A stretch of 64,000 nucleotides of DNA. Source: Streptantibioticus silvisoli (GTDB lineage Bacteria > Actinomycetota > Actinomycetes > Streptomycetales > Streptomycetaceae). The notes under the pieces were generated by a model. That model did no database searches. It was not told where the DNA came from and worked only from the letters and a program-made list of their open reading frames with translations. Below are positions 1-64,000 of this stretch, in pieces. Every line of letters begins with the position of its first letter. The first letter of the stretch is position 1. The position numbers and the translations under genes are program-made. The stretch spans positions 62,001 to 126,000 of the forward strand of contig NZ_JAAGKO020000004.1 in NCBI RefSeq assembly GCF_027947535.2, read 5' to 3'.

Positions 1-77
1 GCCTCACGGTCGAGCCGCACGGCGGGTCGAAGCAGCCGACGACATCACCCCTGATGCTGGTTTCGATCGCCGGCTGA
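1..77 (+). CDS. rskA: Anti-sigma factor RskA-like, C-terminal end (partial)
   Basis: Frame 3 is open from the window edge and stops at 75-77. It encodes only about 24 residues, including TVEPHGGSKQPTTSP. The pattern VEPxGGSxQPT is the hallmark of the extracellular C-terminal end of RskA-type anti-sigma factors, membrane proteins that hold an ECF sigma factor (SigK type) inactive. The genes to the right match those beside sigK-rskA in mycobacteria, which supports the call. A strong terminator follows the stop by 9 nt. The rest of the gene, and presumably the sigma gene, lie outside the window. The call rests on a short stretch plus context. Confidence 0.62.
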   Translation, partial: LTVEPHGGSKQPTTSPLMLVSIAG

Positions 78-85
78 CCCAAAGC

Positions 86-133
86 GAAGGATGACCATCA
101 GCGCTCGGGGGTTGATGGTCATCCTTCTTTTTG
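86..133 (+). terminator. Intrinsic terminator after rskA
   Basis: A perfect 15-bp inverted repeat (86-100 with 113-127, stem GAAGGATGACCATCA, 12-nt loop) is followed by CTTTTTG. Stem plus U-tract immediately after the rskA stop is a classical Rho-independent terminator. Its AT-richer stem stands out in this GC-rich DNA. Confidence 0.85.
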
Positions 134-198
134 TCCTTTGTATCCCTGTTATGCAGGTTCTGCGGTATTGCTGACCTCTGGTATGAACAGCGGCATCC

Positions 199-372
199 GG
201 TACGTCCTGGTGTGATCGTGCGGTACACCTCGCGACGGCGGCCACCGGTATGCCATGTCCGTGATCGTGCGGTACGCCTTGGGTGTGATCGTGCGGTACG
301 CCTTGGTGTGGCGGCCACCGGTACACCCGGGTGCGATCCTTCGGTACACCCGGGTGTGAAGGGCCGCCGGTA
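199..372. repeat. Seven-unit tandem array, about 24 bp per unit
   Basis: Units beginning GGTAC or GGTAT start at 199, 222, 247, 271, 295, 320 and 343, with a last partial one at 369 (spacing 23-26 bp). Inside the units, GTGATCGTGC alternates with GGCGGCCACC. All minus-strand frames stay open through the array because the period is near a multiple of three, but none has a start with a ribosome binding site. The array fills most of the gap between rskA and the molybdopterin gene; nothing else is seen in 134-436. It could be an expanded minisatellite or a set of binding sites. Confidence 0.8.
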
Positions 373-436
373 ACGATCGGCCCGGCACGGGGGAGACCGC
401 ACCGGGCCGATCGGCCGCCGCGTCAGGCGTGCGGCG

Positions 437-2332
437 TCAGGCGACGTTCACCACGACCGAGTGCCAGCCGGTGGCGCCGTTCGGGATCGTGCCGACGCGG
501 TGCTCCGGCTGGGTCTCGCCGGTGCGGTCGGCGGCCCGGACCTCCAGGGTGTGCTCACCGGAGGTGGCGTCCCACTCCCACAGCCACTGCCGCCAGGTGT
601 CGGTGCTGTCCTCCGCGGCCAGCCGGGCGCGCTGCCACGCACCGCCGTCCACCCGCACCTCCACGTGGTCGACGCCCCGGTGCTGGGCCCAGGCGACGCC
701 GGCCACCGGGACGCGGCCCGCCTTCGGGGAGCCGAACGGCTTGGGCGTGTCGATCCGCGACTCCGTCTTGATCGGCGCCTGCTTCGACCAGCCGCGCTTG
801 ACCCAGTACGGGTCGTAGGCGTCGAACGTGGTCAGCTCCAGGTCGGTCAGCCACTTGCAGGCGGACACGAAGCCGTACAGCCCGGGGACCACCATGCGGA
901 CCGGGAAGCCGTGTTCGAATGGCAGCGGTTCGCCGTTCATGCCGACCGCCAGCATCGCGTCCCGGCCGTCCATCACGGTGTCGACCGGGCTGCCGATGGT
1001 CATACCGTCCACCGACCGCGCCACCAACTGGTCGGCCGGTCCGCCGCGCGACGGGGGCCGTACACCCGCCTCCTTCAGCAGGCCGGCCAGCGGCACGCCG
1101 ATCCACCGGGCGTTGCCCACGTACGGGCCGCCGACCTGGTTGGAGACGCAGGTCAGCGTGATGTCCCGTTCGATCAGCTCCCGGTCCAGCAGGTCCTGGT
1201 AGCCCAGCTCCAGCGGGTGGTGGACGCCGGTGCCGTGCAGCCGCAGCCGCCAGCTCGACGCGTCGACGCGCGGGACGACCAGGGCGGTGTCGACGCGGTA
1301 GAAGGCCGAGTTGGGCGTGGTGAACGGCGACAGTCCCGGCACCTTCAGGTCGGCGCCGCGCGGTACGGCCGCGGCCCGTGAGGTGGGCGCCGGGATCCGC
1401 ACCCGGGACCGCGACGCGGCCGCCTGGCCGGCCGTCCTGTCGTTCAGCGCCCGTCCCAGCACCTCGGCACCCGCCGAGGCCGCCGCGGCCGCTCCAGCGG
1501 CCACCAGGAACCCCCTGCGGTCGAACGCCGGCCGCCCGGCAGGTCGCCGGCCCTCCCCGGCGCCGTCCGAACCGATGCCGGCAGGTACGCCGGGCTTCGC
1601 CCCGGCAGCGGTATTCGCGTCGGTGTCGGTACGCGCGCTGGTGTCGGCTTCGGCACCGGTACGCGCGTCGGCTTCGGCCTCGGCACCGACGGCGGCATCG
1701 GCGCCGGTACGCGCGGCAACACCGGTGCCCGCGTCGGCTTCCGCGTCGGTCCCGGCTCCGTCGCCGGTCCCCGCGTCGGCCCCGGCCCCCGCCCCGGCGC
1801 CCCGTCCCCGCCCGGGTGCCGTCCGCAGCCTTCCCGCCAGTACGTACAGCAGTGCCGTGCCCGCCAGCGCCCCGACCAGGGAGGGCACGACGTCGGTGGG
1901 GCGGGAGTCGGGGCGGGTGGCGGCGGCCGCCACACCGATCACGCCGAAGAGCAGCACCCCGGCCGACGCCGTGCGCCGCAGCCGTACCGACAGGACGCCC
2001 AGGCCGAGGGCGAACAGCGCGAGGATCACCAGGATGCCGAGTTCGAGCACGAACTTGTCGTTGGTGCCGAAGTGCCGCACCGCGTAGTCCTTCAGCGCGG
2101 GGGGCGTCGCGTCGATGACCGAGCCGCCGACCACCGCCAGCGGGGAGGACTCCGGGCGTATCGCGGCCGAGGCCAGTTCGGCCACCGCGAGCGCCGCGAA
2201 GCCGGCCAGTACACCGCTGATCAGTCCGAACAGGATGCGCTGCGCCGCCACTGCCCTGCCGGAGGAGCCCGCGATGCCGCCGGATGCCGTCGTGTCGTTC
2301 TCGTCGTCGTCCACGGCCGTGATTCGGCGCAC
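437..2332 (-). CDS. Membrane-anchored molybdopterin-dependent oxidoreductase (sulfite oxidase-like)
   Basis: About 631 residues. The N-terminal third has four predicted membrane helices. A low-complexity Gly/Ala/Thr/Asp linker of roughly 90 residues follows, then an internal twin-arginine motif (FDRRGFLVAAG) and a sulfite-oxidase/YedY-type catalytic domain. That domain contains TLTCVSN, whose cysteine is the expected molybdenum ligand, and a C-terminal dimerisation-like domain. It is probably a periplasm-facing redox enzyme; the substrate is unknown. It is divergent from the FAD-oxidoreductase operon. No clear ribosome binding site exists; GTG at 2332 was chosen, and GTG at 2314 is equally possible. 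The linker is built from short DNA repeats and is much longer than usual for the family. Confidence 0.8.
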   Translation of the reverse strand: MRRITAVDDDENDTTASGGIAGSSGRAVAAQRILFGLISGVLAGFAALAVAELASAAIRPESSPLAVVGGSVIDATPPALKDYAVRHFGTNDKFVLELGILVILALFALGLGVLSVRLRRTASAGVLLFGVIGVAAAATRPDSRPTDVVPSLVGALAGTALLYVLAGRLRTAPGRGRGAGAGAGADAGTGDGAGTDAEADAGTGVAARTGADAAVGAEAEADARTGAEADTSARTDTDANTAAGAKPGVPAGIGSDGAGEGRRPAGRPAFDRRGFLVAAGAAAAASAGAEVLGRALNDRTAGQAAASRSRVRIPAPTSRAAAVPRGADLKVPGLSPFTTPNSAFYRVDTALVVPRVDASSWRLRLHGTGVHHPLELGYQDLLDRELIERDITLTCVSNQVGGPYVGNARWIGVPLAGLLKEAGVRPPSRGGPADQLVARSVDGMTIGSPVDTVMDGRDAMLAVGMNGEPLPFEHGFPVRMVVPGLYGFVSACKWLTDLELTTFDAYDPYWVKRGWSKQAPIKTESRIDTPKPFGSPKAGRVPVAGVAWAQHRGVDHVEVRVDGGAWQRARLAAEDSTDTWRQWLWEWDATSGEHTLEVRAADRTGETQPEHRVGTIPNGATGWHSVVVNVA

Positions 2333-2485
2333 GGAAGGCGGCGGCTTGGTGGGACGAATGGCTGAAACTTTTCGCTCGTGAAGCCACCAATCCGGTGAGC
2401 CGACGGTTCCGAATGACCCGGGACAGGGGGTTCGCACGGAGCGCGGGTCCCGGTGGTGGCGTGCGCGCTGCGAGGGAGGACGGCC

Positions 2486-3769
2486 GTGGACCGGCGTCGG
2501 ATAGCCGTGGTGGGCAGTGGCGTGGCGGGGCTGACCGCGGCCTACGTCATGCGTGACGAGTGCGAGGTGACGCTCTACGAGGCGGGGGAGCGGCTGGGCG
2601 GCCACGCGCTGACCCGGGAGGTCACCACGCCCGACGGCCGCCCGCTGGGAGTGGACGTCGGCTTCATCGTGCACAACGAGCGCACCTATCCCCATCTGCT
2701 GCGGCTCTTTCGCGAACTCGGCGTCGCCACCCAGGAATCCGAGATGAGCATGTCGGTGCGCTGCGACGGCTGCGGCCTGGAGTACGCCGGCGCCAAGGGG
2801 CTCGCCGGGCTCTTCCCGCGCCCCCGCAACGCGCTGCGCGGCCGGTACCTGTCCCTGCTGGCCGAGGTACCGCGTTTCCACCGCCGGGCCCGCGCGCTGC
2901 TGCGCCGCGAGTCGGCGTCGCCGGCGGCCGGTGAGGACGACGCCCTGACCCTCGGGGAGTTCCTCAAGGAGGGCGGTTTCCCGCCGTACTTCGTCACGCA
3001 CTTCATGACGCCACTGGTGTCGTCCGTCTGGTCGTGCGCGCCGGAGACCGCCATGCGTTATCCCGCGCGGTACTTGTTCCGTTTTCTCGACCACCACGGC
3101 ATGCTCTCGGTCACCGGGGCGCCGCGGTGGCGGACGGTGACCGGCGGATCGGTGGAGTACGTCGACCGGGTCGCCAAGCAGCTGCCGGACGTACGGACCT
3201 CCTCACCGGTGCGGTCGGTGCAGCGGTTCGCCACCAGCGCCCGGGTGGTCACCGAGGACGGCACCGCGGACCGCTACGACGCGGTCGTGCTGGCCGTCCA
3301 CCCCGACCAGGCGCTGCGGATGCTGGACGACCCGACGCCGGCCGAGAGCCGCACCCTGGGCGCGTTCCGCTACTCGCTCAACCCGACCGTGCTGCACACC
3401 GACACCTCGGTACTGCCGCACAGCCGGGGTGCCGCCGCGTCCTGGAACTACCTGATGCCCTCCTGCGACGCGCCCGCCGCCGAGGTGCGGGTCAGCTACG
3501 ACATGAACCGGCTCCAACGCCTGCGGTCAGCCGACCGGTACGTGGTCTCGCTCAACGCCACCGACCGGATCGCACCGCAGAAGGTGCTGTCGCGCGTCGA
3601 CTTCGAACACCCCGTGTACACGCCGGAGTCGGTCACCGCGCAGCGCGCGCTGCCCGCGCTGAACACCGGTGTGACGGTCTACGCCGGCGCCTACCACGGC
3701 TGGGGATTCCACGAGGACGGCTGCCGCTCCGGTGTCCGGGCGGCCGCCGCGCTGGGGGTGGACTGGTGA
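2486..3769 (+). CDS. FAD-dependent amine-oxidase-type oxidoreductase (Rv0449c-like)
   Basis: 427 residues. An N-terminal Rossmann dinucleotide motif (VVGSGVAGLTAAY, residues about 8-20) is followed by GGHALTRE and DVGFIVHNE, typical of the NAD/FAD-binding proteins encoded beside cyclopropane synthases and DUF1365. It probably oxidises or desaturates an acyl chain for the downstream methyltransferases, by inference from context. The GTG start was chosen because GGGAGG lies 7 nt upstream; an in-frame GTG at 2453 has no such site. It is the first gene of an operon in which each stop overlaps the next start. Confidence 0.88.
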   Translation: MDRRRIAVVGSGVAGLTAAYVMRDECEVTLYEAGERLGGHALTREVTTPDGRPLGVDVGFIVHNERTYPHLLRLFRELGVATQESEMSMSVRCDGCGLEYAGAKGLAGLFPRPRNALRGRYLSLLAEVPRFHRRARALLRRESASPAAGEDDALTLGEFLKEGGFPPYFVTHFMTPLVSSVWSCAPETAMRYPARYLFRFLDHHGMLSVTGAPRWRTVTGGSVEYVDRVAKQLPDVRTSSPVRSVQRFATSARVVTEDGTADRYDAVVLAVHPDQALRMLDDPTPAESRTLGAFRYSLNPTVLHTDTSVLPHSRGAAASWNYLMPSCDAPAAEVRVSYDMNRLQRLRSADRYVVSLNATDRIAPQKVLSRVDFEHPVYTPESVTAQRALPALNTGVTVYAGAYHGWGFHEDGCRSGVRAAAALGVDW

Positions 3770-4545
3770 CCGCCCGCCCCGGCCCCGCCCGGCCCGCGGC
3801 ACCGCGGGCGGCCGACGCGGTCGTACCGGCGCTGTACGACTGCGTGATACGTCACGCCCGGACCGCGCCGGTGCACCACGGCTTCGAACACCGCACGTAC
3901 ATGTGGCTGGTGGACGTCGACCGGCTGCCGCGGCAGCCGCTGCCGTTGCGTGCGCTGGCCCGGTTCGACGCGCGCGACCACTTCGGCGGCACCGCGCCGT
4001 CCATCCGCGCCGGCCTCGACCGTTTCCTGGCGTCCCGCGGGATCGACCTGGACGGCGGCAGAGTGCTGATGCTGGCGCACGCCCGCGTCCTGGGGCACGT
4101 CTTCAACCCGCTGACCCTCTACTGGTGCCACGACCGGGCGGACACACCGGTGTGCGTGGTCGCCGAAGTGCACAACACGTACGGCGAACGCCACTGCTAC
4201 CTGATGCGCCCCGACGGCGAAGGACTGGCCGAGGTACCGAAGGAGTTCTACGTCTCGCCGTTCTTCCCGGTGGACGGCGACTACCGGATGCGGCTTCCCG
4301 AACCCGGCGAACGGCTGAACGTCACCGTGCAGCTGCGGCGCGAGGGCTCGGTGCCGTTCACCGCCACCGTCAGCGGTACCCGGCGGCCGGCCGGCCCGGC
4401 GGCACTGCTGGGCCGGGCGGTGCGCCGTCCGTGGTCCACCGCGGCGGTCTCCCTCGGTATCAGGCGGCACGGAATCGTGCTGTATCTGCGCCGTCTGCCG
4501 GTCATGCGCCGCCCGCCCCACCCCGCCCAGGAGGGAATGAAGTGA
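3766..4545 (+). CDS. DUF1365 family protein (Rv0448c-like)
   Basis: 259 residues, starting at a GTG that overlaps the previous stop by 4 nt (GTGA), so translation is probably coupled. Family features are visible: HHGFEHRTYMWLVDVD near the N-terminus, then HVFNPLTLYWCHD and VAEVHNTYGERHCY in the middle. DUF1365 proteins have no settled biochemical role but almost always sit between an FAD oxidoreductase and a Cfa-type methyltransferase, as here. A role in fatty-acyl modification is inferred from that linkage. Confidence 0.9.
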   Translation: MTARPGPARPAAPRAADAVVPALYDCVIRHARTAPVHHGFEHRTYMWLVDVDRLPRQPLPLRALARFDARDHFGGTAPSIRAGLDRFLASRGIDLDGGRVLMLAHARVLGHVFNPLTLYWCHDRADTPVCVVAEVHNTYGERHCYLMRPDGEGLAEVPKEFYVSPFFPVDGDYRMRLPEPGERLNVTVQLRREGSVPFTATVSGTRRPAGPAALLGRAVRRPWSTAAVSLGIRRHGIVLYLRRLPVMRRPPHPAQEGMK

Positions 4546-5855
4546 GTACCCAAGCCCCTGATTCCGACCGCCTCGACACCGCACCGGCACGGGCGGTCAC
4601 CATCGCCCCCGCCACCGCCCACGTCGACCCCGCCCGCTGGCCGGACGTCGCCCGGGTGCCCGACACCTCGGCGGCACGCGCCACGATCGCCCGGCTGGTG
4701 GTGCGCCGGGCGCTGGCCGCGCTGCCGTTGCGCGTCGCCTACGGCTCGGGTGCGCCGGCCGGCGGCTCGGGGCCGCTGCTGACCCTGCGCGACCCGGAGG
4801 CGTTCTTCCGGCGCATCGGCGCGGACGGGCTGATCGGCTTCGGCGAGTCGTACATGGCCGGGGAATGGCACACCGACGACCTGGTGGGCGTACTGACGGT
4901 GCTGGCCGCCAACGTGGCCGACCTGGTGCCGCGTTCGCTCCAGCGGCTGCGCGGGGCGTGGGCCCGCAGACACCCGGCGGCGGACCGCAACACCTTGGAC
5001 GGCGCCAAGGACAACATCCACCGCCACTACGACCTGTCCAACGACCTGTTCGCCCTGTTCCTCGACGAGACCATGACGTATTCGTCGGCGATATTCGACC
5101 GCCCGCGGCACGACTGGACCACGCTGGCCGACGCGCAGCACCGCAAGATCGACCGGCTGCTGGACCTGGCGGGGGTCACCGCGGGCACCAGGCTGCTGGA
5201 GATCGGCACCGGCTGGGGCGAACTGGCGCTGCGGGCCGCCGAACGCGGCGCGACCGTGCTGACCGTGACGCTGTCGCGGGAGCAGCGCCTGCTGGCCATG
5301 CGCCGGATCGAGCGCGCCGGTTACGCCGACCGGGTCACCGTCGAGCTGCGCGACTACCGCGAGGTGCGCGGCACCTTCGACGCCGTCGTCAGCGTCGAGA
5401 TGATCGAGGCGGTCGGCGAGGAGTACTGGCCGGTCTACTTCGATGCCCTCGACCGGCTGACCGCACCGGGCGGCCGCGTCGCGATCCAGGCGATCACCAT
5501 GCCGCACGATCGGATGGTCGCCACCCGCAACACGTACACCTGGATCCACAAGTACATTTTCCCCGGCGGCATCCTGCCCTCCGTGGAGGCGATCGGCCGG
5601 CTCACCGCGCACACCCGGCTGCGGATCAGCGGCGACCAGGGATTCGGCACGCACTACGCGCGGACGCTGGCCCTGTGGCGGGAACGGTTCACCTCCCGGG
5701 CCGCCGAGGTCGCGGCGCTCGGGTTCGACGGCACGTTCCGCCGCATGTGGGAGTTCTACCTGGCCTACTCCGAGGCGGGTTTCGCCGCCGGGTACCTCGA
5801 CGTGCGCCAGATCCTGTTCACCAAGACCGACGCCACCGCCGGAGGCACCCGTTGA
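4542..5855 (+). CDS. Cyclopropane-fatty-acyl-phospholipid synthase-like methyltransferase 1
   Basis: 437 residues. The GTG start overlaps the DUF1365 stop by 4 nt, with AGGAGGG just upstream. Family signatures are IHRHYDLSND, the SAM-binding motif LLEIGTGWGE and VEMIEAVGEEYW. Cfa enzymes transfer a methylene or methyl group from S-adenosylmethionine to the double bond of a membrane acyl chain. The ortholog in the mycobacterial sigK locus is ufaA1 (Rv0447c). The product could be a cyclopropane, methyl-branched or furan-type fatty acid; sequence alone does not decide. It sits in tandem with a second, divergent Cfa-like gene. Confidence 0.88.
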   Translation: MSTQAPDSDRLDTAPARAVTIAPATAHVDPARWPDVARVPDTSAARATIARLVVRRALAALPLRVAYGSGAPAGGSGPLLTLRDPEAFFRRIGADGLIGFGESYMAGEWHTDDLVGVLTVLAANVADLVPRSLQRLRGAWARRHPAADRNTLDGAKDNIHRHYDLSNDLFALFLDETMTYSSAIFDRPRHDWTTLADAQHRKIDRLLDLAGVTAGTRLLEIGTGWGELALRAAERGATVLTVTLSREQRLLAMRRIERAGYADRVTVELRDYREVRGTFDAVVSVEMIEAVGEEYWPVYFDALDRLTAPGGRVAIQAITMPHDRMVATRNTYTWIHKYIFPGGILPSVEAIGRLTAHTRLRISGDQGFGTHYARTLALWRERFTSRAAEVAALGFDGTFRRMWEFYLAYSEAGFAAGYLDVRQILFTKTDATAGGTR

Positions 5856-7216
5856 TCCCCGTCGCCGAGCGACTCACCCTCCTGCTGCGGGACTTCTTCG
5901 GCGGCGAACTCCCCATCCGGCTGCGGGCCTGGGACGGCAGCGAGGCGGGACCGCACGACGCGCCGGTCGTGGTGCTGCGCTCCCGCCGCGCGCTGCGCCG
6001 CCTGGTGTGGCAGCCGGACGAACTCGGCCTCGCGCAGGCCTACATCAGCGGTGACCTCGACATCGAGGGCGACCTCGGCGAGGGGCTGAGCGCGGTGTGG
6101 CGGGCGGTGCGCGAGCGCAGCCTGAGCGGTGCCACGGCCGGCCTGGCCGACCGGGCCAGGGCCGCCGCGGCGGCGGTGCGGCTGGGCGCCGTCGGCCCGC
6201 GTCCCCCGGAGCCGGGCGCGCGGCGCGCCAAGCTGCGCGGCACCCTGCACAGCACCGCCCGCGACCGGTCCGCCATCAGCCACCACTACGACCTGTCCAA
6301 CGACTTCTACGCGGCACTGCTGGACGAGACGATGGCGTACTCGTGCGGCTACTGGACACGGCCCGACGACCCGTCCTACGGCCCGGTGGACTCCCAGCAC
6401 GACAAGCTGGAGCTGATCTGCCGCAAGCTCGGCCTGACGCCCGGCGCGAGGTTGCTGGACGTCGGCTGCGGCTGGGGCTCGCTGACGCTGTACGCGGCCC
6501 GGGAGTTCAAGGCCCGCGTCACGGCCGTGACCCTGTCGCGGCAGCAGCGCGACTTCGTGGCCGCCCGGGTGCGCGAGCAGGGCCTGGAGGAGCTCGTCGA
6601 GGTCGAACTGCGGCACTACCGCGACATCGACGCGGACCCCGGCTCGTTCGACGCGGTCTCCACCGTCGAGATGGGCGAGCACGTCGGCGACGACGAGTAC
6701 CCCGCGTTCGCCGCGCTGCTGTTCCGCATGCTCAAGCCGCGCGGCCGGCTGTTCGTGCAGCAGATGTCGCGCGGTGCCAACGCCCCCGGCGGCGGCGCGT
6801 TCATCGAGTCCTACATTGCGCCGGACATGCACATGCGTCCCGTCGGCGACACGCTCAACCTGCTGGAGGGCGCCGGGTTCGAGGTGCGGGCCGCCGAGTC
6901 GCTGCGCGAGCACTACGTACGCACCGTCGCGGCCTGGCACCGCACGCTGGAAGACGACTGGGACACCTTCGTCGGCATGGTCGGCGAACCGACCGCACGG
7001 GTGTGGCGGCTGTACCTGGTGGGCGGCGGGCTGGCGTTCGCCGAGCGGCGGATGGGCGTCGACCAGATCGTCGCCGTACGCCCGACCCGTCAGGGCGAGG
7101 CGGCCATGCCCGCCACCCTGCGCGACTGGTACGACCTGGACGACCGCGACCGGCGCGACCTCGGCGCCCCGGACGGCACCGGCGGCGGAGCCGGCCGCGC
7201 GGAAGGGCCGCGATGA
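5852..7216 (+). CDS. Cyclopropane-fatty-acyl-phospholipid synthase-like methyltransferase 2
   Basis: 454 residues, starting at TTG (GGAGG 6 nt upstream) that overlaps the preceding stop. An N-terminal region resembling the Cfa lipid-binding part (about residues 1-120) precedes the methyltransferase core with ISHHYDLSNDFY, LLDVGCGWGSLTLY and VEMGEHVGDDEY. The core resembles that of the upstream paralog but differs in the motif around the acidic active-site segment (EMGEHVG against EMIEAVG). The pair may act on different substrates or on successive steps. The C-terminal tail is Gly/Arg-rich. Confidence 0.87.
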   Translation: MIPVAERLTLLLRDFFGGELPIRLRAWDGSEAGPHDAPVVVLRSRRALRRLVWQPDELGLAQAYISGDLDIEGDLGEGLSAVWRAVRERSLSGATAGLADRARAAAAAVRLGAVGPRPPEPGARRAKLRGTLHSTARDRSAISHHYDLSNDFYAALLDETMAYSCGYWTRPDDPSYGPVDSQHDKLELICRKLGLTPGARLLDVGCGWGSLTLYAAREFKARVTAVTLSRQQRDFVAARVREQGLEELVEVELRHYRDIDADPGSFDAVSTVEMGEHVGDDEYPAFAALLFRMLKPRGRLFVQQMSRGANAPGGGAFIESYIAPDMHMRPVGDTLNLLEGAGFEVRAAESLREHYVRTVAAWHRTLEDDWDTFVGMVGEPTARVWRLYLVGGGLAFAERRMGVDQIVAVRPTRQGEAAMPATLRDWYDLDDRDRRDLGAPDGTGGGAGRAEGPR

Positions 7217-8025
7217 CCGGCTTCCCGTGGGCGGCCTTCGGCGTCAACCTCGCGGTGGCGGCCGGCGCGGCGCTCGCCGTCATGCTGGCCACCTTCGCGG
7301 TGGCCGTCGCCAAGGGCGTGCACCGGGTGGTCGACATCGCCTGGGGGGTCGGCTTCGCCGCCGTGGCGCTGGCGTCGTACGGCATGTCGGCCGGTCACGG
7401 CGACGACGGACGGCGTCTGCTGGTCACCGCCGCCACCGTCGTGTGGGGCCTGCGGCTGGCCGGCCACATCGGCTGGCGCGGGCGCGGCAAGGGGGAGGAT
7501 CCGCGGTACGACAAGATGCTCAAGAAGGCGCCGGGCAGTCGTAACGCGTACGCCTTCCGCCTGATCTACCTGTTGCAGGGCGCCCTGGTGTGGCTGGTGT
7601 CGCTGCCGGTACAGGCCGCCGACTACGTACGCGCACCGATCGGGACGGTCGCGATCGCCGGCGGCGTGGTGTGGGCCGGCGGGCTGTTCTTCGAGGCGGT
7701 CGGCGACTGGCAGCTGCACCGCTACACGTCCGACCCGGCCCACAAGGGCACGATCATGGACCGCGGCCTGTGGAGCTGGACCCGGCACCCCAACTACTTC
7801 GGCGACTTCCTCGTCTGGTGGGGGCTGTTCCTGACGGCCTGCGGCGCCTGGCAGGCGGCCGTGGTCTGCCTGGTGTCCCCCCTGGTGATGACGTACCTGC
7901 TGACCCGCGGCAGCGGCCAGCGGCTGCTGGAGGCGCACATGGCCGGCCGCCCCGGGTACGCGGAATACGTCGCCCGCACCAGTGGTTTCATCCCCCTGCC
8001 GCCGAAGAAGGGTTCCGTGCGTTGA
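7213..8025 (+). CDS. DUF1295 membrane protein (steroid 5-alpha-reductase-like fold)
   Basis: 270 residues with an ATGA overlap to the upstream gene. Several hydrophobic segments are followed by the diagnostic C-terminal stretch DRGLWSWTRHPNYFGDF, shared by DUF1295 proteins and isoprenylcysteine/steroid-reductase-type membrane enzymes. The family is thought to reduce lipid substrates with NADPH. In the mycobacterial sigK locus the equivalent is Rv0446c. It probably completes the acyl or sterol-like lipid modification begun by the upstream enzymes, an inference from operon membership. Confidence 0.88.
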   Translation: MTGFPWAAFGVNLAVAAGAALAVMLATFAVAVAKGVHRVVDIAWGVGFAAVALASYGMSAGHGDDGRRLLVTAATVVWGLRLAGHIGWRGRGKGEDPRYDKMLKKAPGSRNAYAFRLIYLLQGALVWLVSLPVQAADYVRAPIGTVAIAGGVVWAGGLFFEAVGDWQLHRYTSDPAHKGTIMDRGLWSWTRHPNYFGDFLVWWGLFLTACGAWQAAVVCLVSPLVMTYLLTRGSGQRLLEAHMAGRPGYAEYVARTSGFIPLPPKKGSVR

Positions 8026-8762
8026 CCGCCGTCTCCCCCGAGCACGCCCCGGCGCGGCCCGCGCTGACCGTCAACGTCCTGCCGACCGCGGTGAAGGCGG
8101 CCGTCCTGCTGCTGCACGGCGGGCGGTCGGAGAGCCTGGAACCGCCGTCCCCCTGGAGCCCGCCGGCCGCACGCATGATCCCGTTCGGCCGCTCGGTGCT
8201 GCGGGCCACCGAAGGCCGCGGCGTCGCGCTCGCCACCGCCCGCTACCGCTTCCGGGGCTGGAACGGCGACCGCGCCGACACCGCCCGGGACACCCGCTGG
8301 GCGCTGGACGCGCTGGCCGAGCGGACCGGCGGCGTCCCCGTGGTGCTCGTGGGGCACTCCATGGGCGGCCGTGCGGCCCTGTGGGCGGCTGGACACCCCT
8401 CGGTGACCGGAGTGGTCGCGCTGGCGCCCTGGTGCCCCCTGGAGGACCCCGTGGAGCAGCTCGACGGCCGGCGCTCGGTGCTGCTGCACTGCCCGACCGA
8501 CCGCGTCACCGACGCACGCGGCTCGTGGGAACTCGTCCACCGCGCCCGTGCCCGGTCCGCGGCCGCCTGCGGAATCGTCATGCCGCGCGGCGGCCACACC
8601 ATGCTGCGCGGCGCCACCGACTGGCACCGGCTCACCACCGCGCTCGTCACCGGCCTGCTCGGCCTCGCCCCGCTCCCGTCCGAGGTCGAGGCCGCACTCG
8701 CCCCCGCCGCGCCGGTGTCGTCGGCACGCATGACGTACGCGCGGGTGATCGGCGGGGGGTGA
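8022..8762 (+). CDS. Alpha/beta hydrolase
   Basis: 246 residues from a TTG start overlapping the DUF1295 stop. The nucleophile elbow GHSMGGRAA, an LLHGGRSES oxyanion-hole region near residue 30 and the late histidine in PRGGHTML form a plausible Ser-His-Asp hydrolase. No signal peptide is present. As last gene of the lipid operon it may release or trim acyl groups. The substrate cannot be read from sequence. Confidence 0.85.
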   Translation: MTAVSPEHAPARPALTVNVLPTAVKAAVLLLHGGRSESLEPPSPWSPPAARMIPFGRSVLRATEGRGVALATARYRFRGWNGDRADTARDTRWALDALAERTGGVPVVLVGHSMGGRAALWAAGHPSVTGVVALAPWCPLEDPVEQLDGRRSVLLHCPTDRVTDARGSWELVHRARARSAAACGIVMPRGGHTMLRGATDWHRLTTALVTGLLGLAPLPSEVEAALAPAAPVSSARMTYARVIGGG

Positions 8763-8841
8763 GGTGGTCGGTGGGGGCGCCGCACCTGTGTCGGTGCGGG
8801 TGACGCTGTCGGGGGCATTGGCGGGGGTGAGGCTGCTGTTG

Positions 8842-8920
8842 GGTGGCCGACGTCCTCGGTGGTTGACGTTGGGTGGGCCGCCGAGGTCTTCGGTGGTTGA
8901 CGCCGGTCGGGTGGCTGACG
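8842..8920. repeat. Four copies of GGTGGYYGACG
   Basis: GGTGGYYGACG occurs at 8842, 8858, 8892 and 8910, in the 260-bp gap between the convergent hydrolase and photolyase genes. TCGGTGGTTGACG is repeated exactly at 8856 and 8890. No gene is visible in the gap. Confidence 0.6.
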
Positions 8921-9023
8921 TCTTCGTCGCGTGGGGGCAGGCGTCGCGTCCTCCTCGGTGCCCTGCGCCGGGCGGCGGCTGAAACCGTCGTCGGTGGCCG
9001 GCGCTCGGCCTCACCGGTCCGGT

Positions 9024-10409
9024 TCAGCCCTTGTCGCGGGCGCGGTGGAAGCGGTCGAGGCCCTCGCCGAGGTCCACCAGTGGGTCGGGGTAGTCCAGGC
9101 GGGAGCGGGTGTCCTTCGGCAGCTTCCACGGGCGGTGCACGGCCGGACCGCCGATCTCGGCAAGTTCCGGTACCCAGCGGCGTACGTAGGTGCCGTCCGC
9201 GTCGAAGCGGCCCGCCTGGGTCAGCGGATTGAGCACCCGGTTGGGCCGGGTGTCGGTGCCGGTCCCGGCCACCCACTGCCAGTTGAGCTGGTTGTTGGCC
9301 ACGTCCCCGTCGACCAGCAGCTCCAGGAAGTGCGCGGCGCCGGCCCGCCAGTCCACGTAGAGCGTCTTGGTCAGGAAGCTGCCGACCAGCAGGCGGCCCC
9401 GGTTGTGCATCCAGCCCTCGTGCCGCAGCTGGCGCATCGCGGCGTCGATGATCGGATAACCGGTCAGCCCGTCCCGCCAGGCGGCCAGCTCCCGCTCGTC
9501 ACCGCGCCAGTGGTCGCCGCGCGAGCGGTAGTCCTCGTGCGACGCCTTCGGCCGCGCCGCCAGCACCTGGTAGTTGAAGTCCCGCCAGGCCAGCTGCCGT
9601 ACGAACGCCTGCGCGCCGCTACCGCCCCGGTCGTCCGCGACCCGTACCAGCTCCACCGGTGACAGGCAGCCGAAGTGCAGGTACGGCGACAGGCGCGACG
9701 TCGCGTCGCCCGCCAGGTCGTCATGGCGGTCGTCGTACTGCGCCATCGCGCCGGCCGCCCAGTGCCGCATCCGCTCCCGCGCCACGCTCTCACCGCCCGC
9801 GCACAGCCCCGGCGACACGTCGCCCGCGACCAGTGACTTCGCGCTCGGCAACGGGTCCGACACCACCGAGTCCGGCACCTCGACCCTGCGCGGGGCGCCG
9901 AGCGGAGCACGGTGGACGCGGTCGCGCCAACGGCGGAAGTACGGCGTGAAGACGGCGAAGTGGTCCTTGGCCGTAGCCCCCGAGCCGGACGGCAGCACGC
10001 CGCCGGGAGGCACGACGGTGACCACCGCGTCGTGCACGGTGAGGGTGCGCCGGGACGCCTCCAGCGCGTCGCGCAGCCGCTGCTCACGCCGCATCGCGTA
10101 CCCGCTGACGCCGGCCGCCACGTGGACCGACCCGGCGTCCACCTCGTCGGCCACCCGGCAGACCTCGTCGACCACCGCGCCCGAGCGGATGATCAGACGA
10201 CCGCCACGCTTGCGCAGTGCGGCGTCCAGATCGTGCAGACAATCGGCCAGGAACGCCGCCCGGTTGGGCACCATGAAGCCGCTGCGGGCCACCCCGGAGT
10301 CGAGCACGAACAACGGCACGATGTTCTCGGCCTCGTCCAGCGCGCCGCGCAGTACCGGCTGGTCGTGCACCCGCAGATCGCCGGTGAACAGCACGACGGA
10401 GGTCCTCAT
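9024..10409 (-). CDS. phr: Deoxyribodipyrimidine photolyase (class I CPD)
   Basis: 461 residues. The N-terminus (MRTSVVLFTGDLRVHDQPVL) is the photolyase antenna domain. The C-terminal FAD-binding domain carries SRLSPYLHFGCLSP, RQLAWRDFNYQ and GYPIIDAAMRQLRHEGWMHN, and ends with the Trp-rich NQLNWQWVAGTGTDTRPNR. It repairs cyclobutane pyrimidine dimers using blue light. The ATG overlaps the upstream gene's stop (ATGA), so it is translated with the NAD-epimerase/DUF2867 gene as a two-gene operon. That pairing is common for bacterial phr genes. Confidence 0.95.
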   Translation of the reverse strand: MRTSVVLFTGDLRVHDQPVLRGALDEAENIVPLFVLDSGVARSGFMVPNRAAFLADCLHDLDAALRKRGGRLIIRSGAVVDEVCRVADEVDAGSVHVAAGVSGYAMRREQRLRDALEASRRTLTVHDAVVTVVPPGGVLPSGSGATAKDHFAVFTPYFRRWRDRVHRAPLGAPRRVEVPDSVVSDPLPSAKSLVAGDVSPGLCAGGESVARERMRHWAAGAMAQYDDRHDDLAGDATSRLSPYLHFGCLSPVELVRVADDRGGSGAQAFVRQLAWRDFNYQVLAARPKASHEDYRSRGDHWRGDERELAAWRDGLTGYPIIDAAMRQLRHEGWMHNRGRLLVGSFLTKTLYVDWRAGAAHFLELLVDGDVANNQLNWQWVAGTGTDTRPNRVLNPLTQAGRFDADGTYVRRWVPELAEIGGPAVHRPWKLPKDTRSRLDYPDPLVDLGEGLDRFHRARDKG

Positions 10410-11950
10410 CGGGCACCACCCCCGCTGCCGCCGCCGGTATACCCGCCGATCCGGCCCGACCTGGCCTGCCGCGCGATGTTGCGTGCCATACCGCCGAAGA
10501 CCCACGCGTGGAACGGCACGATGCTCCACCAGTAGGCGTGCCCCGCCAGCCCGCGCGGGCGGAACAGGGCCCGCTGCCGGTATACGCAACGGCCCGGCCC
10601 GTCGTCCGCCACCGACAGCTCCAGCCACGCCAGGCCCGGCAGCCTCATCTCGGCGCGCAGCCGCAGCAGCCGGCCCGACCGCACCTCCTCGACCCGCCAG
10701 AAGTCCAGCGAGTCGCCGACCCGCAGCCGCCGCGGGTCGCGCCGCCCGCGCCGCAGCCCCACACCGCCCGCCGCCCGGTCCATCCAGCCGCGCACCGCCC
10801 AGGCCAGCGGGAACGAATACCAGCCGTTCTCCCCGCCGATGCCCTCGATGACCTGCCACACCGCCCCAGCGTTCACCGCCACCCGCCGGGCCCGCCGGTC
10901 CTCGTACAGGCTGCCGCCCGACCAGTCAGGATCGGTCGGCAGCGGATCGCTCGGCGCCCCCGGCAGCGCCGCCGACGACCACCGGGTCGCCACGTCCGCG
11001 TCCCGCACCCGCTTCAGCGCCAGCTCCACCGCGTCCCGGAACCCCAGCAGCCCCTCCGGCGGATCGGGCACATAATGCGCGATGTCGTGCTCGCCGCACA
11101 CCACTTCGTGCCGCAGCGACTCCACCAGCGGCCGGGCGATCGACCGCGGTACCGGGGTGACCAGCCCCACCCAGTGACTGGACAGACTCGGGGTGAGCAC
11201 CGGCACCGGCAGGATGGCCCGCCTCGGCAGCCCCGCCACCGCCGCGTAGCCGGCCATCATCTGGCGGTACGTCAACACGTCAGGACCACCCACGTCGAAC
11301 GTGCGGTTGACCTCCGGCGGCAGCTTGGCGGCACCCACGAGGTACCGCAGGACGTCGCGTACCGCGATCGGCTGGATGCGGGTGTTGACCCAGCGCGGCG
11401 TCACCATGGCCGGCAACCGCTCGGTCAGGTACCGCAGCATCTCGAACGACGCCGAACCCGACCCGAGGATCACCGCCGCCCGCAGCTGCGCTGTCGGCAC
11501 GCCGCTCTCCAGCAGGATGCGTCCCACCTCCGCCCGGGACCGCAGGTGTGGCGACAGCTCCCGCTCGGGCACCCCGCCGGGCGTCAGCCCGCCCAGGTAG
11601 ACGATGCGCCCGGTGCCCGCGTCCTTCGCCGCCCCGGCGAACCCCTCCGCCGCCCGCCGGTCGGTCTCCTCGAACCCGGCACCGGCCCCGAGCGCGTGCA
11701 CCAGGAAGTACGCCACCGCCGACCCCTCGAAGGCGGCGGTCAGCGTCTCCGGCCGCGTCACGTCACCGCGCACCACCTCGACGTGCTCCGCCCACGGCTG
11801 GTCCCGCAACCGCCCCGGATCCCGCGCCAGGCACCGCACCCGGTACCCGGCCGCCAGCAACTCCGGCACCAACCGCCCCCCGATGTACCCCGTGGCCCCG
11901 GTGACCAGGCACAACGGCGCCGACTCTGCGGACGGCTGACGTGACACCAT
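10406..11950 (-). CDS. NAD(P)-dependent epimerase/dehydratase with C-terminal DUF2867
   Basis: 514 residues. The N-terminal extended-SDR/NmrA-like Rossmann domain (VTGATGYIGGRLVPELL) spans roughly residues 15-300, and a DUF2867 domain with YSFPLAWAVRGWMDR fills about 330-500. ATG at 11950 was chosen: a purine-rich GGAGAGGGTGG precedes it, and an ATG 36 nt further upstream would add only a weak leader. It precedes phr with a 4-nt overlap. Function is unknown, but this fusion travels with photolyases and light- or stress-induced genes. Confidence 0.88.
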   Translation of the reverse strand: MVSRQPSAESAPLCLVTGATGYIGGRLVPELLAAGYRVRCLARDPGRLRDQPWAEHVEVVRGDVTRPETLTAAFEGSAVAYFLVHALGAGAGFEETDRRAAEGFAGAAKDAGTGRIVYLGGLTPGGVPERELSPHLRSRAEVGRILLESGVPTAQLRAAVILGSGSASFEMLRYLTERLPAMVTPRWVNTRIQPIAVRDVLRYLVGAAKLPPEVNRTFDVGGPDVLTYRQMMAGYAAVAGLPRRAILPVPVLTPSLSSHWVGLVTPVPRSIARPLVESLRHEVVCGEHDIAHYVPDPPEGLLGFRDAVELALKRVRDADVATRWSSAALPGAPSDPLPTDPDWSGGSLYEDRRARRVAVNAGAVWQVIEGIGGENGWYSFPLAWAVRGWMDRAAGGVGLRRGRRDPRRLRVGDSLDFWRVEEVRSGRLLRLRAEMRLPGLAWLELSVADDGPGRCVYRQRALFRPRGLAGHAYWWSIVPFHAWVFGGMARNIARQARSGRIGGYTGGGSGGGAR

Positions 11951-11995
11951 CGGTTTCCACCCTCTCCTCGCCGCGGTTTCGGCCATGACCAGTCA

Positions 11996-12025
11996 TTCGT
12001 AGCCACCGCCCTCCCGGCTGGGCAA
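11996..12025 (-). promoter_or_regulatory. Candidate promoter of the DUF2867-phr operon
   Basis: On the minus strand TTGCCC (12025-12020) and TACGAA (12001-11996) are separated by 18 nt, about 46 nt upstream of the chosen ATG. This is a fair match to a housekeeping promoter. Confidence 0.4.
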
Positions 12026-12458
12026 GCCGCCGTGTACGTCACGATTCCGCCCGGATGGGGGAATCGGCGTACGGGAAATCCGCGTCCTTCGGCATGACGT
12101 CGGAAGGGGGTGGGGCGATCAGGGCTGCGAGGTTGGGCGGCTGGGGGCGGAAAGGGGCGACGGGCGGCGCGGCGGTGCGTCGGCGGCGCTGGGGTTACCG
12201 GTGTGGGGATCAGCGGTGCGGTCGGGGGCTGTGCGGGGCGGAGGGGCGACCGGCGGTGTCGCGGCGCCGGTGCTGGTGCCGGGGCCGAGCGGTGCGGTCG
12301 GGTACCGAGAGGCGTTCGCTGGGCGCCGGGGCGTTCGCGGCGAGCCCGAGCGGTGCCGTGGAGCCGTCGGGCGGTGTGGGGGGAGCGTCCGGAACCGGGG
12401 GGAGCCGCCGGGCGCATGGGTGGCCGGGCGGCCGGGGCAGCGGCGGTGGGGTGCCGTC
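12026..12458. other. Gene-free G-rich intergenic stretch
   Basis: No convincing gene. A short dyad (CGATTCC 12042-12048, GGAATCG 12060-12066) lies 90 nt upstream of the DUF2867 gene. The remainder to about 12450 is GGCGG-rich low complexity with open frames on the plus strand that lack start signals and family features. Confidence 0.6.
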
Positions 12459-12464
12459 TAGGCT
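12459..12464 (+). promoter_or_regulatory. -10 box for a leaderless LLM oxidoreductase mRNA
   Basis: TAGGCT ends 6 nt before the ATG and no ribosome binding site is present, so transcription probably starts at the A of the start codon. No good -35 is seen. Confidence 0.45.
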
Positions 12465-12470
12465 CCTGCC

Positions 12471-13379
12471 ATGACCACTTCGCTGCGTCTGAGCGCTCTC
12501 ATCCTGCCCGTCCGACGCTGGGGGGCGGGTGGCCGTGACCAGTGGCGTCACGCCGAGGACCTGGGCTTCCACGCCGCGTACACCTACGACCACCTGTCGT
12601 GGCGCAGCTTCCGCGACCGGACGTGGTTCGGCGCCCTGCCGACCCTGACCGCCGCGGCCGGTGTGACCGAACGGCTGCGCCTCGGCACCCTCGTCACCTC
12701 ACCGAACTTCCGTCACCCGGTGACCCTCGCGAAGGAACTGCTCACCCTCGACGACCTGTCCGACGGCCGGATCACGCTCGGGATCGGTGCGGGCGGCAAC
12801 GGCTTCGACGCCACGGTCCTCGGCCAGGAGGCGTGGAGCCCCCGCGAACGCGCCGACCGCTTCGCCGAGTTCGTGCCGCTGCTCGACCGGCTGCTGACCG
12901 AACCGGCCGTGACCCACACCGGCGCTTACTACTCCGCCGACGAGGCCCGCAACATCCCCGGTTGCGTCCAGCGCCCCCGCCTCCCCTTCGCCATCGCCGC
13001 GACGGGCCCGCGCGGACTGAAGCTCACCGCCCGCCACGGCCAGGCGTGGGTGACCACCGGAGACCCCCGTCTCGCCGACACCGGCACGCCCGAGCAGTCC
13101 CGCGCCGCCATCCGCGACCAGCTCGACCGCCTCGGTGACGCCTGCGCCGCCGTCGACCGGGACCCCGGCACCGTCGGCCGGATCCTCCTCACCGGCTTCA
13201 CCCCGGAACGCGCCCGCATCCTCGACTCGGTGGAGGCGTTCGCCGACTTCGCCGGCCACCACGCCGCGCTTGGCATCGATGAGATCGTCCTGCACGCCCC
13301 CATCCCCGACTCCGACTTCGCCGTCGACCAGCAGGTCTTCGACCGCATCGCCACGGAGACCCTCGGCCGCCTTGGGTGA
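12471..13379 (+). CDS. LLM-class flavin-dependent (probably F420) oxidoreductase
   Basis: 302 residues with the luciferase-like monooxygenase TIM barrel. It begins with a beta strand (LRLSALILPV) and continues with AEDLGFHAAYTYDHL, TERLRLGTLVTSPNFRHPV and DGRITLGIGAGG, typical of the F420-dependent LLM family of actinobacteria. It would transfer hydride between F420 (or FMN) and an unidentified substrate. It appears monocistronic, with a probable leaderless transcript, and converges on the MerR gene. Confidence 0.9.
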   Translation: MTTSLRLSALILPVRRWGAGGRDQWRHAEDLGFHAAYTYDHLSWRSFRDRTWFGALPTLTAAAGVTERLRLGTLVTSPNFRHPVTLAKELLTLDDLSDGRITLGIGAGGNGFDATVLGQEAWSPRERADRFAEFVPLLDRLLTEPAVTHTGAYYSADEARNIPGCVQRPRLPFAIAATGPRGLKLTARHGQAWVTTGDPRLADTGTPEQSRAAIRDQLDRLGDACAAVDRDPGTVGRILLTGFTPERARILDSVEAFADFAGHHAALGIDEIVLHAPIPDSDFAVDQQVFDRIATETLGRLG

Positions 13380-13626
13380 GGTGGGGGGTGGGCGGCGTGG
13401 CATGGGGTGAGGTGGCGTGGGGCTTGAGCCGATCTTCCTCGGCGGGCCGAGGCCGGTCTTCTTAATCGGGATCGGGGGCGGCCGGGGTCGGGGTCGGGGT
13501 CGAGGCTGGGGCCAGGAGCCGGGGCCGGGGCCGGGAGGCCGGGGGCGGCGGCCGAGCCGAGGTTGAGGTCGGGGCAATGAGCCGGAGTCGGGGCCGGAGT
13601 CGGTCGGTGGCTGGTGCGCCGCAGGC

Positions 13627-13701
13627 CGGTCTCCACCCTTGGGTGGAGACCGTGTCCGCAACTCCGAGGTGAATCCACCCAGATGTCCACCCTGGGGTGG
13701 A
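13627..13701. promoter_or_regulatory. Two GGGTGGA palindromes, candidate MerR-type operators
   Basis: A perfect 12-bp-arm palindrome (CGGTCTCCACCC at 13627-13638, GGGTGGAGACCG at 13641-13652) lies 54 bp from a second one (TCCACCC 13686-13692, GGGTGGA 13695-13701). An extra half-site TCCACCC sits at 13674. Palindromes of this type are typical of MerR-family operators. The first could alternatively be a bidirectional terminator between the convergent genes. The preceding 13380-13620 is G-rich low complexity. Confidence 0.55.
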
Positions 13702-13723
13702 TCTGTCCTCGGAGTCCGCTTTC

Positions 13724-13729
13724 TAGTCT
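13724..13729 (+). promoter_or_regulatory. Rightward -10 box pointing into the 3' end of the MerR gene
   Basis: TAGTCT lies 6 nt before an ATG at 13736, the layout of other leaderless genes in the window, and 22 nt after the second palindrome. Transcription would run antisense into the merR gene. No convincing protein follows. Confidence 0.35.
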
Positions 13730-13822
13730 TGCGCCATGAATACGGAAACGGGGACAGCCCCGAAGAACACGGTCAGTGCCGGTGCTACGCGCGGCGACGA
13801 CGCGGCGGCCCGCCGGCTGCCG

Positions 13823-14923
13823 TCAGACTCCGCCCGGGGGCGCAGCGCCTTGATCCGTCGCATCCTCAAGGCCCTCCGCGGCCAGCGAGTCCATGACGCG
13901 GGCCCGGACCTCCCGTTCGGCCGCGGCGGCGATGAACGTGGAGGCACGACGCCCGCCGACCAGCGCCCGCACCGCCCGCACCGTCGAGGCCGGCAGCAGG
14001 ACGCCGACCTGGTCACCGTCCCCCTCACCGGTAGCACCGGAGGATTGAACGGACGCCGGCCGGCCGTCGAACCGCCGCACGTCGACCTGGCGGACGCTGT
14101 CCGCAGAGTGAGAGCCCTCGGTCGGCGCTGGAGCCGGAGGGCCGGCCGGGGCAGGCGCGGAAGTGGGGAGCGCGGCGGGGGCGTCGTCGCCGTCGCCGAG
14201 GTGCCGCTGCATCATGCGGGTGGTCAACGTGTGCATGGCGCGGGCGAGTTCGGCGTCGATGGTCTGCTGCGCGAGCGGGCGCAGCCGCCGGACGAGGGAG
14301 GCGGCCTCCGTCGCCTCCGCATCGGTGGGAGTGTGGTCGAGGAAGCGCTGGAAGACGTACTCGACGGTGAACTCCATGAACCGCTCTGCGATGTGCTCGA
14401 CGTGCCCCCGCAGTTCCCACAGATGCGTGGCGATCGCTGGCAACGGCACACCGGCGGCGTGGAGTTCCGCGGCGACGGTCAGCTCCTGGGGGCTGGGGAC
14501 CAGGAACTCCTCGGCGTCGTCCTCAGCGGCTCCGGGGATCGCCTCCAGCACGCCGAAGGCGACGGCCTCGTTGACGGCGTTGTCGTCCCGGCCGCCGAAG
14601 ATCGCGGTCAGCTGGGCCCGGCTGACGCGGACCGGGCGTTCGCTGGACCAGGGCTGGTTCATCTCGTCCGCCAGACCGAGTACGCCGTCCAGCCCGGTGC
14701 CGGAGTCCCGTGCCTCCAGGAGTTCCTTGATGCTGGCCAGGGTGTAGCCGCGTTCCAGCAGGTCGGCTATCTGCCGCAGCCGGGCGAGGTGCACCGGGCC
14801 GTAGACGTTGGCCCGCCCGCGCCGTCCGGGTTTGGGGAGCAGGCCGCGGTCCTGGTACCCCCGGATGGTGCGGACCGTGGTGCCGCTCTCGCGGGCCAGG
14901 TCCTCGATGCGGTAGGCCTCCAT
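13823..14923 (-). CDS. MerR-family transcriptional regulator
   Basis: 366 residues. The N-terminal winged helix (YRIEDLARESGTTVRTIRGYQDRGLLP) and effector-side helices (LERGYTLASIKELLEAR) are standard MerR. The middle is a helical domain of about 150 residues without a cobalamin-binding or cysteine metal motif. The last 120 residues contain an Ala/Pro-rich linker and a terminal segment VGVLLPASTVRAVRALV that looks like a separate small domain. It is 33 nt downstream of the metal-dependent hydrolase gene, so both are probably one operon. GGAGAA precedes the ATG. The ligand is unknown. Confidence 0.88.
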   Translation of the reverse strand: MEAYRIEDLARESGTTVRTIRGYQDRGLLPKPGRRGRANVYGPVHLARLRQIADLLERGYTLASIKELLEARDSGTGLDGVLGLADEMNQPWSSERPVRVSRAQLTAIFGGRDDNAVNEAVAFGVLEAIPGAAEDDAEEFLVPSPQELTVAAELHAAGVPLPAIATHLWELRGHVEHIAERFMEFTVEYVFQRFLDHTPTDAEATEAASLVRRLRPLAQQTIDAELARAMHTLTTRMMQRHLGDGDDAPAALPTSAPAPAGPPAPAPTEGSHSADSVRQVDVRRFDGRPASVQSSGATGEGDGDQVGVLLPASTVRAVRALVGGRRASTFIAAAAEREVRARVMDSLAAEGLEDATDQGAAPPGGV

Positions 14924-14956
14924 GACCGTGTTCCGTTCTCCTGTCCGCGTGGCCGG

Positions 14957-15868
14957 CTAGAAGGTCGCGGGCCGTCCGGCCCGGGTGGCCGCGCGGCGGG
15001 CGGCGGGGGACTTGGCCAGGTACTGCACGGCCAGGTCGAGCGAACCTTCCTGGGAGGGATGGTACGACCGCCGCAGGTAGCGGGGGATCGCCGAACCCAG
15101 CGCGCGCCAGCTCGGCAGCAGTCCCTTGGCGATCGCCCGGTTGTGCTCGCGCAGCGAATACCGCAGGGTGCCGCGCAGTTGGGGGTCGTTGCGTATCAGG
15201 TAGGCGGTGCCGTAGACACACAGCCACAGAAGCACCGGCGCTGTCAGGGCCATGCCTTCCACACGGCGCACGTAGCGCGGCAGGGGGCGCCCACCGGCGT
15301 GCTGGTAGAGGTCGAACGCGACGGAGCGGTGTTCGACCTCCTCGGCGCCGTGCCAGCGCAGCAGGTCCAGCATCGCCGGATCGCTCCCCGCGTCGTCCAG
15401 CGCACCGGCGTGCAGCACCCAGTCGCCCAGCACCGCGGTGAACTGCTCGACGGCCGCCACCACCGCCAGCCGTACCTTGAGCCATTCGCGCCGGGACAGC
15501 GGCAGGCCGGCGGGCGGACGGTCACCCAGCAGGACGTTGAAGATCCAGTCGACGTGCCGGGTGTACGGGCGGGTGTCCAGCCCCTGCGCGGCCAGGTGGT
15601 CGAGGACATGGGAATGCTGGACGCTGTGGGTCGATTCCTGGCCCATGAATCCGTGGACCTCGGACCGCAGCCGTGCGTCCGTCACCAGGGGAGCGGCCTC
15701 CTTGATGACCTTGACGAACCAGCGTTCCCCGGCCGGCAGCAGCAGATGCAGCACGTTGATGACATGGGTGGCGGTGGGCTCATCCGTGATCCAGTGCAGC
15801 GGCGTGTCACTGAAGTCGAAGGCCACGCGGCGTGGCGTTATGGGGTGATGCGATGAAGGGGTGGCCAT
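14957..15868 (-). CDS. Metal-dependent hydrolase-like protein (PF10118 type)
   Basis: 303 residues. His/Glu-rich helices are conserved: GERWFVKVIKE, FMGQESTHSVQHSHV and WHGAEEVEHRSVAFDLYQH. They resemble the predicted di-metal all-helical family annotated as metal-dependent hydrolases (PF10118). The EEVEHRS and ExxH pairs are likely iron or manganese ligands, so a ferritin-like oxygenase function is also conceivable. GGAGGACC precedes the ATG. It is first gene of an operon with the MerR regulator. Confidence 0.82.
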   Translation of the reverse strand: MATPSSHHPITPRRVAFDFSDTPLHWITDEPTATHVINVLHLLLPAGERWFVKVIKEAAPLVTDARLRSEVHGFMGQESTHSVQHSHVLDHLAAQGLDTRPYTRHVDWIFNVLLGDRPPAGLPLSRREWLKVRLAVVAAVEQFTAVLGDWVLHAGALDDAGSDPAMLDLLRWHGAEEVEHRSVAFDLYQHAGGRPLPRYVRRVEGMALTAPVLLWLCVYGTAYLIRNDPQLRGTLRYSLREHNRAIAKGLLPSWRALGSAIPRYLRRSYHPSQEGSLDLAVQYLAKSPAARRAATRAGRPATF

Positions 15869-15896
15869 GGTGCGGTCCTCCGTCGACCGTGCGATG

Positions 15897-15916
15897 ACGG
15901 TGTCCCGGGACGCCGT
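15897..15916. promoter_or_regulatory. 20-bp dyad upstream of the hydrolase-merR operon
   Basis: ACGGTGTCCC at 15897-15906 and GGGACGCCGT at 15907-15916 form a palindrome with a single mismatched pair, 28 nt upstream of the hydrolase ATG. It is a plausible autoregulatory operator. Confidence 0.45.
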
Positions 15917-15963
15917 CGGATGTGCGGGAGAGGGGGCTGGACGCCGACAGGTCGCGGACCGAC

Positions 15964-16281
15964 GGCAACCGGCTGAGCGGCGACCGTCGCGGCGGTGACC
16001 AGCTGAGCCGGAACCGGGTCAGCAGCCACCGGATCAGTGACGACTGCATCGGGAGCAAGCGCCTCAGCGGCAACCGGATCAGCGGCAAGCGCCTCAGCGG
16101 CAACCGGATCACCGGCGAGTGCCTCAGTGGCAACCGGAGCGGGGGCTCAAGTGCCTCGGGGTAACCAGCTGAGCCGGAACCGGATCAGCGGTAACCGGCT
16201 GAGAGGCAACCGGACCGGCAAGCGCCGGAGCGGCAACCGGCTCGGTGGTAACCGTCTGGACAGCAACCGCAGCAACCGCAG
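15964..16281 (+). repeat. 15-bp tandem array encoding pentapeptide-like units
   Basis: Twelve 15-bp units with consensus GGCAACCGGMTSAGC run without gaps from 15964 to 16143. After a 1-bp phase slip about seven more follow from 16160, some shortened to 12 bp. Read rightward the units spell GNRLS/GNRIS/GKRLS pentads. The phase slip and a stop at 16162-16164 break the frame, and no start signal precedes it. The rest of 15917-16397 has no gene. Confidence 0.8.
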
Positions 16282-16397
16282 CAATGACAAACGGAGTTCG
16301 GTGACCGGAGTGGTGGGCTCGGGCGGTGGTGCCGGCGGGGCGGGTGGCCGGTGGTGGCGCGGTGTGGCGTGACCGGGCGCCGCGGTGGCGGGCGGGG

Positions 16398-18440
16398 TCA
16401 CAGCGGAGGGTCGATGCGGGCGGTGGCGCGCAGGGCCTTCGGCGCCAGGCGGGACAGCAGGCGGGAGCCGACCGCCTCCGGGGTGACCGGTACGACGGCA
16501 GCGTTGCGAGCCACGGCGCGCAGGATGGCGTCGGCGACCTTCTCCGGTGGGTAGGCGCGGCGGCGGTAGAGCCGGGTGGTCCTGGCGCGCAGACGGTCCT
16601 GTTCCTCGCCGGACGTGCCGGTGAACCGGGCGGTGCGCGTGATGCCGGTGGTGACGATGCCGGGGCAGATGGCGGTGACGCCGATGCCCCGCGGAGCGAG
16701 TTCGGCGCGCAGGCATTCGCTGAGCATGAGGACGGCCGCCTTGGAGGTGCAGTACGCCGGCATGCTCCGGGACGGCAGATAGGCGGCGGCGGAGGCGGTG
16801 TTGACGATGTGGCCGCCCTGACCGCGTTCGGCCATCCGCTGCCCGAACAGGCGGCAGCCGTGGATGACGCCCCACAGGTTGACGTCCAGTACGTCACGCC
16901 AGTCGTCGGGGGTGGTGTCGAGGAAGGCGCCGGCCATGCCGATGCCGGCGTTGTTCACCAGGATGTCGACCACGCCGTGTTCGGCCGTGACGCGTTCGGC
17001 GAGCTTGTCCATCGCGTGCTCGTCGGAGACGTCCACCGTCTCCGCCCAGGCGCCAGCCGCGCCGCGTTCCGTCGTGAGCCGGGCGGTGTCGGCCACCGAC
17101 CGTGCGTCGCGGTCCACGGCCACCACCCGGGCACCGGAGCGCGCGAAGGCCAGTGCCGTGGCCCGTCCGATGCCGCTGCCCGCGCCGGTGACCAGGACGA
17201 GCCGGCCGCCGAACCGTTCGGTGTGCCGGTCCCGGCGCGGTGGCCGGCGCCGCGCGGTTCTGGGGGCGGCCGGTGTGTCGAGTGCGGCCTCGCCATCCGA
17301 GCCGTCGGTGCTGTTGCCGGTGCCGTCCGTGCCGTCCGTGCCGTCCGTGCCGTCCGTTCTGCCGTTGCTGCTGGCTACCCGCACGCCGTCCGGGATGCCT
17401 GCGCCAGCGGGTGTTGCCCCGGCGTCGAGCGTCTTGCCGGGGTGCGGTGCCACTGCGCTGTCGGGAGTGTGCTCGGCGGGATCGTTGCGTAGGGCGAACT
17501 CGGCGATCCAGTAGGCCAGTTGGTCGGGGCGGGTGCGCGGTACCCAGTGTTTGGTGGCCAGGGTGCGACGGGTCAGGTCGGGGACCCAGCGGTCGAGGTC
17601 GTCGTAGAGGTGCTCCGACAGGAAGGGGTCGCCAGTGGGGGTGATGAGTTGCACCGGGACCAGGGCGTGCGGGGCGGGGCGCGGGTGGCGCAGTCGCGGG
17701 CCGATGTTGTCCCGGTAGAGCCAGGCTCCGTGTGCGGCGTCCTGGGGGAGCGTGGCGGTGGGGTAGCCGGTGTCGGCGGGAAGGCGTTCGGCGCGTGCCA
17801 GCATCCGGGGCCACCGGCGGCCGAGCGGGCCGCGCCAGGCCAGTTCGGGCAGTACCGGGGTGTGCAGGGCGTAGACGTACCAGGACTTGGCGGTCTGTCC
17901 GGCGAGCTGGACGGCCCGGCGCGGTGTGGGGCGGCGCAGCCGGTCGGCGATCCAGTGGCCGAAGTGGTCCAGACAGGGGCCGGAGATGGAGGTGAACGAC
18001 GCGATCCGCTCGGCCGCCCGCGGCACGGTGGCGAACTCCCAGCCCTGGACCGACCCCCAGTCGTGGCCGACGAGGTGGACCGGCCGCTCCGGGCTGACCG
18101 CGTCCGCGACGGCGAGGAAGTCGTCGGTGAGCGCTTCCAGGCGGAAGCCGCCGCGCAAGGGCAGCGGTGCGCTCGATCCGCCGTGGCCGCGCACGTCGTA
18201 GAGGACGACGTGGAAGCGGTCGGTGAGCCGTTCGGCCACCGCCGACCACACCTCCTTGCTGTCCGGGTAGCCATGCACCAGGACCAGCGTCGGCCGGGCG
18301 GTGTCGCCGAACTCGACCACCGCCAGCTGGACTTCGCCGGAGGCCACGGTCCGCTCGCGGCCCTCGCGCCCTTCGCGGCCCTCGTCGCCCTCGCGGCCCT
18401 CGCCGGTTTGCCGGGCCTCTCGGCCGCCGTCGGCGTTCAT
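16398..18440 (-). CDS. EphD-like fusion: epoxide-hydrolase-type alpha/beta hydrolase plus short-chain dehydrogenase
   Basis: 680 residues. Residues about 33-335 form an alpha/beta hydrolase with HGYPD at 56-60 and GHDWGS at 125-130, where Asp127 is the expected epoxide-hydrolase nucleophile. Residues about 420-680 form an SDR with TGAGSGIG, NNAG and the active-site YCTSK. The architecture matches mycobacterial EphD (Rv2214c). The linker contains TDG repeats encoded by 9-bp DNA units (17321-17356), and the N-terminus has EGR repeats. AGGAGGTGA precedes the ATG at ideal spacing. It probably acts on epoxidised or oxidised lipids. Confidence 0.9.
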   Translation of the reverse strand: MNADGGREARQTGEGREGDEGREGREGRERTVASGEVQLAVVEFGDTARPTLVLVHGYPDSKEVWSAVAERLTDRFHVVLYDVRGHGGSSAPLPLRGGFRLEALTDDFLAVADAVSPERPVHLVGHDWGSVQGWEFATVPRAAERIASFTSISGPCLDHFGHWIADRLRRPTPRRAVQLAGQTAKSWYVYALHTPVLPELAWRGPLGRRWPRMLARAERLPADTGYPTATLPQDAAHGAWLYRDNIGPRLRHPRPAPHALVPVQLITPTGDPFLSEHLYDDLDRWVPDLTRRTLATKHWVPRTRPDQLAYWIAEFALRNDPAEHTPDSAVAPHPGKTLDAGATPAGAGIPDGVRVASSNGRTDGTDGTDGTDGTGNSTDGSDGEAALDTPAAPRTARRRPPRRDRHTERFGGRLVLVTGAGSGIGRATALAFARSGARVVAVDRDARSVADTARLTTERGAAGAWAETVDVSDEHAMDKLAERVTAEHGVVDILVNNAGIGMAGAFLDTTPDDWRDVLDVNLWGVIHGCRLFGQRMAERGQGGHIVNTASAAAYLPSRSMPAYCTSKAAVLMLSECLRAELAPRGIGVTAICPGIVTTGITRTARFTGTSGEEQDRLRARTTRLYRRRAYPPEKVADAILRAVARNAAVVPVTPEAVGSRLLSRLAPKALRATARIDPPL

Positions 18441-18544
18441 GCGGTCACCTCCTGACCCGGGGAACGGCGGCGTGGCCGTACGGACTCCGCCGCGGGCGTC
18501 CGTGACTCACTCAGCCGGTTCCATTGACTCCCCAATGAATCTGA

Positions 18545-18581
18545 CATCAACGAATGTGACAACGGTTGATGGCTGAGTCAA
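18545..18581 (-). promoter_or_regulatory. Candidate promoter and operator of the EphD-like gene
   Basis: On the minus strand TTGACT (18581-18576) and CACATT (18558-18553) are 17 nt apart in an AT-richer patch. A dyad CATCAAC/GTTGATG (18545-18551, 18565-18571) overlaps the spacer and -10, as a repressor site would. Confidence 0.45.
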
Positions 18582-18989
18582 GAGCCTCGCCCATCCTGTG
18601 GACAACGCCGCCGTGGACACCGTCCCTGTGGATAACTCCGGCTCCCGCTCGCCGGAAGCCGCAGCACCGGCGCTCCAGGTTCCCGATGAACCTCAGCCCC
18701 CGAGGACGGAAACCCCGGAGACGGAAACCCCGGATACGGAAGTCCCGAAGACAGAAGACGGAAGTCCCCGAAGAGCTCACCCGTCCCCGACTCCCGACCT
18801 CAGCTCCAACCCGCCACCCCAACCCGCCACCCCAACCCGCCGCCCCAATCCCCAACCCCCATTCCAACCCTCACCCCGACCCGCACATCGCCCCTCCCGG
18901 CCCCTACGGGGTACTCCCCCTCCAGGACTACGCCCGGTCGAGACTTCGGGGGGACGACGCGGGGCCGCCGGGGGCCCTACCGTCGGGGG
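18582..18989. other. Intergenic low-complexity region
   Basis: No gene is supported. Around 18706-18770, ACGGAAACCCCGGAG-like units repeat with roughly 12-15 bp spacing. From 18780 to 18900 the DNA is CCCCAACCC-rich. A plus-strand open frame through it (ending at 18993) encodes only Pro/Thr/Glu-rich sequence. Confidence 0.55.
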
Positions 18990-19943
18990 GTGACTGTGAT
19001 CCAGACCGAGGGCCTGACGAAGCGGTATCCGAGGGTGACCGCCCTGAACGGGCTGTCCATGGACATCGGGCCGGGGGTGACGGGACTCGTCGGCGCCAAC
19101 GGCGCCGGCAAGTCCACGCTGATCAAGATCCTTCTCGGCCTGTCGCCCGCCACGGAGGGCCGGGCGTCGGTGCTCGGGCTGGACGTGACGACCGAGGGCG
19201 CCGCCATCCGGGCCCTCGTCGGCTACATGCCGGAGCACGACTGCCTGCCGCCGGACGTGTCCGCGACGGAGTTCGTGGTGCACATGGCCCGGATGTCCGG
19301 GCTGGCGCCGACCGCGGCCCGCGAGCGCACCGCCGACACGCTGCGGCACGTCGGGCTCTACGAGGAGCGGTACCGGCCGATGGGCGGCTACTCGACCGGC
19401 ATGAAGCAACGGGTCAAGCTGGCGCAGGCGCTGGTCCACGACCCGAAACTCGTGCTGCTCGACGAGCCGACCAACGGCCTGGACCCCAAGGGCCGGGACG
19501 AGATGCTGGGGCTGGTACGGCGGATCCACGCCGACTTCGGCATCTCGGTGCTGGTCACCTCCCACCTGCTCGGTGAACTGGAGCGCACCAGCGACCACAT
19601 CGTAGTCATCGACGGCGGGACGTTGCTGCGTTCCTCCGCCACCCAGGACTTCACGCAGGCCACCGCGTCGCTCGCGGTCGAGGTGGCCGACTCCGACGAG
19701 CACCCCGACGGTACGAGCGCCCTCCTCGACGCGCTGACCGCGGCCGGGCTGACCGCCAAGGCCGACGGGCACCTGCTGCTGGTCGACATCGCCGGTGAGG
19801 ACACCTACGACGCGGTCCGCGACGCCGTCGCCGGTCTCGGGCTGGGCCTGATCCGGATGGAGCGCCGCCGACACCGCATAGCGGAGATCTTCGCGCCGTC
19901 GGCCCGCGAGTCCGCGCCCGAGCCGACCGCCGGAGCGGCCTGA
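18990..19943 (+). CDS. ABC transporter ATP-binding protein
   Basis: 317 residues: Walker A GANGAGKSTL (about residue 36), a degenerate signature STGMKQRVKLAQAL, and Walker B KLVLLDEPTNGLDPKG, followed by an ABC-2-type C-terminal extension. It resembles ATPases of drug or lipid export systems with separate permeases. GTG at 18990 is used; GTG at 18996 would fit the GGGGGG stretch slightly better. Related permease and ATPase genes lie at 21768-24391, beyond the DUF4185 gene, so one transport locus is likely. Confidence 0.88.
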   Translation: MTVIQTEGLTKRYPRVTALNGLSMDIGPGVTGLVGANGAGKSTLIKILLGLSPATEGRASVLGLDVTTEGAAIRALVGYMPEHDCLPPDVSATEFVVHMARMSGLAPTAARERTADTLRHVGLYEERYRPMGGYSTGMKQRVKLAQALVHDPKLVLLDEPTNGLDPKGRDEMLGLVRRIHADFGISVLVTSHLLGELERTSDHIVVIDGGTLLRSSATQDFTQATASLAVEVADSDEHPDGTSALLDALTAAGLTAKADGHLLLVDIAGEDTYDAVRDAVAGLGLGLIRMERRRHRIAEIFAPSARESAPEPTAGAA

Positions 19944-20216
19944 CGCGGCGCCGTCCCCAACCCGTCGGCACCGGAGCCGGAACGGGAGCCGAAGCCGGGG
20001 CGGGAGCCACTCGGACGGCGTCCGGAGCCCTGGCCCGCCCTCCGGCTCGACCCTTGGCCCACCCCCTGGCCCGACCCCCTGGCCCGGAGCCCCGGCCTCA
20101 CCCCTGGCCGGATTCCGAGCCGAATCCCTGGTCGGCCCGGTCGGGTTGTCGTATCGTGCGGCCGAAGTGACCACGAGTACCGCCGGACGCATGATCCTGC
20201 CCCCGGAGGAGCCGCC

Positions 20217-21374
20217 ATGCCCGAGCCGTCCCTGTCCCGGACCGCGGCCCAACTGGGGCTGACCTCCCGGCGCGCGGTTCTCAGAGCCGGGGCGGCCGGT
20301 GCCGCGACCGTGGTGGCCGGCGCGCTGACCGGGCCCGCGTACGCCGCCGACCGCGCCGGGACCGTCCGCGCCGCGGGGACCGCCGGGACCGGCCCGGGCC
20401 CCGCGCACCCCGATCTCATCACCGGCACCCGGGTCAGGGACCTCACCGGGCCCGCGCAGACCGGGCAGTTCGCGGCGCCGTGGACCGACCTGGGGATACC
20501 GGCGCTGTGCCCGGACGGCACGATGCTCTTCGTCTGCGGCGACACGTTCGACGGCGCGGGCGTGGGGGACACCGACTGGCGGGCGCCGGTCGGACTGCGG
20601 TCCAGCAGCGCCGACCTCGGTTCACTCGTCATCGACGGCAGCGTGGGCGGTTCGCACGCCGAGGGGCTGGTCCCGGAGGGGCACGTGAACGGGACGACCG
20701 CGATCCCGTCGGACGTGTTCACCGTCGGCGACACGATGTACCTGCACCTGATGCGCGGGGTGATCTACCAGACGGACCACACCGACTTCTGGCAGTCCAC
20801 CGACAACGGCGAGACCTGGACGTACCTGTGCCAGTTCCCCGGGGACCAGTACGGCGGCCAGTTCCAGCAGAAGAGTTACGCGGTCGCCGACGACGGCTAC
20901 TGCTACGTGCTGTCGTCGGTCTTCAACCGTGACGTCGTCTCCGACCTGCTGCTGCACCGGGTACCGCAGAACCAGCTGGGCGTCCCGTCCGCCTACCAGC
21001 CCTGGGGCTACGCCGGCGGCGTCTGGGCCTGGGGCAACTACCCGACGTCGGTCACCGCCTCGCGCCAGTGGGGCGAGATCTGCTTCCGCGCCATGGACGG
21101 CCAGTACGCGTTCACCTGGCTGAACATGGACGTGCTGTCGATCCGCGCGCAGGTCTTCCCGCTGCCGACGTCCGACCTGTTCGGCACGCCCGAGCAGACC
21201 GTCATCGTGCCGACCGCACCGGGCAGCGAGACCGGCAACGCGGTGGCCAGCCCGTACGGCGGGTTCGTCCTCCCCGGATCGACCTTCGCCGACTTCAACA
21301 TCGCCGTCAGCCAGTGGTACGACGACACCGACTACCGCGTCATGCAGTACCGGATCGCCGGCCTCACCACCTGA
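20217..21374 (+). CDS. Tat-exported DUF4185 protein
   Basis: 385 residues. The N-terminus has a twin-arginine signal (SRRAVLRAGAAGAATVV) with likely cleavage after AYA near residue 43. The mature part shows DUF4185 features: PDGTMLFVCGDTFDG, HTDFWQSTDNGETW and repeated aromatic Gly-Trp segments consistent with a small beta-propeller. It is a secreted protein, perhaps carbohydrate-acting or -binding; function is not established. GGAGGAGCC precedes the ATG. Its position between ABC genes suggests it serves the cell envelope. Confidence 0.87.
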   Translation: MPEPSLSRTAAQLGLTSRRAVLRAGAAGAATVVAGALTGPAYAADRAGTVRAAGTAGTGPGPAHPDLITGTRVRDLTGPAQTGQFAAPWTDLGIPALCPDGTMLFVCGDTFDGAGVGDTDWRAPVGLRSSSADLGSLVIDGSVGGSHAEGLVPEGHVNGTTAIPSDVFTVGDTMYLHLMRGVIYQTDHTDFWQSTDNGETWTYLCQFPGDQYGGQFQQKSYAVADDGYCYVLSSVFNRDVVSDLLLHRVPQNQLGVPSAYQPWGYAGGVWAWGNYPTSVTASRQWGEICFRAMDGQYAFTWLNMDVLSIRAQVFPLPTSDLFGTPEQTVIVPTAPGSETGNAVASPYGGFVLPGSTFADFNIAVSQWYDDTDYRVMQYRIAGLTT

Positions 21375-21767
21375 CCGCGTACGGCACCCCGCGAACGCCC
21401 CCGGCGGAGCCGCCGACAGCGCCCCCACCCGAACCACCCCGCAACGACCCCGGCCCCCGCAACGAACCCCGGCCGCCCGCAACGAGCCCCGGCCCCCGCA
21501 AGCCTCTCGCAACGCGCCCCCATCAACGCCCCCCAACGCCTCCGCAACACCCCCGCCCAAGCCCCGCCCAAGCCCCGCCCAAGCCCCGCGCAGCGGCTCC
21601 CATCCCGCCATCCCCTAGGGGCCCGGAGGGGAAAACCCCTACCTCTCACGGCTGACGCCGGGCCCCACCGTTCAGCCCCAAGGCTGACGACCCGCGCCCC
21701 GTGATCGGCGAGAGTGCTTCCATGACCAGGAAACGCGCGACCGGAACCCGGGACGGAGGGTGGGGCG
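21375..21767. other. C-rich repetitive intergenic region with hairpins
   Basis: No gene. GCCCCGCCCAA repeats about three to four times with 11-bp period near 21550-21590, after GCAACGNNCCCC-type repeats. CCCCTAGGGG (21612-21621) is a palindrome and AGGGG-AAAA-CCCCT (21627-21640) a hairpin, possibly terminating the DUF4185 transcript. Confidence 0.55.
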
Positions 21768-22673
21768 ATGACCGTTCCCACGGGTGAGCCGCCCGCCGGG
21801 GCCTCGCTCTACGACATCGGATACCGCCACTACGACGGCGAGCGGCTGGGCCGCTCGTACATCCGGCGGGCGCTGTTCTCGCAGAGCCTGCGCGGCGCCT
21901 ACGGGCTGGGCCGGTCGGGCAAGTCCAAGGTGCTCCCGATGATCCTGTTCGCGGCGATGTGCCTGCCCGCGCTGATCCTCGACGCGGTCACCGTCTACGC
22001 CCACCTGCACAAACCGCCGGTGGACTACACGCGGTACGCGATCTACCTCCAGGCGGTCATCGGGCTGTTCCTCGCCGCGCAGGCGCCGCAGGCGGTCTCG
22101 CGCGACCTGCGGTTCAAGACCGTGCCGCTGTACTTCTCACGGCCGCTGGAGCGGATCGACTACGTGGCGGCGAAGTTCGCGGCGATGGCCTCGGCGCTCT
22201 TCCTGCTCACCGGCATACCACTGGTCGTGCTGTACGCCGGCGCGCTGCTGGCGAAGCTGGACTTCTGGACCCAGACGGCCGGGTTCGGCAAGGGCCTGCT
22301 GTCGGTGGCGCTGCTGTCGCTGCTGTTCGGCGGCATCGGCCTGGTGCTGGCGGCGCTGACCCCGCGGCGCGGCTTCGGCGTGGCCGCGGTCATCGCGGTG
22401 CTGGTCATCTCCTACGGCGCGGTCAGCACCCTTCAGGGCATCGCGTACAGCCGCGGCAACGACACGGTGACCGGGTGGCTCGGGCTGTTCTCGCCGGTCA
22501 CGCTGATCGACGGCGTGCAGACCTGGTGGCTGGGGGCCTCGTCGTCGTTCGTCGGCGGGTACGGGCCGCCGAACGCGGTCGCCGGCACGGTGTACCTGCT
22601 GGTCGTACTCGGCCTGATCGCCGGGACGTTCGCGCTGCTCATGCGCCGCTACCGGAAGGTTGGCCTGGGATGA
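21768..22673 (+). CDS. ABC-2 type transporter permease
   Basis: 301 residues with six predicted membrane helices. The N-terminus (YDIGYRHYDGERLGRSYIRRALFSQSLR) is typical of Streptomyces ABC-2 permeases in this three-gene arrangement. GGAGGG lies before the ATG. The stop overlaps the next ATPase start (ATGA), so it is co-translated. The substrate is unknown. Confidence 0.86.
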   Translation: MTVPTGEPPAGASLYDIGYRHYDGERLGRSYIRRALFSQSLRGAYGLGRSGKSKVLPMILFAAMCLPALILDAVTVYAHLHKPPVDYTRYAIYLQAVIGLFLAAQAPQAVSRDLRFKTVPLYFSRPLERIDYVAAKFAAMASALFLLTGIPLVVLYAGALLAKLDFWTQTAGFGKGLLSVALLSLLFGGIGLVLAALTPRRGFGVAAVIAVLVISYGAVSTLQGIAYSRGNDTVTGWLGLFSPVTLIDGVQTWWLGASSSFVGGYGPPNAVAGTVYLLVVLGLIAGTFALLMRRYRKVGLG

Positions 22674-23587
22674 CCACCTTGACCCTCGACAACGTCTCCC
22701 GCTGGTTCGGCAACGTGGTGGCCGTCAACGACGTCAGCCTGACCGTCGGCCCCGGCGTCACCGGGCTGCTGGGCCCCAACGGCGCCGGAAAGTCGACGCT
22801 GATCAACATGATGGGCGGCTTCCTCGCGCCGTCCACCGGCACGGTGACCCTGGACGGCGCGGTGATCTGGCGCAACGAGCAGGTCTACCGTCACATCGGC
22901 GTCGTGCCGGAGCGCGAGGCGATGTACGACTTCCTCACCGGTTACGACTTCGTGCTCGCCAACGCCGAACTGCACGGGCTGCCGCACCCGGCCGCCGCGG
23001 CGCGCGCCGCGCTGTCCACCGTCGAGATGGAGTACGCGGCCGGCCGGCGCATCGAGACGTACAGCAAGGGCATGCGGCAGCGGGTCAAGATGGCCTCCGC
23101 GCTGGTGCACGAGCCGGCCGTGCTGCTGCTGGACGAGCCGTTCAACGGCATGGACCCGCGCCAGCGCCTCCAGCTGATGGAGCTGCTGCGCCGGATGGGG
23201 GCCGACGGGCGCACGGTGCTGTTCTCCTCGCACATCCTGGAGGAGGTCGAGCAGCTCGCACACCACATCGAGGTGATCGTGGCCGGCCGGCACGCCGCGT
23301 CCGGCGACTTCCGTGAGATCCGGCGCCTGATGACCGACCGGCCGCACCGCTACCTGGTGCGGTCCAGCGACGACCGGGCGCTGGCGTCCGCGCTGATCGC
23401 CGACCCGTCCACCGCCGGCCTCGAACTCGACCTGGGCGAACGCGCTCTGCTCGTCCAGGCGGTCGACTTCGCGCGCTTCACCCAGCTGCTGCCCCGCGTC
23501 GCCCGCGAGAACGGCATCCGGCTCTACGAGGTGTCGCCCTCCGACGAGTCGCTGGAAAGCGTCTTCTCCTACCTCGTCGCGGCCTGA
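22670..23587 (+). CDS. ABC transporter ATP-binding protein
   Basis: 305 residues: Walker A GPNGAGKSTL near residue 42, signature-like YSKGMRQRVKMASAL, Walker B AVLLLDEPFNGMDPRQ and the switch histidine in SSHILEEVEQ. The ATG overlaps the upstream permease stop by 4 nt, and a second permease begins 12 nt downstream. The three therefore form an ABC exporter operon. The C-terminal 80 residues are an accessory domain common in ABC-2 ATPases. Confidence 0.9.
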   Translation: MTTLTLDNVSRWFGNVVAVNDVSLTVGPGVTGLLGPNGAGKSTLINMMGGFLAPSTGTVTLDGAVIWRNEQVYRHIGVVPEREAMYDFLTGYDFVLANAELHGLPHPAAAARAALSTVEMEYAAGRRIETYSKGMRQRVKMASALVHEPAVLLLDEPFNGMDPRQRLQLMELLRRMGADGRTVLFSSHILEEVEQLAHHIEVIVAGRHAASGDFREIRRLMTDRPHRYLVRSSDDRALASALIADPSTAGLELDLGERALLVQAVDFARFTQLLPRVARENGIRLYEVSPSDESLESVFSYLVAA

Positions 23588-23599
23588 GGAGCACCCACC

Positions 23600-24391
23600 A
23601 TGTCCGCAACGCCCGCCACCGCGCCGGCCCCCGCCACGCAGCCCGGGCGGTCCGGCCCGGCACCGTTCTCGCTCTACCACCCGACCGTCGCGCGGCTGAC
23701 GTACCGGGCCCTGCTGAGCCGCCGCCGCGCGCTGTTCCTGTTCGCGCTGCCCGCGCTGCTGCTGGTGATGGCGACGGCGGTCCGGGCGCTCGGCGGCGCC
23801 GACGACGGCACCGCCAAGACGCTGCTGTCCGGCTTCGCGCTGGCCACGATGGTCCCGCTGACCGGGGTGATCGCCGGCACCGGGGCGATCGGGCCGGAGA
23901 TCGACGACGGATCGATCGTGTACCTGCTGTCGAAGCCGGTGCGCCGCTCGACGGTCATCTTCACCAAGCTGTGGGTGGCGATGGGCGTGACCATGCTGTT
24001 CTCGGCGATCCCCACGTTCTTCTCCGGACTGATCCTGGACGGCAACAGCCAGCACCTCGCCGTCTCCTTCGGGGTGGCCGCGGTGGTCGCCTCGGTGGCG
24101 TACAGCGCGATCTTCCTGCTGCTGGGCGTCGTCACCCGGCACGCGGTGATCGCCGGCCTGGTCTACGCGCTGGTGTGGGAGGCGCTGATCGGCAGCCTGG
24201 TGCCGGGCGCCGGCGACCTCAGCGTCCAGCAGTGGGCGCTCGCGCTGGCGGCGAAGGTGGCCGACCCCGGAGCGGTCACCTCGCAGGTCGGGCTGCCGGC
24301 CGGGCTGATCCTGCTGGTCGCCGTCACCGTCGGCGCGACCTGGTTCGCGGTGAGCCGGCTGCGTTCGCTGACCGTCGCCTCCGACGAGTGA
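23600..24391 (+). CDS. ABC-2 type transporter permease
   Basis: 263 residues with six hydrophobic helices after a Pro/Ala-rich cytoplasmic leader. SGFALATMVPLTGVIAGTGA and EIDDGSIVYLLSKPVRRSTV are characteristic of ABC-2 permeases, the latter being the elbow before helix 3. GAGGAG lies 8 nt before the ATG. It probably pairs with the 21768 permease as a heterodimer. Confidence 0.87.
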   Translation: MSATPATAPAPATQPGRSGPAPFSLYHPTVARLTYRALLSRRRALFLFALPALLLVMATAVRALGGADDGTAKTLLSGFALATMVPLTGVIAGTGAIGPEIDDGSIVYLLSKPVRRSTVIFTKLWVAMGVTMLFSAIPTFFSGLILDGNSQHLAVSFGVAAVVASVAYSAIFLLLGVVTRHAVIAGLVYALVWEALIGSLVPGAGDLSVQQWALALAAKVADPGAVTSQVGLPAGLILLVAVTVGATWFAVSRLRSLTVASDE

Positions 24392-24445
24392 GGCGGCGGC
24401 GCGGGCCGCGGTGAGCGACGCTGGGAGGAGCGGTCCACGGCCCGC

Positions 24446-24476
24446 TTGACCCTGACACCGTGTGAGGGGGTGAAGT
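24446..24476 (+). promoter_or_regulatory. MerR-type promoter/operator with 19-bp spacer
   Basis: TTGACC (24446-24451) and TGAAGT (24471-24476) are separated by exactly 19 nt. The spacer holds the dyad CCCTGACAC/GTGTGAGGG (24450-24458, 24460-24468, one mismatch). This over-long spacer with a central dyad is the classic MerR-activated promoter. It lies 10 nt from the ATG of a MerR gene, so autoregulation is likely. Confidence 0.75.
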
Positions 24477-24486
24477 CGAAGGCGTC

Positions 24487-25311
24487 ATGTTGAGTATCGG
24501 AGACTTCGCCAGATACGGCCGCGTGTCGGTCAGGATGCTGCGGCACTACGACGCGATCGGCCTGCTGCGGCCCGCCCGGGTGGACCCGGTCACCGGCTAC
24601 CGCGGCTACGAGGCGGCGCAGCTGGCCCGGCTGAACCGGGTGATCGCCCTGAAGGAGCTCGGTTTCAGCCTCCAGCAGGTCCGGGAGATCGTGGACGGGG
24701 AGGTCGGCGCCGGCGAGCTGCGCGGCATGCTGCGGCTGCGCCGGGCCGAACTGGAGACCGCGCTGGCCGAGGCCGGCGCGCGGCTGACCCGGGTCGAGGC
24801 GAGGCTCCGCACGATCGAGAGCGAGGGTGTCATGGACACCGACGACGTAGTGGTCAAGCGGATCGCGGCGGTACGGGTGGCGGAACTGACCGGGCGCGCG
24901 GCGGGTTACCGGCCACAGGACATCGGGCCGGTGGCCGGGCCGCTGTTCGACGCGCTGTGCCGGGAGCTGGACGCGGCCGGGGTGACGCCGGCCGGGCCGG
25001 GGATCGCGTACTACGAGGACGTGCCCGGCGGCGAGGAGGAGATCGTCGTCCACGCCGCGCTGCCGGTCGCGGTGGACGGCCGCGCCGCCTGGCCGTTCGC
25101 GGTCGTCGACCTGCCGGAGATCGCCGCGGCGGCCACCGTCGTGCACCACGGGCCGATGGACGACGTGCTGACGACGATGCAGACCCTGGGCCGCTGGATG
25201 GACGTCAACGGGCGAAGCTCCGCCGGATACCCGCGGGAGCTCTACCTGGACTGCCCGCCGGACCGGACCCGGTGGGTGACCGAACTCCAGGAGCCCCTGC
25301 GCCAGGGGTGA
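24487..25311 (+). CDS. MerR-family regulator with GyrI-like effector domain
   Basis: 274 residues. The MerR helix-turn-helix (IGDFARYGRVSVRMLRHYD) and dimerisation coil (LRRAELETALAEAGARLTR) fill residues 1-115. The C-terminal about 150 residues are a GyrI-like/BmrR-type ligand-binding domain. The domain order is that of multidrug-sensing activators. It follows the ABC exporter operon, which it may control, though the only obvious operator is in its own promoter. Confidence 0.9.
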   Translation: MLSIGDFARYGRVSVRMLRHYDAIGLLRPARVDPVTGYRGYEAAQLARLNRVIALKELGFSLQQVREIVDGEVGAGELRGMLRLRRAELETALAEAGARLTRVEARLRTIESEGVMDTDDVVVKRIAAVRVAELTGRAAGYRPQDIGPVAGPLFDALCRELDAAGVTPAGPGIAYYEDVPGGEEEIVVHAALPVAVDGRAAWPFAVVDLPEIAAAATVVHHGPMDDVLTTMQTLGRWMDVNGRSSAGYPRELYLDCPPDRTRWVTELQEPLRQG

Positions 25312-25416
25312 CCGGTCCTGTCACCGTCCGCCCGTACGCCGCCAGCCCCGGCCGGCCCGCACGGCCTCGCCCCCGCCCGTACGCCGCCGCACAGTGCCCC
25401 GCCTTACGCTCGGGGC

Positions 25417-26154
25417 ATGGCGGAAGAGAACGAGGGGACGCGGGCCGGACGGGCGGTGGCGCGGTGGCTGGCGTCCACCGGACGGGTGACGTTCGCGCCC
25501 GGATTGACGGCGGCCGAGCTGACGGCGGCCGAGGAGCGGTGGGGGTTCACCTTCGCCGACGACCACCGGGGGTTCCTCAGCGAGGGGCTCGCGGTGGACG
25601 GCGAGGGGACGGACCGTCCCCGGTGGCCGGACTGGCGGCACAGCGACCCGGCCGACCTGCGCAGACGCCTGGAGCAGCCGGTCGACGGCGTCCTGTTCGA
25701 CGTGCGGCACGGCTTCTGGACGTCGGCCTGGGGCGAGCGGCCGTCGTCCGCCGGGGCGGCCGAGGCGACCGCGCGACGCGCTCTGGCCTCGGGGGCGGCG
25801 AAACTGGTCCCGGTCTACGGCCACCGCTACCTGCCGGCCGGCCGCGGTACGTCCGGCCACCCGGTGCTGTCGGTCCACCAGACGGACGTCATCGTCTACG
25901 GCGGAGCCCTGTCCGACTGGGCCGCCGCCGAGTTCGGCCCGGCGGCGGACGACGCGGTCGGCGGGGTCCAGGCGGGGGCCGACGGTGCGGGTGCGCACGG
26001 CTCCGGTGCGGTGCCGGACGGGAGTGCCGGTGCAGGCCGGGGCAGCGGTGCCGGCACAGACCAGGGCAGCGGTACCGCCGGCGGCCGACGCTCCCGCCCC
26101 GGTGACGTGCCGCCGCCGGTCACCGCCGCGTTCTGGCGGGACCTGACCGGCTGA
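25417..26154 (+). CDS. SMI1/KNR4 family protein
   Basis: 245 residues. The N-terminal 150 residues carry SMI1/KNR4 (SUKH) features: LTAAELTAAEERWGFTFADD, HRGFLSEGL, and later YGHRYLPAGRG and PVLSVHQTDVIVYG. The C-terminal 70 residues are a Gly/Ala/Ser low-complexity tail. SUKH proteins often act as immunity proteins against toxins, but this lone Streptomyces subtype is usually a housekeeping orphan and no toxin gene is adjacent. A TACGCT box 6-12 nt before the ATG suggests a leaderless mRNA, within a GCCCCG/CGGGGC hairpin. Confidence 0.82.
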   Translation: MAEENEGTRAGRAVARWLASTGRVTFAPGLTAAELTAAEERWGFTFADDHRGFLSEGLAVDGEGTDRPRWPDWRHSDPADLRRRLEQPVDGVLFDVRHGFWTSAWGERPSSAGAAEATARRALASGAAKLVPVYGHRYLPAGRGTSGHPVLSVHQTDVIVYGGALSDWAAAEFGPAADDAVGGVQAGADGAGAHGSGAVPDGSAGAGRGSGAGTDQGSGTAGGRRSRPGDVPPPVTAAFWRDLTG

Positions 26155-26155
26155 G

Positions 26156-26920
26156 TCACAGGCCGAGCAGACCGGTGATCCGCCGCATCTGGTGGTCGAA
26201 GTAGGCGTCGCGGGCGTCGACGCCGTTGTTGAGCTGGCCGAAGAGCTCGAAGCTCACGGCCCCGAACAACTGCGTCCATCCCAGCGCGCCGTCCGCCAGC
26301 AGGGCCTCCGGCAGCGCCGGTGCGATCAGCGCGCGGATCCGGGCCAGGTCGGTGCGCAGCGCCGGGTCGACGTCGTCGCAGCCGGGGTCGGCCAGCGCGC
26401 CGCGGGCGTGTCCGTCGGCCAGGACGCCGATGAGGGCGGCCGGGGTCCGGGCGGCGGCGGCGACGGTGTCCTGCGGCGCGGAGTAGCCCGGGACGGGGCT
26501 GCCGAAGACCAGGGCGTACTCGGCCGGGTGGGCCAGCGCCCAGTGCCGTACGCCGTGGCAGACGGCGAGCCAGCGGCCCGCCAGGTCGGCGCGGTCGGCG
26601 ACACCGGCGTCTGCGGCTTCCGCGGCGGCGCCGCAGTCGTTGTAGGCGTCGATGATCAGCGCGGTCAGCAGGTCGTCCCGGCTGGCGAAGTAGCGGTAGA
26701 GCGCCGAGGAGACCATGCCCATGTCGCGGGCGACGGCGCGCAGCGACAGGTTGGCGCCGTCGGTGGCCAGGTGGCGGCGGGCGGTCGCCTTGATCTCGTC
26801 GACCATCTCGGCCCGCACCCGGGCCCGGATCGACCCGGCCGACCGGCCCGGCCGGGGCTCGGAAGGCGTCCGGTGGCCCGCGGGGCGGCCGGTGGCGGGG
26901 TCGGGGGGTTCGGTCGGCAT
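26156..26920 (-). CDS. TetR-family transcriptional regulator
   Basis: 254 residues. After a Pro-rich leader the DNA-binding domain (IKATARRHLATDGANLSLRA, SSALYRYFASRDDLLTALI) spans about residues 35-95, followed by a TetR C-terminal domain of the WHG-like type. ATG at 26920 starts the protein without a clear ribosome binding site; upstream in-frame starts would add unrelated sequence. It is divergent from the methyltransferase at 27186 and may regulate it. It converges on the SMI1 gene with one base between stops. Confidence 0.88.
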   Translation of the reverse strand: MPTEPPDPATGRPAGHRTPSEPRPGRSAGSIRARVRAEMVDEIKATARRHLATDGANLSLRAVARDMGMVSSALYRYFASRDDLLTALIIDAYNDCGAAAEAADAGVADRADLAGRWLAVCHGVRHWALAHPAEYALVFGSPVPGYSAPQDTVAAAARTPAALIGVLADGHARGALADPGCDDVDPALRTDLARIRALIAPALPEALLADGALGWTQLFGAVSFELFGQLNNGVDARDAYFDHQMRRITGLLGL

Positions 26921-26942
26921 GACGGAGATTGTCGCACGCGGA

Positions 26943-26959
26943 CGAGAACACTGATCTCG
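26943..26959. promoter_or_regulatory. Candidate TetR operator
   Basis: CGAGA at 26943-26947 and TCTCG at 26955-26959 form a 17-bp dyad starting 22 nt upstream of the TetR ATG. Size and place suit an autoregulatory operator, but the arms are short. Confidence 0.35.
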
Positions 26960-27185
26960 ACCGGATGGGTACCGGTCCTTTTCACGCCGGTGAACACCGC
27001 CTCCCACCTGCGGTGACGATGGTCCTCTTCCGGTGTCCGGCCGGTGAACGGCCCGCCGTCAACGACCGGGCGGTCGGGCCGCATGTCGGCAAGATCCGTC
27101 ATGTCCGCGCCAAAAGAGCTACCGGGTGCTCATTCGGTCGCTACGGTGACCTGACGACGCCGATCATTCCGGGGGACCCAGCCAC

Positions 27186-28019
27186 ATGACCGACGAACAC
27201 CGCAAACCGGTCCCCGTGGGGCAGATGTTCGGCGCGGTCGCCGAGGTCTTCGACGCGGCACGGCCCGGGTACGCGGTGGCTCTGGTCCCGGAAGTGCTGG
27301 CCTACGCCGACCTGCGCGGCCGCCCGATGGCCGAGGTCGGCGCGGGCACCGGCAAGGCCACGGTGCCGTTCGCCGCCGCGCTGGCCCGGCGCCGCACCCC
27401 GCTGGTCGCCGTCGAGCCGGACGCCCGCATGGCCGAGGTGCTGCGCCGCAACACCGCGGCGTACCCGCACGTCAGCGTCGAGGTGCGCGGCTTCGAATGC
27501 TGGCGGCCGGAGGGGCGCCGTTACGGCCTGGTGCTGGCCGCGACCTGCTGGCACTGGTTCGACCGGGACCGCCGCTGGGACCTGGTGCACGCGGCGCTGG
27601 CCCCCGGCGGTGCGGTCGCCCTGGTGTGGAATCCGCAGGGCGTCCGCGATCCGCGACTGCACGCCCGCCTCGCCGAGGTCGACGCCCGGCACGGCGTCGC
27701 CGGCTCCCCGCACGCCGACCTGGCCTCCGTCTACGCGGACACCGCCCGCAGTTGGGGGCCGGGTTCCGGCTGGCCGGAGGGCGAGTGCCGCAGCGACGCG
27801 CGCTTCACCGACCTGCGTTCGGTCCGCTTCCACCGCGACCGCCGCTACGACACCGTGCGCTACCTGGACTTCCTCGCCACGGTCTCCGCCTACCGGGCGC
27901 TGCCCGCGGCCCGGCGCGCCCGTGCGCTGGCCGATGTCGCCCGGGTGCTGGACGGACACGGCGGCGGCATCGACATGGACCACATCACCGACCTGTTCCT
28001 GGCCCGCGTCGCGCGCTGA
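27186..28019 (+). CDS. Class I SAM-dependent methyltransferase
   Basis: 277 residues with SAM motif MAEVGAGTGKATVPFA near residue 45, VAVEPDARMAEVLRR (motif II) and a WHWFDRDRRWDLVHAALAPGGAVALVW segment typical of methyltransferase domain 11/25 proteins. The substrate is not deducible. It is divergent from the TetR regulator and converges with the rRNA methyltransferase-like gene, 9 nt between stops. Confidence 0.86.
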   Translation: MTDEHRKPVPVGQMFGAVAEVFDAARPGYAVALVPEVLAYADLRGRPMAEVGAGTGKATVPFAAALARRRTPLVAVEPDARMAEVLRRNTAAYPHVSVEVRGFECWRPEGRRYGLVLAATCWHWFDRDRRWDLVHAALAPGGAVALVWNPQGVRDPRLHARLAEVDARHGVAGSPHADLASVYADTARSWGPGSGWPEGECRSDARFTDLRSVRFHRDRRYDTVRYLDFLATVSAYRALPAARRARALADVARVLDGHGGGIDMDHITDLFLARVAR

Positions 28020-28028
28020 CGGCGGCCG

Positions 28029-28877
28029 TCAGGCGCCGGCCGGCTCCGGGCGGTAGCGCGAGACACGGAACGCCGCGGTCACCCGGACGACCGGCGGGAA
28101 CGCCTCGGCGCCCGCGACGTGTTCGGTGTGCCGGGCCGACGGGCCCATGCCGATCGCGTCGGCGGCGTGGCCCGGGGGCAGGTCCATCGCGTACGTCAGC
28201 GTGTCGCTGCCGGTGAGCCGGAACAGGCCGGAGCCGGTCAGCCCGCTCGCCAGCCGGTCCGCCTTGCCGGCCTCGACGTCGAGCATGCCGTCCCGCAGGG
28301 CGCGCAGTTCGCCGAGGTGGTCCGGTTCCGGGGTGACCACGACCAGTACGCCCTCCGGTGCCAGCACCCTGCGGTACTCGGCGGGGTTGCGGGGCGCGAA
28401 GACGTTGAGCAGTGCGCCGACCGCTCCGGTGCGGATCGGCAGCGGACGCCACAGGTCCCAGACGGCGGCCCGGGCCCGCGGGTGCGCGCGGGCGGCGCGG
28501 CGCAGGGCGAACTTCGAGATGTCCAGCCCCAGCCCGGTCGCCCCGGAGCACTCCGCCAGCACCGCCGCCAGGTAGTACCCGGTGCCGGCCCCGGCGTCCA
28601 GCACCGTGCCGCACTCCGCCGGTACCGCCGCCGCCACCGCCCGGGCCAGCGGCGCGTAGTGGCCGGCGGCCAGGAAGTCGGTCCTGGCCCGCACCATCTC
28701 GGCGCTGTCGGCGGTGCCGGGCCGGGCGTCCCCCGGCAGCAGATTGACGTACCCCTGCCGCGCGACGTCGAAAGTGTGGCCCGCGCCGCAGCGCAGTGAG
28801 CCTTCCCGCGCCGTCAGATCCTGCCCGCACAACGGGCAGACCAGCAGGTCGAATGCGTCCGGGATGGCGTCGTTCAT
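28029..28877 (-). CDS. RlmA/TlrB-family 23S rRNA (guanine-N1) methyltransferase
   Basis: 282 residues. An N-terminal zinc finger (CPLCGQDL, then CGAGHTFD; a C-x2-C and C-x3-H arrangement at residues about 14-36) followed by VARQGYVNLLPG is diagnostic of RlmA. The SAM site is VLDAGAGTGYYLA. Gram-positive members methylate G748 of 23S rRNA, and some confer macrolide resistance, but nothing here indicates resistance. ATG at 28877 was chosen; an in-frame ATG 18 nt upstream overlaps the TACGCT likely used as -10 box. Confidence 0.87.
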   Translation of the reverse strand: MNDAIPDAFDLLVCPLCGQDLTAREGSLRCGAGHTFDVARQGYVNLLPGDARPGTADSAEMVRARTDFLAAGHYAPLARAVAAAVPAECGTVLDAGAGTGYYLAAVLAECSGATGLGLDISKFALRRAARAHPRARAAVWDLWRPLPIRTGAVGALLNVFAPRNPAEYRRVLAPEGVLVVVTPEPDHLGELRALRDGMLDVEAGKADRLASGLTGSGLFRLTGSDTLTYAMDLPPGHAADAIGMGPSARHTEHVAGAEAFPPVVRVTAAFRVSRYRPEPAGA

Positions 28878-28930
28878 GGCGTCGCCAGCGTACACAGCCC
28901 ACCGGCGCCGCTGATCCGCCCGGCGGGCGA

Positions 28931-28946
28931 TGTTTCACGTGAAACA
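28931..28946. other. parS site 1 (ParB binding)
   Basis: TGTTTCACGTGAAACA is a perfect 16-bp palindrome and matches the canonical bacterial parS, including the Streptomyces core GTTTCACGTGAAAC. ParB loads here for chromosome segregation. Confidence 0.95.
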
Positions 28947-28960
28947 CGCACCAACCGCGA

Positions 28961-28976
28961 TGTTTCACGTGAAACA
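28961..28976. other. parS site 2 (ParB binding)
   Basis: A second identical TGTTTCACGTGAAACA lies exactly 30 bp after the first, in the gap between the RlmA-like gene and the ABC exporter. The flank GCGA is also duplicated, suggesting tandem duplication. Confidence 0.95.
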
Positions 28977-28994
28977 TGCCACCGCGGACATGAG

Positions 28995-29028
28995 GACGCC
29001 CCGCACCCGGAGCCGGGTGCGGGGCGTC
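28995..29028 (-). terminator. Terminator of the ABC exporter operon
   Basis: A perfect 16-bp stem (28995-29010 with 29013-29028) starting GACGCCCCGC lies 17 nt after the exporter stop. It lacks a T-tract, as usual for actinobacterial terminators. Confidence 0.75.
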
Positions 29029-29044
29029 GGGGCGGGGTGTGCGC

Positions 29045-31015
29045 TCAGCCCGATTCGGCGGTCTCGGCGACCGGTTCGGCGAACTGTGCGGCGTAGAGCC
29101 TGGCGTAGGCGCCTTCGGCGGCCAGGAGTTCGTCGTGCGTGCCCTGTTCCACGATGTCTCCGGCCTCCATGACGAGGATGACGTCGGCGTCGCGGATGGT
29201 GGACAGGCGGTGGGCGATGACGAAGCTGGTCCGGCCGGTGCGCAGGGAGGCCATGGCGTGCTGGATCAGCACCTCGGTGCGGGTGTCGACGGAGCTGGTG
29301 GCCTCGTCGAGCACGAGGATGGCCGGCTCGGCCAGGAACGCCCGCGCGATGGTGATGAGCTGCTTCTCGCCGGCGCTGACGTTGTTGCCCTCGTCGTCGA
29401 TGACGGTCTCGTAGCCGTCGGGCAGCGTGCGCACGAAGCGGTCGACGTGGGTGGCCTTCGCCGCCTCGACGATCTTCTCGTGCGTCGGCTCGTCGGCGCC
29501 GTACGCGATGTTCTCCGCGATGGTGCCGCCGAACAGCCAGGTGTCCTGGAGGACCATGCCGATGTTCTCGCGCAGTTCCTCGCGGGACATCGCGGCGATG
29601 TCGACGCCGTCCAGCGTGATCCGCCCGCCGGTGGTCTCGTAGAACCGCATGAGCAGGTTGACCAGGGTGGTCTTGCCGGCGCCGGTGGGTCCGACGATGG
29701 CGACCGTCTGACCGGGGGCGACCGACAGCGACAGGTCCTCGATCAGCGGCTTGTCGGGGTCGTAGGAGAACGCCACGTTCTCGAAGTCGACCTTGCCCCG
29801 TACCAGCGCGGGCCGCTGGGGCTCGGCCGGGTCGGGGTCCTGCTCGTCGGCGTCGAGGAGTTCGAAGACCCGTTCGGCGGAGGCCACCCCGGACTGCACC
29901 ATGTTGGCCATGCTGGCGACCTGGGTCAGCGGCTGGCTGAACTGCCGGGAGTACTGCACGAACGCCTGCACGTCGCCGATGGACAGCGAGCCGCTGGCCA
30001 CCCGCAGACCGCCGATGACGGCGACCAGCACGTAGTTGATGTTGCCGATGAACATCATCGCGGGCTGCATGACCCCGGAGATGAACTGGGCCCGGAAACC
30101 GGCCTGGTACAGCGCGTCGTTGTGCTCGGCGAAGGTCGCCTCGCTCTCCTGCTGCCGGCCGAAGACCTTGACCAGCGAGTGGCCGGTGTACATCTCCTCG
30201 ATGTGCGCGTTGAGCTGTCCGGTGGACGCCCACTGCTTGATGAACTGCGGCTGGGCCCGCTTGCCGATCCGGGCGGCGACCAGGATGGACAGCGGCACCG
30301 TCAGCAGCGCGACGACCGCCAGCAGCCAGGAGATCCAGAACATCATGGCCAGCACGCCGATGATGGTCAGGATCGACGAGACGATCTGGCTGAGCGTCTG
30401 CTGGAGGGTCTGGGAGATGTTGTCGATGTCGTTGGTGGCCCGCGACAGGGTCTCGCCGCGTGCCTGCTTGTCGAAGTAGCTCAGCGGGAGCCGGGCCAGC
30501 TTCTCCTCGACGTCCTTGCGCATTCCGAAGACCGCGCGCTGCACGACCCGGGTGGCGATCCTGGCCTGTATGAAGCCGGCCGCGGCGGCGCCGACATAGA
30601 CCAGCAGCACCCACAGCAGCACGATGCCGACCGAGCCGAAGTCGATGCCGTGGCCGGGGTGGACCCCGTGCATGGGGGCGACGATCGCCGCGATCTTGCC
30701 CTGGCCGTGGGCGCGCAGGTAGACGACCGCCTGCTGCTGGGTGATGCCGGACGGCAGCTGCCGTCCGATGACGCCGGCGAAGATCAGGTCGGTCGCCCTG
30801 CCGAGGACCTTCGGGCCGATGACGTTGCACGCCACGCTGACCACGGCCATCACGACGCCGAACAGCAGGACGATCCGTTCCGGGCGCAGCAGGCGCAGCA
30901 GCCGGCGGGAGGAGCCCTTGAAGTCCATGGACTTCTGGACCGGGGGACCGGCCATGTGGCGCATCGGCCCGCGGGCGACGGGCTCGGGACCCCTGCGGGG
31001 TGCGGGGGTGGTCAC
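29045..31015 (-). CDS. ABC exporter half-transporter (membrane plus ATPase), consensus Walker B
   Basis: 656 residues: a six-helix transmembrane domain (about 40-380) with a roughly 50-residue insertion near the first extracytoplasmic loop, then an ATPase with GPTGAGKTTLVNLL and Walker B AILVLDEATSSVD. The signature is altered to NVSAGEKQL. Together with the partner gene upstream, which has the reverse pattern, this gives one consensus and one degenerate ATP site, as in heterodimeric exporters (BmrCD, TM287/288). GGAGGG precedes the GTG start. Likely a multidrug or lipid exporter. Confidence 0.9.
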   Translation of the reverse strand: MTTPAPRRGPEPVARGPMRHMAGPPVQKSMDFKGSSRRLLRLLRPERIVLLFGVVMAVVSVACNVIGPKVLGRATDLIFAGVIGRQLPSGITQQQAVVYLRAHGQGKIAAIVAPMHGVHPGHGIDFGSVGIVLLWVLLVYVGAAAAGFIQARIATRVVQRAVFGMRKDVEEKLARLPLSYFDKQARGETLSRATNDIDNISQTLQQTLSQIVSSILTIIGVLAMMFWISWLLAVVALLTVPLSILVAARIGKRAQPQFIKQWASTGQLNAHIEEMYTGHSLVKVFGRQQESEATFAEHNDALYQAGFRAQFISGVMQPAMMFIGNINYVLVAVIGGLRVASGSLSIGDVQAFVQYSRQFSQPLTQVASMANMVQSGVASAERVFELLDADEQDPDPAEPQRPALVRGKVDFENVAFSYDPDKPLIEDLSLSVAPGQTVAIVGPTGAGKTTLVNLLMRFYETTGGRITLDGVDIAAMSREELRENIGMVLQDTWLFGGTIAENIAYGADEPTHEKIVEAAKATHVDRFVRTLPDGYETVIDDEGNNVSAGEKQLITIARAFLAEPAILVLDEATSSVDTRTEVLIQHAMASLRTGRTSFVIAHRLSTIRDADVILVMEAGDIVEQGTHDELLAAEGAYARLYAAQFAEPVAETAESG

Positions 31016-31106
31016 TGACCCTCCTCGTGGGTGTCGTTGACGCCGGTCGCGCGGGTCCGCAGGACCGCGGGAGGCCGGGTGACGACGGCCGGGCGCGGGG
31101 TGGTCA

Positions 31107-32840
31107 TCACGCCGCCTCCTGCTCGGTGAGCTGCGACAGCACGATCTCGCGGTACGTCTCGTTGTCCGCCATCAGCGTGGCGTGGGTGCCGTTGCCGACC
31201 ACCCGGCCCTGGTCGAGCACCAGGATGCGGTCGGCGTCGCGGATGGTGCTGACCCGCTGGGCCACGATGATCACCGTGGCCTCCCGGGTCTCCCGGGACA
31301 GCGCGGAGCGCAGCCGGGCGTCGGTGGCGTAGTCCAGGGCGGAGAAGGAGTCGTCGAACAGGTAGATCTCCGGTCTGCGCACCAGGGCTCGGGCGATGGC
31401 CAGGCGTTGCCGCTGGCCGCCGGAGACGTTGCTGCCGCCCTGGGATATCGGCGCCTGCAGGCCGTCGGCCATGGCCTCGACGAAGTCGCGGGCCTGCGCG
31501 GTCTCCAGGGCCCGCCACAGCTCCTCGTCGGTGGCGTCCGGCCTGCCGTAGCGCAGGTTCGACGCGACGGTGCCGCTGAACAGGTACGGCTTCTGCGGCA
31601 CCAGACCGATGATCCGGGCCATCAGGTCCGGCGCCAGCTCCCGCACGTCGACACCGTCGACCAGCACCTGGCCGCCGGTGATGTCGAACAGCCGGGGGAC
31701 CAGGCCCAGCAGAGTGGACTTGCCGCTGCCGGTCGAACCGATGATGGCGGTCGTCTCACCGGGCATCGCGGACAGGGTGATCTCGCGCAGCACCGGTTCC
31801 TCGGCACCCGGATAGCGGAACTCCACGTCGCGCAGTTCCAGCACGCCGTGGCGCGTGGTGGTGGTGACCGGGGTGGCCGGCGGCACGACGGAACTGTCGG
31901 TGGCCAGCACCTCCTGGATGCGCTCGGCGCAGACCTCGGCGCGCGGGATCATGATGAACATGAAGGTGGCCATCATGACGCTCGTCATGATCTGCATCAG
32001 ATAGCTGAGGAACGCGGTGAGCGCCCCGATCTGCATGTGGCCGCTGTCGATGCGGTGGCCGCCGAACCACAGCACCGCGATGCTGGAGAGGTTCACCACC
32101 AGCATGACCAGCGGGAACATCATGGACATCAGGCGCCCGGCGCGCAGGGAGACGTCCATCAGGTCGCTGTTGGCGCCTTCGAACCGCTCGCGCTCGTGAG
32201 TGTCGCGGACGAACGCACGGATCACCCGGATGCCGGTGATCTGTTCGCGCAGGACCCGGTTGACGTTGTCGATGCGCTCCTGCATGCCGCGGAACAGCGG
32301 CCGCATCCGGCGCACGATGAGCGAGACGACGACGCCCAGCACCGGGACGATGACCAGCAGCAGCGCCGACAGCGGCACGTCCTGGTTGAGCGCCATCACG
32401 ACGCCGCCGACACACATGATCGGTGCCGAGACCATCATGGTGAAGGTCAGCAGCGCCAGCATCTGCACCTGCTGGACGTCGTTGGTGGTACGGGTGATCA
32501 GCGAGGGTGCGCCGAAGCTGCCGACCTCGCGGGCGGAGAAGGACTGCACGCGGCCGAAGACCGACCCGCGCAGGTCGCGGCCGAGCGCCATCGAGGTGCG
32601 GGCACTGAAGTACACCGCCCCGATGGAGCAGAGGATCTGTACCAGGGTCACCACGAGCATCACGCCGCCGATGGACACGATGTAGCCGGTGTTCCCCTTG
32701 ACCACGCCGTTGTCGATGATGTCGGCGTTGAGGGTGGGCAGGTAGAGCGTCGCCAGCGTGGAGATCAGCTGGAGAAGCACGATCACGAGAATGGATGAGG
32801 TGTAGGGCTTCAGATACGCCCGCAATAGTCGGACCAACAC
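31107..32840 (-). CDS. ABC exporter half-transporter (membrane plus ATPase), degenerate Walker B
   Basis: 577 residues: a six-helix transmembrane domain then an ATPase with GSTGSGKSTLLGLV and a canonical signature NVSGGQRQRLAIARAL. Walker B is IYLFDDSFSALD, in which the catalytic glutamate is aspartate, the mark of the non-catalytic site in heterodimeric exporters. The GTG at 32840 (VLVRLLRAYLKPY) was chosen because TACCCT lies 6 nt upstream, suggesting a leaderless mRNA. A longer frame to 32996 adds only Arg/Pro-rich residues. The partner gene begins 91 nt downstream. Confidence 0.88.
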   Translation of the reverse strand: MLVRLLRAYLKPYTSSILVIVLLQLISTLATLYLPTLNADIIDNGVVKGNTGYIVSIGGVMLVVTLVQILCSIGAVYFSARTSMALGRDLRGSVFGRVQSFSAREVGSFGAPSLITRTTNDVQQVQMLALLTFTMMVSAPIMCVGGVVMALNQDVPLSALLLVIVPVLGVVVSLIVRRMRPLFRGMQERIDNVNRVLREQITGIRVIRAFVRDTHERERFEGANSDLMDVSLRAGRLMSMMFPLVMLVVNLSSIAVLWFGGHRIDSGHMQIGALTAFLSYLMQIMTSVMMATFMFIMIPRAEVCAERIQEVLATDSSVVPPATPVTTTTRHGVLELRDVEFRYPGAEEPVLREITLSAMPGETTAIIGSTGSGKSTLLGLVPRLFDITGGQVLVDGVDVRELAPDLMARIIGLVPQKPYLFSGTVASNLRYGRPDATDEELWRALETAQARDFVEAMADGLQAPISQGGSNVSGGQRQRLAIARALVRRPEIYLFDDSFSALDYATDARLRSALSRETREATVIIVAQRVSTIRDADRILVLDQGRVVGNGTHATLMADNETYREIVLSQLTEQEAA

Positions 32841-33083
32841 ATCGCGAGGGTACGGGAGCCTGCGCCCGACGGCGTCGGGAATACGGAGGAGTGTTGTTAC
32901 GGTCCCCGTACAGGCACCGCGATGGCGGGGCGGGACAGGCCGCGGCGGGAGGCCGACCGGCGTCCGGCGCACGGCCCGCGGCGTGACCGGCACCACGTTC
33001 CGGCCGCCGCCCGGATCTTTGCCCCGGGCCCGCTCCCCTATTCAGCGGCCGTCAGCGATACTCCATGGGTAACGGTTCGCCGG

Positions 33084-33113
33084 TTCGTACGGGGATATTT
33101 CGTACGGGGATAT
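33084..33113 (+). repeat. Perfect 15-bp tandem duplication before tatA
   Basis: TTCGTACGGGGATAT occurs twice in immediate succession (33084-33098, 33099-33113), just upstream of the ribosome binding site. Each copy contributes a GATAT element that could serve as a -10 box. Confidence 0.8.
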
Positions 33114-33129
33114 ACAGAAGGAGGCACCG

Positions 33130-33408
33130 GTGTTTCGCAACGGTCTGGAACCCTGGCACCTGATCATCGTCCTTGTCGTCGTGTTCTTGCTGTTCGGTGC
33201 CAAGCGCATGCCCGACACCGCCCGCGCCCTCGGCAAGTCGCTGCGCATCCTCAAGAGCGAGACGCGCGCGCTGAAGGAGGACTTCAAGGAGGGCCACTCC
33301 GGCGAGAACGACGGGGTCGCGCACAAGACCATCAAGGCCGCTCCCGGTGAGTCCGCCGCCCGGCAGGTCCCGGTCGCCGAGCCCGAGCCGGAGACCACCC
33401 AGCGCTGA
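33130..33408 (+). CDS. tatA: Sec-independent translocase TatA-type protein
   Basis: 92 residues. One N-terminal membrane helix ([13 protein letters not shown]) is followed by the family motif [21 protein letters not shown], an amphipathic helix and a charged tail. TatA oligomers form the translocation pore for folded Tat substrates, several of which are encoded nearby. GTG start with AAGGAGG 6 nt upstream. The gene is alone, without tatC, so it may be a second or core-genome tatA copy. Confidence 0.92.
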
Positions 33409-33587
33409 CCTCCTGAGACGCTCCCCGGCCGGCCGGTCCGCCCGGGGCCGGTAGGACGCCGACCCCGCAGCGGGCCGCCGTCGCGTTTCCGGATACCCGC
33501 GGGGCCGTCGCCGCGCATCCGAGCCACCCGCCGCCAAACCTCTGCAATCAGGGGTGTTTGTCCGTTTCATCCAGTACCGTGGGCTTA

Positions 33588-33619
33588 TGACTTAGGCAAT
33601 GCATTGGTCAATTAAGTCA
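33588..33619. promoter_or_regulatory. Nested palindromes upstream of the TPM-like gene
   Basis: CAATGCATTG (33597-33606) is a perfect palindrome flanked by TGACTTA (33588-33594) and its complement TAAGTCA (33613-33619). The AT-rich, nested arrangement 27 nt before the ATG looks like a MarR- or TetR-type operator over the promoter. Confidence 0.55.
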
Positions 33620-33645
33620 AAAGTCACGGTCAAGGAGAGGCGTTC

Positions 33646-35070
33646 ATGCACCTGGCCACCGGGCGGCTCAGCCGACGCCCCCTGATGCTGCTGATCGCCG
33701 CGCTGCCGGCGGTCCTCGGCGGATTCGCCCTCGCCGGCGGTCCGCTGTCGTCCTCCGCGCACGCGGTCACCGGTATCGACACCGCGGCCACCGCGCTCCA
33801 GCACGGGCCGGTCTACGTGGACCCACGCGTCCAGAGCCAACTGCCCAAGGCGCAGGCCACCGCTCTGGCCGACAAGATCAAGAAGGCCGACAAGCCGCTC
33901 TTCGTCGCGGTCCTGCCGGCCAACGGCCAGTTCCCGGCCCGGACCGTGCTCCAGGACCTGCGAACCTCCGTCGGTGTCACCGGCGTCTACGCGATCCACC
34001 TCGGGGGCGGGTTCAACGCGGGCGCCGACCCGCAGGTCATGCCGCCCAACGCGGTCGCCAACCTGGTGGGGGACGTCAAGCGCAACGACGCCTCCTCGAC
34101 AGGCACCGAGCTGAACGCGTTCGTCGACCGGGCGCTCCCGCAGGCCAGCGGCTCCGCCCCCCGTTCCTGGTCCGGCGGCTCCAACGAGCCCGCGGGCAAC
34201 AGCGGTGCGGGCTTCGTCAGCGGCCTCGTGGTGCTCGCCGTGGTCGCGGTGCTCGCGGTCGGCGGCGGCTTCGCCTTCCGGCACCGCTCCCGCACCCTGC
34301 GCGCCCGCCGCGACCACGCCCAGCTGGACCGGTTGCGTACCGTCGTCGACGAGGACATCACCGCCTACGGCGAGGAACTCGACCGGCTCGACTTCTCCCC
34401 CGGCGACCCGTCCGCCGACGACGCGATGCGGCGCGACTACCAGCAGGCGCTCGACGCCTACGAGAGCGCCAAGGCGAAGATGGCCGCCGCGCGGGCGCCG
34501 CAGGACGTGCGGCCGGTCACCGGGACGTTGGAGGAGGGCCGGTTCGCACTGGCCACGCTGGCCGCCCGCCGCGCGGGTGAACCGCTGCCGGAGCGCCGCC
34601 CGCCGTGCTTCTTCGACCCCCGGCACGGCCCCTCGGTCCGCGACGTCGTGTGGACCCCGGTCGGCGGCAGCCCGCGCGAGGTGCCGGCCTGCGCCGCCGA
34701 CGCGACACGGCTGGAGGACGGCGACGAGCCGATGGCGCGGACCGTGGAGACCGCGTCCGGCCGGCAGCCGTACTGGAACGCCGGACCGATGTACGGCCCA
34801 TGGGCCGGCGGCTACTTCGGCGGCGGCCTGCTGCCCGGCCTGCTCGTCGGCACCATGCTCGGCGGCGCCATGGCCAGCCCCTCCTACGGGTACGCCACCG
34901 GCGACGAGGGCACCGGCTACGACGCCGGCGGCGGCCCGGACGGCGGCGACTACTCCGGCTCCGACTTCGACCCCGGTGACTTCGGCGGCGGCGGATTCGG
35001 CAACGGCGGCGACGGCGGCTTCGGCGGCGGAGGAGGCGGTGACGGCGGCTTCGGCGGGGGAGGGTTCTGA
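33646..35070 (+). CDS. TPM-domain-like membrane protein with Gly-rich tail
   Basis: 474 residues. A signal-like N-terminal helix (LMLLIAALPAVLGGFAL) precedes an extracytoplasmic region of about 130 residues resembling TPM domains (GPVYVDPRVQS, ADKPLFVAVLP). A membrane helix (FVSGLVVLAVVAVLAV, about residue 190) and a coiled cytoplasmic region with a CxxD/HGP motif pair follow. The end is a tail of GGGGFGNGGDGG type. Similar Streptomyces proteins are uncharacterised envelope proteins. AGGAGAGG precedes the ATG. The Gly tail is normal for this type. Confidence 0.78.
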   Translation: MHLATGRLSRRPLMLLIAALPAVLGGFALAGGPLSSSAHAVTGIDTAATALQHGPVYVDPRVQSQLPKAQATALADKIKKADKPLFVAVLPANGQFPARTVLQDLRTSVGVTGVYAIHLGGGFNAGADPQVMPPNAVANLVGDVKRNDASSTGTELNAFVDRALPQASGSAPRSWSGGSNEPAGNSGAGFVSGLVVLAVVAVLAVGGGFAFRHRSRTLRARRDHAQLDRLRTVVDEDITAYGEELDRLDFSPGDPSADDAMRRDYQQALDAYESAKAKMAAARAPQDVRPVTGTLEEGRFALATLAARRAGEPLPERRPPCFFDPRHGPSVRDVVWTPVGGSPREVPACAADATRLEDGDEPMARTVETASGRQPYWNAGPMYGPWAGGYFGGGLLPGLLVGTMLGGAMASPSYGYATGDEGTGYDAGGGPDGGDYSGSDFDPGDFGGGGFGNGGDGGFGGGGGGDGGFGGGGF

Positions 35071-35347
35071 GGGGGAGGTTTTCGGGGGCGGCGGAGGATG
35101 CGGATGCGGGGAGCGGGACGCGTGCGGGCGGGTGCCGGTGCTGGCGGTTGCCGGTGCCGGCGGCTGCTGGTGGGGAGTCGTCGGACAATCAGCCCATCAG
35201 CCCATCAGCCCCGCCGCCTGCCGCCTGCCGCCCCGCCGTCCGTCCGCCGCCCCGCCCGTCCATTGCCCCGCCGGCCCAACCGCCCCGCCCGGCCATTCAC
35301 CGCCCCGCCGGCCCGTCAGGCCCCCGCCCCGCCCGTTCACCAGCCCC

Positions 35348-36901
35348 TCAGCCCAGCAGCCCCAGAACCGTCTCCACCGTGTCCGACTCGGTGGCGGGCT
35401 TGTCCTCGCGGAAGCGGACCACGCGGGCGAAGCGCAGGGTGACGCCGGCCGGGTAGCGGGTGGAGCGCTGGAGGCCGTCGAAGGCGATCTCGACGACGAG
35501 TTCGGGCCGTACCCGCACCACGAAGCCGTCGTCGTCGGTGGCCAGCGACCGCAGGTGATCGGTCTGCCAGGCCAGCATCGAGTCCGTCAGACCCTTGAAC
35601 GTCTTGCCGAGCATCGCGAACGAGCCGTCCGGACGGCGGGCGCCCAGGTGCAGGTTGGACAGCTTGCCGGTGCGCCGCCCGTGGCCCCATTCGGCGCCGA
35701 GCACCACCAGGTCGAGGGTGTGCACCGGTTTGACCTTCAGCCAGGCGGAACCGCGCCGCCCGGCCCGGTACGGCGCGTCCAGCGCCTTGACGACGACGCC
35801 CTCGTGACCGCGGTCCAGCACGCCGACGGCGAACTCCCGCGCCCCGCGCCGCACGTCGGGCGAGCCGGGTTCGGCGGCCACCATGCGGCGCACCCGGCGC
35901 GGTTCCGGGGCGATGCGGGCCAGTTCGGCGTGGCGTTCGGTGGTGGCCAGTTGGAGCAGGTCGCGGCCGTCGACCGCGAGCAGGTCGAAGAAGACCGGCG
36001 AGACCGGCAGGGTCGCCTGCTGGCCCTCGACGTCCAGCCGGGAGCCGACCCGGGAGGCGGTCTCCTGGAACGGCCGGGGGCGGCCCGCCGGATCCAGCGC
36101 GATCACCTCGCCGTCCAGGATCGCCTGGTCGACCGCCAGTTCGCGGGCGGCCGCCACGACTTCGGGCAGCCGGTCGGTGATGTCCTCCAGCGTGCGGGTG
36201 AAGATGCGCACCCGGTCGCCGTCCCGGTGCACCTGCACCCGTATGCCGTCCAGCTTCTCCTCCAGCACGCACGGGCCGAGCCGGTCGAGCGCGTCGTCCA
36301 CGTCCTTCGCGCTGTGCGCCAGCATCGGCAGCACCGGGCGGCCGACCTCCAGCCGGAAGTCGGTCAGCGCGTCCGGGCCGCGGGCCAGCAGCGCCTCGGC
36401 GACCGCGCCGAGCGAACCGCCCAGCATGACCGCGCGGCGCACGTCGTCGGCCGGCGCCCCGACCGCGGCGGCCAGGCCCTCCACCGCCAGCGCGTCCAGC
36501 GCGCCCTGCCGCAGTTCGCCGCCGATCAGGCCCAGCAGGAACGATTGCTCGGGTTCGGTGGCGGCGCCCATCAACTCGCCGATCAGGTCCCGGCGCCGCG
36601 CCTGCGCCCCCTTGCCGGAGACCGCCGCGATCCGGTTGAGCGCCGCATGCACGCCCAGCACCGTCAGCCGGGGCTGCGCCGCGGGCTCGAAGCGTTCGCG
36701 CAGCGTGCTCCAGCCGACGCCGATCCGCCGCTGGGGCAGCCGGCCGGCCAGATACGTGATGACCACCGGAGCCTCGCTCGGTTGCGCGTCACGGAACAGC
36801 CGGGCGAGGGCGGCGGTCTTCTCGTTGCGGGCCGGAGTGCCCGCTACCTCGCGGGAGATCCGGGCGACGTCTGCCAGCAGCATGCCCTCATGGTCGCCCA
36901 C
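35348..36901 (-). CDS. ATP-dependent DNA ligase (Rv3062/LigB-like)
   Basis: 517 residues. An N-terminal helical DNA-binding domain (1-190) is followed by the adenylation domain with motif I EEKLDGIRVQVHR (catalytic lysine about residue 213) and DGEVIALD, and an OB-fold domain with WLKVKPVHTLDLVVLGAEWG and the C-terminal motif VTLRFARVVRFREDK. It seals DNA nicks using ATP, alongside the essential NAD-dependent LigA. GTG at 36901 has GAGGGG at suitable spacing; ATG at 36883 is the alternative start. Confidence 0.93.
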   Translation of the reverse strand: MGDHEGMLLADVARISREVAGTPARNEKTAALARLFRDAQPSEAPVVITYLAGRLPQRRIGVGWSTLRERFEPAAQPRLTVLGVHAALNRIAAVSGKGAQARRRDLIGELMGAATEPEQSFLLGLIGGELRQGALDALAVEGLAAAVGAPADDVRRAVMLGGSLGAVAEALLARGPDALTDFRLEVGRPVLPMLAHSAKDVDDALDRLGPCVLEEKLDGIRVQVHRDGDRVRIFTRTLEDITDRLPEVVAAARELAVDQAILDGEVIALDPAGRPRPFQETASRVGSRLDVEGQQATLPVSPVFFDLLAVDGRDLLQLATTERHAELARIAPEPRRVRRMVAAEPGSPDVRRGAREFAVGVLDRGHEGVVVKALDAPYRAGRRGSAWLKVKPVHTLDLVVLGAEWGHGRRTGKLSNLHLGARRPDGSFAMLGKTFKGLTDSMLAWQTDHLRSLATDDDGFVVRVRPELVVEIAFDGLQRSTRYPAGVTLRFARVVRFREDKPATESDTVETVLGLLG

Positions 36902-36973
36902 CGAGCCCCCTCGTGCCCGTCTTCCGGCGGATCCGCCGAAGGTTTCCGGTGAACGCCGTGCCCGCGGGGCCCG

Positions 36974-37444
36974 CTACCGGGCCGAGGTGCGCGCGCCGCC
37001 CCCTTGGTCGCCGCGGCGGTAGACGCACAGCGCCCACAGCACGAAGACGTCGATGGCGATGACCACCAGGGCCCACAGCGGGTAGTAGGGCAGGAACATG
37101 AAGTTGGCGAACATGCTCAGGGCGACCACGAAGATGCCCAGGTAGCGCGCCCAGTTCAGCCCGGCGATCACCCCGAGGCCGACGATCGCGACGGCCGCGC
37201 CGACCGCGATGTGGATCCATCCCCAGCTGGTCACGTCGAACTTGTAGGTGTAGTTCCCCGTCGCCGCGTAGACGCCGTTCTTCGTGACGCCCACCGCGCC
37301 CTCGAAGATGCTGAGGATGCCGTTGGCGACCATCATGATGCCCGCGAAGAGCACCAGCCCGGCTGCCCACGGACTGCGCTGCCGCTCGGTGTGCGAGGAC
37401 GGCGGCGGTGTCATGGTTGACGACCGCCCGGTTGCCTGCGCCAT
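36974..37444 (-). CDS. Four-helix membrane protein (DUF7144-like)
   Basis: 156 residues with four hydrophobic helices: GLVLFAGIMMVANGILSIFEG, HIAVGAAVAIVGLGVIAGL and two more, plus a Pro/Ser-rich N-terminal tail. This is a common small actinobacterial membrane family of unknown function. GGGAGG precedes the ATG, and TATACA 19 nt further upstream could be the -10 box. It is divergent from the MFS gene. Confidence 0.82.
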   Translation of the reverse strand: MAQATGRSSTMTPPPSSHTERQRSPWAAGLVLFAGIMMVANGILSIFEGAVGVTKNGVYAATGNYTYKFDVTSWGWIHIAVGAAVAIVGLGVIAGLNWARYLGIFVVALSMFANFMFLPYYPLWALVVIAIDVFVLWALCVYRRGDQGGGARTSAR

Positions 37445-37612
37445 AGCTGCCTCCCGTTGTATAGGCCAATGGCATGATCAGCGTAGCAATGGGGTGATAA
37501 TTCCTCTATGTGAGTTTTATAGGGTCCCCCGGGCGTCCGGCAGCCGGACGACGGCCGACTCGCCCTCACCGGGTGACCGCCGCCGGGCGTCCGCCGGGGG
37601 AGCATCGTCCCC

Positions 37613-39130
37613 ATGACAGCTGAGGCGGTGGCGGCCGGCGGCATCCGGCTCAAGAGCGGACGCGGGCGGTGGGTACTGATCACCGCCGTCCTGGGATCGG
37701 GCATCGCACAACTGGACGGCACGGTGGTCAACGTCGCGCTGCCGCGGATCGGCGAGGACCTGCACGCCTCGCTGGCCGCGCTCCAGTGGACGGTCAACGC
37801 CTACATGCTGACGCTGGCCGGGCTGATCCTGCTGGGCGGCTCGCTGGGGGACCGGTTCGGCCGGCGGCGGCTGTTCGTCATCGGCACGGTGTGGTTCGCC
37901 CTCGCCTCGGCCGTCTGCGGGGTGGCGCCCGACGTCACGGTGCTGATCGCGGCCCGTGCCTTCCAGGGCATCGGCGGCGCGCTGCTCACCCCCGGGTCGC
38001 TGGCGCTGATCCAGGCCACCTACGCCGAGCAGGACCGCTCCCGGGCGGTCGGCGCCTGGTCCGGCCTGGGCGGGGGCGCCGCGGCCGTCGGACCGTTCCT
38101 CGGCGGCTGGCTGGTCGACGGGCCCGGCTGGCGCTGGGTCTTCCTGATCAACCTGCCGGTCGCGGCGGTCGCCGTCGGGCTCGCGCTGCGCCACGTGCCG
38201 GAGAGCCTGGACCAGGACGAGACCGGCTCGTTCGACGTGCAGGGTGCCGCGCTCGCCGCCCTCGCGCTGGCCGGACTGACGTACGCGCTGGTGGCGGCGC
38301 CGACCGGTGGCGCCTCGCCCGCGGTGATCGGCACGGCGGTCGCGGCGGTCGTGCTCGCGTACTGCTTCATCCGGCGGGAACGTCGGACCGCTCATCCGAT
38401 AATGCCGTTGGACCTCTTCTCCTCCCGGCTGTTCAGCTCGATCAACATCATCACCTTGTGCCTGTACGCGCCGCTGATGGGCGTCTTCTTCCTGCTGCCG
38501 GTGCAGTTGCAGGTCTCCAACGGCTACGACGCGCTCCAGGCGGGCCTGGCGATCCTGCCGATCACCGTGACGATGCTGCTGCTGTCCTCCCGGTCGGCGG
38601 CGCTGGCCGGACGCATCGGGCCGCGCCTGCCGCTGACCGTCGGCCCGCTGGTGGCGGCGATCGGCATACTCATGCTGCACCGGGTCGGCCCCGGCCACGC
38701 CTACGTCTCGACGCTGCTGCCCGCGCTGCTGGTGCAGGGGCTCGGCATGGCGGCGTTCGTCGCGCCGCTGACGTCGACCGTGCTGGCGGCCGTGCCGGTG
38801 GCCAGGGCGGGCATCGCCTCCGGCATCAACAACGCCGCCGCCCGCGCGGCCGGGCTGGTCGCGGTCGCCGCGCTGCCGCTGGCGGTCGGCCTGTCCGGCG
38901 ACGAGTACGCCTCCGGTCCCGCCGTGCACCACGCGTTCGGCACCGCGGTGATCCTGTGCGCCGCGCTGATGGCGGCCGGCGGCGGGGTGGCGTGGCTGAC
39001 GGTGCGTTCCCCGCACCCCGGCCCGGCCGCCGCGGCGCCGCAGTGCACCGTCAACTGCGGCATGCAGGCCCCGCCCCTGGAACCGCGTGATCGCGGCGGG
39101 AGACTGTCGGGGACCAACGAGGAACGGTGA
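37613..39130 (+). CDS. MFS transporter, DHA2 (EmrB/QacA) type
   Basis: 505 residues with about 14 membrane helices. Family motifs are LDGTVVNVALPRIGEDL (helix 1), LGGSLGDRFGRRRLFVIG (loop 2-3) and GGAAAVGPFLGGWLVDG (helix 5, motif C of exporters). It is a proton-driven drug or metabolite exporter. The hydroxyacid dehydrogenase starts 13 nt downstream, so both are probably one operon. The AT-richer intergenic patch 37480-37535 likely contains its promoter. Confidence 0.92.
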   Translation: MTAEAVAAGGIRLKSGRGRWVLITAVLGSGIAQLDGTVVNVALPRIGEDLHASLAALQWTVNAYMLTLAGLILLGGSLGDRFGRRRLFVIGTVWFALASAVCGVAPDVTVLIAARAFQGIGGALLTPGSLALIQATYAEQDRSRAVGAWSGLGGGAAAVGPFLGGWLVDGPGWRWVFLINLPVAAVAVGLALRHVPESLDQDETGSFDVQGAALAALALAGLTYALVAAPTGGASPAVIGTAVAAVVLAYCFIRRERRTAHPIMPLDLFSSRLFSSINIITLCLYAPLMGVFFLLPVQLQVSNGYDALQAGLAILPITVTMLLLSSRSAALAGRIGPRLPLTVGPLVAAIGILMLHRVGPGHAYVSTLLPALLVQGLGMAAFVAPLTSTVLAAVPVARAGIASGINNAAARAAGLVAVAALPLAVGLSGDEYASGPAVHHAFGTAVILCAALMAAGGGVAWLTVRSPHPGPAAAAPQCTVNCGMQAPPLEPRDRGGRLSGTNEER

Positions 39131-39143
39131 AGGGGAGCATGCG

Positions 39144-40103
39144 ATGCGCATCGCGGTGATCGACGACTACAACGGCGTGGCGGCGGAGCTGGAGTGCTGG
39201 CGGGGGCTGCCGCAGGGCTGCGAGGTGACGTTCTTCGCCGACCACCTCGACGCACCGCAGGACCTGGTCGAGCGGCTGTCGGGCTTCGAGGCGGTCGTGT
39301 GCATGCGCGAACGCACCGCGTTCGGCGAGGCGGTGCTCGGCGCGCTGCCCGGACTGCGGCTGCTGGTGACCACCGGTCTGAAGAACGCCGCGATCGACCT
39401 GCCGGCCGCCGCCCGGCTCGGCATCACCGTCTGCGGCACCCGGATGCCGTCCTTCCCGGCGGCCGAGATGGCCTGGGCGCTGATCCTGGAACTGGCCCGC
39501 CGCGCCGGAGCGCAGGACAGCGCGCTGCGGGCCGGCGTGTGGCAGGACGGCGTGGGCACCGGGCTCGACGGCCTGACGCTGGGCGTGGTGGGCCTGGGCC
39601 GCCTCGGCCGGCGGGTCGCCCGGATCGGCACGGCGTTCGGCATGGACGTGCAGGCGTGGAGCCCGAACCTGACGCAGGAACGCGCCACGGCGGCCGGCGA
39701 CGGCATCCGGGCGGTCGGCAAGCAGGAGCTGTTCGAGACCTCCGACGTGGTAAGCGTCCACATGAAGCTCGCCGCGTCCACCACCGCGATGATCGGTGCC
39801 GAGCAGCTGCGCGCGATGCGCCCGACGGCGTACCTCGTCAACACCTCGCGCGGCCCGCTCGTCGAACAGGACGCGCTGGTCACCGCGTTGCGCGAGGGCT
39901 GGATCGCGGGGGCCGGACTCGACGTGTTCGACACCGAACCGCTGCCCGCCGATCATGTGTTGCGGCAGACTCGCAACACTGTGCTGACCCCGCACATCGG
40001 TTACGTCACCGGCGACACCTTCACGCTGGCCTACGGTGACGCCGTCGACGCGGTCACCGCCTACCTGGCGGGCGCTCCGGTGCGGGTCCTCGGCACCGAC
40101 TAA
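39144..40103 (+). CDS. D-2-hydroxyacid dehydrogenase family protein
   Basis: 319 residues. The NAD-binding motif GVVGLGRLGRRVARIG (about residue 148), NTSRGPLVEQDAL, the catalytic glutamate region DVFDTEPLP and the catalytic histidine in LTPHIGYVT are all present. It would interconvert 2-hydroxy and 2-keto acids with NAD(P). The start was chosen for AGGGGAG upstream. Close linkage to the MFS exporter suggests the pair handles a small organic acid, an inference. Confidence 0.92.
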   Translation: MRIAVIDDYNGVAAELECWRGLPQGCEVTFFADHLDAPQDLVERLSGFEAVVCMRERTAFGEAVLGALPGLRLLVTTGLKNAAIDLPAAARLGITVCGTRMPSFPAAEMAWALILELARRAGAQDSALRAGVWQDGVGTGLDGLTLGVVGLGRLGRRVARIGTAFGMDVQAWSPNLTQERATAAGDGIRAVGKQELFETSDVVSVHMKLAASTTAMIGAEQLRAMRPTAYLVNTSRGPLVEQDALVTALREGWIAGAGLDVFDTEPLPADHVLRQTRNTVLTPHIGYVTGDTFTLAYGDAVDAVTAYLAGAPVRVLGTD

Positions 40104-40188
40104 CGGCCGGCCGCCCCCCGCGGGACCCCGTGGGTGCGGCGGCCGGACCCCGCGGGCCGGCCGCCTCCGACACCCCGAAAGGACCCGT

Positions 40189-41304
40189 ATGACCTTCCGA
40201 CTGCGGACGATCAGCCGAGACGACCATCTGGCCTTCATCCGCGGGCTGGACTCCGCCAGCCACACGCAGGTGCCGTCCTGGGGCGGGGTCAAGCCGGACT
40301 GGCGCTCGGAGAGCCTGGGCTGGCTCAAGGACGGCGAGCTGCGCGGCACCGCGCTGGTGCTCTACCGGCCGGTGCCCAAGCTCAAGCGGTACCTCGCCTA
40401 CCTGCCGGAAGGCCCGGTCATCGACTGGCACGACCCCGACATCGGCCGCTGGCTCTACCCGATGCTGGCCTACCTCAAGTCGCAGGGCGCGTTCTCGGTG
40501 AAGATGGGACCACCGGTGATCGGCCGCCGCTGGGACGCCGCCGCCATCAAGGAGGCGATCGCCGACCCGGCCGTCCACCGGCTCGGGGACCTGCCGCCGA
40601 CCAGCGAGGACCCGCGGGCCGCCGCGCTGACCGACCGGCTGCGCCGCAACGGCTGGCGGCGCACCGGCGACGAGGAGGGCGGCTTCGGCGCCGGCCAGCC
40701 GCGCCACGTCTACCAGCTGCCGCTGGAGGGCAGATCGCTGGAGGAGGTCCAGCAGGGCTTCAACCAGCAGTGGCGGCGCAACATCAAGAAGGCCGACAAG
40801 TCCGGTGTGAAGGTCGTACTGGGCGGCTACGGCGAACTGCCCGCGTTCTACGAGCTGTACGCGGAGACCGCCGAACGGGACAAGTTCCTGCCGCGCCCGC
40901 TGGAGTACTTCCAGCGCATGTGGGACTCGCTGACCGCCGAGGACCCCGACCGCATGCGGCTCTACCTCGCCGAGCACGAGGGCGACACGCTGGCCGCCGC
41001 CACCACGCTCACCGTCGGCCGGCACGTCTGGTACTCCTACGGCGCCTCCACCAGCCGCAAGCGCGAGGTGCAGCCCAACAACGCCCTCCAGTGGCGGATG
41101 ATCCAGGACGCGCACGCGGGCGGCGCCTCGGTCTACGACTTCCGCGGCATCACCGACACCCTGGAGGAGTCCGACCCGCACATCGGCCTGCTGCGCTTCA
41201 AGTCCGGCACCGGTGGCGGCGCCGCCGAATACGTCGGCGAATGGGACTACCCGCTCAACAAGCTGCTCCACAAGGCGCTCGACCTGTACCTCTCGCGCCG
41301 CTGA
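40189..41304 (+). CDS. FemA/FemB/FemX-family aminoacyltransferase (peptidoglycan bridge)
   Basis: 371 residues built of two GNAT-like halves. FNQQWRRNIKKADKSGVKV, LYAETAERDKFLPRP and GASTSRKREVQPNNALQW are typical Fem-family segments. These enzymes add the first interpeptide residue (glycine in Streptomyces) to lipid II using aminoacyl-tRNA. AAAGGA lies 6 nt before the ATG. It stands alone and converges with xdhC. Confidence 0.9.
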   Translation: MTFRLRTISRDDHLAFIRGLDSASHTQVPSWGGVKPDWRSESLGWLKDGELRGTALVLYRPVPKLKRYLAYLPEGPVIDWHDPDIGRWLYPMLAYLKSQGAFSVKMGPPVIGRRWDAAAIKEAIADPAVHRLGDLPPTSEDPRAAALTDRLRRNGWRRTGDEEGGFGAGQPRHVYQLPLEGRSLEEVQQGFNQQWRRNIKKADKSGVKVVLGGYGELPAFYELYAETAERDKFLPRPLEYFQRMWDSLTAEDPDRMRLYLAEHEGDTLAAATTLTVGRHVWYSYGASTSRKREVQPNNALQWRMIQDAHAGGASVYDFRGITDTLEESDPHIGLLRFKSGTGGGAAEYVGEWDYPLNKLLHKALDLYLSRR

Positions 41305-41362
41305 GCAGCACCCCGCCGGGGACCTCGCGGCCGGCCGCCGGTGCGGGCTCCCGCCTCGGCGA

Positions 41363-41388
41363 CCCCGCCGGCAACCCGGTCGGCGGGG
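41363..41388. terminator. Bidirectional terminator between femX-like and xdhC-like genes
   Basis: CCCCGCCG (41363-41370) and CGGCGGGG (41381-41388) form an 8-bp stem with a 10-nt loop in the 94-bp convergent gap. Confidence 0.5.
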
Positions 41389-41398
41389 CCGCCGGCCG

Positions 41399-42514
41399 TC
41401 ACCGCGCTTCGGCCGGGCGGTGGATGTCGCCGGTCAGGCCGGTCAGCGGGCGCCCGGTGCCGCCCCAGCGGGCGGCGACGATCTCGGCGGCGATGGAGAC
41501 GGCGGTCTCCTCCGGGGTGCGCGCGCCGAGGTCCAGGCCGATCGGGGACGCGAGCCGCCGCAGGTCCGCGTCCCCGACACCCTCCTCCCGCAGCCGCGCC
41601 ACCCGGTCGTCGTGTGTGCGGCGGCTGCCCATCACCCCGATGTACGCGGCCGGGGTGCGCAACGCGGCGACCAGCAGCGGGATGTCGAACTTCGGGTCGT
41701 GGGTCAGCACGCAGATCACCGTCCGCTCGTCCACCGCGGTGCCGGCCAGGTAGGTGTGCGGCCAGGCGCGCACCACCTCGTCGGCGTCCGGGAAGCGCTC
41801 CGGGGTCGCGAACGCCGGACGCGCGTCGCACACCGTCACCCGGTAGCCGAGGAACGCGCCGATCCGCGCGGTGGCCGACGCGTAGTCGATCGCGCCGAAC
41901 ACCAGCATCCGCGGCGGCGGCGCGAACGTCTGCACCAGCACCGTCACCGGGTCCTCGCACCGCCGCCCGCCCCGCGTCGCGTACCGGCGCACCCCGTTGG
42001 CCCCCTGGGCCAGCAGCCCCCGGGCGTCCTCGGTGGCGGCCGCGTCCAGGCCGGCGTCCCCCAGCGTGCCCCCGACCCGGCCGGCCCGCAGCGTCAGCGT
42101 CGCCCCCAGTTCCGCCTCGCCGCCGGTGACGGTCAGCACCGCGACCGGCTCCCCGGCGCCGATCGCGGTGACGGCGCCGGCCAGCACGGCCCGCGGCCCC
42201 GGAGCACCGTAGGGGACCACCAGCACGTGCAGGGTGCCCCCGCAGGTCAGCCCGGCCTCGTACGCCTCGTCGTCATCGACCCCGTAGTCGTGCGACCGGG
42301 TGACACCGTCCTGGAGCGCCTGTGCGGCGGCCTCGTAGACCGCGCCCTCGACGCAGCCGCCGGAGACGCTGCCCACCACCCGGCCGTCGGCGGCCACCGC
42401 GAGCGCGGCGCCGGGATGGCGCGGCGCGCTTCCCTCCACCCCGACGACGGTGGCGAGTGCGAACGCGGTGCCGTCCTCGAGCCACCCGTGCAACGCGGGC
42501 AGGATCTCACGCAT
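41399..42514 (-). CDS. XdhC/CoxI-family protein
   Basis: 371 residues. The N-terminal XdhC/CoxI domain has VGVEGSAPRHPGAALAV and GSVSGGCVEGAVYEAA, whose cysteine binds the molybdenum cofactor in relatives. The C-terminal Rossmann domain has MLVFGAIDYASA, VCVLTHDPKFD-like and YIGVMGSRRTHDDR segments. XdhC matures xanthine dehydrogenase by sulfurating and inserting the cofactor. No dehydrogenase subunits are next to it. AGGAGGGG lies 10 nt before the ATG. Confidence 0.9.
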   Translation of the reverse strand: MREILPALHGWLEDGTAFALATVVGVEGSAPRHPGAALAVAADGRVVGSVSGGCVEGAVYEAAAQALQDGVTRSHDYGVDDDEAYEAGLTCGGTLHVLVVPYGAPGPRAVLAGAVTAIGAGEPVAVLTVTGGEAELGATLTLRAGRVGGTLGDAGLDAAATEDARGLLAQGANGVRRYATRGGRRCEDPVTVLVQTFAPPPRMLVFGAIDYASATARIGAFLGYRVTVCDARPAFATPERFPDADEVVRAWPHTYLAGTAVDERTVICVLTHDPKFDIPLLVAALRTPAAYIGVMGSRRTHDDRVARLREEGVGDADLRRLASPIGLDLGARTPEETAVSIAAEIVAARWGGTGRPLTGLTGDIHRPAEAR

Positions 42515-42534
42515 CGGCCTGGCCCCTCCTGTGG

Positions 42535-42720
42535 TCATGCGGTACCGCGGCCGGACCTGTCGGCCGTCCCATCCGGGAAAGCCTGCCAGGCGGCGCGGAA
42601 TTCCCGACGGTGCACGGCGACCGAGGGGGTCCGCACGCCGGGAGGGGCCGTCCGGGTGGTGTTCATCAGAAAAGCGGCGCTCAGGTCGCGTAGATCCATT
42701 AAATCTGACATTGCGTACAC
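42535..42720 (-). CDS. Possible small protein upstream of xdhC-like gene
   Basis: 61 codons (MYAMSDLMDLRDLSAAFL at the start), ending 20 nt before the xdhC-like ATG on the same strand. From codon 10 the third positions are mostly G or C, but the start is AT-rich, contains a TTA codon and lacks a ribosome binding site. If translated it would depend on the bldA leucyl-tRNA. No family is recognised; it may simply be leader DNA. Confidence 0.3.
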   Translation of the reverse strand: MYAMSDLMDLRDLSAAFLMNTTRTAPPGVRTPSVAVHRREFRAAWQAFPDGTADRSGRGTA

Positions 42721-42776
42721 ATGATGAGGGAGAACACCTGACGAACCGATCTATACCGACCCGAGAGTGAGGGACC

Positions 42777-43199
42777 GTGGCCGTCACCAGCGTCACGAGG
42801 ATCCGAAGCGTCATCCTCCACGCCTTCCGCGCGATTCTCGCCTACTTCGGCCTCGCAACCCCGGCCGCCGCCCCGCGCCCCCGGGCCGCCGCCCCCCGCA
42901 CCGCCGCCGGTCTGATCCCCGCCCAGGGGCGTGCCGCCGCCGGTCCGTACGCGCCCGACGTGCCCCGGACCTCCGCCGTCGGGCGGCAGTTCGCCCCGCG
43001 CTCGCCGCTGGCCCGCGAACGGTCGCTGCCGCCCACCATCAAGCAGCGCATCCGCGCCGAGGCCCACGGCTCCTCGCCCTCGGTACGCCGGGTCGCCCAG
43101 GGCGACGACGGCGACGAGATCGCCGCGGCGGTCTCCGACGGCATGGCCTCCGCCGCGGTCTCCGCCCCCCGCAGGACCCGGGACGCGACGGACCGCTAG
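42777..43199 (+). CDS. Small DUF6344-like protein
   Basis: 140 residues. A short hydrophobic N-terminal segment (VILHAFRAILAYFGLAT) is followed by an Ala/Pro/Arg-rich region and a more ordered C-terminal part (TIKQRIRAEAHGSSPSVRR, DEIAAAVSDGMASAAV). It resembles small Streptomyces proteins annotated DUF6344; function unknown. GTG start with GAGGGA 5 nt upstream. The AT-richer leader at 42690-42770 (containing TCTATACCGA) probably holds its promoter. Confidence 0.7.
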   Translation: MAVTSVTRIRSVILHAFRAILAYFGLATPAAAPRPRAAAPRTAAGLIPAQGRAAAGPYAPDVPRTSAVGRQFAPRSPLARERSLPPTIKQRIRAEAHGSSPSVRRVAQGDDGDEIAAAVSDGMASAAVSAPRRTRDATDR

Positions 43200-43843
43200 G
43201 GCCGGCCCCGCCGGTCCACGGTGGCTCTCCGACGCCCGGCGCACCCCAGCACGGCGTCACCGCGACACCCTGCCGAAACCCGGCACTCCGGCGCCGCGTA
43301 CACCGGATGCACCGCACCGGACAACACCGCACGGGAAACACCGCACCGGACGGCACCGCACCGGCCAGCGCCGAACAGCGCCGCACCGGAAAGCACCGCA
43401 CCAAGCAGCACCGCACGCGACAGCAGCGCACCGCACCGGACGCCTCCGATCCGCCTCGCTCGACGGAACGGACCCGGCCCGGGCGGAGCCCCGCTGCGCC
43501 GGTCCGGCCGCGCTCACGGGACGTTGCGCCGTGGGCACACCGATGACCCGGTTCCCTTCCCGGCCGGCACGCCGCGCACGCCGTCGCCGTCCGCAGCCGG
43601 GGGACGCGTCACCCACCGAGCACGACTTCCCAGCGGCGTGGCCCCGGGCCCGCCGCTCCGCGGGTGTCACCGCCCCGCGGCCGCCGGCCCCGGACCAGGG
43701 CCGATGCCGCGCTCCCTCACCGCGACCGGCCCCTGTGCTGTCCCCGCTCCCCCGCCGCGACCGCGCCCCCGATCCCTCCGCTGCCTGCGCCGCGACCGCG
43801 ACCGTGCTCCCGCCCCCGCATCCCCACTCCGCTCCTCGAAGCC
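43200..43843. other. Gene-free region with CACCGCACCGGA repeats
   Basis: No gene is supported. Between about 43310 and 43441 the element CACCGCACCGGA recurs eight times with roughly 12-25 bp spacing, mostly near 15. The remaining DNA to 43843 is C-rich low complexity. Confidence 0.6.
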
Positions 43844-46318
43844 CTACAGCTGGCTCAGGATCGTCGGGTCGGTGATCGTGTCGTCCGCGGCGAGCAGCAT
43901 CGCCTTGCTGAGGATCACCGACAGCGTCCGGTCGCCCTCGAACGGCAGGTAGCCGGTGTCGCCGCTGCCGGCCGCCTTCGGCACGACGCAGAGGTAACGG
44001 TCGTGCGGGGCGATGAGGATGTTGCCGGAGCCGAGGTGGATCCGGTACGTGTGGCGGGTGCCGCGGACGTGCAGGAAGCGGCCGTGCGTCTCGCAGCGGT
44101 CGCCGATCGCCAGCCGGGGCAGCAGACGGGTGAGCAGGTCGCGGCGGGTCTGCGCGGTCTGGTTCAGCTCGCCGAAGCCGTAGGAGTTCCAGTACCCGGT
44201 GTACCGCCCGGCCGGGCCGCCGTCCTGCCAGGTCGGGTCGTTGCCGACGCTGGTGACCCCGACGAACAGGTCGACGTCGCGCAGCACCTCGCTGAGCACG
44301 GGCGCCGGCACCGACTCCAGCGGCAGCGGGTCGACCCGCCTCCCGCCGGTGCGGTCCGCCGTCTCGTACCGGCCGGTGCCGCAGTGCGCCCGGTTGGAGG
44401 GGGCGTCGATCGGATAGAACCGCACCTGGTCGGTGCGCAGGTACAGGTACGCGCCGGAGTCGCTCAGCTCGGCGTGTCCCCCGCTGTCGTCCCCGGCCAC
44501 CCAGAACTCGGCGCGCAGCCCCCAGTGCGGCAGTTCGCGCACCGGCGGCGGCACCGAGTCGTCCACGCACAGCCGCAGCCGGTCCGTCCAGCCGCGCACC
44601 GCGGCCAGCGAGTGGAACTGGTGCTGGCGCAGCACGTGCCCGGCGAACCGGTTGGAGTACGTGCCGGTGGTCCGTTCGGCGTCGGTCAGCAGGTAGACCT
44701 CGCGGTGGGCCTGCTTGAACGGCTGCGTGACGCCGCGCCGTTCCAGCGCCTCGCGCCAGGCCAGCGCCTCCTGCGGCGGCACGCCGACCGGATGCCACAA
44801 GGTGACCGGCGCGTCGTGCGCGGGCGCCGGCGGTTCGGTGTCGTCCAGGGTGCGCAGCGCGCCGTCGGCCCAGCCGCAGGTGACGCCGCCGACCGTCCAC
44901 AGCAGGCGGCGGGCGAGGGTGCCGGTCAGCGGGTGGTCGAGGTACCGCTCGCGCCAGACGGCGTACGGCCACACGCGCCGGGCCAGGAACTGCCGGTCCA
45001 GCCGCTCGGACTGGGCGGCGAGCATCTTGTCGATGTCCTTCGCCGCCGCCTTCAGCTCCTTCAGCTCCTCGGCGAAGTCGCGGCGCACCGCGGCCGGTAC
45101 CGACTTCACGGCCCTGCCCGCCGCGTTCCGCCAGCCGACCACCGCCCGGCCGCCGTCGACCCGCACCTCGGCGGTGCTGTCGCCGAAGGTCAGCCGCGCC
45201 CGGCCGACCCCGGTCAACCCGTGGACGGGGACGGCGAGTTCCTCGACCTCCTCGCGGGGCATGCCCAGGGCCGCGGCCTTCGCCTCCAGTGCGGCGTCCA
45301 GCAGCTTCAGGGTGCTCTTGTACGTCACCCGGGCCGACAGCCGGGCGATCTCGGCCAGCGCACAGGCGTCGTCGATCCGGGCCAGTGCCAGCACGCACGC
45401 GTTGGCGACCTTCGGGTTGCGCGGTCCCAAACCCGGCACCTTGCGCAGCGAGGTCTCCAGCAGGGCGCCGAGCGCGCGGGAGACCTCCGGGTGCGGGGGC
45501 AGCAGCGACAGCGTCCAGGCCAGGCCGCGCAGCGCGTTGGCGTTGAACGCGTCGCAGACCAGGTCGCCGCCGGTGACCGGCACGTGCGGCGGCCAGGGCG
45601 CGGAGCGGGGCCGGCCGGCCCGGGCCAGCCAGCCGGTGACGGTGGCCCGCACCTCGGACTCCGCGAGCCCCGCCAGCAGTTCGCGGGCGGTGGTGTCCCA
45701 CGCGGCGTTCGGGCGGGCGGAGTTCGCCGTCGCGGCGTGCGCCACCAGGGCCGTCCAGCCGGCGTCCAGCCCGGCCAGCGCCTCCATGGCGAGGTCGGAC
45801 CACTGCTCGCCGGGGTTGAGCACCGGTTCGGTCAGCCGCTTCGCCAGCGCCGGCAGCGCGCCGGTGCGGTACGGCTCCAGGCCCATGCGCCGGATCAACG
45901 CGACCGTCATCGGCGGCAGCCGACCGGTGGCGGCGAGTTCGGCCTCGGCCAGCGCGACGACGGTCTCGCTCTCCCACACCGTGGGGCGCGCCGACAGCTC
46001 CGCCAGCCGGTCGCGGCGGGCGGCGGCCATCCGGTCGTCCAGCCCCGGCGCGACCGCGTTCAGCAGCGTCAGCAGCGGCGGGCGGGCGCTGTCGCGGGTG
46101 CCGCTCGCGTGGTAGGCGGTGACGATCCGGTCGGCGAACCGCACGCGTGCCTCCTGGGGCATCCGGTCGAGGACGGCGCCCACCCCGTCGCCGGGGCCGC
46201 CCCGGCGCCCGTCGTGGTCGAGGACGGCGTCCAGCAGCACGGCGGCGGCCGCCTCCCAGTCGCCCGTGGCGGCCGCCGCCTCCATCCGCCGCCCGGTGCC
46301 GCCCCGGTCGGGGGACAT
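43844..46318 (-). CDS. DUF4132 domain protein
   Basis: 824 residues. Helical repeat-like N-terminal half, then a DUF4132 region (HDAPVTLWHPVGVPPQEALAWR, ERRGVTQPFKQAHREVYLLTDAE, YSNRFAGHVLRQHQFHSLAAVRGW) and a C-terminal part with DVDLFVGVTSVGNDP and ending in PTILSQL. DUF4132 is related to MolR-type proteins and has no established activity. The ATG overlaps the stop of the upstream small gene by one base (TGATG), so the two are translationally coupled. A long frame extension upstream of 46318 is in the wrong frame for that gene and was excluded. Confidence 0.87.
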   Translation of the reverse strand: MSPDRGGTGRRMEAAAATGDWEAAAAVLLDAVLDHDGRRGGPGDGVGAVLDRMPQEARVRFADRIVTAYHASGTRDSARPPLLTLLNAVAPGLDDRMAAARRDRLAELSARPTVWESETVVALAEAELAATGRLPPMTVALIRRMGLEPYRTGALPALAKRLTEPVLNPGEQWSDLAMEALAGLDAGWTALVAHAATANSARPNAAWDTTARELLAGLAESEVRATVTGWLARAGRPRSAPWPPHVPVTGGDLVCDAFNANALRGLAWTLSLLPPHPEVSRALGALLETSLRKVPGLGPRNPKVANACVLALARIDDACALAEIARLSARVTYKSTLKLLDAALEAKAAALGMPREEVEELAVPVHGLTGVGRARLTFGDSTAEVRVDGGRAVVGWRNAAGRAVKSVPAAVRRDFAEELKELKAAAKDIDKMLAAQSERLDRQFLARRVWPYAVWRERYLDHPLTGTLARRLLWTVGGVTCGWADGALRTLDDTEPPAPAHDAPVTLWHPVGVPPQEALAWREALERRGVTQPFKQAHREVYLLTDAERTTGTYSNRFAGHVLRQHQFHSLAAVRGWTDRLRLCVDDSVPPPVRELPHWGLRAEFWVAGDDSGGHAELSDSGAYLYLRTDQVRFYPIDAPSNRAHCGTGRYETADRTGGRRVDPLPLESVPAPVLSEVLRDVDLFVGVTSVGNDPTWQDGGPAGRYTGYWNSYGFGELNQTAQTRRDLLTRLLPRLAIGDRCETHGRFLHVRGTRHTYRIHLGSGNILIAPHDRYLCVVPKAAGSGDTGYLPFEGDRTLSVILSKAMLLAADDTITDPTILSQL

Positions 46319-46719
46319 CAGCCACCCACCAGGGGCACGAGCTTGAGGAAGGTGACCTCGGCGCCGAGGGCCAGCTCGATCCGCGCGTCCAGGTCCTCCA
46401 CCTGCCGGTCGCCGACCAGCACCACGAAGCCGTTGCGGCCGAAGGCGGTCACCGCCCGCGCGAACTGCTCCTCGGCGTCGATCCGCCGCGGCTCGCGCGC
46501 CCGGGCGCCGTTGAGCGCGGTCTCCGTGCGGGTGGGCGTCACCAGGCCGCGGAACATCCGGGTGCCGGTGTGCGCGGCCGCGTTGAACTCGGCGACCTCC
46601 TGGAAGATCCTGCGGCGGATCAGCTCCCGCAGGCTCAGCCGTTCCTCCGCGACGGCGAGGGCCCATGCCTCGTCGCGCGATCCCGATGTCGTCTCGTCGA
46701 CGAACGTGACCGTTGCCAT
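46318..46719 (-). CDS. Small partner protein of the DUF4132 gene
   Basis: 133 residues beginning MATVTFVDETTSGSRD. It is mostly alpha/beta without signal or membrane segment; LSLRELIRRRIFQEVAEFNA is a clear amphipathic helix, and NGFVVLVGDRQVEDLDARIEL closes the fold. No named family is recognised with certainty. TAGTGT ends 7 nt before the ATG, indicating a leaderless mRNA. Coupling to the DUF4132 gene suggests a complex. Confidence 0.75.
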   Translation of the reverse strand: MATVTFVDETTSGSRDEAWALAVAEERLSLRELIRRRIFQEVAEFNAAAHTGTRMFRGLVTPTRTETALNGARAREPRRIDAEEQFARAVTAFGRNGFVVLVGDRQVEDLDARIELALGAEVTFLKLVPLVGG

Positions 46720-46726
46720 GCGACGA

Positions 46727-46732
46727 ACACTA
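46727..46732 (-). promoter_or_regulatory. -10 box of the DUF4132 operon
   Basis: TAGTGT on the minus strand, 7 nt before the ATG at 46719, with no ribosome binding site. A leaderless transcript is likely. Confidence 0.45.
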
Positions 46733-46748
46733 GAACCGGGCACTGACA

Positions 46749-46778
46749 ACGCCCCGCGGTCCATGGGCCGCGGGGCGT
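46749..46778 (-). terminator. Terminator of the propeller-protein gene
   Basis: ACGCCCCGCGG (46749-46759) and CCGCGGGGCGT (46768-46778) form a perfect 11-bp stem, 36 nt after the stop of the downstream-numbered gene. Confidence 0.7.
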
Positions 46779-46814
46779 CGCCCCCGTGTCCGGCGCGCCG
46801 GGCGCCGGCCGTCG

Positions 46815-49100
46815 TCAGGCGCGGAACTCGAACGTGACCCAGGAACCGCGGGAGCCGTGGCCGGCGGTGCGCCCGTACGCGGCGCGGAACCGCAGGTGGG
46901 CGCCGATCGGGTGCGGGCCGGTCAGCCGGGCCAGCGCGGTCGAGGCCGTCCCGGTCCGGACGCAGCCGGCGCTCGCGATCGTCCGCCAGGCGTGGTCGTA
47001 CCACTCCTGCACGGTGAACGCCACGCACGCGCCGTCCTTCGCGGGGGAGACCACCGCGCTCTGGAGCGGGTCGGCGGTGCGGTGGTAGACGGCGTACGTG
47101 GTGGAGCCGGACCGGACCGTCGTGTAGTAGCCCCGCAGGCTGTCGGAGACCGTCGCGTACGTCCGCACGATACGCGTGGCGGACGCCGGCGTGTACCGGC
47201 GGTTCCCCGGGTACGTGACGCTGAACGCCGTGGCCGTCGTGACGTGATACGTCACGACGAGGTCGCCGTGCGCATCGACGTCACCCGTCTTGACCAGCGT
47301 CTTCGTGCCGCCGGACGGTTGCGCCCACACGGACAGCGTCCGGCCGTCGTCCGGGGCGCCCAGGTGCGCGGTGACCGTGGCGAGCGCGTCGGGGGCGTAG
47401 GCGGACGCGTCGGTGGTCACCGCCACCGCGGCCGGGGTGCGCGTGACGTGGACGGTGGCGGTGCGCGAGGTCGCGTCGTGCGAGACGTCGCCCGGGTACA
47501 CGGCGGTGTAGGTGACCGGGCCGCCGGTGGCCGGGGTGGTGGCGAGCGACCACGAGCCGTCCGCGTCGACGTCGGCGGTCCCCACGGTGACGGTGTGCCG
47601 TGCGTCGGTCGCGCGGACTTCGACGCTCTGCCCGGCGGCGAACGGTACCGGCGACGACAGCGTGCCGCTCACGGTCAGCCGGTGGCCGGCCGGCGCGGTG
47701 CCGGGCGCGTGCGCGGACACCGTGGCGGCGGCCCGCACCATGCCGATCGACGCGGTCGCCTGCGCGGGCAGGTGCAGCGGGTCGCCGTCGTAGGAGACCT
47801 GGTAGGAGACGTCGCCGGGGGCGGTCGCCGTGTCGGTGAACGAGAACGTGCCGTCGGACGCCACCGCCACGTCCGGCAGTTCGGTGCCGTCCGGGTCGGC
47901 GGCGTCGGTGCGCGTGACGTGTACGGTCTGCCCGGCGGCGAACGGCTCCACGGAGGTCATCCGCCCGCCGACGGTGTACTGCCGCCCCGGCACACCCGGC
48001 GAAGGGGCCCGCAGCGTCAGCGTGTTGTCGCCCTGTTCCGGGCTGTCGTACACCGTCAGGGCCGGATCGCCGCCCCCGCCGACCGCGTACAGCCTCGACC
48101 CGTCGGGGTCCCAGGCCAGCCCGGCCGGCGCGTTCCACCCCCGGTAGGCGCGGCGTACGGCGGACGCGCCGGAGCCGACGACCGCCACCCGCGCGTCGCG
48201 GCCCGAGCCGCCGGTCGCCACGGTGCCGTCCGGGGCGACCGCCACCGACCCGGCGCCGGAGCCGGTGCGATACGCGCCGTCGGCCGCCAGGTCCGGCATC
48301 CGGTACCGCAGCACGCTGTCCCCGGCCGCCGCGGCCACCAGGAGGTCGGCACCGTCCGGTGTGACCGTCATATCGCTGACGCCGTCGCCGACCGCCGCCC
48401 GGGTGACCGCCGACTCGACCGCGCTGCCGGAGGAGACGTCGTAGACCTCCAGCGTCGGCTCGGCGGCGTCGGCGTCGGAGCCGGCGTCAGCGTTGGCGCC
48501 GGTTCCGGCGGCGACCACCTTGCCGGGGTCCGCCGGGTCGGCGGCCAGCACCGGCGCGTCCCGCCAGGCCGGGGCCTGCCGGGTCACCGACGGTGTGCCG
48601 CGGCCGACGTCCACCGAGCCGAGGCCGCCGTCGGGGACCGTCCCCGCGTTCCCGGTGTACGTCCTGGCCTTCCCGGCGTAGGAGAACCAGATCCGCCCGC
48701 CGGCCGGTTCCACGTACCGCGGTGAACTGCCCCCGCCGGTGCGGTAACGCGTGCTCTCCGTCAAGGAGGCGGTGTCGATCGCCGCCACCGCGCCGCCGCG
48801 CGCGAGCGCCACGTAGAGCGTGCCGCCGTCCGGTGACAGGGCCATTCCGTCGGCGCCGGGTTCGCCGGCGATCGTGGTGACCCCGGCGCCGTCCAGGTCG
48901 GTCACCACGATCGCGTCGCCGTGGTAGCCGCCGCTGAAGAAGATGTGGTGGTGCGCCGCGTCCACCACCATGTGCGCGTAACCCGGCAGGCCGAGCGATA
49001 CCGAGGCGTCCGCCGAGGCCGGTAATACCGGCAGCACGGCGCTGATCATCCCGGCCGCCACGGCTGTCGCCACGGCGGTCGGGGCCTTGCTGAAACGCAT
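46815..49100 (-). CDS. Secreted beta-propeller protein with Ig-like repeats
   Basis: 761 residues. A signal peptide (TAVATAVAAGMISAVLPVL, cleavage near ASA) is followed by a YVTN-type propeller (DGMALSPDGGTLYVAL, DMTVTPDGADLLVAA, GLAWDPDGSRLYAV) to about residue 400. Three bacterial Ig-like domains with VHVTRT, TYTAVYPGD and FSVTYPGNRRYTPA strands lead to a C-terminal domain. It is probably an extracellular adhesion or scaffold protein. The ATG has only a weak GGGGG upstream. The long frame beyond the ATG is not used. Confidence 0.85.
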   Translation of the reverse strand: MRFSKAPTAVATAVAAGMISAVLPVLPASADASVSLGLPGYAHMVVDAAHHHIFFSGGYHGDAIVVTDLDGAGVTTIAGEPGADGMALSPDGGTLYVALARGGAVAAIDTASLTESTRYRTGGGSSPRYVEPAGGRIWFSYAGKARTYTGNAGTVPDGGLGSVDVGRGTPSVTRQAPAWRDAPVLAADPADPGKVVAAGTGANADAGSDADAAEPTLEVYDVSSGSAVESAVTRAAVGDGVSDMTVTPDGADLLVAAAAGDSVLRYRMPDLAADGAYRTGSGAGSVAVAPDGTVATGGSGRDARVAVVGSGASAVRRAYRGWNAPAGLAWDPDGSRLYAVGGGGDPALTVYDSPEQGDNTLTLRAPSPGVPGRQYTVGGRMTSVEPFAAGQTVHVTRTDAADPDGTELPDVAVASDGTFSFTDTATAPGDVSYQVSYDGDPLHLPAQATASIGMVRAAATVSAHAPGTAPAGHRLTVSGTLSSPVPFAAGQSVEVRATDARHTVTVGTADVDADGSWSLATTPATGGPVTYTAVYPGDVSHDATSRTATVHVTRTPAAVAVTTDASAYAPDALATVTAHLGAPDDGRTLSVWAQPSGGTKTLVKTGDVDAHGDLVVTYHVTTATAFSVTYPGNRRYTPASATRIVRTYATVSDSLRGYYTTVRSGSTTYAVYHRTADPLQSAVVSPAKDGACVAFTVQEWYDHAWRTIASAGCVRTGTASTALARLTGPHPIGAHLRFRAAYGRTAGHGSRGSWVTFEFRA

Positions 49101-49276
49101 GAAACCCCCACGGTTTCCGCTGAACGAGGGGGGCGAGGGGGCCGACGCGTGCTGGACGCACCGCGACGCCGCGTCCGTCGCCGCAGGTTGGAGCACGCTT
49201 ACCGTACTCGGCCGGGCGCCGGCCCCGCGCCGCGGTCCGGACGGCGCGGCACACGCGGCGGTACGGCCGGTCCCGG

Positions 49277-49352
49277 TCCGGGTGCCGTGCTCGGGTCAGG
49301 GTGCCGCGTTCCGGCCCGCGTGCCGTGTTCCGATCAGGGTGCCGCCTCCCGG
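49277..49352. repeat. Four 19-bp tandem units
   Basis: Units start at 49277, 49296, 49315 and 49334, with TCAGGGTGCCGCGTTCCGG as the best copy. The array lies between the propeller gene start and the FeS photolyase stop; nothing else is visible in 49101-49396. Confidence 0.75.
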
Positions 49353-49396
49353 TCCCGGTCCCGGCGCCGCGTTCCGGCACCGGCACCGCGGCCCGG

Positions 49397-50902
49397 TCAG
49401 GGCGGTCCGTCGTCCAGGCCGGCCCGCTCGTCCAGGAGCCGGCGCAGGTCCTTGAGCCGGTCGAGCCCCTTCACCGCCCGTGCCATCCGCGGGTTGCCCT
49501 CCAGCCGGTCGCGGTGCCGGTCGAGGAACGCCCAGTATCCGGCGGTGTACGGGCAGGCCCGCTCGCCGGTCCGCTCGGTCGGCCGGTAGGCGCAGCCGCC
49601 GCACAGGTCGCTCATCCGGTTCACGTAGGCGCCGCCGGAGGTGTACGGCTTGCTGGTCATCCGGCCGCCGTCCGCGTACTGCGACATCCCGACGACGTTC
49701 GCCAGCATCACCCAGTCGTAGCCGTCGACGAAGCAGCGGTGGAACCAGTCGGTCAGCTCCGCCGGGTCCCAGCCGCGTTGCAGGGCGAAGCTGCCCAGCA
49801 CCATCAGCCGCGGGATGTGGTGCGTCCAGCCGCTGTCGCGCACCTGCCGCAGCACGGTGGCCAGGCAGCGCGCGGTCACCGCGTCCGCGTCCAGGTCCAG
49901 GAACCAGCGCGGCAGCGGCTGCGTGGCCCCCAGCGCGTTGCGGTGCCGGTAGTCCTCGCCGAAGTACCAGTACAGCTGCCATACGTACTCGCGCCAGCCC
50001 GCGACCTGCCGCACGAACCCCTCGACGCTGCGCATCGGCGCGTCGCCGGCCCGCCCGGCCGCCTCCGCCCGCCGCACGCACTCGTCGGGGTCGAGCAGGC
50101 CCAGGTTCATCGACGACGACAGCAGGCTGTGGCTCATCACCGGGTCGCCGGCGAGCATCGCGTCCTCGTACGGGCCGAACGTCGCCAGCCGGCCGGTGGT
50201 GAACCGCTTCAGCGCGTTCAGCGCCTCGCGGCGGGTGGCCGGGAAGACCCGCGGGCCGTCCCGTCCGACGAACGCCACGTCCCCGTCGCGCTCCCAGCGG
50301 TCGAGGTCGCGCCGCACCTCCTCGTCGACGGCGTCCTCGCGCGGCCGGTAGGGCGCCGGGACGTCGAGCGACTCCGCCCGGCGCGGCGGTGGTTCGCGGT
50401 TGTCGTGGTCGAAGTTCCACCGGCCGCCCAGGGGTTGGTCCCCGTCCATCAGCAGGTCCTGGGTGCGCCGCACCCAGTGGTAGAAGTCCTCCTGGCGCAA
50501 CGTCCCCCTCGCGCCGCCGTGCTGGTCCGCCCACGCCGCGAACTCCACCCGCGGCACGAGGAATCCGCGGGCCGGCCGCACCTCGACGTTTCCCAGCCGC
50601 TCCACCAGCCCCGCCGCCGCCCGGCTGGTGGGGTGATGCACCGTCAGCCGCCGCCCCCGCGCGAACCGCTCGATCCCCTCCCGGTAAGTCTCCGCCCGCA
50701 CGTACGTCACCCGCTCCCCCAGCTCCGCCGCCCGGTGCCGCATCGCCGAGAGCACCAGATGCGCCTTGGCCCGGTGGAACCGCCGGCGCCGGAAGACCGA
50801 CTTCGCCTCCACCATCACCAGCGGCACCCCGTCCCCGGGCAGGAAGTGCGGGCCCAGCTGATCCCCGAACAGCCAGTGCGGACAACGCGAATCCAGGGCC
50901 AC
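49397..50902 (-). CDS. Cryptochrome/photolyase of the FeS-BCP class ((6-4) photolyase-like)
   Basis: 501 residues. The N-terminus has the family's start CPHWLFGDQLGPHFL and the C-terminus the iron-sulfur cysteines: one in HRCFVDGYDWVM and three in SDLCGGCAYRP and ERACPYT, matching the four-cysteine pattern of PhrB/CryB. LLSSSMNLGLLDP and MVLGSFALQRGWDP form the FAD site. It repairs (6-4) photoproducts or senses light. GGAGG precedes the GTG. It complements the class I photolyase at 9024, which is about 40 kb away. Confidence 0.93.
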   Translation of the reverse strand: MALDSRCPHWLFGDQLGPHFLPGDGVPLVMVEAKSVFRRRRFHRAKAHLVLSAMRHRAAELGERVTYVRAETYREGIERFARGRRLTVHHPTSRAAAGLVERLGNVEVRPARGFLVPRVEFAAWADQHGGARGTLRQEDFYHWVRRTQDLLMDGDQPLGGRWNFDHDNREPPPRRAESLDVPAPYRPREDAVDEEVRRDLDRWERDGDVAFVGRDGPRVFPATRREALNALKRFTTGRLATFGPYEDAMLAGDPVMSHSLLSSSMNLGLLDPDECVRRAEAAGRAGDAPMRSVEGFVRQVAGWREYVWQLYWYFGEDYRHRNALGATQPLPRWFLDLDADAVTARCLATVLRQVRDSGWTHHIPRLMVLGSFALQRGWDPAELTDWFHRCFVDGYDWVMLANVVGMSQYADGGRMTSKPYTSGGAYVNRMSDLCGGCAYRPTERTGERACPYTAGYWAFLDRHRDRLEGNPRMARAVKGLDRLKDLRRLLDERAGLDDGPP

Positions 50903-50946
50903 GCAAGCCTCCGGGGACGAGGGCGGAACGGTGAGATGATGGGCGT

Positions 50947-50952
50947 ATTGTA
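50947..50952 (-). promoter_or_regulatory. -10 box of the FeS photolyase gene
   Basis: TACAAT on the minus strand, 44 nt upstream of the GTG, in an AT-richer patch. No standard -35 fits, so an activator or an alternative sigma factor may be involved. The rest of 50903-51280 holds CTCCGGTCCC-type repeats and no gene. Confidence 0.45.
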
Positions 50953-51280
50953 CCGCTTGACGGGGTTTGTTCGGCGGCTCGGGCGGTCGGGTTTCCCGGT
51001 TCTCCGGGGTCTCCCGGTCCTCCGGTCCCCTCTCCGGTCCCTTCCGGGGTGAGGTGCGCGGTCCGGGTCGCCATTACGCCAACCGGCCCCCGGCGCGATC
51101 CGTACCGTTGCCGGGGTGCCGCGTACGGGCCGGGCGCGTACCGGGGGGAGAAAGCGCTCGTGGGAGGCGTCGCGGAGGCGTTCGGGGGGCGCCGGGCGCC
51201 GGTGGCCGGGAAGCGCCGCCCAGGGTGACGGATTGCCGGATTCACCTCGGCGGCCGCGGAGTTGATGCAACGCTGGGTAC

Positions 51281-52432
51281 ATGACTCAGCACCCTGAGAA
51301 CATCCCCGCGTACCGGACGATCCGGATGAGTCCACCCATCGAGCCGGTCCAGGCGCTCGCGGACGTGACGGCCTGGCAGGCGCGGGACCGCTATCCGGAC
51401 GTCCGGTTCGCGGGCGGGCCGGTGTTCGGGGTGGCCAGGGAACGCGAAAGCGGCGGCTGGGAGCTGTACCCGCACTTCACCGGGATGGCGCCGCAGGACG
51501 CCCGCGACGCGATGGGGGCGCACTTCCGCCGGATGGCGCAGGACGCCGAGCAGGCCGGCGACGCGGCCGGCCGGGCGCAGTGCCTGCGGGCCGCGGAGAC
51601 CATGGACTGGGAGCCGGTCGACGACATCACGGTGGCCGGCACCCGCTACCGGGTCGTGCGGGCCGAACGCTTCCTGCGCACCGGACCCGTCGGACCCGAA
51701 CCGCCGCGCCCCACCGACCCCGACACCGGTGAGGTGGGCATGACCTACCGGGAGGTCGATCCGGCCGGCGGCTTCGTCATCGACCCCGGCACCGTGACCG
51801 GCCTGTCCGACGGCATCCTCACGATGGAGCTGCTCGGCGCCGTCTTCCCCCGCGGCACCGTGCCGGAGGACGTGCACCGGGACGCCAAGCACGCCGCCGC
51901 CACGCACCCCGGCGGCGTGCTGATGCCCGCGTCGTTCATGACCGTCGAACGCGTCGGCGGCCGCTGGCTGCCGAACGACTCCGGCACCTCCTGCACCCCG
52001 CAGAGCGCCCGCGACGGCCTCGCCTCCCACCTGCGCGTCATGGCGCCGTGGCGGCTGCGCCTCGACGACGCCGGCCGGGTCGCCTACAACGAGGCCGCCG
52101 ACCGCCTCGACGCCGAACCGGGCAACCAACTCTCCGTCGACGGACGGCACTTCAGAATCGTGCGCGTCGAACGCCTCATCCGCATCGGCCCGGACGGCCC
52201 GGAGACCTCCCGGCCGTCCGACGCCGACCCCACACCGCCGGTCATGGTGCAGAACGAACAGCTGCGCGCGCAGGGCCTGCTGGACGAGAACGCCGGGGCC
52301 ACCGAGGGCGACAACACCGAGATCGACGAGGCGACCCGGCGCTTCGAGAAGCTGTTCCTGGAGGAGCAGGAACGCCGCGCCGCCGCCCGGGAGGCCCGCA
52401 GAACCACCCGCGGCACCCCCGGCCAGGACTGA
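51281..52432 (+). CDS. DUF5954 family protein
   Basis: 383 residues with two similar halves. Each carries a 'RxFRxVRxERxxRxGPxGPExxRPxD' pattern: RYRVVRAERFLRTGPVGPE in the first half and HFRIVRVERLIRIGPDGPE in the second. The internal duplication is characteristic of the streptomycete DUF5954 family, function unknown. A charged coiled tail (FEKLFLEEQERRAAAREA) ends the protein. No ribosome binding site is present; AACGCT near the ATG suggests a leaderless mRNA. Confidence 0.85.
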   Translation: MTQHPENIPAYRTIRMSPPIEPVQALADVTAWQARDRYPDVRFAGGPVFGVARERESGGWELYPHFTGMAPQDARDAMGAHFRRMAQDAEQAGDAAGRAQCLRAAETMDWEPVDDITVAGTRYRVVRAERFLRTGPVGPEPPRPTDPDTGEVGMTYREVDPAGGFVIDPGTVTGLSDGILTMELLGAVFPRGTVPEDVHRDAKHAAATHPGGVLMPASFMTVERVGGRWLPNDSGTSCTPQSARDGLASHLRVMAPWRLRLDDAGRVAYNEAADRLDAEPGNQLSVDGRHFRIVRVERLIRIGPDGPETSRPSDADPTPPVMVQNEQLRAQGLLDENAGATEGDNTEIDEATRRFEKLFLEEQERRAAAREARRTTRGTPGQD

Positions 52433-52548
52433 CCCCGCCGGACGTCCCGCGCCCCCCGGCCCCCGCGGCCCGGCGCCCGCCGCGGACGAGGCGCCCCCGC
52501 CGCCCCGGCCGCTCGCAGGCCCGGGCTACGCCGGGGTGCGGGTCCGGA

Positions 52549-52737
52549 CTACGCCGGGGTGCGCAGGTCCGTGCGGCGTTCCTCGATGTACGCCAGGCAC
52601 CCCGCGCGGTCGGCGACCGGCAGCGCGACCTCCCAGCCGGGCGGCACCGCGGTGAACGACGGCCACAGCGAATGCCGGCCCTCGTCGTTGACCAGGACCA
52701 TGAAGATCGCGTCGGGGGCGTCGAACGGGTTCGTCAT
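52549..52737 (-). CDS. MbtH-family protein
   Basis: 62 residues: NPFDAPDAIFMVLVNDEG, HSLWPSF, VPPGWEV and RAGCLAYIEERRTDLR are the complete MbtH signature, including the conserved tryptophans. MbtH proteins bind and activate NRPS adenylation domains. AAGGA lies upstream of the ATG. The gene is intact although its NRPS neighbours are broken, so it may serve an NRPS elsewhere in the genome. Confidence 0.93.
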   Translation of the reverse strand: MTNPFDAPDAIFMVLVNDEGRHSLWPSFTAVPPGWEVALPVADRAGCLAYIEERRTDLRTPA

Positions 52738-52852
52738 GAGGGCGGGTTCCTTCGGTCGAGCGCGGCGGCGGGCGCGCTGAGTCGGGTGGCACGGGACGGC
52801 GTCCGTGCCGCGGTCCGGGCGCCGTCCACGCGCCCGGCCGGCCGCGACGCGG

Positions 52853-52960
52853 TCAGCGGGTCCCCGCCAGGGTGAAGAGGTCGTCGTCGGCGACCCGGCC
52901 GGGCCCGAGAACCCCGCGAACAGTGCCCGCGGCGTCATCGTGCGCGAACCGGCGCTCCCC
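52853..52960 (-). pseudogene. NRPS carrier-domain relic
   Basis: On the minus strand the frame ending at the TGA 52855-52853 reads TVRGVLGPGRVADDDLFTLAGTR. This matches the first helix and loop of a peptidyl carrier protein (EVLGxxRVxxDDDFFxLGG) up to the serine site, where it stops. No start or upstream domain is present. Its position between mbtH and the adenylation gene marks it as debris of a former NRPS. The rest of 52738-53170 holds no intact gene. Confidence 0.6.
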
Positions 52961-53172
52961 AGACGGGTGTTGGAGCCGTCACAGGAGCTGTCACCGCTTC
53001 CGCTCTGCCCGCTGACGCCGGAACGGAAACGTTCCACGGGCTTTCGTGGTTCGGCGGAAGTCGTTCCACGGGGTCCTGCGGTCCGGCGGCCGGCAGCTCC
53101 TCGTGGCCGATGAAGTTCCTTGGGTTCAGCGGCAGTCGGAGCGAGCGAGGTGGTAACTGACCGCCTGGAAAG

Positions 53173-53316
53173 GGGACTTGCTCGGCACCGGTGCGGGGTT
53201 CGTGGCCAGGCGTGCGCAACGGGACTTGACCGCACCGGCGCGGTGTTCGGGGCCGAAGGATGCGCAACGGGACCTGACCTGCACCGGCGCTGGCTCAGCG
53301 GCCGGCGCAGGGGCGA
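53173..53316. repeat. Three 48-bp tandem units
   Basis: Units start at 53173, 53221 and 53269, each beginning GGGACYTG; the first two end in TGCGCAAC and the third is more diverged. Two exact 18-bp units (CGGTCCCGGCGGTGTCAC at 53414 and 53432) follow, the last covering the stop of the adenylation gene. Confidence 0.75.
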
Positions 53317-53445
53317 CCGGACACGACCGGCACCGGCACCGACTCCGGCACCGGTGTCAGTGGCCGGCGATGGGGCCCGAAGCGGGCGCCGGGGCGCGGA
53401 GGTGCGCCTCGCGCGGTCCCGGCGGTGTCACCGGTCCCGGCGGTG

Positions 53446-55437
53446 TCACCGGTCGCCGCGTTCGATCGCCGACGCCATCAGCTCCACCGTGCGCATCCCG
53501 TCGAACAGGTCGGACGCCGACAAGGCGGTGCCCAGCGCCTCCTCCACGGCCATCAGCAGGGACAACGCCGACGTCGGATCTCCGCCCAGCGAGAAAAAGT
53601 CCTCGTCCACCCCGACCGACGCCCGGCCCAGGGCGTACGCCCACAGCCCGGCCAGCGCCGCCTCCAGCGGGGTGCGCGGCGCGGCGCCGCGCCCGTCGTC
53701 CGGGTCGCCGGCCGCACCGGTGGCACCCGCCGGGCCGGTGAAGGCCGGCGAGGTGACCACCGTCAGCGGATCGGGGCCCTCCGGCCGGCCGCCGCCCGGC
53801 CGGAGGGTGTCATGGGGGGCCGCCGGCTCCGCCGCGGCGGTCTGCCGCGCGGCGGTCGACCGCGCCGGCCCCGGTTCCTCGCGCACCGCGCTCGCGCACA
53901 CGCCCGCCGGAACGCCGAACCGCACACCGAGCAGCCGGGGCATCTCGCCCCGCACCGGCTTGCCCGAGGCGTTCAGCGGCAACTCGGCGCGGAACACGAC
54001 CCGTTCCGGCACCTCGAACGCCGCCAGGTGCTCGACGGCGTACGCCCGCAGCGCCGCCTCGTCCACCGCCCGGCCCGGACGCGGCACCACCACCGCGGCG
54101 ACGTGCTCGGTCGGCCCGTCCGGCACGCCGAACACCACCGCGCGGCCCACCGCCGGGTGGTTCAGCAGCACCTCTTCGACCTCGTGCGGACTGACCTTCT
54201 CCCCGCCGCGGTTGATCAGCTCCTTGGCCCGCCCGGTGATCGTCAGCGAACCGTCGGCGGCCAGTTCGCCCAGGTCACCGGTGCGCAACCAGCCGTCCAC
54301 GAAAGCCTCGCCGGCGTCGTGCGGCCACACGTACCGCTCGATGACGTTGCCGCCGCGCACCACGATCTCGCCGCTCGCACCGGCCGCGGTGCTGACCGCG
54401 CCGTCCGCGCCCAGCACGCCGACCTGCGAGCCGGACGGCAGCATGCCCTGCGCCGTGCCGTCCTGCGGCAGCGGCGCGCACGCGATCTGCGACGCCTCCG
54501 ACATCCCGTACGACTCGATCAGCGGCACCCCGAAACGGCTCTCCAGCTCCCGCTTCAGCCCGGCCGGCATCGGCGCCGCGCCGGAGCGGATGAACCGCAG
54601 CCGGGGCGCGACCAGCGGCCTGCCCCGCGAGGCGTCCAGCAGCGCCCGGTGCGTCATCGGGCTCGCCGAGAACCACGACGGCTCCAACTCCCCCAGCAAC
54701 CGCAGCGTCCCGGCCGGATCGAACGCCGGCACGCACGCCATCGACGAACCGGACACCAGCGCCGTCACCAGACCGCCGACCAGCCCCTGCACGTAGAACA
54801 GCGGATTGAGGTTGAGCCGCCGGTCGCTCGCCGTCAGCCGGTACGCGGTCACCGACGCGCGCGCCGCCGCCAGCATCCCGGCCATCGTCAACGGCACGAT
54901 CTTGCCCGCGGACGTGGTGCCCGACGTCCGCAGCAGCACCGACTCGCCCACCACCGGCGGCGCCGAACGCCGTCCGCACCGCAGCAGTTGGCCCGCCGGC
55001 GTCCCCGCGCCGAGCCGCCCGTCGTGGGCGACCACGTCCAGCTCACTGGTCAGCGCCGCCCGCCGCAACCGCCCCGGCGCGCCGTCGGCCAGCAGGATCG
55101 CGGTCGGCTCCAGCACGTCGAAGTACGCCTCGTACTCGTCCTGCGCCAGCCCCGGATTGACCGGGCAGCACACCGCCACGGACATCACCGCCAGCAACGT
55201 CACCGCGCTGTCGGGGTCGTTGGCCGCCGGTACCACCACACGGTCCCCGCGCCGCACCCCGCAGGCCGCCAGCCGGTCGGCGCCGGCCCGTACCCGTTCC
55301 GCGAGACCCGCGAACGTCAACGGTTCGGTGCCCGGCGCCAGCAGCGCGATCGCGTCGGGGGTGCGCCGCGCGCGGTCGTCCAGCACCTGCGCCAGGTGGG
55401 TGGCGTCGCCGTCGTGGGCCGGCTCGTCGTCCCGCAT
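53446..55437 (-). CDS. NRPS-like adenylation domain plus carrier domain lacking the active serine
   Basis: 663 residues. The adenylation (acyl-CoA-synthetase-like) domain spans about 1-510 with LLRTSGTTSAGKIVPLT, SGAAPMPAGLKRELE, ESYGMSEAS, GWLRTGDLGEL, GRAKELINRGGEKVSP and the lysine-bearing NASGKPVRGEM. A disordered linker leads to a carrier-type domain (about 590-660) whose core reads FFSLGGDPTSAL. Residue 621, where phosphopantetheine would attach, is Pro (codon 53577-53575, CCG) instead of Ser. The protein can probably adenylate an acid, but its own carrier cannot be loaded. GGAAAGGTG precedes the ATG. Confidence 0.85.
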   Translation of the reverse strand: MRDDEPAHDGDATHLAQVLDDRARRTPDAIALLAPGTEPLTFAGLAERVRAGADRLAACGVRRGDRVVVPAANDPDSAVTLLAVMSVAVCCPVNPGLAQDEYEAYFDVLEPTAILLADGAPGRLRRAALTSELDVVAHDGRLGAGTPAGQLLRCGRRSAPPVVGESVLLRTSGTTSAGKIVPLTMAGMLAAARASVTAYRLTASDRRLNLNPLFYVQGLVGGLVTALVSGSSMACVPAFDPAGTLRLLGELEPSWFSASPMTHRALLDASRGRPLVAPRLRFIRSGAAPMPAGLKRELESRFGVPLIESYGMSEASQIACAPLPQDGTAQGMLPSGSQVGVLGADGAVSTAAGASGEIVVRGGNVIERYVWPHDAGEAFVDGWLRTGDLGELAADGSLTITGRAKELINRGGEKVSPHEVEEVLLNHPAVGRAVVFGVPDGPTEHVAAVVVPRPGRAVDEAALRAYAVEHLAAFEVPERVVFRAELPLNASGKPVRGEMPRLLGVRFGVPAGVCASAVREEPGPARSTAARQTAAAEPAAPHDTLRPGGGRPEGPDPLTVVTSPAFTGPAGATGAAGDPDDGRGAAPRTPLEAALAGLWAYALGRASVGVDEDFFSLGGDPTSALSLLMAVEEALGTALSASDLFDGMRTVELMASAIERGDR

Positions 55438-55780
55438 GCCACACCTTTCCGTTCACATCGCTCCACGCGGCGGTCGCACGCCACGCCCGATCCGGCGGCC
55501 AGGGGGGAGGACCGCGCGGAGCCGGGGAAGCCGGGAGGCGGACCGCTCGCGGGCGCCTTCGGCCAGGACCACCCCATCGTCCCGCCGCGAACCGGGGCGA
55601 TCCAGGCAACCGACCGGCAATTGGGTCGGATGTCGCTGGGCGGGGTGTCTTTGGGGGCGGGGTTGCTGGGGTGGGGTGGTGTTGCTGGGGTGGGGTGGTG
55701 TTGCTCGGGGTGGTGCGGGCCGGACGTCACCGGGGCGGCGAGGGGTGGGCCGGGCGCCGGTCGCTCCTACACTGCCGTTC
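55438..55780. other. Intergenic with 19-bp tandem repeat
   Basis: GTTGCTGGGGTGGGGTGGT is repeated exactly at 55662 and 55681, with a partial third copy at 55700. No gene is seen. TACACT lies 7 nt before the ATG at 55781 and suits a leaderless start. Confidence 0.6.
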
Positions 55781-56008
55781 ATGAACTCCATACGCTGTAC
55801 GCAGTGCGGGGCGGTCGGGCTGGAGGACGGATTCCTGCTGGACGCCGGTGAGGGGTCGCGGGGGTTCGCGCGGTGGGTCGAGGGCGCGCTGGAGAAGGGG
55901 CTCCTCGGCGGCGCGAAGCGGATGGGCCGCCCCCGCAGGCAGATCGAGGCCTTCCGGTGCCCCGGGTGCGGGCACCTGGAACTGTTCGCCACCGAGAGCA
56001 CCCGCTGA
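55781..56008 (+). CDS. Small zinc-ribbon protein
   Basis: 75 residues with two cysteine pairs, IRCTQCGAVGL near the N-terminus and FRCPGCGHLELF near the C-terminus, expected to form one zinc ribbon. Between them is a basic segment GGAKRMGRPRRQ. The type is widespread in Streptomyces as an uncharacterised single-gene unit. TACACT ends 7 nt before the ATG and there is no ribosome binding site. It is probably unrelated to the NRPS remnants around it. Confidence 0.8.
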   Translation: MNSIRCTQCGAVGLEDGFLLDAGEGSRGFARWVEGALEKGLLGGAKRMGRPRRQIEAFRCPGCGHLELFATESTR

Positions 56009-56219
56009 CCCCGCCCGCCGAACCGTCGAGGACCCCGTCCCCGTCCCCGCCCCCACGGCCGGCCGCCGCGCACCGCCCACGGACGCGCCCCCGCCGGCCT
56101 GCTCGGGGGGATTGCCGGTCGGATACCTGGTCACCGGGGTCGTCGCGCCGCCAGCATCGGGGGCGGACGGTGGGGTGAGGCCGGTGCGGCCGGCGCGCCG
56201 GAAAGGTGGTCGGGCTTCG

Positions 56220-59117
56220 ATGAACGCACGCCCCGCGCGGCAGGCGCTGCCGTTGACGGCCGCCCAACGCGGCGTCTGGGCCGCCCATCGGCTCGCGCCG
56301 GGATCGTCCGCGTACAACCTCGCGCACTACTCGGAGATCCGCGGCCCGGTCGACGCCCGGCTGCTCGCGCGGGCGGTACGGCACGCCGAGGGGGAGTGCG
56401 GGACGTTCGACGTGCGCCTGGCGGCCGTCGACCAGGGCGCCGGCGCCACACAGGAGTTGACGGCCGGCGGCACCTCCGGGTGGCAGTCGGTGGACCTCCG
56501 CCGCGAGAGCGACCCGCGGACCGCCGCTCAGGCGTGGATGGAACGGGACCGCGCCACCGCCCCTGACCTGGTGACCGGCGTCCTGGCCCGCGCCGCACTC
56601 CTGCGCCTCGGCGACGACCACTACTTCTGGTACCGACGCTGCCACCACATCCTGACCGACACGTTCGGCGCGCTCGTGCTCGCCCGGCGGATCGCCGAGG
56701 TCTACGAGGCGCTGCTGGCCGGCGAGGGCGACCCGGCCGGCGACCCGCTGGGCCGGCTGACGACGCTGCTGGCCGACGAGGCCGCCTACCGGGCGTCGCC
56801 GGAGTACGCCGCGGACCGCGCCTACTGGGCCGACCGGCTGGCGGACCGCGCTCCTGTGCCCAGCCTGGCGCCCGGCGCGCCGGCCGGCCCGGCCGCGCGC
56901 CCGATCACCTCACTGGTGACGCTGTCGCCGGACGAACTCGGCGCCCTGCACGCCGCCGGCCGCCAGGCCCGCACCCCGTGGACCGTGCCGCTGCTCGCCG
57001 CCGTCGGCGCGTTCCTGCACCGCGTGACCGGCCGGCCGGACATCACCCTCGGCGTCCCGGTGACCGCACGGCGCGGCGCGCAGATGCTGACGATCCCCGG
57101 CATGGTCGCCAACCGGCTGCCGCTGCGGCTCGCGATCGACCCGGCCATGACCCGCACCGACCTGCTGCGCCATGTCACCACCCGGCTGGGCGAGTTGATG
57201 GCCCACCAGCGGTACCCCCACGACGACCTGTGCCGCGACCTGCGCCGACCGGACCGCGACGAGCACCTGTTCGGTCTGCTGGTGGACATCACCCCGATCA
57301 GCGCGGACCTGAGGTTCGCCGGCCGCACCACGACGGTGACCACCCTGTCCGGCGGCCCGGTACCGGACCTCACCGTCAACTTCCGCCCCGGCGCCGAGAG
57401 CAAGGGCCTGGAGTGCGAGTTCCTGGCCCACCCCGACCGCTACACCCAGCACGACGTCACCACCCACCAGCGCCGATTCATCACCTTCCTGCGGGCACTG
57501 GCCACCGCGGAGGGGGACTCTCCCATCGGTGGATTGGGGGTGGGGGTGGGGGTGGGGTTGATGGCGGGGGATGTGGATCGCGTTGGTCGGGTTGGGGGCG
57601 TTGGGGGCGGCGGTCGCGTCGGAGGTGTCGGGAGCATCCGGGGCGTCGATCGGGCTGGGGGTGCGGGGGACGTCGACCGTGCCGGGCGTCAGGTGCGGAT
57701 GCGGGGCTTCAGCGCCGAACCCGGCGAGGTCGAGGACGTACTGGCGTCCGCCGCCCGGGTGTCCCGCACCGGGTTCGCGCTGACCGCGCTCGACGTCCTC
57801 CGCCACAAAACGGTGGCCGCGATGGGCGCGCACGCCTCCGCCATCGAGGGCTCCCGGTCCGCCGCAGAACGTGGCGACCCCGTCAGGCCTCCCTCCGGCG
57901 AACCCGCCCGGCCCGACGCCCGCCGCTCCACGTTCGACGCCCCGCAGGACGTGCTGCCGCGCGGCCCGTTACCGGCGCCCCCGCGCCCCCGCGCCGAATC
58001 CGCCGACCGCTTCGGCGAGGACCCCGGCAACGGCGACCCGTCCGCCCCGGACAACACGCAGCAGGTCTTCGGCCTCCGCGGTCCCGTCGACGCGGACGCG
58101 CTGCACAGCGTGTGCCGCCAGCTCGTGCGTCGCCACCCGGTGCTGCGGACCGTCTTCGGGCGTGACGAAGCGGGCCGGGCCGTACGGCTGATCGCGAACG
58201 AGATCGACGTGCCGTTCTCCGTACAGGACGTGCGCGGCGCGGCACCGAACGAGCGGGCACACCGCCTGGCCGTGCTGCTCGCCCAGGACAAGCGAACCCG
58301 GTTCCGGCCGGACGAACGCCCTTTGCTGCGCTTCACCCTGATCCACCTCGGCCCCGACGGTCACCTGCTGGTGCTCACCGGCCACCCCGCCCTGCGCGAC
58401 GGCCACTCGCTGCCGCTGGTCCTGCGCGACCTGTCCGCACTCCACACGGCGACCCGATCCGCAGCCGGTGGCACCGGGCCCGACGCTGCGGGGGCGATCG
58501 GTGACAGGGCCGACGCCACGGGAGGTGCTCGCACCGGTTCTGTTGGCACTGGTTCTGTTCGCACCGGAGCCGTTGGCACCGGAGGCGTTCGCACCCGAGT
58601 CGATGGCACCCGAGTCGATGGCACCGGAGCCGTTGGCACCGGAGGCGTTCGCACCGGAGGCGTTCGCACCGGAGCCGTTCGCACCGGTTCCGTTCGCACC
58701 CGAGGCGATGGCACCGGAGCCGTTGGCACCGGTCCCGAGGCCGCCGGTCCCGAGGCCCTCGACACCGGGACCGTCGGCACCGGGACCCCCGGCGCCCCGG
58801 ACGCGGTCGATGGGCTGCCGCCCGTGGTGCCGTTCCGTGCCTACCTGGACCGATCGACCGCAGTGAACCCGGCGACGGCACACACGGCTCGGCGACGGGA
58901 CAGCGTCAAGCTGGCCGCGCCGGCGGAACCGGACGTCGAGTACCCCGCCGGCCCGCCTTCGCCGTTGGACGCCGACCGCTCCCAGAAGCTGACGCGCGTC
59001 CTCGACCCCACGACCGACGACGAGCGGTTGGGCGGTCGCCTCCGCCCTCCCGGGCGCCCGGGCAGCCTTCGGCGAGGGGCGGCCGACGAGCGCATGCGCC
59101 CTCCAACGCCCCGCTGA
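56220..59117 (+). pseudogene. Degenerate NRPS: condensation domain, adenylation/carrier scraps, dead second condensation domain
   Basis: 965 codons. Residues 8-435 form a complete-looking condensation domain with HHILTDTFG at 142-150 (HHxxxD kept). After a Gly/Val repeat linker, RQVRMRGFSAEPGEVEDVL is the A8 motif of an adenylation domain whose bulk is missing, followed directly by a carrier-end segment (FALTALDVLRHKTVAAMG). A second condensation domain follows, but its motif is HPALRDG, with the catalytic second His replaced by Pro. It is then interrupted by 14 pentads encoded in 15-bp repeats (58527-58736) and frameshifted before the stop. GAAAGGTGG precedes the ATG. Confidence 0.8.
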
Positions 59118-59118
59118 G

Positions 59119-59301
59119 CAAACGGAGTTGCTCGACGAAACCCACACCACCTCCACCGTCTTCGAGAACGCTCCCAAGGACCGTGCCGCCATCGGCCGCC
59201 GACTGCCGGGGCTGGGTCTCGCGGTCGAGAAGGGCAGTGCCGCCGACGCCGGCCACGACCCCCTCGACCTCATCGCCGCCCCGGGCCGCGTCCGGACCTG
59301 A
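59119..59301 (+). pseudogene. Frameshifted C-terminal fragment of the second condensation domain
   Basis: In the frame starting at positions 1 modulo 3, the DNA after the stop at 59117 reads TELLDETHTTSTVFENAPKD, then LPGLGLAVEKGSAADAGHDP and LDLIAAPG, ending at TGA 59299-59301. This is the condensation-domain segment around VFENxPxD...H(Y)PLxLxxxPG. It shows that the upstream gene lost its frame. The downstream half of the domain is absent. Confidence 0.65.
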
Positions 59302-59433
59302 CCCCTGGCGTACCGGGCTCGCACACCCCCCTTTCCTCGCCCGCGCGTCACTTCCTCCCACTCGGCGGACCGTGACTGGGCGTGGGCGTGGGCGTGGTCA
59401 TGGTCATGGACGTGGGCGGTTGCGGCTGGCGGG

Positions 59434-59949
59434 TCAGGCGGCGCCGATCGGCCGTACGCCGTTCACCGCCTGCTTGCCGCGCGCCCTCACCACCACCGTC
59501 TCGCCCGCCAGGCTCAGGGCGACCATCATGACCAGGCTCGCCTGCGCCACCGTGTGCGAGGCGTTGACGTGCGAGGCCCCGGTGCCTATGCCCAGCCGGA
59601 CGGCGAACGTCACGAGCCACAGCACCACCGTCAGCGGCGTGTACCGCGCGTACAGCTCGCCCTCGCGCAGGAACATGCGCACCGTCGTGCCCCGTATCGC
59701 GCCCAGGGCCAGCGAGACCACAGTTCCCACGCCGAGCAGCACGACGTCACCCTCGGTCAGGTGGCTCGGGTACGAGACGCCCACCGCGGTCCCGATCAGC
59801 ACCGCGCCGTACACCGCCATGATCGCTATGACGATCGGCGCCCGCCCGCCGTAGACCCTGCGACCGCGCATGCGCCGCACGATGAGCAGGGCCATGATGA
59901 CGACGACGACCGCCGTCTGCAGGGCTTCGTTGTGGCTCGATGTATTCAC
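59434..59949 (-). CDS. Membrane protein (DUF1453-like)
   Basis: 171 residues from the GTG at 59949. Four to five hydrophobic helices are visible: LQTAVVVVIMALLIVRR, IVIAIMAVYGAVLIGTAVGV, VVLLGVGTVVSLALGAIRGT, TVVLWLVTFAVRLGIG and a last one. A charged RRMRGRRVYGGR loop follows helix 1. The layout fits DUF1453/CcdC-like membrane proteins; function unknown. TAGAAT (59962-59957) ends 7 nt before the GTG and no ribosome binding site exists, so the mRNA is likely leaderless. A longer frame to 60015 would override that signal. Confidence 0.75.
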   Translation of the reverse strand: MNTSSHNEALQTAVVVVIMALLIVRRMRGRRVYGGRAPIVIAIMAVYGAVLIGTAVGVSYPSHLTEGDVVLLGVGTVVSLALGAIRGTTVRMFLREGELYARYTPLTVVLWLVTFAVRLGIGTGASHVNASHTVAQASLVMMVALSLAGETVVVRARGKQAVNGVRPIGAA

Positions 59950-59956
59950 GAAATGG

Positions 59957-59962
59957 ATTCTA
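59957..59962 (-). promoter_or_regulatory. -10 box for a leaderless DUF1453-like mRNA
   Basis: TAGAAT on the minus strand is close to the streptomycete -10 consensus and ends exactly 7 nt before the GTG start. Confidence 0.55.
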
Positions 59963-61140
59963 CGGTAATTCCGTCCCGAGTGGCCTCTGAATTCTCGTGA
60001 AGATTTATCCATCAATACCCTGATGGATAGGGTGGATATCCCCTAAGTGACCCTGAATTCATCCCTGAGATGACCCTGATCCCGCCCCGGCTCCACCCCG
60101 AGGGTGCCCCGGACATCCACCCGCAAGACCTCGCTCCGTACCAGGTCAAACGGCCTTTGGTGGGCGGACGCCCCTGCGTTGTCCCGCGCGCCAGCCGCTG
60201 CGGCGCACCCTCGCCGACGTGCCGGAAGCCGAGAGACGATGCGAGCGCCGGGGAAGCCCGGCCGCGACTGGTCGAACCATGACAAGCGCCGACGCAGAAT
60301 GGAAAAGGATGGTGATCGGACAGGGTGGCGGTGGACGGGGAGCCGAAAGGGCGGAATTCGCATGGAGAGGCGGGGAGCGGAGGCTGCGGCGTGGCTGGGG
60401 GGTAAAGAGCGGCGCCGGTGCGAGCCCGTTCCGTACCCGACCCCTCGACTCCGGGGGTGTCCCCGACCGCGAGGCTGATCCCGTTCGCGGCGCCGGCACC
60501 GGCGCCGACTGCGACTCTGACTTCGACTGCGTCGCGCACGCTCCGGTTGCGTTGCGCACGCTCCGGCTGCGTTGCCCCGCCCCGCCCGCTGCGGCCGGCC
60601 CCGCCCCGCCCAGCTCGCACCGCCCCGCCCAGCTCGCACCGCCCCGCCCGCGCTGCACCGCTCCGCCCGCGTCGCCCCGATCCCGCCCGCGTTGTCCCGC
60701 CCCGTTCGCCTCGCCTCGCCCGCGGCCTCGCCTGCGCCGCCTCGCCCCCGACCGCGCCGCCTCGCCCCCGCGTCACCCCGATTCCGGCCAGGCCGCCGAA
60801 CCGGCCCTGCCGCCGACCCCGTTCGCGGGCGCCACCCCGTTCGTGGTGACGGGGTGATGGGGGCACGGGGGCACGGGGGTACGGAGCGACGGGGGCATGG
60901 GGGACTGGACGACGCTTCACCGTGGTGGCCGTCGGGCCGGGCGTCGGTCGGGCGCTCGACCCGGCATCCGGCAACTCATGCACGCCGAGGAGGAGTTGGC
61001 GGAAAAATACGCGTGAAAGGTCTCCACGCGGCCCACGCATTCCTTTACAGTTCGCGCCAAGGCGCCCGGGGGACCCCGTGGAGGCCTACGGCCCAAAGCC
61101 GTTGCGCATCAACCGTGTTGAGAACCTCCACCGAACCCTG
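59963..61140. other. 1.2-kb region without a recognisable gene
   Basis: Open frames exist on both strands (for example minus 61040-60012) but are Arg/Gly/Ala low complexity without start signals. From 60570 to 60780 the DNA is a run of CCGCCC-rich imperfect repeats (CGCCCAGCTCGCACCGCCC twice near 60598-60640). An AT-richer patch with TTTACAG near 61043 probably belongs to the promoter of the next gene. Confidence 0.6.
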
Positions 61141-61151
61141 AGGGGCATGCC

Positions 61152-61364
61152 ATGAAGCACACCAAGGGCACCCGCGTCGCCGCCGTAGCCGCCACCCTGC
61201 TGGCCGCCGGCCTCGTCGCCGCCGGTCCGGCCAGCGCCGCCGAGACCCACGCCGCACCGCGCGTCAGCGCCAACCAGCTGCACGCCAGCATCATCAAGGC
61301 CGCCGCCGCCACCGACACCTCCGACGTCCTCAGCACCGGCCCGGCGGGCTTCCTGGAGGCCTGA
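61152..61364 (+). CDS. Small secreted peptide of unknown function
   Basis: 70 residues. A clear signal peptide (KHTKGTRVAAVAATLLAAGLV, cleavage near ASA-AE at about residue 30) leaves a mature peptide of about 40 residues (THAAPRVSANQLHAS..., ending GFLEA). There is no cysteine, so it is not a disulfide-bonded toxin or lanthipeptide. GAGGGG lies upstream of the ATG. No family is recognised. TACAGT near 61044 is a possible -10 box. Confidence 0.7.
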   Translation: MKHTKGTRVAAVAATLLAAGLVAAGPASAAETHAAPRVSANQLHASIIKAAAATDTSDVLSTGPAGFLEA

Positions 61365-62030
61365 TCCTCCGGCGGTTCGAACCGCCGCCCGGGTCGGCAC
61401 CGTAACGGCCGCCGGCCCGGGTACGTCCGCCGGCGTCCGGCGTGACCCCGGCTCCGCCTGCCCTCGAACGCCCCGGCCTCGCAGCGCCCGCGTTTCGGTC
61501 CCGCCGTCACCGCCGTCCGGCCCCGTGGCGCCCGCGTCCCGGTCCCGCCGTCCGGCTCCCCGCGCCATTCCGCCCGGCGCCGGTGCGACTCCTTCGGCGC
61601 CGAGCCCGCCGTACCGCGCGCTAGTGCCGCGTACCGCGCGCCGCCTACCGCGTCCAAGCCCTGCGTGGCGCTTCACCCGGCACCCGTGACCGCGTACCGC
61701 TGTCGACGGTGTACGGACGCTGTGGCTAACGGCCCGCGGCCTCCCGCTTCCCCGTCCAACAGGCGGGCGCGGGCCGCATCCGGACGTCCGCGCGCGCCCC
61801 GCTTCTCCGCAGGCCGCCAACCACCCCCACCCCGGCCGCCGTTCGCGCCCGCTGCCCGCGCTCACCCTCCGTCCGCACCCACCCTCCGTCCGCGCCCTCC
61901 CACCGTTCGCGCGATCCGTCCGCACCCTCAGCCCGCCGCACCCACCGTTCGCGGACGCCGTCCGCGCGATCCGTCCGCGCGATCCGTCCGCGCGATCCGT
62001 CCGCGCCCACCGTTCCCCGTGGTGGGAACG
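61365..62030. other. Gene-free region with 13-bp tandem repeat
   Basis: No gene. GATCCGTCCGCGC occurs three times in exact tandem (61968, 61981, 61994), preceded by diverged copies from about 61912. The rest is CCGCCGTCC-rich. Confidence 0.65.
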
Positions 62031-62065
62031 CGGAAGGCCCGTCCCTGGGTGGGACGGGCCTTCCG
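62031..62065 (-). terminator. Terminator of the LAETG protein gene
   Basis: A perfect 15-bp stem (CGGAAGGCCCGTCCC, 62031-62045, with 62051-62065) and a 5-nt loop, 39 nt after the stop. Confidence 0.8.
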
Positions 62066-62104
62066 GTGGTGGAGCGTGTGTGGCGGGATGCCGGGTGGAG
62101 CAGG

Positions 62105-62782
62105 TCAGTTGTGACGACCGGCGGAGCGACGGCGGACCATGATGAGCGCGCCGCCACCGACGATCACCAGGGCCGCGGCGATGCCGAGCATCGGGGTGGT
62201 GTTGCTGCCGCCACCGGTCTCGGCGAGCGAGCTGCCGGCGCTGGACTGCGAGGCGGCCGGGGCCGGGGCGACGGAGGCGCTCTGGCTCGGCGAGCTGGTG
62301 GCCTCGGTGCTCGGGGTGGACGACGCCGACTTGCTCGGCGTCGGCTGGGCCGGGGTCGAGGGGGCGGCCGGGGCGGACGGCGTGGTGCCGCAGTCGACGG
62401 CCGGCGCGGCCGGGTGCGTCGAGGAGTCGCTGTCGACGTTGTAGCGGTCCGACTTCACGTGGACCGTGTAGGTCGCACCGGACTGCCACGGCACCGTGAT
62501 GGTGGTGGTCACGCCCTGGGCGGTCGGGTTCTCGATGCGGCCGGTGCCGAGCACGGTGCCGGGCGCGCTGGCCAGCGCCACGGTGATGGTGGCGGCGGTG
62601 CCGGAGCCGTCCTTGTCGGTCACCGTGATGGCGGCCTGCGGGGTGGCGCTGCTGGTGTCGCACGCCGCGGTCGAGTTGACGGTGAAGTCGCCGATCTGGC
62701 AGGCGAAAGCACTCGTCGACGCGAGAAGGGCGGAACCAACTCCCAGGGCACCGGCGACGATGAGCCCGCGCTTGGATATCAC
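62105..62782 (-). CDS. LAETG-anchored cell-surface protein (sortase E-type substrate)
   Basis: 225 residues. Signal peptide (GLIVAGALGVGSALLASTSAFA), then a compact beta domain of about 100 residues with three cysteines (ACQIGDF, AACDTS, VDCGTT). A Ser/Thr/Pro/Ala spacer of 60 residues leads to the sorting signal SSLAETGGGSNTTP, a membrane helix (LGIAAALVIVGGGALIMV) and RRR tail. LAxTG is the motif cut by class E sortases in Streptomyces. GTG start with GGAGG at good spacing. Likely a developmentally expressed wall protein. Confidence 0.88.
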   Translation of the reverse strand: MISKRGLIVAGALGVGSALLASTSAFACQIGDFTVNSTAACDTSSATPQAAITVTDKDGSGTAATITVALASAPGTVLGTGRIENPTAQGVTTTITVPWQSGATYTVHVKSDRYNVDSDSSTHPAAPAVDCGTTPSAPAAPSTPAQPTPSKSASSTPSTEATSSPSQSASVAPAPAASQSSAGSSLAETGGGSNTTPMLGIAAALVIVGGGALIMVRRRSAGRHN

Positions 62783-63250
62783 ACGTTCCTCCAGGAAAAG
62801 TCAGTGCGCCCAATTGGCCCTGGGTCGCGGGGCGTCGTCTGCCGAAATCACGTGGTCTACGAAGTGAATCGGACCGGCCGATTGACCTCGGTGGACGACG
62901 AAAAGGATTTGGGGATCGGCGGTGCCACACATCGTCAACAATGGCAGCCTCACTGTCAACTGCTCCAGAACACGACATTCGGGCACGAGTCCGTCTTGTC
63001 TTCCGGCGTGTCCGGAACGCCTCGTTCGGACGGTCGCCCGACCCGGTCCGGCCGCCGCCGACCCCCACAACCCGCTGGCCTCAGGGAACGTCGTTCCGGC
63101 AGCGTTCCGTCGTCCCCGTTCCGTCTCGTCGGTACGTCCTGGAGGGGTCCGTGAAAGCGGATGGGGAGAATCCGTGAAGGTTTGCCGTTCGTCGGTCTCC
63201 GCGGGCGGCTCTTCGCCGGACGGCGGAACGTGCGCCGGGGGCGACCGGGG
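62783..63250. other. Intergenic region of moderate GC
   Basis: Lower GC than the surroundings between 62783 and 63010, as expected for the promoter and leader of the LAETG gene. Specific promoter boxes could not be fixed. No gene is supported; short frames on either strand lack start signals. Confidence 0.5.
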
Positions 63251-63481
63251 TCACTGGTCCGCCTCGGACCAGGCGGCCTGCTTGAGCGCCATCCGGGCGG
63301 CCGGTACGCCGCTGGGCAGGCAGGTCCAGTAGGGGTGGGTGGATATCCGGACCGACAGCCGCAGCAGCTCGCGCCGCAGGACCGTGGTTTGCGCCGTGTG
63401 CTGGGACGTTGCGAGTCGGTGGTACACGGCGTACCAGGCGCGCTGGGCCTCCATGAGGTCGTCAGGAAAGGTGTGGTTCAC
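63251..63481 (-). CDS. Small conserved hypothetical protein
   Basis: 76 residues starting VNHTFPDDLMEAQRAWYAVYH, continuing with ELLRLSVRISTHPYW. It is helical, without signal or membrane segment, and resembles a small uncharacterised streptomycete protein of the same length. GTG at 63481 was chosen because family members begin at this (M/V)NxTFPxDL position; no ribosome binding site is obvious. An upstream GTG at 63520 would add 13 residues. Confidence 0.65.
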   Translation of the reverse strand: MNHTFPDDLMEAQRAWYAVYHRLATSQHTAQTTVLRRELLRLSVRISTHPYWTCLPSGVPAARMALKQAAWSEADQ

Positions 63482-63549
63482 GCAGCTATTCAAGCACGTG
63501 TTCGATTTTCGCCGCAGCACCCTCCCGGGTGAACCTCGGGGGTGTGTCG

Positions 63550-64000
63550 TCAGCCCTGGCCGGAGCCGTCCGGGTCGGCGCGGCGGTCGGCCGGGCCGTC
63601 GCCGCCCGCCTCTTCTCCGCCGGTCCCTTCGCTGCCGGCCTCTTCACCGCTCGCCTCTTCGGCCGCCCGTGCCCGTGCCGCCGACGCCCGCAGTTCGGTG
63701 GCCCGGCGGGTCCCGCCGCGGCGTTCCAGCAGCTCGGCGAGATAGTCCATGGCGTACGGATCGCCCATTTCGGTCGCCCGTTCGAACGCGTGGACCGCCC
63801 GCGTCTCGTCGCCGTGGTCGCGGAAGGCGACGCCGAGCGCGGTGATGGGGAACGTCTCGTCCTGGGCGAGGATCCGGCCGGACCAGTCGAGTGCGGTGGC
63901 CGGGTCGTCACGTCCCAGGGCGAGGCGGACCAGGCCGAGCATGGCGTCGGCGTCGCCGAGACGGGCGGCCCGCTGCCAGATCAGGTGGGCCTGGTTGGTG
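63550..64000 (-). CDS. Tetratricopeptide/Sel1-like repeat protein (partial, 5' end outside window)
   Basis: The frame is open through the right edge, so only the C-terminal 150 codons are present. Repeats are recognisable: HLIWQRAARLGDADAMLGLV, ETRAVHAFERATEMGDPYAM and DYLAELLERRGG, consistent with TPR or Sel1-like helices. The last 40 residues are an acidic Glu/Gly-rich tail. It probably mediates protein interactions. An internal ATG at 63942 is not the start, because the repeat continues upstream of it. Confidence 0.75.
   Translation of the reverse strand, partial: TNQAHLIWQRAARLGDADAMLGLVRLALGRDDPATALDWSGRILAQDETFPITALGVAFRDHGDETRAVHAFERATEMGDPYAMDYLAELLERRGGTRRATELRASAARARAAEEASGEEAGSEGTGGEEAGGDGPADRRADPDGSGQG

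Follow-up and report, generated by a model that had tools for sequence, protein, structure and literature searches.

The parS pair and the genes around it

The window analysed here is a stretch of 64,000 nucleotides from Streptantibioticus silvisoli (positions 62001-126000 of contig C65), taken from an 8.7-Mb assembly of 130 contigs; its GC fraction is 0.726-0.744. The sequence TGTTTCACGTGAAACA, the 16-bp palindrome of chromosomal parS, occurs twice in the window, at 28931-28946 and 28961-28976, with a start-to-start distance of 30 bp. The two copies are identical and perfect, as seen from the sequence, the palindrome length and a pattern scan against shuffles, and the second copy lies at the centre of an 18-bp palindrome (ATGTTTCACGTGAAACAT). 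The parS of Mycobacterium smegmatis is given as GTTTCACGTGAAAC in a table of PMC7022226. When the window was scanned for this pattern at up to two mismatches, only the two parS copies were found; shuffled windows yielded 0.07 matches on average, and none of the 100 shuffles contained two or more. At up to three mismatches no additional match appeared on the plus strand of the window, the pattern being its own reverse complement. The sequence and the shuffle-controlled scan thus confirm what a sequence-only reading had reported, namely two perfect parS sites exactly 30 bp apart. Its description of this distance as about three helical turns holds as an approximation (with 10.5 bp per turn, the distance amounts to 2.86 turns).

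The pair is intergenic, with the 3' end of an ABC exporter gene on one side and rlmA on the other. The rlmA gene (28029-28877, minus strand) encodes an RlmA-type 23S rRNA (guanine-N1)-methyltransferase, whose likely start, the ATG at 28877, lies 53 nt downstream of the closer edge of the parS pair. The product matches Pfam Zn_ribbon_RlmA above the cut-off (E = 9.3e-16) and also the NCBIfam models MyrA, ChrB and Erm(32), each below the cut-off. The upstream gene (29045-31015, minus strand) encodes an ABC exporter half-transporter with Pfam ABC_membrane and ABC_tran domains, and it stands in the same order beside RlmA in five relatives. After the ABC gene, a G+C-rich inverted repeat (28995-29028, minus strand), with 15-bp arms checked in the sequence and a 4-nt loop, is a possible terminator without a T run that would bound the intergenic region containing the pair. 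A scan of 28700-29200 for the sigma-70 promoter consensus and for terminators, the latter demanding a T run, found neither, and scans for RNAs and tRNAs in the window were likewise negative. A -10-like element (TACGCT/TAGCGT), recognised by eye, is found right before the rlmA ATG in six genomes (28877-28895 and L142-L146). The arrangement suggests that the rlmA transcript is leaderless and that the GTG at 28895 is not the true start.

An rlmA-like match was present in 48 other genomes, and in the 29 with a returned locus, which were those examined, no parS at up to one mismatch was found within 1.5 kb of rlmA. A search of 80 loci with flanks of up to 10 kb likewise revealed no parS at up to one mismatch. 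In five syntenic relatives with the ABC-ABC-rlmA order (G016, also part of the 29-genome set, G027, G025, G034 and G013), whose orthology in this region was judged by gene order and not by tree, no parS was detected at up to three mismatches over 19 kb; the same was true of G015, where rlmA is present without the ABC-ABC order. In G013, rlmA and the parA-side parS lie 88 kb apart on one contig, versus about 93 kb in the present genome. Judged from these sequences, the location of rlmA is therefore conserved and the parS pair is not. The simplest reading would be a gain of the pair in this lineage, with repeated loss as a possible alternative. The pair probably arose here, where new parS near the existing array are tolerated. 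Its absence in the relatives implies that it may add little.

The oriC region and the parS array

The dnaA gene is located at 116.8-118.6 kb of contig C46. On one side it is accompanied by dnaN (DNA polymerase III beta domains) and a RecF-like gene, and on the other by the genes of RsmG (GidB), a ParA-type protein and ParB. Two DnaA-box words, TTGTCCACA, were found between dnaA and dnaN at about 116.55 kb of C46, and one more beyond dnaA. A cognate ParA and ParB are thus encoded near oriC, with parB adjoining the ParA-type ATPase gene. The ParB protein contains ParB_N, HTH_ParB and ParB_C domains and a GERR motif, and it matches solved Spo0J/ParB chains (6sdk, E = 1.5e-48). Its top NCBIfam match was the Noc (nucleoid-occlusion) model, below the cut-off, and the ParB-family model scored above its cut-off. 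The position next to parA and oriC fits its identity as ParB. Since no gene other than parB matches ParB_N (PF02195) at E <= 0.001, no Noc paralogue was found in the genome.

Contig C46 ends at 125722, 139 nt past the parB stop. The start of C65 carries genes of an acetyltransferase, a thioredoxin, a pyridine nucleotide-disulphide oxidoreductase, which by position is thioredoxin-reductase-like, and a sigma factor. The two contigs are collinear with one contig of G013, on which about 375 nt separate the two alignments. The contig ends overlap imperfectly: C65:1-123 matches the parB 3' end and beyond at 89%, followed by 30 exactly matching nucleotides, and the final 78 nt of C46 have no match to the C65 start. 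L100:13499-13645 and L101:1-187 differ at 13 positions, and in the majority of these C46 has an A where C65 has another base. The 89% repeat of the parB 3' end at the C65 start probably reflects faulty assembly where the contig ends. C46 and C65 very probably adjoin just after parB; we infer this join, which the assembly does not contain, and with it the distance of the pair to oriC.

A genome-wide search revealed 21 perfect parS 14-mers, seven on C46 and 14 on C65, with none on the other contigs and no match in the genome for a reversed control pattern. About 0.003 perfect sites per genome would be expected by chance (72% GC, independent bases). Given the join, the 21 sites cover 279 kb over the two contigs in the origin-proximal region, with 16 on the right of oriC and five on the left. 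The same join puts the pair on the right of oriC and the dnaA-dnaN region, at a distance of about 100 kb, and 52 kb separates it from the preceding parS cluster, which places it outside the reach that a roughly 50-kb origin island would have. The sequence-only reading had put the window near oriC, where Streptomyces parS sites cluster, and both parts of this placement agree with our results and with PMC8743542. In that survey of 20 closed streptomycete chromosomes, the mean was 22.8 parS (range 11-65), of which 79.86% were right of oriC, although its counts come from a matrix that admits imperfect sites and not from exact matches as for our 21. The number of about 20 sites and the rightward bias seen here are those of a streptomycete array, and origin-proximal, right-biased arrays of this kind have already been published for streptomycetes (PMC8743542). 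By sequence and place, the pair thus belongs to the parS sites of a known type of array.

Neighbouring parS no more than 46 bp apart form seven pairs, versus 0.07 expected under uniform placement over the 279-kb span. The clustering itself is therefore non-random, and close pairing is a trait of the whole array. A single-mismatch parS, GTTTCACGGGAAAC, occurs once, at L104:6835 (C120:96834), on a contig without a perfect parS. Some parS lie at or within gene starts or coding frames, translating as VSRET or MFHVKH (L100:11489, just 5' of parA, and L101:3272, in a frame adjoining the sigma-factor gene).

Flanks and spacing of paired sites

From flanks that the two sites share, the pair had been read as a tandem duplication. 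The shared flank is real as far as the GCGAT 5' of both copies is concerned; over 20 nt, however, identity is just 9/20 upstream and 8/20 downstream, and these flanks overlap the neighbouring copy. When the two half-flanks of each of the 21 sites were read away from the 14-mer, positions +1 to +4 were A in 39, T in 26, C in 26 and G in 21 of the 42. The outward flanks of all perfect parS thus favour A-T-C-G, giving an extended consensus CGAT-parS-ATCG, and the GCGAT of both copies is this genome's extended parS consensus. With 10 nt taken on each side, 9 of 20 flank positions of the pair are identical, compared with a mean of 7.1 over site pairs in the same orientation; among all 210 pairs of the genome's own 21 sites, equal or better identity was found for 52 in the same orientation and for 99 in the better orientation. 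The likeness of the flanks is thus common among parS sites of this genome, with no unit similarity beyond the parS consensus. Tandem duplication is unsupported, since nothing in the flanks appears to call for it, and the shared GCGAT flank is probably not a specially selected feature.

Other sites in the genome differ in their surroundings. Three parS are the centres of longer perfect palindromes of 38, 28 and 26 bp (L101:13525-13562 on C65, L103:6173 at C65:191172 and L099:10150 at C46:100149); the remaining 18 palindromes reach 14-20 bp. Arms resembling those of the long palindromes, of the form GGGGCG(A/G)T-parS, are present in some parS pairs of other genera, among the matches listed; these are perhaps parS inside terminator-like inverted repeats. 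Two pairs on C65 with a spacing of 19 bp (L101:12748-12780 and L102:18999-19031) follow one design, GCGATGTTTCACGTGAAACA(CCA or GGG)TGTTTCACGTGAAACATCGC, in which the extended flank is confined to the outer sides.

The spacing of 30 bp had also been proposed to be special, as three turns that could promote cooperative ParB loading. The genome's own spacings of up to 46 bp are 19, 19, 30, 33, 34, 37 and 39 bp, which correspond to 1.81 to 3.71 turns. The suggested look at paired sites in relatives showed close pairs to be common. At least one parS pair spaced 16-46 bp is present in 43 of 121 family genomes, including this one (none for the reversed control pattern), and one spaced 47-77 bp in 42 of 121. 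Phasing was analysed on 75 of the 126 family pairs spaced 16-46 bp, namely those listed, contributed by 29 of the 43 genomes that have such a pair; the total of 126 is the sum of forward counts, and G032, for example, is listed with one of its three pairs. Pairs of 47-77 bp, some of which are the outer sites of triplets, did not enter this analysis. Exactly 30 bp occurred in 2 of the 75 pairs. Periods of 10, 10.5 and 11 bp gave P values of 0.08, 0.41 and 0.67 for these pairs, and of 0.26, 0.77 and 0.99 for a collapsed set of 60 pairs from which G111, G004, G034, G013 and G016 had been dropped as probable orthologues; none was significant, against a null distribution that is flat over 16-46 bp, as the observed spacings are not. 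A hump at 33-35 bp held 17 of the 75 listed pairs, some of them mutual orthologues, versus about 7 expected if flat, and 30 bp falls outside it.

Spacing also differs between sister species: of five orthologous groups that were aligned, four show differences of 1-8 bp (loci L152, L153 and L150; L156 and L157; L154 and L155; L158 and L159). In G025, G013 and G034, one group has spacings of 29, 33 and 35 bp, and a triplet has 34+35, 34+35 and 33+35 bp. The spacings are 33+18 bp in G016 versus 33+26 bp in G027, and 45 bp in G030 versus 44 bp in G004, whereas G111 and G135 both have 38 bp (L160 and L161). Apparent orthologues by position, which were not aligned, have the same spacing in G016 and G027 (18, 19 and 45 bp) and in G135 and G111 (36 bp), so spacing drift is not universal. 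For S. coelicolor ParB on a fragment with two parS, nucleation on both "may occur independently", according to PMC12207404. A limited search of open-access papers by title and the start of the abstract found none on helically phased parS pairs in Streptomyces. The varied spacings within the genome and the family, the lack of a significant period, the drift between orthologues and the S. coelicolor statement together disfavour a tuned spacing, and the exact 30 bp is probably not a specially selected feature. Helical phasing was accordingly rejected as a description of the pair.

Interpretation and comparison with known systems

We are confident that the pair represents two sites within the origin-proximal parS array at which ParB of the chromosomal ParABS system would nucleate. 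The site sequence, the genomic place, the domains and GERR motif of ParB and its match to Spo0J/ParB structures all argue for a standard ParABS system, of which the pair would most likely be an extra ParB-loading outpost. Binding, clamp loading, spreading and a function in segregation at the pair we infer from published work on other ParB proteins. Each 16-mer would load one CTP-bound ParB dimer, which would close into a clamp and slide into the flanking kilobases; ParB of S. venezuelae is reported to spread up to 2.5-3 kb (PMC12511625). The two adjacent sites would act as two loading points at one locus, giving roughly additive loading at an outpost on the right of oriC, about 100 kb away. 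The ParB complex formed there may join other complexes, recruit SMC and be moved or anchored by ParA. In an in vitro force assay, condensation increased with 7, 13 and 26 parS and was not seen with 1, 2 or 4, which suggests that two sites alone may do little; without force, one parS was enough for condensation (PMC8299390). PMC5815017 suggests that in Caulobacter a new parS is best tolerated close to an existing cluster, which would explain how outposts like this pair appear.

The alternatives differ in what they would make of the pair. It is quite unlikely that the pair is chiefly an operator, at which ParB bound 53 nt upstream of the rlmA start would modulate rlmA transcription and couple it to segregation or sporulation. 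The pair does sit in the interval that separates the preceding ABC gene from the predicted leaderless rlmA promoter, and ParB of Pseudomonas aeruginosa represses promoters adjoining parS3 and parS4, as reported in PMC5521831. However, the pair is upstream of the -10-like element and not over it, the consensus scan of the region was negative for a sigma-70-type promoter, and the five relatives that keep the junction without the pair argue against a conserved regulatory need. Very unlikely, in our view, is a reading in which the pair is a recently gained, lineage-specific outpost, 100 kb away from oriC, through which ParB would also influence the rlmA-type gene. If that influence were real, expression of an rRNA-modifying enzyme would follow the segregation cycle.

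We regard as extremely unlikely a tandem duplication whose 30-bp, three-turn spacing was selected for cooperative loading by ParB dimers on the same face. The identical sites, their common GCGAT flank, the seven close pairs in the array, the 33-35 bp hump, the P value of 0.08 for a 10.0-bp period in the uncollapsed set, and the orthologous groups that keep 38 bp exactly or are off by 1 bp are what this proposal can draw on. Against it stand the ordinary flank identity, the 1.81-3.71 turns among the genome's own pairs, the rarity of exactly 30 bp, P values reaching 0.99, the four groups with differing spacing (29/33/35 bp, 33 versus 34 bp within the triplet, 18 versus 26 bp and 45 versus 44 bp) and the independent nucleation suggested for S. 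coelicolor ParB. The chance is close to negligible that the palindromes are fortuitous or are sites of another DNA-binding protein, such as a Noc-like paralogue or an unrelated factor. ParB binding at the pair is a prediction, and Noc is the best NCBIfam match of ParB, though under the cut-off; but the 14-mer is identical to the parS in the table of PMC7022226, the genome encodes a single ParB_N-family protein and hence no Noc paralogue, and 21 perfect copies near oriC far exceed the chance expectation.

Taken as nucleation sites of the ParABS system, the pair and its array add one more origin-proximal parS array, from a genome that is the sole member of its genus among those compared and shares its family with Streptomyces sp. 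ICBB 8177. Paired parS in such arrays can be gained or lost, and their spacing can change from one related species to another. This suggests that exact spacing matters less than how many sites there are and roughly where they lie.

Among known systems, the multi-parS substrates of PMC8299390 also load ParB at closely spaced groups of parS, but they are engineered DNA with B. subtilis parS, and two copies alone gave no condensation in the force assay. The tandem parS of Caulobacter crescentus (sites 3 and 4; PMC5815017, PMC4368675) are likewise adjacent sites that form one near-oriC loading locus; however, Caulobacter has a single compact parS cluster about 8 kb from ori, whereas the array here extends over about 279 kb. 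The Streptomyces arrays described in PMC12207404 (S. coelicolor, 24 sites) and PMC12511625 (S. venezuelae, 16-17 sites) use the same 14/16-mer as the present genome, and the array here resembles them in having parAB next to oriC, about 20 sites and a majority of sites right of oriC. Unlike them, it includes a pair at the ABC exporter-rlmA junction, where the five syntenic relatives examined have no parS.
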